Assembly: GCA_019752515.1 (NCBI GenBank) | Contig: JAIEMB010000036.1 | Span: forward strand, 1 to 32,593 | From: Alphaproteobacteria bacterium | GTDB lineage: Bacteria; Pseudomonadota; Alphaproteobacteria; UBA9655 | Direction: 5' to 3' | DNA: 32,593 nucleotides | Shown: positions 1-32,593 of the stretch, piece by piece | Numbering within the stretch: the stretch's first letter is position 1 | Layout of the letters: each line of letters opens with the position of its first letter | Notes under the pieces: generated by a model | Databases searched by the model: none | What the model saw: only the letters and a program-made list of their open reading frames with translations | What the model was told of the DNA's origin: nothing | Position numbers and translations under genes: made by a program

Positions 1-75
1 CTTCTGTTCCATCACCTCCAATCTCAGGAAATCTTAGATTCTCTTTTGTCTCCCTTACTATCGTCTTTTAGTTAA
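1..75 (+). CDS. Possible C-terminal end of an unknown protein (partial)
   Basis: Frame 1 is open from the window edge to a TAA at 73-75 and would give the last 24 residues of a protein rich in Leu and Ser (ending SPLLSSFS). I do not recognise it. The fragment is too short to tell a real C-terminus from chance, and another forward frame also stays open to a TAG at about 69-71. It would converge on the dehydrogenase gene that ends at 138; no clear terminator hairpin lies between them. Confidence 0.2.
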   Translation, partial: LLFHHLQSQEILDSLLSPLLSSFS

Positions 76-137
76 GTGTCTCAAATCGTACATTCTTTAT
101 AAAGTTCATATGAAGCAATGATAATTGGCTCGTACCT

Positions 138-1535
138 CTAAAAGTGAATGGCTCGTCCAAAAGCATCTAAGACAGATTCATGCATCATCTCAGAGAGGGT
201 AGGATGAGGGAAAATCGTATCTATGATTTCTTGCTCAGTGGCTTCAAGAGTTTTTGCTAAGCAAAATCCTTGTATCAGTTCAGTAACTTCAGCACCAACC
301 ATGTGAGCCCCTAAAAGCTCTCCTGTTTTAGCATCAAAAATTGTTTTGACTAACCCCTCCGGCTCTCCCATAGCGATAGCCTTTCCATTAGCGAGGTAAG
401 GAAACCGCCCTACCTTAAGGTCATGTTTTCCAATAGCCTTTGCAGCCTCTTCTGTGAGACCAACGCTTGCAATCTGGGGATAACTGTAGGTACATCCAGG
501 AATATTTGTTTTTTTCATAGGATGTGCTGTTTTGAGGCCTTTAATTTTTTCAACACACAAAATTCCCTCATGACTCGCCTTATGTGCAAGCCAAGGACCT
601 CCGGCCACGTCTCCAATGGCATAAAGGCCGGGCTCCTCAGTCGCACACCATTCATTTGTGATGATATGCCCTTTTTCAACTTTAGCTTTCGTTTTTTCTA
701 AACCTAAGTTCTCCGTGTTTCCTATAATACCTACGGCCAAGATAACGCGGTCAACAGTAAGCTCTTGTAACTTTCCTTCAATTTCAAGGGTTGCTGTGAC
801 AGAATCTTTATTTTTTTTCAACTCCTTAACTGTAGACTTTGTGTGAACTTTTATGCCTTGTTTCTCAAATGACTTACGAGCAAAAGCAGAAATTTCCTTA
901 TCTTCTACAGGAAGAATTTGATCTTGAACCTCTATGACCGTGACATCTGCTCCCATGAGACGATAAAAACTCGCAAATTCAATGCCTATAGCACCTGATC
1001 CTACAACTAATAAGGAACTTGGCATTTTTTCAGGCGTTAAAGCCTCCCTATAGGTCCATACAAGCTTTCCATCTGCCTCAAGGCCGGGTAACTGACGAGC
1101 TCGTGCCCCTGTTGCTAAGATAACATTCTTCGATTTTATTGATTGTGTCTCATTTATAAGAATCTGAATTTCGGATCCTTGACGGCCTTTAATTTGTGCA
1201 GTTCCATCAATGACGTTTATTTTATTCTTCTTCATTAAATGGCGTACGCCACTTGCTAACTGATTAGCCACAGATCGTGAGCGTTCGATAATTTTTTTAA
1301 AGTCAAAGGAAATTTTTTCAGCTTTAAGTCCATAGTCATCTAAGGAATGGAGAAGATGGTTAATTTCAGAAGTCCGAAGCAAAGCTTTCGTTGGAATACA
1401 ACCCCAATTGAGGCAAATCCCTCCCATGTTTTCCTTCTCTACAACAGCCGTTTTCAAACCAAGCTGGCTAGCTCGAATCGCGGCTACATAGCCCCCCGGG
1501 CCACCACCTACAATAATTACATCATAATCTGTCAT
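138..1535 (-). CDS. lpdA: Dihydrolipoamide dehydrogenase (E3)
   Basis: FAD-dependent E3 subunit that reoxidises the dihydrolipoyl groups of the 2-oxoacid dehydrogenase complexes with NAD+. At 465 residues it is full length. An N-terminal FAD-binding GGGPGG lies at residues 10-15. The redox-active pair is C41/C46 in GGICLNWGCIPTK. A second nucleotide-binding VVGSGAIGIEFASF lies near residue 178 and the FAD motif AIGDVAG near 310. The C-terminal HPHPTLSE supplies the catalytic His of the dimer interface. It stands alone with no E1 or E2 gene beside it, so its complex (pyruvate or 2-oxoglutarate) cannot be read from context. The ATG is at 1533-1535, with a modest GGAT element upstream in the 74-bp gap shared with the divergent regulator. 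Confidence 0.95.
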   Translation of the reverse strand: MTDYDVIIVGGGPGGYVAAIRASQLGLKTAVVEKENMGGICLNWGCIPTKALLRTSEINHLLHSLDDYGLKAEKISFDFKKIIERSRSVANQLASGVRHLMKKNKINVIDGTAQIKGRQGSEIQILINETQSIKSKNVILATGARARQLPGLEADGKLVWTYREALTPEKMPSSLLVVGSGAIGIEFASFYRLMGADVTVIEVQDQILPVEDKEISAFARKSFEKQGIKVHTKSTVKELKKNKDSVTATLEIEGKLQELTVDRVILAVGIIGNTENLGLEKTKAKVEKGHIITNEWCATEEPGLYAIGDVAGGPWLAHKASHEGILCVEKIKGLKTAHPMKKTNIPGCTYSYPQIASVGLTEEAAKAIGKHDLKVGRFPYLANGKAIAMGEPEGLVKTIFDAKTGELLGAHMVGAEVTELIQGFCLAKTLEATEQEIIDTIFPHPTLSEMMHESVLDAFGRAIHF

Positions 1536-1592
1536 TTGTTATATCCACACTGTTTTTTTGTTGTTTGATAACATATATATAGAAGGATCTCT

Positions 1593-1637
1593 ATGGTAAA
1601 TTGTAAAAGATGCACTATAATAACCCCATGCCAATGA
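1593..1637 (+). CDS. Short leader ORF overlapping the response-regulator start
   Basis: A 14-codon ORF (MVNCKRCTIITPCQ) begins 6 nt after a good Shine-Dalgarno run (GAAGG at 1582-1586) and stops at TGA 1635-1637. Its last four bases form ATGA with the ATG at 1634 of the response regulator, a typical translational-coupling arrangement. The regulator has no convincing ribosome site of its own. Three of the 14 codons are Cys (positions 4, 7 and 13). The sequence shows the SD, the start and the overlap; that it is translated, or senses anything, is inference. Confidence 0.45.
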   Translation: MVNCKRCTIITPCQ

Positions 1638-2323
1638 CAAAACCTCATATTTTACTGGTTGATGATGACGAACGTTTACGTGAGCTTTTACGTAAATTCC
1701 TCGTTGAAAATGGCTTTTTTGTTTCTACCGCAAGGGAAGCAGCACACGCTCGAGAGCTTATGGGGTTTTTTATCTTTGATATGATGATATTAGATGTGAT
1801 GATGCCAGAAGAAGACGGGCTTTCATTGACTGAATCGATTCGAAAGGGCCCTACACGTTTAAAAGATACTCCTATTCTTCTCCTTACAGCTATGGGAGAA
1901 ACGGAAAACCGAATTACAGGTTTGACACGAGGTGCGGATGACTACCTTCCAAAGCCTTTTGACCCGCGTGAACTTTTACTGCGTCTTCAAGCCATCCTTC
2001 GCCGTAGTCATGGTTCAAAAGGGAATATAAACCTTACAATGGGACATGTCAGTTATGATCTTCGCTTTAATCGACTAGAGCGACAAGGACGTCCTATAAC
2101 TTTAACCACCGTAGAAAGTAGCCTCTTAAAAATTTTTGCGCGCCATCGCGGAAAAGCACTTACCCGAGAAGATTTGGTATCCGAATATGAAGGAGATTTA
2201 AATCCGCGTACCATTGATGTACAAATCACACGTTTGAGACGAAAAATTGAAGATGACCCAAAAATTCCCCGCTACCTTCAAACGGTAAGAGGAAAAGGTT
2301 ATATATTGATTCCTGACGCATGA
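1634..2323 (+). CDS. OmpR-family response regulator
   Basis: DNA-binding response regulator. The receiver domain covers roughly residues 1-118: acidic pocket VDDDE near residue 10, phospho-acceptor Asp at about residue 54 (ILDVMMP), and conserved Lys in LPKPFDP. The C-terminal winged helix (about 130-229) carries the OmpR/PhoB recognition signature with RTIDVQITRLRRKIE and YLQTVRGKGYIL. The frame opens at ATG 1610 and has ATGs at 1628 and 1634. I prefer 1634 because it forms an ATGA overlap with an SD-equipped leader ORF and gives the usual short N-terminus before the receiver fold. The stop overlaps the kinase start by 4 nt (ATGA), so the two are one operon. The target genes cannot be deduced. 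Confidence 0.93.
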   Translation: MTKPHILLVDDDERLRELLRKFLVENGFFVSTAREAAHARELMGFFIFDMMILDVMMPEEDGLSLTESIRKGPTRLKDTPILLLTAMGETENRITGLTRGADDYLPKPFDPRELLLRLQAILRRSHGSKGNINLTMGHVSYDLRFNRLERQGRPITLTTVESSLLKIFARHRGKALTREDLVSEYEGDLNPRTIDVQITRLRRKIEDDPKIPRYLQTVRGKGYILIPDA

Positions 2324-3639
2324 AGTATTTTCTAAGACATCCTTTTAAAGCTATTAAATCATGCCTTCCTAAAAGCATGTTCGGACGCTCTTTACTGATC
2401 CTTGTGCTGCCATTGGTTCTTATTGAAACGATTTCTGCTTATGTATTTTTTGATCGTCATTGGGATCATGTTACAAAAGCCCTTGCGAATAACATCGCTG
2501 GAGAAGTGGCGACTATTAGCAATCTTTATGATGCCTATCCAAGAGGAGGAAATCTTTATCGAACTTTAGCGGGAACACACCTAAAACTACGAACGGAGTT
2601 TATTCCTGATAAAACAATTCAAACTCCTATTCCTGAAGAATGGCGTGAGAGTTTTCTCGACATAGCTTTAAAGCAACAATTATTCGCCTCATATACCTTT
2701 GAGATCTCTTCGAAAAATATTGTCATAGAAACTGAAGTAAATGGAGGCATTCTCAAATTTACAACGCCTCGTAAACGTTTATATAGCAAGACGTTCTCCC
2801 TCTTTATTATGTGGGTTTGCGGAACGTCAGCTTTCTTCCTTTTCGTAGCAGCAGTTTTTATGCACAATCAAGTAAAGCCTTTGCGCCGCCTAGCTATTGC
2901 CGCCGATCGCTTTGGAAAGGGTCGATCATTTCCGGCCTTTAAACCAGAAGGCGCTATTGAAATTCGCAAAGTAGCACATGCTTTTTTGGAAATGAGAGAA
3001 CGACTTCAACGTCAACTCACACAACGGACTGAGATGTTAGCAGGCGTGTCACACGATCTTCGGACACCTCTAACGCGCATGCGACTTCAATTAGCCATGA
3101 TGCCAAACTCAGCTGAAGTTGACGGTTTACAAAAAGACGTAGAAGAAATGAATAAAATGCTTGAGGGCTACCTTATGTTTGCGCGAGGAGAAGGTCTTGA
3201 AGAGTCCTCAGATACAAATATGAAAGAGCTTTTACAGGAAGTTATAGAAGGTCGTGCTCAACCTGATGTTGGGGTTCATTATGCCCCCTCCCCTCTTCCT
3301 ATCTTATGTGTTAAGCCACAAGCCTTAAAGCGCTGCCTAACAAATCTAATTAATAATGCCTGTCGTTATGGTCGCGAAGTATGGGTTCAGACAACAACAG
3401 ATAGTAATTTTCTTACGATTTCCATCGAAGACAATGGAAATGGCATTCCTGAAGATAAAATCCAGGATGTCTTCAAACCCTTTTTTCGATTAGATCCCTC
3501 TCGTAATATGTCAACAGGGGGAGTTGGTTTAGGACTTACTATTGCCCGTGATATTGCCCATAGTCATGGAGGAGATGTCGTTCTTGCTTCTTCAGAGATA
3601 CATGGCGGGCTAAAAGCTTCTCTTGTTTTACCTTATTAA
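2320..3639 (+). CDS. EnvZ-like sensor histidine kinase
   Basis: Membrane sensor kinase, 439 residues, partner of the regulator it overlaps by ATGA. TM1 lies at about residues 24-45 and TM2 at about 158-181. They enclose a periplasmic region of about 110 residues. A HAMP segment follows (NQVKPLRRLAIAADRFG). The H-box AGVSHDLRTPLTRMR carries the phospho-acceptor His245. The catalytic domain has the N-box NLINNACRYG, the G1 box EDNGNGIP, the F-box FKPFFR and the G2 box GGVGLGLTIA. All motifs look intact, so an active kinase is expected. The layout matches the EnvZ/OmpR type common in alphaproteobacteria; the stimulus is unknown. Confidence 0.93.
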   Translation: MKYFLRHPFKAIKSCLPKSMFGRSLLILVLPLVLIETISAYVFFDRHWDHVTKALANNIAGEVATISNLYDAYPRGGNLYRTLAGTHLKLRTEFIPDKTIQTPIPEEWRESFLDIALKQQLFASYTFEISSKNIVIETEVNGGILKFTTPRKRLYSKTFSLFIMWVCGTSAFFLFVAAVFMHNQVKPLRRLAIAADRFGKGRSFPAFKPEGAIEIRKVAHAFLEMRERLQRQLTQRTEMLAGVSHDLRTPLTRMRLQLAMMPNSAEVDGLQKDVEEMNKMLEGYLMFARGEGLEESSDTNMKELLQEVIEGRAQPDVGVHYAPSPLPILCVKPQALKRCLTNLINNACRYGREVWVQTTTDSNFLTISIEDNGNGIPEDKIQDVFKPFFRLDPSRNMSTGGVGLGLTIARDIAHSHGGDVVLASSEIHGGLKASLVLPY

Positions 3640-3889
3640 TAAATTGATTCCTTCTTACACCTCTAATAGTGGGCTTCCACTAGCTCTCGTTCATAGTAAT
3701 ACGCACGACGTAATAAATCAAAAAGCTAAAAAGGAAACAAAAGTTTTAGGAGTCAGACATCGTTTTCTGATGAGAAATAAGCATCAAAAATTTATCTGGA
3801 ATGACTCTTTTCGATTATACTAACCTTATTTATCCTTTGGCTGATTGAGTCTCATATGTAGCGAACTTATACACACTAGAATAAATTGC
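3640..3889. other. Intergenic stretch with no supported gene
   Basis: AT-rich gap after the kinase gene. One forward frame stays open over 3623-3823, but it starts inside the kinase gene, lacks an SD and encodes nothing I recognise, so I do not call it. I see only weak dyads (TCAGA/TCTGA around 3755-3773) and no U-tailed terminator. The promoter for the next operon lies at its right edge. Confidence 0.5.
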
Positions 3890-3919
3890 TTGACTATTTC
3901 CTTTCATTGTCATTAGGAT
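3890..3919 (+). promoter_or_regulatory. Sigma70-type promoter for the leader ORF / substrate-binding operon
   Basis: TTGACT (-35, 3890-3895) and TAGGAT (-10, 3914-3919) are separated by 18 bp. Transcription would start near 3926, giving about 30 nt of 5' UTR before the SD and ATG of the leader ORF at 3956. Position and spacing fit well; it is untested. Confidence 0.6.
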
Positions 3920-3955
3920 CTTCCTTATGGTCATTGGAAAAGGAAGGAGAGAGCC

Positions 3956-4096
3956 ATGGATATCATCAATCACAATTCTTACTTAGCTTCTCCTTATTGG
4001 CGTTGGCAATCTTATAATAGCTTACTAGTATTACAACAACTTTTGCCAATGAGAGAAAACCATGACATACTTAAAATATTTAAAAAATCATCTTAA
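3956..4096 (+). CDS. 46-residue leader ORF with a Tyr-Trp-rich run (candidate regulatory leader peptide)
   Basis: A short ORF with a stronger ribosome site than most genes here: AAGGAAGGAGAGAG just upstream of ATG 3956. It runs to TAA 4094-4096, overlapping the first 35 nt of the next gene (ATG 4062) in another frame. Residues 14-20 are YWRWQSY: two Trp and two Tyr in seven codons, with another Tyr at 9. This recalls the clustered regulatory codons of amino-acid biosynthetic leader peptides. The downstream genes encode TrpX-like binding proteins, which fits Trp sensing. Trp codon 17 (4004-4006) lies in the 5' arm of a hairpin whose 3' arm abuts the next gene's ribosome-binding region. The ORF, SD and pairing are visible; the regulatory role is inference. 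It could instead be an ordinary small protein. Confidence 0.55.
   Translation: MDIINHNSYLASPYWRWQSYNSLLVLQQLLPMRENHDILKIFKKSS
4001..4051 (+). promoter_or_regulatory. Candidate translational-attenuation hairpin
   Basis: CGTTGGCAA (4001-4009) pairs with TTGCCAATG (4043-4051) over 9 bp including one G-U. A small inner TAATA/TATTA stem lies within the loop. The 5' arm covers leader codons 16-18 (Arg-Trp-Gln). The 3' arm ends 10 nt before ATG 4062 and abuts its weak GAGAG ribosome site. ATTGGC at 3996-4001, over Trp codon 15, could pair with the same GCCAAT, giving an alternative fold. A ribosome paused on either Trp codon would change this structure. The base pairing is read directly; the function is inferred. 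Confidence 0.45.
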
Positions 4097-5027
4097 AACT
4101 GCAACATTACTTATTAGCTTTTGTTGTTCAACAGCTCTTTCTGCTCAAAAAACAATTGGGATAACACAAATTGTTGACCACCCTTCCCTGAATGAAATTC
4201 GTAAAGGAATTATAGAAGGTCTAGCACACGAGGGGTTTGTTGAAGGGAAAGACATCACCATTATTTTTGAAACTGCCCAAGGAAATTCAGCAACAGCCGT
4301 CCAAATTGCCCAAAAATTTGCAGGTCTTTCTTTGGACGCTATTATACCTATTTCAACACCATCTGCTCAACCTATTGTTCAACAAGTAAAAAAGACACCT
4401 ATCATCTTTGCCGCAATCAGTGATCCTATCTCTGCAAAAGTGGTTTCAACCCTTCACCATCCCGGAGGAAATGTAACAGGTGTCGCTGATATCCCTCCAT
4501 TGGAACAACAACTCAATTTTATAGAAAACTGCATTCCGCACTTAAAAACATTAGGGATTGTCTATAATCCTGGAGAAACAAATAATGTTTCCTTTCTCGA
4601 AAAGCTAAGGGCTGTCGCGAAGAAAAAGCATATTAAGATTGTAACCGCAAGTGCTTCGAAATCTGCGGATGTTCAAGCAGCAGCGCGCAGTCTAATAGCT
4701 GATGTAGATGCTATCTTTATAGGAAATGATAATACGGTTGTTTCTGGATTAGAACCCCTCATAAAAGCATCACTCGAGGCTAACAAGCCTCTTTTTGTGA
4801 GTGATCCCCAATCGGTTAATCGAGGAGCCCTTGCAGCTTATGCCTATGATCAGTACCAAATAGGCCAACAGGTCGGTGAGATGGTCGCACAAGTCTTGCG
4901 GGGTAAAAACCCTGGTGATATGCCTGTTCAGCAGCCTACAGGTCTCAAGATGTCTATTAATCCACATACAGCTGAAAAGTTAAAAATTACATGCTCTCTT
5001 TCAAATCAACCAGAGGAAGGTCGGTAA
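4062..5027 (+). CDS. TrpX-like ABC transporter substrate-binding protein (copy 1)
   Basis: Periplasmic binding protein of the ABC_sub_bind family (PF04392/COG2984), which includes the tryptophan-uptake component TrpX. Its 321 residues start with a signal peptide (hydrophobic core about 14-27, likely cleavage after ALSA, residue 28). Family-typical segments are GLAHEGFVEGKD, AISDPISAKVV, IVYNPGETNN and GNDNTVVSGLE. The second gene begins 1 nt after its stop and encodes a related protein, so this is a tandem paralogous pair in one operon. No permease or ATPase gene follows; the next gene is convergent hscA. Start ATG 4062 lies inside the leader ORF and has only a weak SD, suggesting dependence on leader translation. 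The ligand is not proven; Trp is a hypothesis from family and leader. Confidence 0.85.
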   Translation: MTYLKYLKNHLKTATLLISFCCSTALSAQKTIGITQIVDHPSLNEIRKGIIEGLAHEGFVEGKDITIIFETAQGNSATAVQIAQKFAGLSLDAIIPISTPSAQPIVQQVKKTPIIFAAISDPISAKVVSTLHHPGGNVTGVADIPPLEQQLNFIENCIPHLKTLGIVYNPGETNNVSFLEKLRAVAKKKHIKIVTASASKSADVQAAARSLIADVDAIFIGNDNTVVSGLEPLIKASLEANKPLFVSDPQSVNRGALAAYAYDQYQIGQQVGEMVAQVLRGKNPGDMPVQQPTGLKMSINPHTAEKLKITCSLSNQPEEGR

Positions 5028-5028
5028 A

Positions 5029-5970
5029 ATGCATCCTTTTTTTAGTTGGCTCTTGATAGGGTTTTTATGTTGGCAATCCGATGCTCTAGCCCTTGATAAA
5101 GTTCACGTTGCTGTGGGACAAATTGTAGAACATCATGCTCTCGATACCCTCCGCACAAGTTTAAAGAAAGGTCTTGAAGAACGTGGTTATGTGGAGGGAA
5201 AAAACCTCATATGGACATATGAGAATGCTCAAGGAAGTCCGGCTACGGCTGCGCAAATCGGGCATAAACTCACAGGTCTAGATCCCAACGTCATTGTCAC
5301 CCTATCAACGCCAATGACACAAGCTGTGGCTTCTTCTACAGACAAAATTCCAATAGTTTTTGGAGCCGTTTCTGATCCTGTAGCTGCAAAACTCAATGAT
5401 CTTTCTAATGTAACAGGACTTACAGATTTTGTTCCTTCTGAGAAACAACTTGAGCTTGCCAAAATAATTGTTCCTACTGCAAAAAGAGTTGGGGTGATTT
5501 TCAACTCTGGAGAGGCCAACTCTCAAAAGCAAGTTGAGCTACTCAAATCATTATGTGCTAAACAAGGTATTGAACTTGTTGAGGCAACGGTAACGAAGAG
5601 TGCTGATGTCTCATCTGCCACAAAATCGCTTGTGGGACGTGTAGATATCATCATATTGCCTACGGATAACACCGTTATTTCTGCTTTGGAAGCCATTATT
5701 AAAATCGGAGTTCACAATAAAATACCTATTATCGGAAGTGATGTGGATATTGTGCGACGAGGCGCCGTTGCAGCCTATGGGGTGGATTGGAGAGAATCAG
5801 GCTATGCTATTGCTCGCATCGTAAGCGATATCCTTCATGGAATTCCCATCAAAGATATTCCCATTCAAAACCCCAAGAAACTTGTCCTCCACGTTAATCC
5901 AGAAGCAGCTGAAAAAATGGGTGCCCATATTCCTGAATATTTGCAAGAACGTGCTGATATGGTGCTGTAA
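5029..5970 (+). CDS. TrpX-like ABC transporter substrate-binding protein (copy 2)
   Basis: Second ABC_sub_bind-family protein, 313 residues, clearly related to the gene 1 nt upstream. Both have an IV-D/E-H start motif, GYVEGKN/GFVEGKD, ENAQGSPATAAQI/ETAQGNSATAVQI, an NPGETN/NSGEAN element and NDNTVVSGLE/TDNTVISALE. A signal peptide covers residues 1-22, ending ALA. The SD lies in the end of the preceding gene (GAGGAAGG at about 5012-5019). Divergence between the copies suggests an old duplication, perhaps with different ligands or affinities. Transport requires a permease and ATPase that would have to lie elsewhere in the genome. A weak dyad (CTGAT/ATCAG) follows the stop, without a convincing U-tract. 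Confidence 0.85.
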   Translation: MHPFFSWLLIGFLCWQSDALALDKVHVAVGQIVEHHALDTLRTSLKKGLEERGYVEGKNLIWTYENAQGSPATAAQIGHKLTGLDPNVIVTLSTPMTQAVASSTDKIPIVFGAVSDPVAAKLNDLSNVTGLTDFVPSEKQLELAKIIVPTAKRVGVIFNSGEANSQKQVELLKSLCAKQGIELVEATVTKSADVSSATKSLVGRVDIIILPTDNTVISALEAIIKIGVHNKIPIIGSDVDIVRRGAVAAYGVDWRESGYAIARIVSDILHGIPIKDIPIQNPKKLVLHVNPEAAEKMGAHIPEYLQERADMVL

Positions 5971-6031
5971 GAATAATAGGCCTGATACTTTCTCTCAATC
6001 AGACAAGCCAGATCTAAACTAAAGTCTAAAA

Positions 6032-7558
6032 TTAACCATATTCTTTCTTAAAAAACGTCGTTTCTTTAAGTTGTTCTTCCGCCTCGAGACGCCTTTTTAT
6101 ATCTTCTCGACCATATTTCTGACTCTCAAAGATCATTTGAGACAGTTCTGTGCCATCTAGCCCAAAAGAGGGACGAACCTCCACGTGTTGGGATAAGCCC
6201 GTGCTTTTCTCAATCGCAGAGACGGTTAACAGTCCTTCAGCATCCACAGCAAAATCAACACGAATACGAGCAGCCCCTGCAGGCAACATAGGTAACCCCT
6301 TAAGCTCAAAACGTGCAAGAGAACGACAGTCCTCTACAAACTCTCTCTCACCTTGAACAACATGAATAATCATTCCGCCTTGTCCATCTTGATCAGTTGT
6401 AAATTCTTCCGAAGCTAAAGCAGGAAGAGGTGTATTTCGCGGTATGATCTTTTCGACAAGCCCCCCCATAACCTCAAGTCCCAAAGATAGAGGTGTTACA
6501 TCCAAAAGTAGTGTATCTGAACCATACCGCAAACTATGAGCAGAAAGAGCGGCCCCTAAAGCTACTGCATGGTCTGCATTAATATCGCAGAGCGGTTTTT
6601 TCTTAAAAAAAGTTTCAACCTCCTGATAAACTAAAGGCATACGTGTCATACCACCTACGAAGACGACTCCTTTAATGTCTTGTACTTTAAATTTGGCTTG
6701 CTTCAAAACATCTTGGGTAATGCTTAGGGTTTGATTTACAAAAGGAAGGGCAATCGCTTCAAGATCATCACGCGTTACACCCTCAAGGGAGGTTTGTAAA
6801 GAAAGACACTCTTTCAAATGACGCGCCGTTCTTAAATCTGGAAGTTGGAAGGCATTGAATAAGGCACGATCAATGTCATCCCCCCCTAAATTCAAGTCTC
6901 CCCCCGTTGCTAAAACTTGAAACACGCCTTTCTCTAACTTTAGAAGAGAGAGATCAAATGTTCCTCCTCCCCAATCATATATGGCGTATATCCCTTCAGC
7001 ACCTGTCTCAAGGCCATAAGCAAGAGAAGCTGCTGTTGGCTCATTAATCAAACGTAATATTTTTATCCCAGCCAAGGCTGCAGCTTGCTTTGTTGCGATC
7101 CGCGCTGCTTCATCAAAATAAGCAGGAACCGTAATAACAGCCGCCTCTAAAGGCAATTCTAGAGTCTGTTCAATCTGACAACGCAAATGAGAGAGGACGT
7201 GGGCAGCAACTTCAATAGGCGTTAAGGAGTGAGATCCTAAAGAAAGACGCATCCCCTTCCCTTCCAAAAGCTGAGGAAATTGAGAACAAATCGGATCAGT
7301 TACGTCTTTGCCCATAAGTCGTTTTGTAGAACTTAACGTTTCAGCTGAACTCTCACCGACCTTAAATTCTCCATCGATTAAGCTTACAATTGAAGGAATA
7401 AGAGGACCACCATCTTCAAAAGTGAGAACGCGAGCTTTTCCTTCCTTTACAACTGCTACGACCGAATAGGTCGTACCTAAGTCTATACCCACAACTACAC
7501 CTGGAGGCGGTGCATGGGGATCTAAAGTTTTTCCAGGTTCTACAAGCTGAAGAAGCAT
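6032..7558 (-). CDS. hscA: Fe-S assembly chaperone HscA, lacking the C-terminal lid
   Basis: Hsp70-class ATPase that, with HscB, releases clusters from IscU. The nucleotide-binding domain is present: GIDLGTTYS near residue 24, VITVPAYFD, INEPTAASLAYG, DWGGGTFDLS and VGGMTRMP. The beta substrate-binding domain with DVTPLSLGLE and EREFVEDCRSLARF is also present. At 508 residues it is about 100 shorter than E. coli HscA (616). It stops right after the first lid helix (..AEEQLKETTFFKKEYG), and the ATPase domain has a shortened segment near residue 235. Reading past the stop shows no continuation before the convergent gene ending at 5970. Its ATG overlaps the hscB stop by 1 nt (TAATG). A ferredoxin gene usually follows hscA in this operon type; none does here. 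Confidence 0.92.
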   Translation of the reverse strand: MLLQLVEPGKTLDPHAPPPGVVVGIDLGTTYSVVAVVKEGKARVLTFEDGGPLIPSIVSLIDGEFKVGESSAETLSSTKRLMGKDVTDPICSQFPQLLEGKGMRLSLGSHSLTPIEVAAHVLSHLRCQIEQTLELPLEAAVITVPAYFDEAARIATKQAAALAGIKILRLINEPTAASLAYGLETGAEGIYAIYDWGGGTFDLSLLKLEKGVFQVLATGGDLNLGGDDIDRALFNAFQLPDLRTARHLKECLSLQTSLEGVTRDDLEAIALPFVNQTLSITQDVLKQAKFKVQDIKGVVFVGGMTRMPLVYQEVETFFKKKPLCDINADHAVALGAALSAHSLRYGSDTLLLDVTPLSLGLEVMGGLVEKIIPRNTPLPALASEEFTTDQDGQGGMIIHVVQGEREFVEDCRSLARFELKGLPMLPAGAARIRVDFAVDAEGLLTVSAIEKSTGLSQHVEVRPSFGLDGTELSQMIFESQKYGREDIKRRLEAEEQLKETTFFKKEYG

Positions 7559-8001
7559 TATTGTTTCATCACTTTCTGCACATAGGTTAATTTATATAAA
7601 GCCGTTCGAGCCCGTTCATAATCTTTACATTCAAATGAAGCAGCTAACTCCTTTACAAGGAGTTCCTTCTCACATTTGAGTTCTTCACTTAAATCTTCCC
7701 CCGCCCCTTGACGTTCATTCCAAGCCATCACCTCTGCCAAAAAAAGTGGTTCGTTGGATAGTAGCTTTATATCTTCGTTTTCTAATAAGAATGTTGCTCG
7801 CAAAAGAGGATCCTTAAGAATGTGGTAGGCTTTATTGACTTCACTTGATCGCTGTACAGCATCCTTTTTTATATCAGAGCTTGCATTGATAAATCGATCA
7901 GGATGGATCTGCTTTTGAGCTTCAAAATAACATTTTTCAACCATCATTAAATCAATGGAGAACGTCTTATTTATGTTAAGAATAGCAAAAGGATCAAACA
8001 T
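7558..8001 (-). CDS. hscB: J-domain co-chaperone HscB
   Basis: Co-chaperone that brings IscU to HscA and stimulates its ATPase. From the ATG at 7999-8001 the protein is 147 residues beginning MFDPFAIL, a typical HscB start. The J-domain HPD is in QIHPDRF, followed by NKAYHILKDPLLRATFLL and a C-terminal helical IscU-binding domain. I chose this start over upstream in-frame ATGs (8037, 8055) because it has a GGAG 9 nt upstream and overlaps iscA by only 8 nt; the longer forms would extend into iscA without homologous residues. It is slightly shorter than the E. coli protein (171). Confidence 0.92.
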   Translation of the reverse strand: MFDPFAILNINKTFSIDLMMVEKCYFEAQKQIHPDRFINASSDIKKDAVQRSSEVNKAYHILKDPLLRATFLLENEDIKLLSNEPLFLAEVMAWNERQGAGEDLSEELKCEKELLVKELAASFECKDYERARTALYKLTYVQKVMKQ

Positions 8002-8329
8002 GGAAAGATTCTCCACATCCGCATCTTCCTTTTTCATTTGGATTCGTGAACACAAAACCTGATGTTAGTTTATCTTCAACGTAATCCATTTGAGACCCCA
8101 TGATAAACATGACTGCTTTTGGATCAATCAAGACCTTTACATCATCGCTTTCAATAATCTCATCGTAAGGTCCTGTCTCATCAGCAAATTCAAGCGTATA
8201 AGAAAGTCCTGTACATCCTTTAGAACGGACCCCAATACGAATCCCAACGGATGGTTTTGCCCTCTTCTCAAGGAGAGTCTTCACCCGCTCTATTGCGCTT
8301 TGTGTTAAGATTAAAACCGGTTGTGCCAT
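7994..8329 (-). CDS. iscA: A-type Fe-S carrier protein IscA
   Basis: Carries Fe-S clusters from IscU to target enzymes. Its 111 residues have the three conserved Cys of the family: one in VRSKGCTGLSYTLEF and two in the C-terminal GRCGCGESF. The start codon follows the iscU stop with no gap (TAA then ATG), so translation is probably coupled. The family is closely related to ErpA and SufA; position between iscU and hscB supports IscA. Confidence 0.94.
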   Translation of the reverse strand: MAQPVLILTQSAIERVKTLLEKRAKPSVGIRIGVRSKGCTGLSYTLEFADETGPYDEIIESDDVKVLIDPKAVMFIMGSQMDYVEDKLTSGFVFTNPNEKGRCGCGESFHV

Positions 8330-8716
8330 TTAAACCGCTTTATGTTTTTGCTTATAGTCCTTAATAGCCGCTCGGATAGCATCTTCAGCTAACATCGAAC
8401 AATGGATCTTCACTGGCGGTAAGGACAAATGTTGAGCAATTTCCGTATTTTTAATCGTACTAGCTTCATCGATTGTTTTCCCCTTAATCCACTCGGTTAC
8501 AAGAGAACTCGACGCAATAGCTGATCCACATCCAAAAGTCTTAAATTTCGCGTCTTCAATGATGCCTCGATCATCCACTTTGATCTGGAGTTTCATCACG
8601 TCTCCACAAGCAGGGGCCCCTACAAGGCCTGTGCCAACAGTAGCATCCTTTGGATCAAGTGCCCCCACGTTTCGAGGATTTTCATAGTGATCAATAACTT
8701 TTTTCGAATAAGCCAT
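8330..8716 (-). CDS. iscU: Fe-S cluster scaffold protein IscU
   Basis: Scaffold on which [2Fe-2S] and [4Fe-4S] clusters are built from sulfur delivered by IscS. At 128 residues it is full length. The three cluster ligands are visible: Cys37 in APACGDVMKL, Cys in KTFGCGSAIASSS and Cys in KIHCSM. The HscA recognition motif LPPVK precedes the third. The SD AGGAG lies 7 nt upstream, in the 15-nt gap after iscS. Confidence 0.96.
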   Translation of the reverse strand: MAYSKKVIDHYENPRNVGALDPKDATVGTGLVGAPACGDVMKLQIKVDDRGIIEDAKFKTFGCGSAIASSSLVTEWIKGKTIDEASTIKNTEIAQHLSLPPVKIHCSMLAEDAIRAAIKDYKQKHKAV

Positions 8717-8731
8717 GTTAGTCTCCTAGAT

Positions 8732-9946
8732 TTAATGTTCTGTCCATTGGATGGATTTTATGTCAATACCTTGGCGGCTCATCTCCCAAAGAGGACTCAT
8801 GTCTCGCAGTCGATTCACTTCCTTAATAATCTTTTCAGCGGCCAGATCAATCTCTTCTTCCGTCGTAAAGCGTCCGAAGCCAAAGCGAATACTTGTATGC
8901 GCCATATCTTCATCAATACCGAGTGCACGAAGAACATAGGAAGGTTCAAGGGACGCTGACGTACACGCTGAGCCAGAAGATACGGCAAGATCCTTAACGC
9001 CCATCATCAGCCCCTCCCCTTCTACATAAGCAAAACTTAAGTTCAGATTGCCCGGAATACGCTTTTCCGAATCTCCATTGATATAAACATCCTCAAGGCT
9101 CGTTGCGATGATATGGTAAAATCGATCACGAAGAGCCTTAAGTCTTATAGTTTCCATTGCCATTTCTGCTTGGGCAATTTTGCACGCTTCACCAAGTCCA
9201 ATGCAAAGTGGCGGAGAAAGTGTTCCCGAACGCATACCGCGCTCTTGACCTCCCCCACTGATGAAAGATTGAAGCCGTACACGTGGTTTACGACGTACAT
9301 AAAGAGCTCCTACACCTTTTGGTCCATAAATCTTATGGCTTGAAAGGCTTAAGAGATCGATATTCATTGCCTCAACATCTATAGGGATTTTCCCAACGGC
9401 TTGTGCTGCATCTGTGTGAAAGAATATATTCCTTTCCCGACAAATTTTTCCAATCTCAGCCAAGGGTTGAATCACTCCAATTTCATTGTTTACGGCCATA
9501 ATAGAAACCAAAATCGTACGATCCGTAAGGCTCTCTTTCAAAACATTTAAGTCAATGATTCCATTGGGTTGAACAGGAAGATAGGTAACTTTAAATCCTT
9601 CCTGCTCTAAATGACGGCAGCTATCGAGCACACATTTGTGTTCAGTAGCGCATGTGACAATGTGATCCTTTTGAGCCTTGTAAAAATGCGCAACGCCTTT
9701 AATGGCTAAGTTATTTGATTCAGTTGCCCCACTTGTAAAGATTACCTCTCGAGGATCTGCCTTGATAAGAGTTGCAATTTGACTACGTGCTTTCTCAACA
9801 GCTTCTTCAGCTCGCCAACCATAAGCATGGCTACGAGAATGAGGATTACCAAATTCTTCTGTAAAATAAGGTAACATTACTTTTAATACTCTTGGATCAC
9901 AGGGAGTTGTGGACTGATAATCCAAATAAATAGGCCGAGTTACCAT
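8732..9946 (-). CDS. iscS: Cysteine desulfurase IscS
   Basis: PLP enzyme converting cysteine to alanine plus enzyme-bound persulfide, the sulfur source for IscU and tRNA thiolation. From ATG 9944-9946 it has 404 residues, the usual IscS length. It shows [25 protein letters not shown] with the His that stacks on PLP, the PLP Lys in [12 protein letters not shown], and the active-site Cys loop [21 protein letters not shown]. The C-terminus SIQWTEH matches the conserved IscS tail. The start is fixed by a perfect AAGGAGG 7 nt upstream and a 1-nt overlap with the preceding stop (TGATG); an upstream in-frame ATG at 9991 is rejected. Confidence 0.96.
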
Positions 9947-11028
9947 CAGATGGCCTCCTTCATATTTTGGGTAGTGTAAATCTCTTGCCAAGCTTGAATA
10001 AAAGCATCTACGTCAGCTTCTGTTGTTTTCCATCCCATACTAATGCGGATGGCACATTTGGCCTCCTCAGGCGGAATCCCCATCGCAAGAAGAACATGAG
10101 AGGTTTTCATTTTTCCTGAAGAGCAAGCAGACCCTGCACTAACAGCAATATTCTTTAAATCAAATGCCATTACTTGAAATTCTGCCGTTACACCTTGCAT
10201 ACCAATACAGGAAACATGTGAAATGCGAGGACTGTTCTTACCGTAGATTGTAGCTTGGGCCAGTGATGCTTCCAGTCTCTGTTGAACCTTGCTCAAAGCA
10301 TAAGGGTCATCCTGTAGGGCTTCTTTCAGCGCTGCAGCAAAGCCAAGAATAAGAGGAGCTGATAGTGTTCCTGAGCGCATCCCAAATTCTTGTCCACCTC
10401 CAGGAATAAGGGGTTTGAGCTGGATATCTTCCTTCATGAGCAAGGCTCCCACACCTGTAGGCCCACCACATTTGTGGGAGGACAGAGTCATTAAATCAAC
10501 GCCTAACTCTTCAAAGGAAAAAGGAATATGGCCCAGGGCTTGACTTGCATCTGTGTGGATCTTCCACCCTTTCGCATGGGCTATTTTTGCAACCTTTTGA
10601 ATAGGCTGGATCACACCTGTTTCATTGTTTACCAACATAAGTGAAAGAAGACCTGGAGACTTAAAGGATGAGAGAAGTATCTCCAGCTGTTCAAGATCTA
10701 TAAGACCTTCTTTTGTCACTGGAACGATATGAGGTGTAGGAGCGCCTTTAAGAACTGAGTCGTGCTCAATAGCTGAAACAAGAAGAGGGATAGATCCAAG
10801 GCCTGAAAGAGCAAGTGTATTCGCTTCCGTTCCTCCACTCGTAAACACTAATCGCTTTGCATGTGTCATTGCGAGAATATCTTTTCGCGCACCCTCAACT
10901 GAAGATCTTAATTTTCGACCCAAAGTATGAGGAGAAGAGGCATTCCCAACACTGTCTAGAACACTTAACATGGCTTCTTTGGCACTTGGCCTCAAAGGAA
11001 CAGACGCATTATAATCTAAATATATCAT
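9946..11028 (-). CDS. Second NifS/IscS-type cysteine desulfurase
   Basis: Class V aminotransferase-fold PLP enzyme, 360 residues from the ATG at 11026-11028, which overlaps the iscR stop as ATGA. Catalytic features are intact: [13 protein letters not shown], the His in AIEHDSVL, the PLP Lys in [15 protein letters not shown], and the Cys loop [17 protein letters not shown]. It is shorter than IscS and lacks its C-terminal tail. A desulfurase-like gene between iscR and iscS is also known from Rickettsia. It may serve another acceptor or be a backup; the sequence does not decide. An alternative ATG at 11046 lacks an SD. Confidence 0.9.
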
Positions 11029-11441
11029 GTAAGCCGCCGTTGACATACATCAGCTAAGGAAATGCCGTTCAAATATTGCTGCATTTGACGTCCGAGTCCG
11101 GCCCAAAGCGCATGGGTTAAGCATTGACCTTTTGTTCCAAGACAGCCCAGCTCAGATTCTTCCTTACAACGGGTCGTTTCAATAGGTTCGCCAATGGCTT
11201 CTAGTATTTCAGAAATACGTATGGAAGCTGCTTCTTTCGCAAGAGTATATCCGCCCTGATGACCACGCGTACTCATCACAAACCCTTTTTGCCGAAGTTT
11301 CAAAAACAATTGTTCTAAGTAAGAAATGGGTAAAGCCTGACGTTCAGCAATTTCCGTAAGAGATAGGGGTTTCCCTTCACTATAAAAGGCCAAATCCACC
11401 ATCGCCATAACTGCATAGCGTCCCTTTGTTCCCAACTTCAT
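11025..11441 (-). CDS. iscR: Rrf2-family Fe-S regulator IscR
   Basis: Cluster-sensing repressor of the isc operon, 138 residues. The N-terminal winged helix (about 1-65) begins MKLGTKGRYAVMAMVDLA and has the recognition region ISYLEQLFLKLRQKGFV and TRGHQGGYTLA. The cluster ligands are three Cys (C-x7-C-x6-C in the ETTRCKE..GCLG..GQC region) followed by the His at +3. The first gene of the operon, it has GAAGGA upstream. An excellent IscR type 1 operator lies over its promoter, so autoregulation is expected. RirA-type Rrf2 proteins are the main alternative, but operator and context favour IscR. Confidence 0.94.
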   Translation of the reverse strand: MKLGTKGRYAVMAMVDLAFYSEGKPLSLTEIAERQALPISYLEQLFLKLRQKGFVMSTRGHQGGYTLAKEAASIRISEILEAIGEPIETTRCKEESELGCLGTKGQCLTHALWAGLGRQMQQYLNGISLADVCQRRLT

Positions 11442-11472
11442 CAGGCAATTCCTTCAACTATTCAATCATTAT

Positions 11473-11501
11473 CTTTTACGATTCCTGACTAATTTAGTCA
11501 A
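11473..11501 (-). promoter_or_regulatory. Promoter of the isc operon
   Basis: On the minus strand, TTGACT (11496-11501) and TAAAAG (11473-11478) are 17 bp apart, about 32 nt upstream of the iscR ATG. The -35 lies inside the IscR operator, so bound IscR would block polymerase, as in E. coli. The -10 match is weak. Confidence 0.55.
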
Positions 11502-11505
11502 GTAT
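11481..11505 (-). promoter_or_regulatory. IscR type 1 operator
   Basis: The 25-bp site has GACTAATTTAGTC as its core with flanks ATTCCT and AAGTAT. Against the E. coli type 1 consensus (ATASYYGACTRWWWYAGTCRRSTAT) I count 24 of 25 matching positions, the third base being the exception. It overlaps the -35 of iscR. [2Fe-2S]-IscR binding here would repress the operon when clusters are plentiful. The match is read directly; regulation is inferred from the family. Confidence 0.85.
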
Positions 11506-11661
11506 GATGAGACGAGTTAAACTCATTAACAAAAGATATGCGTCATGCTAGCTGAGTCAAGCTTTACCTAGTGAAGATACACAATAACATTCGGAAATTG
11601 CTTTAAATTATGATTTAACAAAGAAGTGGCTTATGCGCAAACTAGAAAAGTCAAAAATAAT

Positions 11662-11982
11662 TTAGTATTTTTTAGAATAGTGTTTCTCACCCCAAAGCAA
11701 AAAAACGCCAACAATAGGAAGAAGAGAATTTATCCAAAATAGAGTGTCAATACTTAAAGAAGCTTGTTCCCTATATATAAGATGATGCATAAGTGTTGCA
11801 CCAGCAGTTCCCCACCGTACAAGAATAGCGATGAGAACTATACCTGTTTTTAAAAAAAAGTTAGCAAAAGCAACCACACATCCAACAATGCCTATAGCTA
11901 ATATAGGTAAGTCAAAAGAAGCTTAGGTGTCACTAGTCCATCCTAAATAAGTTCTTAAAAAGCCATAAAAGATATTATGCAT
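11662..11982 (-). pseudogene. Small membrane-protein gene interrupted by an in-frame stop
   Basis: From an ATG at 11980-11982 the frame reads 19 codons (MHNIFYGFLRTYLGWTSDT), hits TAA at 11923-11925, then continues open to 11662. The second part encodes DLPILAIGIVGCVVAFANFF, a second hydrophobic helix, a middle hydrophilic loop, and a third helix before the WGEKHYSKKY end. The part after the stop has only a GTG at 11877 and no SD, and its first hydrophobic helix begins before that GTG, suggesting that the true start was lost. I do not recognise the family. It may be a decaying gene, or a shorter real protein starting at GTG 11877 (71 residues). No promoter or SD supports either. Confidence 0.35.
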
Positions 11983-12173
11983 AGCAAAATCATAAAGAAA
12001 TGAAATTCTAATATTAAAAACATAAAGTAAGTAAGAAATATTTAAAAAATGTATATATATTTCTCTTGTTTTTTTAATAAAAACTAAATTATACTAATAA
12101 GAAGCCAAATAAGAAAAAAACTGAACATGTAGTTGTTAACGACCGCTGATACGATTGCAGCCATATTCTTACT

Positions 12174-12725
12174 CTATCTTATCACTTGCAAAATACGAGC
12201 TTCACGTCCTCGTTCAGAACTAGATACTTTTATTCGAACGCGAACTCCAGGCTCCAGGGATTCATAACCTGCTGCACGTAAAACTGAGGCGTGTAAGAAA
12301 ACATCTCTGCCACCATCATCTGGATAAACAAAACCAAATCCCTTTAAAGGATTAAACCATTTTACCTCACCCTCAATCTCTTCTAGAGCTTCAGGATCAA
12401 AATTTGGAGAACGAGGCCCTAAAAATGCAGGCGAAAATCTAGGCTCCCTCGGCGCAAATTTTACTTCTAAAACCCTTAAAACTTGACGTCCTCTTCGACC
12501 AGGACCAATGTCACAGACAATACTATCACCTTCCTCAACGCGCCTACACCCTGCTGCATCTAAGACGGAAAAATGCATAAATATATCTGCTGATTCATCA
12601 TCTGGTACTAAAAACCCATATCCTTTCTCAGGATTGTACCATTTTACTTTAGATTCAATTCTTTCAATTTCATCTTCGGATTCAAAATTCTCGAGTTCAT
12701 CACTAGTAACGGATTGATTTATCAT
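12174..12725 (-). CDS. Double cold-shock-domain protein
   Basis: RNA/ssDNA-binding protein with two cold-shock domains. The first covers roughly residues 25-90 (VKWYNPEKGYGFLVPDD, RNP2-like ADIFMHFSVL), the second roughly 115-183 (VKWFNPLKGFGFVYPDD, DVFLHASVL). They are joined by a Pro/Arg linker and preceded by an acidic N-terminus. Tandem CSD proteins of this size are common in alphaproteobacteria. I start at ATG 12725 with GGGGAT 9 nt upstream; the frame also allows a TTG at 12740. AT-rich DNA with inverted repeats lies upstream. Likely role: RNA chaperone or stress/translation regulator. Confidence 0.88.
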   Translation of the reverse strand: MINQSVTSDELENFESEDEIERIESKVKWYNPEKGYGFLVPDDESADIFMHFSVLDAAGCRRVEEGDSIVCDIGPGRRGRQVLRVLEVKFAPREPRFSPAFLGPRSPNFDPEALEEIEGEVKWFNPLKGFGFVYPDDGGRDVFLHASVLRAAGYESLEPGVRVRIKVSSSERGREARILQVIR

Positions 12726-13008
12726 TTTTACTATCCCCAATCAAATATACTGAAATATATGCCCTTTTCTTTTAAGAAAATCAAGAAATTACGAGATATG
12801 CATTGCCCCCTTTTTTTACAGAGTTGCAAAAATATCACGCAAGTTTCTTTATTCTCCCTGTTGTTTCAAACTATATCATATTTTCTACCCCCAGCCAATA
12901 AAATATAATTATAACTCTAGCGAGAAAGCTCTTTACAACATATGTATGTTTTTTCCCTCTTGCATTCTTCTTTTCTATTTAAAATTTTATAGTGTTTATT
13001 CCGATGGT

Positions 13009-13045
13009 TATCCAAAACTCTTAAGAAAGAGTAAAAATTTGGATA
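13009..13045. repeat. Interrupted inverted repeat (14-bp stem)
   Basis: TATCCAAA followed directly by ACTCTT (13009-13022), a 4-nt AAGA turn, then AAGAGT (13027-13032), an A5 bulge and TTTGGATA (13038-13045). Eight plus six base pairs form an extended cruciform or RNA hairpin. No U-tract follows on either strand, so it is not a standard terminator. Confidence 0.6.
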
Positions 13046-13086
13046 CCTCTTTCATAAATATGTGATAATATATCTGAGAATCAAAC

Positions 13087-13102
13087 TCATGAGATATCAT
13101 GA
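13087..13102. repeat. Paired TCATGA palindromes (possible operator)
   Basis: TCATGA-GATA-TCATGA: two identical self-complementary hexamers separated by 4 bp, about 100 bp upstream of the coiled-coil gene at 13201. The symmetry suits a dimeric regulator; no protein is assigned. Confidence 0.35.
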
Positions 13103-13200
13103 TGAAGAAACATTCCCAACAGTTATAAAAATGCAATGATGCTAAAAGGTGTGAATGGCTAGTTATAATGTTGAATCAAGTTTTAACCAGCGAGGGTCAT

Positions 13201-13527
13201 ATGACAGTTAAAGATACTGTAAAAAAAACTATTTGTAAGCTTGAATCATTATGCGAAACCTATGAAAACGACTCACTAGACGAACTTAATGATCTCGAGG
13301 AAACTGTTATTCACTTGAGCCACGAAGTTCAAAACCTTGACCTCGCCTCAGACCAAAAATTAAAAACAGATTTAGGAACCTTACAAAGTGCCCTGGTTAA
13401 GTTATCATCTGTTTTAAGAGAGCAGCAGGGTAAACTTGATCGACAAGTCAATGAAATTCATCTCCATCAACAAGCTTTACTTGCCTATGCAAGCGTCGCA
13501 AATAACAATCTTGGATCTTTAGCTTAA
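13201..13527 (+). CDS. Small coiled-coil protein of unknown function
   Basis: 108 residues from ATG 13201, which has GAGG 5 nt upstream; an earlier in-frame ATG at 13168 lacks an SD. No signal peptide or membrane segment is seen. Nearly the whole chain is predicted helical with heptad-like spacing: LESLCETY.., LEETVIHLSHEVQNL, LGTLQSALVKLSSVLREQQGKLDRQVNEIHLHQQALLAYA. Size and the C-terminal helix loosely recall FlgN-type flagellar export chaperones, but there are no flagellar genes nearby and I would not assign it. It converges on the Smr gene with 16 bp between stops. Confidence 0.7.
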   Translation: MTVKDTVKKTICKLESLCETYENDSLDELNDLEETVIHLSHEVQNLDLASDQKLKTDLGTLQSALVKLSSVLREQQGKLDRQVNEIHLHQQALLAYASVANNNLGSLA

Positions 13528-13543
13528 CGCAGACTTTAAATAT

Positions 13544-14053
13544 TTATTTTCTGAGTCGTTTGATTCCTATATAAAATGCACCCTGTCCTCCATCACAAGA
13601 CTTGGCAGGATGGTGGAGGATAGATACGAAATTCCTTATGGGGGGCTCTTCAACCCAACGAGGCAGATAGTGACGTAGTGTATTTTGTGAACTCAGAGCT
13701 CCCTTTCCTGTTATAATAAGAACGGTTTTGAATCCTTTTTTTTGAGCATGTTGTAAAAACCCTTCTAAGGCTATATGCCCTTCTTCAAGGGTCATCCCAT
13801 GCAAATCAAGACGAGCATCAATTATAATGTGACGAAGTTCCTTCCTACCGAATTTATGTAATGGAACCATCGGTAGTGTTCCAATTGTTCTTCTCTCTAT
13901 TTTTCGCGCTACGGGGCACTGAACTTGAAGCTGCTTTTTAGGGTGTTCTATTGGAGAAGAAAGAGTTTTCTTCTGTTCTATAGAAAGAGGTTTTACACCC
14001 TTCATTTCATTTTGCCAAAGATGCATCTCTTCAGGCGTTATTTTACGCTTCAT
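13544..14053 (-). CDS. Smr-domain protein
   Basis: 169 residues with a C-terminal Smr (small MutS-related) domain from about residue 78. The LDLHGMTLEEGH signature, LIITGKG near residue 115 and the closing GGQGAFYIGIKR are present. Such domains are nucleases acting on structured or mismatched DNA or on RNA; alphaproteobacterial stand-alone forms are mostly uncharacterised. The N-terminal third is basic and probably disordered. Its ATG overlaps the preceding DUF1284 stop (ATGA), so it is the last gene of a coupled trio with bioY. Confidence 0.88.
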   Translation of the reverse strand: MKRKITPEEMHLWQNEMKGVKPLSIEQKKTLSSPIEHPKKQLQVQCPVARKIERRTIGTLPMVPLHKFGRKELRHIIIDARLDLHGMTLEEGHIALEGFLQHAQKKGFKTVLIITGKGALSSQNTLRHYLPRWVEEPPIRNFVSILHHPAKSCDGGQGAFYIGIKRLRK

Positions 14054-14457
14054 AGAATATTATCATGAAGTTTTTCTAAGGCTTCCTCACACACACCCAA
14101 GGCTTTCCACTGACAACCTTCGCACGCTTGATGAAAAGCATCCAGTGTCATTCTCTTCTTTATACGTGCTTTACCTTTGGCCCAAGTCAGAATCTCTCCC
14201 GGACTTAGGTCTAAAACCTTCGCATGTCGTTTATCAAGGGCTTGAATTTTACTTTCCGTCTTACACCGTCCAGCTTCATTGTGAGGACATGCTTTACAAA
14301 TAGAGTCAACCCCCTCCACAATCTCAATAGGAAGCTCTTCATCCTTATGAAGAGCTTCCACAATTTGAACATAATTTTTAATAAAAGGGGGGGAATATCC
14401 TCTGCCCTGAAACCCAAGAGTACACAAGAAATGGTGAGGCCGAAAAGATACTTTCAT
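14050..14457 (-). CDS. DUF1284 cysteine-rich protein
   Basis: 135 residues from the ATG at 14455-14457, which overlaps the bioY stop as ATGA. It begins MKVSFRPHHFLCTLGFQGRGYS, the hallmark of DUF1284. It has two Cys clusters, SICKACPHNEAGRC and HQACEGCQWKALGVC. The spacing suggests binding of Zn or an Fe-S cluster. The family function is unknown. Upstream in-frame ATG 14496 would extend it into bioY without conserved residues. Translational coupling to bioY and smr hints at co-expression but gives no biochemical role. Confidence 0.85.
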   Translation of the reverse strand: MKVSFRPHHFLCTLGFQGRGYSPPFIKNYVQIVEALHKDEELPIEIVEGVDSICKACPHNEAGRCKTESKIQALDKRHAKVLDLSPGEILTWAKGKARIKKRMTLDAFHQACEGCQWKALGVCEEALEKLHDNIL

Positions 14458-15002
14458 TGGCCCCGATATTGGCGAACAAGCTGGAGAACGGTGCACAAAA
14501 GCGCTCCCTTAATAACCCCTGGTAAAATGAAGGGCATGACACCATAAGCTATAGCGTCAGAAAAACCAATCAGAGCGGCTAACCATGCGACACCTAAAGT
14601 GTATAAAAGAAGTGTTCCTATCAAACATAAGAGCGCATCAGATATCCAGGAATTTAGAGAAAACCTTTCTCGGAAAAATGCCATAAGATAGGCTGAAAGG
14701 GCGAAACCAACCAAATACCCTCCTGTTGGCCCTGCAAAGTAGCCTATTCCCCCTTTAAACCCTGCTAAAAGAGGAAATCCAATCGCAATAAGACCATACC
14801 ATAGTAAAATTGACTCAAGTGCATGCCGAGATGAATACGTTAAACCAATAAGCATAACTGCTACAGTTTGTAAGGTAATAGGAACGGGCTCGAGAGGTAT
14901 TTCAATTTGGGAAGCCGCAAACAGAAGCAGCACACCCCCAAAAACAACTAAAAGTTCGTTCCACAAGGTAGATTTTAACCTGATAGCCGAAAGAACTTGC
15001 AT
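14454..15002 (-). CDS. bioY: Biotin transporter substrate-binding component BioY
   Basis: Integral membrane S-component that captures biotin, 182 residues with about six hydrophobic segments. The BioY signature is clear: PLEPVPITLQTVAVMLIGLTYSSRHA, then GYFAGPTGGYLVGF. The SD AAAGGAG lies 7 nt upstream. No energising EcfA or EcfT gene is adjacent, so it either works alone, as reported for some bacteria, or shares a module encoded elsewhere. No biotin-synthesis gene is in the window, consistent with dependence on imported biotin. Downstream genes overlap it (ATGA). Confidence 0.92.
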   Translation of the reverse strand: MQVLSAIRLKSTLWNELLVVFGGVLLLFAASQIEIPLEPVPITLQTVAVMLIGLTYSSRHALESILLWYGLIAIGFPLLAGFKGGIGYFAGPTGGYLVGFALSAYLMAFFRERFSLNSWISDALLCLIGTLLLYTLGVAWLAALIGFSDAIAYGVMPFILPGVIKGALLCTVLQLVRQYRGQ

Positions 15003-15064
15003 CTCTCTTCTCCTTTTCTATTATCACATAGCCACTTTATTTTCTGGCTAAAGTAGATATCCTG

Positions 15065-15547
15065 TCATAGCTTATTTTGATGGGCAAGCCTATTTATTAT
15101 GTCGTCAGTACTTCCTCGGCTATGGGCTGAATTTTTAGCCGCCACAAATGTTCCTAAAATTTCTTCTTTTGAAATATCGGGATAATACCGTGCCTTCGTC
15201 TTTTGGTCATTCAAATCTTTTGCCCACCGTTGGATATGTTTAACAGCTTGAACAGGACGATAGGCATCCTGTACTTGAAGGCAAAGTCCTTGCTTTTTCA
15301 TAGCGTTTTGAACTTTTTTTAAGGCAGGAGCCGTTTCTTTTGTGCAAATAGCCCGACCTCGTTCATAACCATCCGCTTCTATACCGAGGATATTCTCAGA
15401 GGTCGCGAATTCTATTTTTTGATCAATTGTAGGGTCAATTTCTTCAAGGTAGACAAACCCCTTAGGGAGGGGAGTTACCACATGTGAAATCAGAGGAGTC
15501 TGAGATCCTAAGAGCATAAGAAATGACAAAATCAGAAGTTTTTTCAT
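15065..15547 (-). pseudogene. C-terminally truncated D-Ala-D-Ala dipeptidase (VanX/DdpX, M15D)
   Basis: 160 residues with a signal peptide (1-21) and the N-terminal two thirds of a VanX-type zinc dipeptidase. Seen are GFVYLEEIDPTI, the region around YERGRAICTKE, DAYRPVQAVKHIQRWAKD, and the zinc motif SAHSRGSTDD, whose H142 and D149 would bind Zn. Full-length proteins continue about 60 residues to the catalytic Glu and third Zn-ligand His (ExxWH region). Here the frame ends 11 residues after the motif, and the 62 bp before bioY hold no remainder. Without these residues it should be inactive. The ATG directly follows the aldo/keto reductase stop (TAGATG). Confidence 0.75.
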
Positions 15548-16543
15548 CTACTCTTTCAACCCATAACTTACCATAAAACCAGGAGGATAGCGATCTCCTT
15601 TTGCATAACCAAAAGGAAAGGTTTCACTCAATCGAGAAATATCATCCGGCGTTAAGTTGATGGAAAAAGCATTGCAGTTTTCTTCCAAGTAAGATCTATG
15701 CCTTGTCCCAGGAATGGCAGTGATATAGTCTCCTTGAGCTAAGACCCAAGCCAAACAAAGCTGGGTGGGTGTGCAGTTTTTCGTTTTGGCAAAGTTTTCA
15801 ATAAGGTCTACTATTTTTAAGTTATGGGCAAAGTTCTCGTCCTGCATGCGCGGGAAATAACGACGGGCATCTGTTTGATCTAAGACATTTGTTGTTTTGA
15901 TTTTACCCGAAAGGAATCCCCTCCCAATTGGACTATAGGCAACAAACCCAATCCCGAGAGATTGACAGAGAGGGATTACTTCTTTCTCAGGGCTACGGCT
16001 CCATAAGGAATATTCTGTTTGAATGGCCGTAAGAGGATGAACGGCATGGGCACGTCGAATCACTTCAGGGCTAGCTTCAGAGAGCCCAATATACCGAATT
16101 TTCCCCTGTTGAACAAGCTCTGCCAAAGCTTCCATCGTGTTCTCAATAGGAACGAGGGGATCAATCCGATGAACATAATATAAGTCAATGGTGTCTATGC
16201 CTAAGCGTTTTAAACTTCCCTCGCATGATTGTTTCACATAGTCCGCATGGCCATTTACGCCTCGGGCAAGAGGATCGTTTTTATCACGAATGACACCAAA
16301 TTTTGTTGCAATAAAGAGTTGATTTCGGTGACTTTTTAAGGTTTTGCCAAGGAGCTCTTCATTGTGGCCAAAACCATAAATGTCTGCTGTATCAAAATGA
16401 GTAACCCCAAGCTCAACTGCTCTCTCAAGCGTTTTAACGGCTTCCATTTCATCGATAGGACCGTAAAATTCAGACATTCCCATACAACCCAAGCCAAGAG
16501 CAGAAACTATAGGGCCATTTGCACTTAATTGTTGTTTCCTCAT
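15548..16543 (-). CDS. Aldo/keto reductase
   Basis: NAD(P)H-dependent oxidoreductase with a TIM barrel, 331 residues from the ATG at 16541-16543, which has AAGGA 8 nt upstream (an ATG at 16567 is in frame but has no SD). The catalytic tetrad is present: Asp and Tyr in FDTADIYGFGHNEELLG, Lys in ATKFG, His in YYVHRID. The C-terminal cofactor segment includes AIPGTRHRSYLEEN. It resembles the IolS/YhdN/PCNT115 group that reduces varied carbonyl compounds. The physiological substrate is unknown. The truncated dipeptidase follows with no gap. Confidence 0.92.
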   Translation of the reverse strand: MRKQQLSANGPIVSALGLGCMGMSEFYGPIDEMEAVKTLERAVELGVTHFDTADIYGFGHNEELLGKTLKSHRNQLFIATKFGVIRDKNDPLARGVNGHADYVKQSCEGSLKRLGIDTIDLYYVHRIDPLVPIENTMEALAELVQQGKIRYIGLSEASPEVIRRAHAVHPLTAIQTEYSLWSRSPEKEVIPLCQSLGIGFVAYSPIGRGFLSGKIKTTNVLDQTDARRYFPRMQDENFAHNLKIVDLIENFAKTKNCTPTQLCLAWVLAQGDYITAIPGTRHRSYLEENCNAFSINLTPDDISRLSETFPFGYAKGDRYPPGFMVSYGLKE

Positions 16544-16736
16544 TTTAGGTCCTTCTCCAGGGTTCATGAAATCAAATTGTGTGGCTTTTTTATATCATAT
16601 ATCCATATCTAATTTCTATTTTCTTTCTGTGTGCAATCGAATTTGTTAGGCTTTTTTAAAACAAAAGAGAGGAAACAGAGTGGGGGAGCTTAGATCATCT
16701 CTTCGGTTTTCCTTTAAAAACCTTGTCTTTTGTCAC

Positions 16737-16950
16737 CAATTCCCGCTCAAAACAAAAATATAATATAATCAAATGATTATGAAAAAAATTTTCGCACACA
16801 TTTTTTATGCATTTATAAAAAATTTGTGCCAATCTATTTTTTAGTAGGGTTTTGCCTTGAGGCCCTGCCTCAAAGTCGACCATTTTTTGGTGGATTAATT
16901 TTTTTGTCCTATGTTTTTTCACTTTTGTTCAAAATTCTGAGCGGGAATTG
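16737..16950. mobile_element. Possible MITE or internally deleted insertion sequence
   Basis: CAATTCCCGCTCA at 16737-16749 and its exact complement TGAGCGGGAATTG at 16938-16950 bound 214 bp of very AT-rich DNA. The inside contains a 15-bp hairpin and no intact ORF. A minus-strand ATG at about 16922 begins just inside the right repeat, as a transposase would in an IS, but the frame encodes nothing I recognise. I see no clear flanking target duplication, so mobility is unproven. A second copy in the genome would be decisive. Confidence 0.4.
16794..16829. repeat. Long hairpin inside the IR-bounded segment
   Basis: GCACACATTTTTTAT (16794-16808), a 6-nt loop, and ATAAAAAATTTGTGC (16815-16829) pair over 15 positions with one mismatch. 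It could act as a transcription barrier downstream of the Tim44-like gene or as the structured core of a MITE; it lacks the U-tract of a normal terminator. Confidence 0.5.
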
Positions 16951-16974
16951 CTGTTGTTTCGTGTCTATAAACTT

Positions 16975-17592
16975 TTATCCTTCGGGAATCTGTGTTGCGA
17001 CCAACTTCCAATTCGGGTTAGAACTTGCCAAGGGTCGTGAGAAGGTCCAAATATCCGTTACTTCAATATAGCGATCAGGGTCTCCTTCAACCACTTTCCC
17101 TTTTGCGTCCCGTGTAACCAAACATTGCAGTGAAACAAATCGAACGGTCATATAAATTGAATTTTTTTCTTCCCGTTTATCCACAACTTCTGCTGAAGCA
17201 ATGCTCGATATATCTACTTCGAGAGACTTTTTGGACTTCTTTCTTTTTGCAATTGCATCTTCAAAGGTTTCTAGGAGAGGCCCTTCTAAAAGCTTTTCCA
17301 GGGCTTGGGTATTTCCATCTGCATAAGCTTCTACAATTTTACGAAAAGCAATGGTAGCTCCTTGTAAAAAGCGATCTTCATCTAAAGTCTTAGATTTTTC
17401 TTGGGAGGAGGGCAGGTCAGTTTCAGCTGGAGAGGGTACTGTTCGTGCTCGGACAGGAATAACAACGTCATCTTCGCTTGATTGTCTTTTACGAATAGGT
17501 TTGTTTGCATCATGTGTTCCTAGGATAAGCCATAATCTATAACCTAGAAAAACGGCAACTGCTGCCAGAAGAACAAGATCTAAAAACGCCAT
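16975..17592 (-). CDS. Tim44/TimA-like inner-membrane protein
   Basis: 205 residues with one N-terminal membrane helix (about 3-24), a charged Pro-containing linker (about 30-75) and a C-terminal Tim44-type domain. The latter includes FLQGATIAFRKIVEAYADGNTQALEKLL, FEDAIAKRKK, SIYMTVRFVSLQCLVTRDAKGKVVEGDP and VTDIWTFSR. Alphaproteobacterial TimA proteins are relatives of the mitochondrial import factor Tim44; their bacterial role is not settled but is at the inner membrane. SD GAAAGGAAAA precedes the ATG. It diverges from rimP across 155 bp. Confidence 0.88.
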   Translation of the reverse strand: MAFLDLVLLAAVAVFLGYRLWLILGTHDANKPIRKRQSSEDDVVIPVRARTVPSPAETDLPSSQEKSKTLDEDRFLQGATIAFRKIVEAYADGNTQALEKLLEGPLLETFEDAIAKRKKSKKSLEVDISSIASAEVVDKREEKNSIYMTVRFVSLQCLVTRDAKGKVVEGDPDRYIEVTDIWTFSRPLASSNPNWKLVATQIPEG

Positions 17593-17651
17593 TTATTTTC
17601 CTTTCATTCCTTCTCTTTATACTAGGATCCTTTCCTTTTGTCATCTTACGC

Positions 17652-17679
17652 TTGCATCATATATAAATTTTGTTAATAT
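17652..17679 (+). promoter_or_regulatory. Candidate promoter of the rimP operon
   Basis: TTGCAT (17652-17657) and TAATAT (17674-17679) with a 16-bp spacer. Transcription from about 17686 would place the GC-rich hairpin at 17706 in the 5' UTR. Other AT hexamers nearby make the exact -10 uncertain. Confidence 0.45.
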
Positions 17680-17705
17680 AAAGAAAATTACGACTGTTTA
17701 ACAGG

Positions 17706-17729
17706 AGTGGGTTAAGGCCCACTTTTTTT
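17706..17729 (+). terminator. Terminator-like attenuator in the rimP leader
   Basis: AGTGGG (17706-17711), loop TTAAGG, CCCACT (17718-17723), then an unbroken T7 (17723-17729), only 18 nt before the rimP ATG. This is a textbook intrinsic terminator placed within the leader of a gene it precedes. A terminator-like leader upstream of rimP-nusA has been described in Proteobacteria as an attenuator, plausibly linked to NusA feedback. It might also serve incoming read-through transcripts, but no forward gene lies immediately upstream. Confidence 0.75.
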
Positions 17730-17747
17730 ATTGGAACTTGTGAAACT

Positions 17748-18227
17748 ATGAATTTAGAGCAACGCATTGAAGAGATCATAATTCCCTCCCTTCTTACACG
17801 AGGGTATAGGGTCGTGCGCGTTCAACTACAAGGTTCCAAACGGAAAACACTTCAGATTATGATAGAACGTACGGATGGAGTAGGCATTACTGTTGATGAT
17901 TGTGCACTTGCGAGCCATGCTATTTCTATTTTGTTGGAAGTTGATAACCCAATCCATGAACCTTATGTACTAGAAGTAAGTTCTCCTGGATTAGACAGAC
18001 CTCTCATCACCAAAAGTGATTTTGAACGATTTGAGGGTTCAATGGTCAAAATTGAACTTAACACCCCACGCGAAGGAACCCGTCGATTTCGAGGGTTATT
18101 GCTGGGGATTGAGGGAGACCTCATAAAAATTGAGATCGAATCTCAAAAGGAAGTTGCAGAAATTGCCCTTTCTGACATACAAAGGGCTAAGCTCATTCCT
18201 GAATACGAAACATCCAGGTCAAGCTGA
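17748..18227 (+). CDS. rimP: Ribosome maturation factor RimP
   Basis: Needed for late 30S subunit maturation. Its 159 residues match the family: N-terminal IEEIIIPSLLTRGYRVVRVQL, LQIMIERTDGVGITVDDCALASHAIS, the signature YVLEVSSPGLDRPL and a C-terminal SH3-like barrel with RRFRGLLLGIEGD. First gene of rimP-nusA-infB-rbfA, 7 bp before nusA. The terminator-like hairpin 18 nt upstream suggests attenuation of the whole operon. Confidence 0.95.
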   Translation: MNLEQRIEEIIIPSLLTRGYRVVRVQLQGSKRKTLQIMIERTDGVGITVDDCALASHAISILLEVDNPIHEPYVLEVSSPGLDRPLITKSDFERFEGSMVKIELNTPREGTRRFRGLLLGIEGDLIKIEIESQKEVAEIALSDIQRAKLIPEYETSRSS

Positions 18228-18234
18228 GGATAAA

Positions 18235-19764
18235 ATGACGGACATACATACAGGCCCAGGAAGCCGTGAACTTTTACTCGTTGCAGAAACAGTAGCCAGA
18301 GAAAAAGCAATTGAGAAAGACCAGGTATTGGAAGCCATGGAACAGGCTATTCAAAAAGCTGGGCGTTCTAAATATGGTTACGAACATGATATACGGGCCA
18401 CGATCGATCGTAAAACAGGGGAAATTACCCTTATGCGATGCCGGGAGGTTGTGGAAACGATTGAGAATCCTTTTACTCAATTAAATCTTGAAGAAGCTCA
18501 GGCTCTTGATCCAAACTTAAAGGTTGGTGATGTAATAACAGAAGTTCTTCCCCCCATTGACTTTGGACGCGTCGCAGCACAAACAGCAAAGCAAGTTATC
18601 TTTCAAAAGGTACGTGATGCTGAACGTCAACGACAGTATTTGGAATATAAAGATCGAAACGGTGATATTGTGAGCGGTATCGTCAAACGTATCGAGTTCG
18701 GGAATGTCTTCATTGAACTAGGAAGGGCTGAAGCCCTTTTGCGTCGTGATGAGATGATCCCTCGAGAAAATTTCCGTGTAGGCGATCGTGTGAGGGCTTA
18801 TATTTATGATGTCAGAGAAGAACCCAGGGGAGCTCAAATATTCGTTTCTCGAACGCGCCCTGAGTTTATGGCAAAACTCTTCATGCAAGAAGTACCAGAA
18901 ATTTACGATGGAGTTATCGAAATCAAATCCGTCGCACGAGATCCAGGAAGTCGAGCAAAGATTGCTGTGACTACCTCAGATCCTTCAATCGATCCTGTTG
19001 GATCTTGCGTTGGAATGCGTGGAAGTCGCGTTCAAGCCGTAGTTTCTGAACTTCAAGGCGAAAAAATTGATATTATTCCTTGGTCATCGAATCCTGCCAC
19101 TTTTGTTGTGAACGCTCTGGCACCTGCTGAAGTCGCTAAAGTTGTGGTTGATGAAGACAGTCAACGAATTGATGTTGTTGTTCCTGACGAACAACTTAGC
19201 CTCGCCATAGGAAGGCGTGGCCAAAATGTACGTTTAGCATCTCTCCTCTCTGGTTGGAAAATCGATATTTTAACAGAAGCCCAAGAATCAGAACGCCGAA
19301 GTGAAGAGGTAAAACTGCGCTCCCAACTTTTTGTCGAAGTTCTTGATGTCGATGAAATGATCGCTCACCTTCTCGTTGGAGAAGGTTTTACTAAAGTTGA
19401 AGAGGTTGCTTACATTGACTTAGATGAACTCGCAACTATAGAAGGTTTTGATCGAGACTTGGCAAGTGAACTTCAAAACCGTGCAAAAACTTACCTCGAA
19501 GCTCAAGAGCGCCATTTGACAAAACGATTAAAGGAGCTCAAAGTAGCACAAGATTTAAAATCCTTAGAAGGCCTCGACTTGGATATTATCGTTATACTTG
19601 CAGAAAAAGGGATTAAGAAGCTCGATGAACTTGCTGACTTAGCAGGAGACGAGTTAATTGAACTTTTGCCTCCAGATAGGCTTTCTGAAGAGCAGGCTAA
19701 TAATATAATTATGACAGCCCGTGCTCACTGGTTTAAGACTGAAGAAAACCAAATTGAAAGTTAG
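18235..19764 (+). CDS. nusA: Transcription termination/antitermination factor NusA
   Basis: RNA polymerase-binding factor in pausing, termination and antitermination, 509 residues. It has an N-terminal polymerase-binding domain (about 1-130), an S1 domain (about 135-200, [21 protein letters not shown]), and two KH domains (about 200-345, with [19 protein letters not shown] and [14 protein letters not shown]). Two C-terminal helical acidic repeats (about 365-495) follow, similar to E. coli. The ATG at 18235 has GAGGA 5 nt upstream; the frame is open further back into rimP, but that part is not NusA-like. The stop overlaps the infB GTG. Confidence 0.96.
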
Positions 19765-22232
19765 TGGTCATGACCGATACGGATGAAAATACACAGGGTA
19801 AAAAGCCGCTTACGCTTTCTACGAAAACACTCACTCTAAAAAAAGGAAGTGAGAATGTTCATGTTCGCCAAAGTTTTACTCATGGCCGTTCTAAAACTGT
19901 AACCGTTGAAGTCAAAAAGAAACGCATTATCCTCCCTGGACAACAAAGAGGAGGAGCAAAACTTTCAGAAGAAGGTAAGCCACTGAGTAGTGCTGGCTTA
20001 ACAACCCAACAAATTGAAGAACGGCTTAAAGCCCTACATGGGGTAATGAAAACCCAAATTGTTGAATCTGAACGTATCCGTCAAGAAGCCCAAGAAGAAA
20101 AAGAGCGCTCTAAAGAAGAAGAAAATGCAATACCATCGCTTCAAAATGAGGAAGAACAGACATCTCTTAAAGAACCACCGTCTCCTCCTGCCAATCCAGA
20201 GGTGAAACTAACAGAAACCACTCATAGGAAGAAAACAGTTTATTCTTCATACACAGATGAAGAGGATGAAGAACTCGCACGAAAAGGCAAAGGAGAGGGT
20301 AAACTTAAGGTTCCTGTTGTTAAGCGAACAGAACCCCGAAGACGTAGTGGAAAACTTACAGTCGTCCAAGCTTTAAGGGATGACGAAGATAAACCAGGGC
20401 GTAGTCTTGCAGCTATGAAAAGACAACGCGAGAAGCGTAAAATGGCAGGGCTTGAAAAGCCCCAACAAAAGGTTATTCGTGAAGTTATTATCCCTGAAGT
20501 TATCACAGTACAGGAGCTTGCGAATAGATTAGCTGAAAGAGGTGCAGATGTCATTAAAGCACTGATGAAAATGGGTGTTATGGCTACCATAACCCAATCC
20601 ATCGACGCAGACACAGCCGAACTAATTGCAACTGAATTTGGCCATCAAGTAAAACGCGTTTCCGAATCGGATATTGAGATTGGTTTACACATTATCGAAG
20701 ATGATCCCACCCTAATGAAACCTCGTCCACCTGTCGTTACGGTTATGGGGCATGTAGACCATGGAAAGACATCTCTTTTAGATGCTTTGCGGAAAACAGA
20801 CGTTGTCTCTGGAGAAGCGGGGGGTATTACCCAACATATCGGGGCCTATCAAGTTGTCCTAAAGTCAGGAGACAAAATTACCTTTATTGATACGCCTGGC
20901 CATGCTGCCTTTACCGAAATGAGAGCTCGAGGAGCTAATGTAACGGATATTGTGATTCTTGTTGTTGCAGCAGACGACGGTGTTAAAGATCAAACAATTG
21001 AAGCTATTCATCATGCAAAAGCAGCTAATGTTCCTATCATTATTGCCATTAACAAAATAGATAAACCTGGAGCCGATCCTGAAAAAGTCCGAAATATGCT
21101 TATGCAACATGACATTTTTCTCGAAAAAGTTGGTGGCGATATTTTAGATGTAGAAGTTTCTGCTAAGCAGGGTACAAACCTTGATAAACTCGAAGAAACT
21201 ATACTCCTTCAAGCCGAAGTTCTAGATCTTAAAGCTAATCCAAATCGACCTGCTGAAGGCGTGGTTGTAGAATCAAAGCTCGAGCGAGGCCGTGGTGTCG
21301 TTTCTACCGTTTTGATTCAAAAAGGCACTCTCAAAGTGGGTGATCTCTTCGTAGCAGGAGCTGAGTATGGACGTGTCAGAGCCCTTGTAGATGACCGTGG
21401 AAACCAGATTATGGAAGCAGGTCCTTCTGTTCCAGTCGAAGTGTTAGGTTTTAATGGAGCCCCAATGGCTGGTGATGATTTTGTTGTGGCGGAAAACGAA
21501 AATCACGCTCGGGAAATTTCGGAATTTCGTCAACGTCGTGCTCGCGAAACAAAATCAGCCCTTTCTGCTCGAGGCACTATGGAACAGATGTTCTCAAAAA
21601 TCGCTGCCGGCGAAGCTAAAGAGCTTCCTCTCATTGTTAAGTCAGATGTTCAAGGCTCGATGGAAGCCATCAGCAGCAGCCTAGTTAAACTTTCAACGGA
21701 AGAAGTTAAAGTCAATATTCTTCATTCGGCAGTTGGCGAAATTACAGAAAGTGATGTCACTCTTGCGAAAGCTTCGGAAGCTCTCATTGTAGGCTTTAAT
21801 GTGCGCACTAACCCTCAAGCGCGAGAAGCTGCCCGCAGAGATGGCATAGAAATTCGTTATTACTCAATTATTTATGACGTCGTGGATGATATTAAAGCTG
21901 CACTTGGCGGTCTCTTGGCCCCTACCCTACGCGAAAAATATCTTGGTAATGCAGCTATCAGAAACGTATTTTCCATCACGAAAGTAGGAAAAGTGGCTGG
22001 ATGTATGGTTACTGAAGGTATCGTGAAGAGAGGGGCTAAAGTTCGTCTTTTACGTGAAAATGTCGTTATACATGAAGGTAGCCTTAAAACTCTCAAACGC
22101 TTTAAAGATGAAGTTAAAGAAGTTCGCGAAGGGTATGAGTGTGGTATGGCTTTTGAAAACTACAATGACATCAAAGTAGGCGACACTATCGAATGCTTTG
22201 AAATCGAAGAAATTAGCCGGACACTTGAGTAA
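19764..22232 (+). CDS. infB: Translation initiation factor IF-2
   Basis: GTPase that places initiator tRNA on the ribosome, 822 residues. The N-terminal third is a charged Lys/Glu-rich region, then an IF2_N domain (about 250-300, [25 protein letters not shown]). The G domain has GHVDHGKT at 329-336, DTPGHAAF and [10 protein letters not shown], followed by EF-Tu-like domain II, domain III and the C-terminal fMet-tRNA domain. The first start is GTG 19764, inside the nusA stop (TAGTG); ATG 19770 is two codons on. The ylxR gene often found between nusA and infB is absent. Confidence 0.96.
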
Positions 22233-22621
22233 TGCGTGACTTAAAAGGACGGAGTCAGCGTCAACTACGTGTCGGCGAAGAAATTCGTCACATATTGGCT
22301 GATGTTTTATTCCGAGCTCATAGTGGAAACGAGTTACTAGATCGTTTATCTATTACGGTCAGCGAAGTTCGCGTGAGTCCTGATCTTCAGAACGCAACTG
22401 TTTTTGTCATGCCCCTTGCTGGACAACATCTTCCTGAAGTCTTAGCTGCTTTTAAAGAAAGATCGTGGTACTTCAGGCGCGAAGTCGCTCATAAACTGCA
22501 CACGCGTATTTGTCCGCGACTGGCTTTTCAGGCAGATGTTTCCTTTGATGAAGCAGAGCGAATTGAAGCTCTCCTTCATTCTCCAAAAGTAAAAAGGGAC
22601 ATTGAAAAGGAAAAAAATTAA
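22232..22621 (+). CDS. rbfA: Ribosome-binding factor A
   Basis: 30S assembly and cold-adaptation factor with a KH-like fold, 129 residues. Family segments include SQRQLRVGEEIRHILADVLFR, ITVSEVRVSPDLQNATVFVMPL and RICPRLAFQADVSFDEAERIEALL. The ATG overlaps the infB stop by 1 nt (TAATG), so translation is coupled. The usual next gene, truB, is missing and 232 bp of non-coding DNA follows, so the operon appears to end here. Confidence 0.94.
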   Translation: MRDLKGRSQRQLRVGEEIRHILADVLFRAHSGNELLDRLSITVSEVRVSPDLQNATVFVMPLAGQHLPEVLAAFKERSWYFRREVAHKLHTRICPRLAFQADVSFDEAERIEALLHSPKVKRDIEKEKN

Positions 22622-22732
22622 GAAAAGTTATATCGAAGCTTTTTCTACGGATGTGTGCAAACTTATTAGCTTCGCTCAACTCCTAAAAAGAATGAAAATA
22701 TTGCAATTTGTTACTGAGCTTTTCAAGTTATT

Positions 22733-22760
22733 TTGGATGTTTAACTTTATATCCTATTAT
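22733..22760 (+). promoter_or_regulatory. Candidate promoter of the M23 peptidase gene
   Basis: TTGGAT (22733-22738) and TATTAT (22755-22760), 16-bp spacer, about 95 bp upstream of the peptidase ATG, in the gap after rbfA. A TTGACT at about 22792 could be another -35 but lacks a good -10. Confidence 0.3.
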
Positions 22761-22853
22761 CTATACAACACTCTTAAAGAAAACAAAAAACTTGACTTTA
22801 AAGCCTGAAAAAGCAAAGTTAGGCAACTTGTTTCACATATTCACAATAGGTCA

Positions 22854-24164
22854 ATGAGGCAAAGTTCATCTAAGCTCATAGCCATTCTGTCATGTATCTT
22901 ATTAGCCTATGGTATTGCGTATTACGCTTCCTGGAAATGCACGCCTGTTGACGCATGTGAAGAGTCAACTCCATGTAACGAACTAAATTCCCAACCCCCT
23001 GCTGAAGAAATCGCAGAGATTGAAGAGGGTCCTTATGATGAAACTCTTGCAATTAAGGAAGGCGATACACTTGCTAGCATCCTCAGCCGAATTGGTATTC
23101 CCCCTACACAAGCTCACGATGCTATTACGACTCTTTCAAAGGTCTTTAATCCGAAGGATCTTAAGGTTGATCAAGAAGTCTATGTTATTTATGAGAATCA
23201 GCTTGAGGGAAACGGATATGACCTAAAGTTTCTCCGCTTGCGAGGAGATATTGACCATGATATTGAGCTTGTCAGAACAGGTGGGGGTTTATTCCAAGCA
23301 ACTAAATATAGGAAAGAGCTAAAACATGAGTATGTCGATGTAAAAGGAGATATAAAAATTAGCCTTTACGCAGATGCCTTAAAGGCAGGTGCCTCCCCTA
23401 AAATGCTATACGATATGATCAAAGCCTTTAGTTACGACGTGGATTTTCAACGAGACATCCAACCTGGCACTGAATTTTCATTATTCTATGATACATACAA
23501 GGACGAAGAGTCGGGACTTGAGCGTCCAGGTGAACTCTTATATGCAATGCTTCTTCTCGACGGAAAACCCTTTGAGCTCTATCGCTTCCAACCCCCGGGT
23601 GGTGTTCCAGGATATTATAATGCGCAAGGTGAGGCGGTCAAAAAAGCTCTCCTCCGTACACCCATTGATGGTGCTCGCATAAATTCAGGCTTTGGAAACC
23701 GTAAACACCCCATTAAGGGCTATACAAAAATGCACAAAGGAGTCGATTTTGGAGCCCCTACAGGCACGCCCATTATGGCTGCGGGAGATGGTGTGGTCGA
23801 ACGCTGTAGTAAATACGCAGGATATGGAAACTATGTTTGCATCCGTCATAATGGAACAACAAAAACAGCCTATGCGCACCTGAGTCGTTATGCGAAAGGT
23901 ATGTGTCCTGGAAAGAAAATTCGCCAAGGAGATATCATCGGTTATGTAGGAGCTACAGGGCAAACAACGGGGCCTCATCTTCATTTTGAACTTATTCAGA
24001 ATGGAAAACATGTAAATCCTCAGAAAGTAACTCAACTTCCCTCAACAAAGTTGGGCGGAAAGGCACTTAATGAATTTAAAACTTTCATGGCGAAGGTCGA
24101 TAAACTAAAGAAAGAAAGGCAACCCGTCTCATTAACGAGTGTTCAGGAAATTCATTCACAATAA
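22854..24164 (+). CDS. M23-family peptidoglycan endopeptidase
   Basis: Envelope metallopeptidase, 436 residues. A signal anchor covers residues 8-27, an OapA/LysM-like wall-binding segment about 62-110 (LAIKEGDTLASILSRIGIP), a middle domain about 130-250, and a C-terminal M23 (lysostaphin-type) domain about 275-385. Zn ligands are visible: H294 and D298 in MHKGVDFG, and H377 in HLHFE with the catalytic His375. GNRKHPIKGY and GYVGATGQTTGPHLHFE are diagnostic of the MepM/YebA-like group that cuts cross-links to allow wall growth. The SD (AGGT) is weak. Residues 23-45 are Cys-rich (four Cys), which is unusual. Confidence 0.92.
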   Translation: MRQSSSKLIAILSCILLAYGIAYYASWKCTPVDACEESTPCNELNSQPPAEEIAEIEEGPYDETLAIKEGDTLASILSRIGIPPTQAHDAITTLSKVFNPKDLKVDQEVYVIYENQLEGNGYDLKFLRLRGDIDHDIELVRTGGGLFQATKYRKELKHEYVDVKGDIKISLYADALKAGASPKMLYDMIKAFSYDVDFQRDIQPGTEFSLFYDTYKDEESGLERPGELLYAMLLLDGKPFELYRFQPPGGVPGYYNAQGEAVKKALLRTPIDGARINSGFGNRKHPIKGYTKMHKGVDFGAPTGTPIMAAGDGVVERCSKYAGYGNYVCIRHNGTTKTAYAHLSRYAKGMCPGKKIRQGDIIGYVGATGQTTGPHLHFELIQNGKHVNPQKVTQLPSTKLGGKALNEFKTFMAKVDKLKKERQPVSLTSVQEIHSQ

Positions 24165-24228
24165 AGAGATCGACTTCGCAAGAGGGGGGTACTTTAATCG
24201 GAAAAGAACCCAAGTTTTGGTAATGGAA

Positions 24229-24304
24229 TGGCGTCCCCAGCGGGATTCGAACCCGCGTTGCTGCCGTGAAAGGGCAGTGTCCTAGGCCTCTAGACGATGG
24301 GGAC
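24229..24304 (-). tRNA. tRNA-Glu (UUC anticodon)
   Basis: 76 nt on the minus strand with encoded CCA (24229-24231). The acceptor stem pairs GTCCCCA with TGGGGAC, the T-arm holds GGTTCGAATCC, and the anticodon loop CTTTCAC carries TTC at 24270-24268. It closely resembles standard bacterial tRNA-Glu. It lies 50 bp downstream of the helicase stop on the same strand, and may be co-transcribed or have its own promoter in that gap. Confidence 0.97.
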
Positions 24305-24354
24305 CTTGTGGACTCTTCTTTACAGGGAGTTATCCCCAAAAGCAAGTAAGAATT

Positions 24355-25650
24355 TTAGCTTTCACCACCCTTAGCACGCATAAATGCAGGAATATCGTCT
24401 CCAAAACCAACAATAATCACGGTAGGTGATGAGGAAGGTGTAGCGCTTTTATCAGTTTCTTTTTTAATGTGAGAAGGTTTTTTAGGGTGAGGCAAAGTCT
24501 TTTCTTTCTTCGCTTTCCCTGTAGAGCTTACTTCCAAGGGAAATTCAGGAATCGTTTTATCCAATGATTTAAAAATGAGGGTCAAATGCTTTTCTTCATG
24601 GGGAGAGACAAAGGTGAAAGCTTTACCTTCTTTACCAGCCCTACCTGTTCTGCCGATACGATGAATATAATCTTCCGGATTAACAGGAACATGAAAGTTA
24701 ATGACAGCCGGCAAATCCTCAACGTCCAAACCTCGGGCCGCAACATCACTAGCGATAAGAATATCTATGGTCCCTTCTTTAAAGGCCCTTAAGGTTTCAT
24801 TGCGAGCAGCCTGCGTTAAATCTCCATGAAGGGCGCCTGTTTTGAACCCATGTTTGCGCATTGAGTTAAAGACTACATCGACCTCTCGTTTGCGATTACA
24901 GAATACAATAACTTGTTTAAGGCTTTGAGTTTCAATCAACTTACGGAGGGCATTTCTTTTATCCTTTTCCAATACATGTACAATATATTGCTCAATGCTT
25001 GTTGCTGCATCCGTAGGAGAAGAAACAGTGATTTCTTCAGGGTGGTTTAAAAATTGCTGGGTCAAACGACGAATAGGAGGCGGCATAGTCGCTGAAAAAA
25101 GAGCCGTTTGATGAGAGGGAAGAAAGGAAGCTATCTTTTCTATATCAGGAATAAACCCCATATCTAGCATACGGTCAGCTTCATCGATCACAAACATTTT
25201 GACATCATTAAGGAGAATCTTACCACGATCATATAAATCCAAAAGACGTCCTGGCGTTACAATAAGAACATCAACCCCTTTTGTCAGCTTTTTTTCCTGA
25301 TCTGCAAAAGATTCCCCACCAATTAAAACAGCAACTGTAAAACTGTGGTGTTTACCATATGTAGCAAAATCATCAGCAACTTGAGTTGCAAGTTCACGTG
25401 TAGGTTCAATGATTAGAGAACGAGGCATCCGTGCTTTAGCCCGTCCACGGCTCAACAAATCGAGAAGAGGTAGTATGAAGGAAGCCGTCTTTCCAGAACC
25501 TGTTTGAGCTATAGCGATCACATCACGCCCTTTAAGAAGCAAAGGAATCGCCAGCTCTTGAATAAGAGTCGGTGATGTATATCCCACTTCTACAATGGCT
25601 TGAAGGGTTTTTGTATGTAAACCCAATTTTTCAAAAGACATTACTTCCAT
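24355..25650 (-). CDS. rhlE: DEAD-box RNA helicase (RhlE type)
   Basis: ATP-dependent RNA helicase, 431 residues. The motifs appear in order: F-x-x-Q motif region SPTLIQELAIP, motif I AQTGSGKTASF, Ia PTRELA, Ib TPGR, II VIDEADRMLD, III SATMP, IV VIVFCNRKREVD, V DVAARGLDVED, and VI HRIGRTGRAG. A Lys/Ser/Pro-rich tail of about 60 residues follows the core. LDMGFIPDIEKI and the tail fit RhlE rather than CsdA or SrmB, but the subgroup call is moderate. ATGs at 25650 and 25641 are both possible; neither has a strong SD. Likely role: rRNA or mRNA remodelling. Confidence 0.92.
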   Translation of the reverse strand: MEVMSFEKLGLHTKTLQAIVEVGYTSPTLIQELAIPLLLKGRDVIAIAQTGSGKTASFILPLLDLLSRGRAKARMPRSLIIEPTRELATQVADDFATYGKHHSFTVAVLIGGESFADQEKKLTKGVDVLIVTPGRLLDLYDRGKILLNDVKMFVIDEADRMLDMGFIPDIEKIASFLPSHQTALFSATMPPPIRRLTQQFLNHPEEITVSSPTDAATSIEQYIVHVLEKDKRNALRKLIETQSLKQVIVFCNRKREVDVVFNSMRKHGFKTGALHGDLTQAARNETLRAFKEGTIDILIASDVAARGLDVEDLPAVINFHVPVNPEDYIHRIGRTGRAGKEGKAFTFVSPHEEKHLTLIFKSLDKTIPEFPLEVSSTGKAKKEKTLPHPKKPSHIKKETDKSATPSSSPTVIIVGFGDDIPAFMRAKGGES

Positions 25651-25810
25651 ACTTTATAAAGACTCTATTAACATTAACATCTTAAAGGCTGATTCATTAA
25701 CAAAAGTCAAATACTTCTTTAACAAAAAGTTAAAATGAAGCAAAAAGAGCGGCATTTAAGAAACAGAGTCTATACGCTCGAGATTTAAAAAAATAAATAC
25801 AAGTCCTCTC

Positions 25811-26272
25811 TTACCCCTTCGAGCGCATGAGACGCCCTTTTTCACGTTGCCAATCTCTTTCTTTTTCAACGGATCGTTTGTCCATTTTCTTCTTACCTGA
25901 GGCTAGGCCAAGTTCGATCTTTGCAATGCCTCGCTCGTTGAAATGAAGAGAGAGGGGAACAAGGGTCATGCCCTTCTTGCGAATTGCCACCAAGAGTCGG
26001 TTAAGCTCTCGTCTGCGGACAAGAAGCTTTCGAGGACGTTTTGGCTCATGATTGAAGCGATTTGCTTCATAATATTCAGGAATAAACGAATTAATAAGAA
26101 AAAGTTCATCCCCTTCGTCAGATGCATAGGATTCGGCAATACTTCCCTTCCCTGCCCGTAAGGACTTAACTTCACTTCCATAAAGAACGAGCCCAGCTTC
26201 AAAAGTTTCTTCTATAAAGTAATCGAATCGAGCGCGCTTATTGAGAGCAATTGTTTTCTTTCCGAAGGTCAT
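25811..26272 (-). CDS. smpB: tmRNA-binding protein SmpB
   Basis: Trans-translation factor that delivers tmRNA to stalled ribosomes. At 153 residues it is full length. N-terminal [35 protein letters not shown] is the conserved OB-fold start, with [12 protein letters not shown] and the basic C-terminal tail [22 protein letters not shown]. Its ATG overlaps the dapA stop as ATGA, so it is coupled to dapA; this adjacency is common in alphaproteobacteria. No ssrA gene is seen in the window. Confidence 0.96.
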
Positions 26273-27168
26273 CTCTCCCTCGCAGATGCAAACTCATGCA
26301 AAAGACCTAAATTCTGTAAACTTGCTTCGATGGCAAGGCGTGTTGCTGGTTTTAAAGGAACGAAGGGAAGACGGCTTTCACCCGAAACCCCATGAACAAG
26401 GCCCATGGCGTACTTAATAGGAGCAGGATTGCTCTCTAAGGATAAAGCCGATAATAAAGGAAAGACGTCTTTCCAGGTCGCTTTGAATAAAGGAAGATCT
26501 CCTTCGCACCAAGCTTTCATTAAAGTAACAAAAATATCAGGCACAACATTAGACGCAACCAAGATTCCGCCATCTCCTCCCATAGCCAAATGAGCAGCAA
26601 AGGGATCATCATTGCCAGATAAAAGGCTATAGCGATTTCCTAAAACACTCTTTAACTCTGAGACTCTCTGAAAACAACAAGAGCAGTCTTTATAGCCTTG
26701 AATATTTTTACAAGCACTCAGTTTTATCATCGTATCACTAGAAGTATCAACACCTGTTCGGGTTGGGTTATTATAAACAATAATAGGCAGATCAACATTA
26801 TCGTTGATAGTTTTATAGTACTCGTAAAGACTTTCTTGAGATGGCTTTATATACCAGGGATTAATAATCACAACACCATCTGCACCTATATTTTGAGCTT
26901 GCTGTGTAAGGAAAATAGTATCTGTCGTTGTAAGAGCCCCTGTAGCAGGAACAACCTTAATTTTTCTCTTGCAGACATCTGTACAAACTTCAATAACGCG
27001 TTTTTGTTCTTCTGGAGAAAGCAAAATAGATTCTCCCGTTGTTCCACAAGGTACAATACCTTGAACTCCGGCGTTTACTTGAAAGACAACTAGCTCTTCC
27101 AATTTTTTTTCATCTACCTTCCCTTTATGGAATGGTGTAATGATGGCAGTGTAAATTCCTTTAAACAT
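26269..27168 (-). CDS. dapA: 4-hydroxy-tetrahydrodipicolinate synthase
   Basis: First committed step of the diaminopimelate/lysine pathway, condensing pyruvate with aspartate semialdehyde; DAP is needed for peptidoglycan. 299 residues from ATG 27168, which has AAAGG 6 nt upstream; a TTG two codons earlier is not preferred. Seen are PCGTTGES (about 40-47), the Tyr in [11 protein letters not shown], and the Schiff-base Lys in QGYKDCSCC, where an Ile-to-Tyr type change sits next to it. Convincing family member; an N-acetylneuraminate lyase is less likely. The divergent transglycosylase starts only about 15 bp away. Confidence 0.93.
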
Positions 27169-27183
27169 TGGCAACCTTTAAAA

Positions 27184-29142
27184 ATGAATTTAAATATGAC
27201 CATATCCTTCTTTAAAAAGCTCTACAAGGTATTCTCTATGGGAATATTGTTAATGACACCTTTAAAAGCTCATTCCCATCATAAAGAATTAAAATCCTGT
27301 AAACCGGCTCTGTTGGCTCAAATTAATGAACAAAAACGAATAAACCCTCAAGGTTGTCCTATAAGCCAAAAGCTTGTTTTTTGGCTTGGTATACTTAGAA
27401 ATGCAGACCAATTTACGCCAAACGAGCTCATTCATTTCCTTAATAATCATTCTCATTGGCCTCATTATGACAAGCTCTGCTTAAAAGCAGAGGACATTAT
27501 TGCAACTAAAGGAACCCCTAAAGAAATTTTAACATGGTTTGAAGCCCACCCTCCTCAAACTCCTGAAGGAACGATTGCCTATGCTAACGTTCTTCTTGCT
27601 CATAAAGAAAAAAGTAAAACCATAAAAGTAGTTTCCCATGCTTGGCATACGTTAGAGTTTACAAAAGCAGAAGAGAAAAAAATACTAGCTCGTTTTGGAC
27701 AGTTTCTTCAGGAGAAAGATCACATAGCCCGTCTCGAATTTTTATTATGGAATGAAGATGTTGAAGAAGCAAAGCGCCTTTTAAATCGTGTCTCTATAAA
27801 TATACGGAAGATAGCAGAAGTAAGAATTGCCTTTTTAGGAGGTAACTCAGATGCTATCCAAAAGATGAAGGCTCTTCCTGATAAGCTTCGTTCTGAGGAA
27901 AGCCTTTTGTATGCACAAACGAAATGGTATCGAAAACGTGAAGAAGTTGAAAAGGCAGCAAATATCCTTACCCAAGTTTCATCTGAGCCTCGTTATGCCG
28001 TAATGTGGTGGAAAGAGCGGAATTATATCGCTCGTGAACTACTTGTCTTAAATGATTATCAAAAGGCTTATGATGTTCTCAACAATCATGGCCTCAAGCC
28101 TGGTGCAGAAAATTATGCTGATGCTGAATGGTTTAGAGGATGGCTTGCTTTACGATTTCTTGACCAACCTCAACAAGCTCAACAACACTTTGAAGACCTT
28201 TTCTCTCATGCACAAGGGGCTATTACCAAAGCGCGCGGTGCCTATTGGGTGGGACGAGCCTTTGAAGCTCAAGATGAGTTAACTCTTGCGGAGAAATGGT
28301 ATCGCAAAGCTGCTCGGTATAGAACAACTTACTATGGCCAACTAGCTGCAGGAAAAATTAAAGAAAAGTCCTATCCTTCCCTTGCCTTAGCATCTCGCGC
28401 AACAGTGGAGGAAAAAAGACGCTTTGAGCAAAATGAGATCGTTCAGGCAGCCTATATTCTTAAAGGCCTTGGGACGAGCGCCAACCATGAATTGAGTAAA
28501 TTCTTGTTACACATATCGGACCAATCTAAAACAAAAAGTGAAAGAGAGTTATCTGTTCTCCTGGCTCATACCCTTTCTCCTTATGAGGTCGTTTGGGCGG
28601 CTAAAAAAGCAGGCTATAGAGAACCCGTTTTATTAAAGAAAGCTTTTCCTGTGTATGCAATCCCTCGAAAAGGACAAGACATTCCTGAAGAAGCATTTGT
28701 AATGGCAATCGTTTATCAGGAGAGCCGCTTTAATCCCACGGTTCAAAGTCCAGCTGGAGCGATGGGTCTTATGCAACTCATCTCAAAAACTGCTGCTCAC
28801 GAAGCTAAACGCTTAGGTGTTAAACACTCAGACAAACAACTCTATAACCCCCAACATAATCTCCACCTTGGAACTGCTCATCTGGCACGACTTTTAAATA
28901 CCTTCGATAATTCATACATATTAGCCAGTGCTGCCTATAATGCAGGACCTTCTCCTGTCCATCGTTGGATTAAAGAACTTGGAGATCCACGTAGCGATAA
29001 TATTGATCCAATTGATTGGATTGAGAAGATCCCTTATGCGGAAACACGTAATTACGTCATGAGAGTCATGGAAAACATAACAAATTATAGATGCCTTAAT
29101 GGCCTACCTAAGAAAACACTGGTGAATGATTTAAGAAATTAA
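27184..29142 (+). CDS. slt: Soluble lytic murein transglycosylase (Slt family)
   Basis: Periplasmic enzyme cleaving peptidoglycan glycan strands with 1,6-anhydro ends. About 652 residues from ATG 27184. The N-terminal signal peptide is followed by a long alpha-superhelical region (about 60-480, TPR-like repeats such as RGAYWVGRAFEAQDELTLAEKWYRKAA) and a C-terminal SLT catalytic domain. The catalytic Glu is residue 513 in YQESRFNP, with GAMGLMQL and AAYNAGPSPVHRW. The start is uncertain: ATGs at 27184 and 27196 lack an SD, while 27238 has AAGG 10 nt upstream but would remove the basic part of the signal peptide. It diverges from dapA. Confidence 0.92.
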   Translation: MNLNMTISFFKKLYKVFSMGILLMTPLKAHSHHKELKSCKPALLAQINEQKRINPQGCPISQKLVFWLGILRNADQFTPNELIHFLNNHSHWPHYDKLCLKAEDIIATKGTPKEILTWFEAHPPQTPEGTIAYANVLLAHKEKSKTIKVVSHAWHTLEFTKAEEKKILARFGQFLQEKDHIARLEFLLWNEDVEEAKRLLNRVSINIRKIAEVRIAFLGGNSDAIQKMKALPDKLRSEESLLYAQTKWYRKREEVEKAANILTQVSSEPRYAVMWWKERNYIARELLVLNDYQKAYDVLNNHGLKPGAENYADAEWFRGWLALRFLDQPQQAQQHFEDLFSHAQGAITKARGAYWVGRAFEAQDELTLAEKWYRKAARYRTTYYGQLAAGKIKEKSYPSLALASRATVEEKRRFEQNEIVQAAYILKGLGTSANHELSKFLLHISDQSKTKSERELSVLLAHTLSPYEVVWAAKKAGYREPVLLKKAFPVYAIPRKGQDIPEEAFVMAIVYQESRFNPTVQSPAGAMGLMQLISKTAAHEAKRLGVKHSDKQLYNPQHNLHLGTAHLARLLNTFDNSYILASAAYNAGPSPVHRWIKELGDPRSDNIDPIDWIEKIPYAETRNYVMRVMENITNYRCLNGLPKKTLVNDLRN

Positions 29143-29233
29143 TACAGTTTACAAACTATATTAATATAATATTTTATATTTTGCGATATCATTGTTATTA
29201 GTGCAACAAGGTGCTCTATTAAAGGAGATAATC

Positions 29234-29674
29234 ATGAAAGTTCTTTTAGCAACGACATTTGCGTTAGGTATGGTATTAGCAAGCCCTGATACCGGCAATG
29301 CTATTATAGCTCAAACATCGCCAACTGGCTCCCAATCAACCTCTATTTTCCTTGCCCATGGCGGAGGTCATGGCCATTCTGGAGGTCATGCTCATGCTGG
29401 TGGCGGAGGCCATGGGGCAGGACATGGTAATTTTGCTCATGGAGGCCATGGGTGGCATGGGGGTCACGCCTGGAACGGAGGGCATGGGTGGCATGGGGGT
29501 CACGGGTGGCACGGAGGCCATGGATGGTATGGTCATGGAGGTCCTGGATGGTATGGCGGAAATGGATGGTATGGATATCCTGGCTGGGGCTATTGGGGTA
29601 ATGATGGTTATGCCAATTGCCCCTGCGGGAGCGTCGTTATAGCAGGTGCCGTTGTTTGCGCTCCTTGCTTTTAG
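29234..29674 (+). CDS. Secreted Gly/His-rich repeat protein
   Basis: 146 residues from ATG 29234, which has AAAGGAG 7 nt upstream; an earlier in-frame ATG at 29192 is not preferred. A signal peptide covers about residues 1-22. The mature protein is built of imperfect GGHGWHGGHGW- and GGHGHSGGHAHAGG-type repeats rich in Gly, His and Trp. It ends with a Cys-rich hydrophobic tail (CPCGSVVIAGAVVCAPCF), whose CxC and CxxC could bind metal or form disulfides. I do not recognise a family. His density suggests metal binding, or a structural surface protein. GC content is higher than the surroundings, as expected for Gly codons. Confidence 0.8.
   Translation: MKVLLATTFALGMVLASPDTGNAIIAQTSPTGSQSTSIFLAHGGGHGHSGGHAHAGGGGHGAGHGNFAHGGHGWHGGHAWNGGHGWHGGHGWHGGHGWYGHGGPGWYGGNGWYGYPGWGYWGNDGYANCPCGSVVIAGAVVCAPCF
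29447..29504 (+). repeat. Tandem DNA repeat in the Gly/His-rich gene
   Basis: A 22-bp sequence beginning CATGGGTGGCATGG occurs at 29447-29468 and exactly again at 29483-29504, offset by 36 bp (12 codons, in frame). It encodes HGWHGG-type units. In-frame spacing indicates growth by duplication and possible length variation between strains. Confidence 0.75.
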
Positions 29675-29745
29675 ATTCATTGAATAAACTTTAAAAATTT
29701 GGGTGGACCAAAATATCCACACAAATCGGGAGTTTTTGACTATAC

Positions 29746-29773
29746 AAAAAAGCGGTGCTTTTCAGCACCGCTT
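29746..29773 (-). terminator. Rho-independent terminator of the ihfA / secreted-protein operon
   Basis: On the minus strand a 9-bp GC-rich stem (AAGCGGTGC with GCACCGCTT, 29750-29773) with a 6-nt loop is followed by T6 (A-run at 29746-29751 on the plus strand). It lies 30 bp after the secreted protein's stop. On the plus strand it lacks a T-run. Confidence 0.88.
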
Positions 29774-29802
29774 AGTTCTCCCAGACTAAAAAGGGACAGT
29801 TT

Positions 29803-30606
29803 TTACTTCTTCTTTTGAGTTGTACAACGATTAGGGTATTTTTCACAACACTCCTCTTCATCATGGGTTGCACAGAAAACAGCTTCCATACGCGCGTCGA
29901 TAGCCCGACTCAAAGCATCTTGTAGACTTGTATCTTCAGCTTTTGCTGAAGGATTCGTTGTAACAGCTGGCGTACTTACTTCTTTAGCAATACGGTCTTT
30001 TGCTGATTTTAATTTTGTCGCTTGCTCTTGCAGCTGCGTAGCAAAAAGCGAGTTCGGTCCACTATTTTCTTCTATTTCTTCAATAAGATGTGTTGCAATT
30101 TGAGCTTGGTTTTCATTCATCTCGCTTGCTACACTCTCACCGCCCACAGGAGTCCCCTTACCCCCAGGTCCCGTTGTAATTACTGCTTTAGGAGCTGGCG
30201 TTTCTTCATAAAACTGCGTTTGAGCCACTTGTATTTCCTTTTCCATTCCTTTGGCTTGGGAAACAAGAGTGTCATATTCTTTAACTGCAGCTAAATCTGT
30301 GGCTGCAGCTCTCAATAAAGCTGTGTAGGCAATTGCCTCTGAAGGGTTTTTTACATAGTCTTCATGAGCTGCTAAAAGAGCTTCATGAGTTGCTGTAATT
30401 TTTCCTTCTTGTCTAAGCAAATTCTTATTTACATTATAGAGAAGAACAGCCACATCCTTTGCACCTGGCGGTGGCGGTGGAGGCGGTGGGGTTACAGTAG
30501 CAGGCGCTGTGTTAGCAGCAAAAAGTGGTTGAACTTGCAATACACTAGCCGTACCTAAAATCATCATTCCAATGATATATGTAGTTAAAAACTTATTTTT
30601 TTTCAT
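29803..30606 (-). CDS. Secreted Pro-rich, Cys-tailed protein of unknown function
   Basis: 267 residues. A signal peptide covers about 1-30 (IIGMMILGTASVLQVQPLFAA), then a run of eight prolines near residue 40. A mostly helical Ala/Gln/Glu-rich region runs about 48-240, with a Gly-rich break near 150 (TTGPGGKGTPVGGES). The C-terminus has four Cys in FCATHDEEECCEKYPNRC before a Lys tail. I do not recognise it. Start: AAAGGGAG 8 nt upstream. It lies 15 bp after ihfA, probably in one transcript ending at the terminator 29746-29773. Likely periplasmic or exported. Confidence 0.8.
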   Translation of the reverse strand: MKKNKFLTTYIIGMMILGTASVLQVQPLFAANTAPATVTPPPPPPPPGAKDVAVLLYNVNKNLLRQEGKITATHEALLAAHEDYVKNPSEAIAYTALLRAAATDLAAVKEYDTLVSQAKGMEKEIQVAQTQFYEETPAPKAVITTGPGGKGTPVGGESVASEMNENQAQIATHLIEEIEENSGPNSLFATQLQEQATKLKSAKDRIAKEVSTPAVTTNPSAKAEDTSLQDALSRAIDARMEAVFCATHDEEECCEKYPNRCTTQKKK

Positions 30607-30621
30607 GTGGCTATTCTCCCT

Positions 30622-30921
30622 TTAAGCTTTGCGTCGTTGAACTTTCTCTCTTAAATATTGAGATGGTTTAAAAGATAATACACGTCTTGGCGTAATCACG
30701 GCTTCCTTGCCCGTTTTTGGGTTACGCCCAACACGTTTCGTTTTTTGCCGAACATTAAAGGATCCAAAAGAAGAAAGTTTGATTAGGCCATTGTCTACTA
30801 GCGAACTCATCATTATTTCAAGTGATGCTTCCAGAAAATCAGTCGCCTGGTGACGCGGAAGGTCTACTTCTCTGACGAGGCTATCAACGATATCTGCTCG
30901 AGTGAGGGTAGTGGTTGTCAT
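30622..30921 (-). CDS. ihfA: Integration host factor alpha subunit
   Basis: Nucleoid protein that bends DNA, 99 residues from ATG 30921 with AAGG about 9 nt upstream (a TTG at 30927 is not preferred). HU/IHF fold: N-terminal helices LTRADIVDSLVREVDLPRHQATDFL, then IKLSSFGSFNVRQKTKRVGRNPKTGKEAVITPRRVLSFKPSQYL, matching IHF-alpha in the GRNPKTG arm and ITPRRVLSFKPS. HU is less likely. The secreted Pro-rich protein gene follows after 15 bp. Confidence 0.9.
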   Translation of the reverse strand: MTTTTLTRADIVDSLVREVDLPRHQATDFLEASLEIMMSSLVDNGLIKLSSFGSFNVRQKTKRVGRNPKTGKEAVITPRRVLSFKPSQYLREKVQRRKA

Positions 30922-31038
30922 AGTCAATTCCCTTTTCCTTGTCCTTGGTTCTTCTCTAGGATATCAAAAAAAACGCAAAAAGTCATACCTTTAATGATGA
31001 TCATAAAAAGTTAAAATTAAAATTCTGTTAAAGTGGAG

Positions 31039-32331
31039 CTATTCGCTCTCTAAAATTTGAGCTCTTACCGTACCATCATAAAAATGGATGTGCACTTTTT
31101 GCTGAGTGTGAATGGATAGCTTTGAAGAAATAAGGGTTTGATCTAACCCTGTAACAAACGAAAATCCTCTTTCAAGAATACGTGTATAGGAGTAACTCTC
31201 TAGAAGTTGACTCAAAGCTTCCAGACGGTGCACTGTTCTTTCCACAATATACCCAATTGCGGATGGAAAACGATTGATCACATGGTCAAGGGTTAAAGTT
31301 TGTTGTTCAATAAAACGTGTACTAGCATTAACCAAGCGCTCACTCAATTCATCCAAACGTTGTATATTTTCATCTACCCACGACTCTAAAGAAGGCATCC
31401 CTCGCCTTACGACTTCAAGGCGACTCTCGTAAAGAGAAAGCATATGATTGAGATGCATGGTGAGATGGGCATCAAATTGACCTAGGGTGTGAGAAAGTTG
31501 AGTCCTTACTGGGACAGCAAATTCGGCTGCTGCCGTGGGTGTTGGAGCTCTTTTATCCGCAGCAAAATCCACTAGCGTAACATCTGTCTCGTGTCCCACG
31601 GCTGAAATCACCGGAATAACACTTTCTGAAACAGCTCTTACCACATTTTCTTCATTAAATGCCCATAAGTCTTCTAAGCTTCCTCCACCACGGGCGACAA
31701 TCAACAGGTCTGGGGATATTGGAAGAGCATTAAAACCTCTCACAGCCTCAGCTATCTGGACTGAAGCCCCCTCCCCTTGCACAGCGACAGGCCACAATAG
31801 AACAGAAACAGGAAAACGATCCGCAATCCGATGAAGCATATCACGAATGACTGCTCCTGTAGGCGACGTCACAATACCAATGGTTTGAGGGAGAAAAGGA
31901 AGGGGCTTTTTCCGCGTTTCATCAAAAAGACCTTCTGCAGCTAATTTTCGCTTGCGCTCTTCAAGAAGCTTTAAAAGTGCTCCTTCTCCAGCAAGTTCCA
32001 TTCCTTCTACAACAATTTGATATTTGGAACGGCCCGGATATGTGGTGAGTTTTCCAATGGCAATAACTTCTATTCCTTCTTGAGGAGTCACAGAAAGTCC
32101 CTGAAAACTCCCTCGCCAACAGACTGCATCTAAAACGGCATCCTGGTCCTTCAGTGTAAAATAGACATGACCTGAGGTATGACGTTTTAGCCCTGAAATT
32201 TCTCCTCGCACTCGAACACGAGAAAATCCTGTTTCCACAACACGCTTTAAAGCTTGTGAAAGCTCCGTTACTGTAAATTCAGGTAGAGTCGAGGCAAGAG
32301 GCAGCACAGAAAGATCCTTTGCGATAATCAA
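31039..32331 (-). CDS. xseA: Exodeoxyribonuclease VII large subunit
   Basis: Catalytic subunit of the single-strand-specific exonuclease VII, 430 residues (E. coli 456). The N-terminal OB fold spans about 18-110 (EFTVTELSQALKRVVETGFSRVRVRGEISGLKRHTSGHVYFTLKD). The catalytic domain has IGIVTSPTGAVIRDML, VQGEGASVQIAEAV, IVARGGGSLEDLWAFNEE and SAVGHETDVTLVDFAADKRAPTPTAAAE, followed by a helical coiled region. The frame starts with TTG (32329-32331) without a clear SD; a GTG at 32307 is an alternative. The small subunit xseB is not in the window. Confidence 0.93.
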   Translation of the reverse strand: MIIAKDLSVLPLASTLPEFTVTELSQALKRVVETGFSRVRVRGEISGLKRHTSGHVYFTLKDQDAVLDAVCWRGSFQGLSVTPQEGIEVIAIGKLTTYPGRSKYQIVVEGMELAGEGALLKLLEERKRKLAAEGLFDETRKKPLPFLPQTIGIVTSPTGAVIRDMLHRIADRFPVSVLLWPVAVQGEGASVQIAEAVRGFNALPISPDLLIVARGGGSLEDLWAFNEENVVRAVSESVIPVISAVGHETDVTLVDFAADKRAPTPTAAAEFAVPVRTQLSHTLGQFDAHLTMHLNHMLSLYESRLEVVRRGMPSLESWVDENIQRLDELSERLVNASTRFIEQQTLTLDHVINRFPSAIGYIVERTVHRLEALSQLLESYSYTRILERGFSFVTGLDQTLISSKLSIHTQQKVHIHFYDGTVRAQILESE

Positions 32332-32401
32332 CTGATGGAGAGATACTGATGATTTGATCTAAATTCAAGTCTTCTTTTCATTATGCCTTCGTATGAATTC
32401 C

Positions 32402-32593
32402 CTAAAAATCATATCCTACTCTGACGAGGGCATCGCCGAGGTTTTGGCCACTGCCGAGTTGGGCACTTACGTTCGCAATAACGTAGAGGCCTTTGGTGAA
32501 CTGGACCGTAACGCCAACACCAGGGGCTACTTGGTTACGGACCTTGCTATCTCCTAAGAGGGTCAGGGTTTGAGGTTCTCCTATTATTCCGCC
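32402..32593 (-). CDS. C-terminal end of an autotransporter-type beta-barrel (partial)
   Basis: Minus-strand frame open from the window edge to TAG at 32402-32404, 63 residues. It shows alternating strands such as VAPGVGVTVQFTKGLYVIAN and ends ALVRVGYDF, with a terminal Phe preceded by alternating hydrophobics. That is the outer-membrane barrel sorting signal recognised by the BAM complex. GLYVIANVSAQLGSG resembles the last strands of the autotransporter domain. The remainder lies outside the window. Gap to xseA is 70 bp with no clear terminator. Confidence 0.65.
   Translation of the reverse strand, partial: GGIIGEPQTLTLLGDSKVRNQVAPGVGVTVQFTKGLYVIANVSAQLGSGQNLGDALVRVGYDF

Follow-up and report, generated by a model that had tools for sequence, protein, structure and literature searches.

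In work attributed to Chen and Yanofsky (2003 and 2004), the short leader rtpLP of Bacillus subtilis is said to control rtpA, the gene for anti-TRAP. Both studies are cited in PMC11255114. In Firmicutes, trpXYZ and hisXYZ are controlled by T-boxes (PMC9382623, PMC9413887), and hisXYZ has also been described as controlled by HisR, a repressor of the TrpR family (PMC9413887).

Here we describe a leader in an uncultured alphaproteobacterium for which rtpLP-rtpA appears to be the nearest known mechanism, although in a different system. The window, the whole stretch of 32,593 nucleotides that was analysed, is contig C20 of a 2.0-Mb genome estimated to be 96% complete. As in rtpLP-rtpA, a short leader with Trp codons would set translation of the next gene through the position of the ribosome, with uncharged tRNA-Trp leading to higher expression. 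By contrast, rtpLP ends just before the Shine-Dalgarno sequence, whereas the stop codon here lies 35 nt past the gene start; a T-box acts in tandem there, whereas here we see an anti-Shine-Dalgarno segment and no T-box; and the target there is anti-TRAP, whereas here it is a PF04392 importer binding protein of alphaproteobacteria.

The leader and the gene it overlaps

The locus comprises the following features:

3890-3919, plus strand: predicted sigma-70-like promoter, TTGACT, 18 bp, TAGGAT
3944-3950, plus strand: Shine-Dalgarno sequence of the leader, AAGGAGA, complementary to 3989-3995
3956-4096, plus strand: leader ORF of 46 codons, with Trp15 at 3998-4000, Trp17 at 4004-4006 and its stop 35 nt inside the binding-protein gene
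4062-5027, plus strand: TrpX-like ABC_sub_bind (PF04392) substrate-binding protein gene (Pfam E 1.5e-85), in the Trp-leader clade
5029-5970, plus strand: second, tandem ABC_sub_bind gene of its own clade, W2; judged by position, one transcription unit with the 4062 gene

The leader ORF begins MDIINHNSYLASPYWRWQSY and is preceded by AAGGAGAG. An earlier note on this DNA had described the promoter, a 46-codon ORF with a very strong Shine-Dalgarno sequence, the stretch YWRWQSY at codons 14-20 and an overlap of 35 nt between leader and gene start, and all four were recovered: the promoter in its place, the ORF with AAGGAGAG in front, the motif in the translation, and the overlap between the gene start at 4062 and the leader stop at 4096. 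TTGACT or TTGACA is also present 5' of the leaders of relatives. Immediately 5' of the leader, and in its orientation, genes for a two-component system (response regulator and histidine kinase) occupy 1610-3639 of the window.

Solved relatives of the 4062 gene product are 3lkv and 3lft. Residues T99, A118, D143, N224 and Q264 correspond by alignment to T108, A127, D152, N233 and Q273 of the streptococcal Trp-binding protein; where the latter has T129, 13 of the 16 Trp-clade rows carry Ser. Q273 of Streptococcus suis TrpX has been tied to streptococcal Trp specificity (PMC9382623). Position 264 is Gln throughout the Trp clade (16/16), Tyr in the F clade, His in the L clade and Trp in the W2 clade; the His clade also has Gln, but mostly carries Asn in place of the conserved Asp. 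With its PF04392 domain and a Gln aligned with Q273, the 4062 gene product keeps the TrpX-like identity first given to it and is predicted to be a tryptophan-binding protein. The tandem pair of binding-protein genes was found at all 15 same-genus loci and in G016, a genome of the same family; the W2 protein (L007-L021), with Trp at its specificity position, has no leader of its own.

Conservation of the Trp leader

Each of the 14 other genomes of the genus, and G016 as well, has an orthologue of the 4062 gene, giving 15 same-genus loci including the window; the same-genus relatives with names are all uncultured MAGs, such as GWC2_42_16. A leader with a Shine-Dalgarno sequence and a W-R-W core precedes the gene at 15/15 loci. 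At 14 of them the leader overlaps the gene by exactly 35 nt in a different reading frame; the fifteenth, L017, has a leader that stops right after WRW. Because Trp accounts for only 0.57% of codons in six genes of the window, WRW at a fixed place in 15 genomes is not a matter of chance. The neighboring residues are also kept: of the aligned leaders, all have R16, 14/14 have S12 and 13/14 have P13. In codons outside the gene overlap, pN/pS was 0.58 in the leader frame, compared with 1.06 and 0.95 for the two alternative frames; on this measure, the Trp-group leader frame is under purifying selection, and the Shine-Dalgarno sequence and pN/pS together suggest that the leader is translated.

Beyond the genus, Trp-rich leaders also occur 5' of the genes of relatives, with at least five other families represented:

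G016: VVWNWW
G015: VISHICLKNVFRWWRWRA, then a stop
G035: SWRWRHHHSC, then a stop
G028: APGWRWQ
G297: TKTWRWWEV
G249: EGRWWYCN
G149: GWRWQF, then a stop

A survey of 385 genomes of the class revealed further Trp-rich or His-rich leaders before family members in G297, G249, G149, G015, G374, G035 and G263. The leader frame and its Trp codons, for which relatives served as a check, are conserved both within the genus and beyond it. Short leaders that end before the gene were found at L214, L216, L026 and the same-genus L017, some ending about 50 nt upstream of the gene. In the genome of the window, a search for more WRW or His leaders found none beyond binding-protein genes among the loci inspected (30 of 62 WRW sites).

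Two unusual leaders were seen in the wider set. At L223 (G258:C112), MIKNNLFIISL is followed by TAG and then, in the same frame, by NGWQWHPC 5' of the gene, an interrupted frame that may be a decayed leader or a sequence error. L195 (G342:C3) and L196 (G166:C17) have in common a 14-codon leader ending in IARWRHG, of mixed Trp, His and Arg, 5' of a PF04392 gene.

Predicted pairings and access to the ribosome site of the gene

Four segments are involved in the pairings considered here:

3989-3995, plus strand: anti-Shine-Dalgarno segment TCTCCTT (Ser-Pro codons), able to pair with AAGGAGA of the leader or with the ribosome site of the gene
3988-4001, plus strand: 5' arm of a predicted Shine-Dalgarno-sequestering hairpin (local fold), UUCUC-CUUAUUGGC, in codons 11-16 (UUCUCCUUAUUGGC)
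4045-4057, plus strand: 3' arm of the same predicted hairpin (local fold), GCCAAUGAGAGAA, holding the Shine-Dalgarno sequence of the gene, GAGAG (4051-4055)
4001-4009, plus strand: 5' arm of a 9-bp hairpin over Trp17, with 4043-4051 as partner and one G-U pair

The sequestering hairpin is the minimum-energy fold of 3976-4062 (-17 kcal/mol, z -2.0), with 6 of 200 shuffles as good. The 9-bp hairpin on which the earlier note had centered its proposal exists, but is not alone the local minimum-energy fold, which is the pairing of 3988-4001 with 4045-4057 that includes the Shine-Dalgarno sequence; the two hairpins are rivals for one 3' arm. The further suggestion that ATTGGC over Trp15 could pair with this arm proved possible, with GCCAAT at 4045-4050 facing 3996-4001. 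The compensatory changes in the arms that relatives might have displayed did not appear, and a covariation test of both hairpins gave none above shuffles. About 90% of cells retain the hairpin pairs, versus 33-71% for slid partners, and 97% retain the pairs between 3944-3950 and 3989-3995, likewise without covariation. Controls with synonymous codons placed 14 of 15 leaders above the control mean, with p<0.05 in only 3/15. The predicted sequestering hairpin is likely real but not established, because its pairs are kept, yet covariation is null and the synonymous-codon controls are mostly not significant.

The energy needed to open the Shine-Dalgarno sequence of the gene was computed with a ribosome placed at each leader codon. 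For 13 of the 15 same-genus leaders (the exceptions being L017 and L020), the cost fell from 4.9-9.5 kcal/mol with the ribosome at the first codons to 1.2-4.4 once a Trp codon occupied the A site. The cost also dropped in the distant G297, from about 8 to 2.7, and to a lesser degree in G249, from 4.4 to about 1.5, but leaders with an early stop lacked the drop. Predicted release begins once the ribosome covers codons 8-11, and is therefore not specific to the Trp codons. Both the hairpin and the change in accessibility are computed predictions.

A terminator scan of 3640-4300 returned 0 terminator-like hairpins, and the leaders of all groups yielded two candidates, both weak. Rfam searches at gathering and relaxed thresholds found no family and no T-box at the leader, with only a distant tRNA and a chance snoRNA match.

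Paralogues, the permease and auxotrophy markers

Paralogous binding-protein genes carry overlapping leaders of their own:

His clade: MHRHHHxHH or MHHHHH, overlapping the gene by 22 or 34 nt
Leu clade: M-x-x-LLRLRLTS, overlapping by 31 nt
Phe clade: M-x-x-FRFRSG, overlapping by 22 nt

In a maximum-likelihood tree of 86 proteins, leader type followed protein clade: Trp with 16 rows (100/97), Leu with 9 (100/100), Phe with 14 (99/97), and His with 15 rows, which fall in a 100/99 clade together with G028 L150, with an HRHCH leader, and the TrpR-family-linked L028 and L029. The WRW loci of G028 and G035 group with the Trp clade (92/83), a placement made unsure by long branches. In several families, His-clade genes that have no leader lie instead behind a gene of the Trp_repressor family (by Pfam in three, by sequence likeness in others); since this matches the known HisR-hisXYZ arrangement, the His clade is independently labelled HisX-like. 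A His-coded leader of the same design very probably controls the HisX-like paralogue. The Leu and Phe versions are suggested to sense their amino acids in turn; these assignments need caution because the L and F leader frames, with pN/pS of 1.06 and 1.09, have no peptide-level selection, and the F motif has Arg as often as Phe. All four leader types place Arg between the sensed residues, a feature for which the proposed sensor leaves no account.

Consensus folds of the His, Leu and Phe leaders contained no shared Shine-Dalgarno hairpin. In Leu-group leaders (L124-L130, L136, L138), the LRLT motif contains CTTACGA, the complement of TCGTAAG, which lies where the leader stops within the gene; their pairing would loop out the ribosome site of the gene. 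The His leader of L139 (G016:C99) is split, with MRHHHHHHHIHKGDNA and a stop followed by a second short ORF that has its own Shine-Dalgarno sequence and crosses the binding-protein start. At L147, L133 and L155 (at least three genomes), a large ORF resembling a VgrG/type VI secretion spike protein lies 3' of the His-led binding-protein gene.

Searches for trpB, hisD, PDT (pheA) and leuB gave no match over the cut-off in the genome of the window and nine same-genus genomes, with control genomes positive; leuB had matches below the cut-off only, which look like isocitrate-dehydrogenase-type relatives. Auxotrophy of these bacteria is likely, though not fully mapped, because single marker enzymes were used. 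One permease of matching type was found, in 9 of 10 genomes searched and inside the Phe-group operon, versus four to six binding proteins; on a simple reading, one permease core would be common to several binding proteins.

Proposed mechanism and alternatives

We consider it probable that the leader is a ribosome-based tryptophan sensor controlling translation of the tryptophan-binding protein. The reading of the earlier note, a Trp-sensing translational attenuator, is strengthened by the conserved frame and Trp codons, the lack of trpB and the TrpX glutamine, whereas its alternative structures are plausible in silico without covariation; sensing, like ribosome stalling, start occlusion and induction by Trp shortage, is something we infer. 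With charged tRNA-Trp plentiful, initiation at the strong leader site would be frequent, and ribosomes would pass codons 15-17 and then the ribosome site and start codon of the gene, reaching the stop 35 nt downstream and so occluding the gene start; between passages, codons 11-16 would fold onto its Shine-Dalgarno sequence. With Trp-tRNA short, a ribosome would stall at Trp15 or Trp17, covering the 5' arm of the hairpin and holding back the next ribosomes, so that the gene site would be free and more importer would be made. Given the predicted fold of codons 11-16 onto the Shine-Dalgarno sequence of the gene, stalling at the Trp codons should release that sequence. Occlusion by start-crossing ribosomes would be common to overlapping leaders of all types, with the Shine-Dalgarno hairpin an addition in the overlapping Trp leaders. 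Since their stop precedes the gene, the short leaders L214, L216, L026 and L017 cannot work by crossing the start, and would need another route, for example blocking by a ribosome that ends near the gene's site.

A sub-version of this mechanism shares the sensing step and relies on occlusion only, with leader ribosomes over the gene start repressing it, stalling relieving the repression and the hairpin incidental. The overlap with the gene is a constant 22-34 nt for His, Leu and Phe leaders, which have no Shine-Dalgarno hairpin, the second ORF of the split His leader in G016 takes ribosomes across the start, and the Trp hairpin lacks covariation, all of which agree with occlusion as the sole step; but 13 of 15 Trp leaders have a Shine-Dalgarno-sequestering fold and several leaders end before the gene, and we lean against this version while taking it seriously. 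Overlapping ORFs with a strong upstream Shine-Dalgarno sequence are a known layout for translational coupling. This is the layout observed, and the leader might merely boost the gene by termination-reinitiation without sensing any amino acid; coupling gives no reason, however, for amino-acid richness that is specific to each paralogue and tracked by clade, or for leaders whose stop lies about 50 nt 5' of the gene, which makes it very unlikely.

The conservation of residues other than Trp (S12, P13, R16), together with the Arg that each of the four leader types has between its sensed residues, would suit a sensor of the TnaC kind, in which free tryptophan causes the ribosome to arrest on the peptide SPYWRW itself. 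Pro is missing, however, from L017 (AALYWRW) and L020 (SSYWRW), short relatives retain only WRW, the Ser-Pro codons double as the anti-Shine-Dalgarno segment, and, if arrest opens the site, an importer would be induced by plentiful free Trp, which is the wrong signal; we judge a nascent-peptide sensor unlikely. Transcription attenuation of the classic trp/his operon type likewise begins with an upstream leader peptide rich in the regulated amino acid, but 3640-4300 has no terminator-like hairpin, the leaders of all groups supply just the two weak candidates, and no room is left for a terminator before the start because the leader runs into the gene; we disfavour it and regard it as extremely improbable.

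The sensor that we prefer may form part of a modular uptake system, in which one permease-ATPase core serves several binding proteins and each of their genes begins under an overlapping leader coded for one amino acid (Trp or His, and probably Leu or Phe), a shortage of which would raise only the matching adaptor; our confidence in this extension is evenly balanced. From the conservation of the Trp-rich leader and the His-rich, perhaps also Leu- and Phe-rich, leaders on sister uptake genes, we conclude that stalled ribosomes probably tell these auxotrophic alphaproteobacteria which amino acid to import. If this is true, the leader sequence names the amino acid imported by an otherwise unassigned binding protein, and substrates of the large PF04392 transporter family could be assigned straight from DNA, also in unculturable bacteria. 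T-boxes and HisR/TrpR repressors would be joined by a third means of controlling TrpX- and HisX-type importers, and translational attenuation would gain a form whose leader runs across the start codon of its target. Simple reporters would then make the nutritional dependence of these bacteria testable.

Comparison with known systems

A literature search for leader-peptide control of these importers in alphaproteobacteria, with most subscription journals outside its scope, found nothing, which does not prove absence. The T-boxes of Firmicutes control genes of this same protein family, and uncharged tRNA would be expected to induce the target in either case; however, T-box RNA reads the tRNA directly, whereas no T-box or other Rfam family lies at this leader. 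HisR controls the same kind of binding-protein gene (PMC9413887), and TrpR-family genes precede His-clade genes in related families, but HisR is a DNA-binding repressor, which the leaders appear to replace in this genus. The trpL, hisL, pheL and leuL attenuators of proteobacteria likewise have a leader peptide with clustered codons of the regulated amino acid, but control biosynthesis through a terminator, whereas the leader here has no terminator and its target is uptake. In translational attenuation of the ermC type, as proposed here, a stalled ribosome frees a sequestered Shine-Dalgarno sequence; stalling at ermC needs an antibiotic, whereas here it would come from a lack of charged tRNA. 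Leader-peptide sensing is an old principle, and what would be new is its use on the Trp and His importers of this family in alphaproteobacteria.
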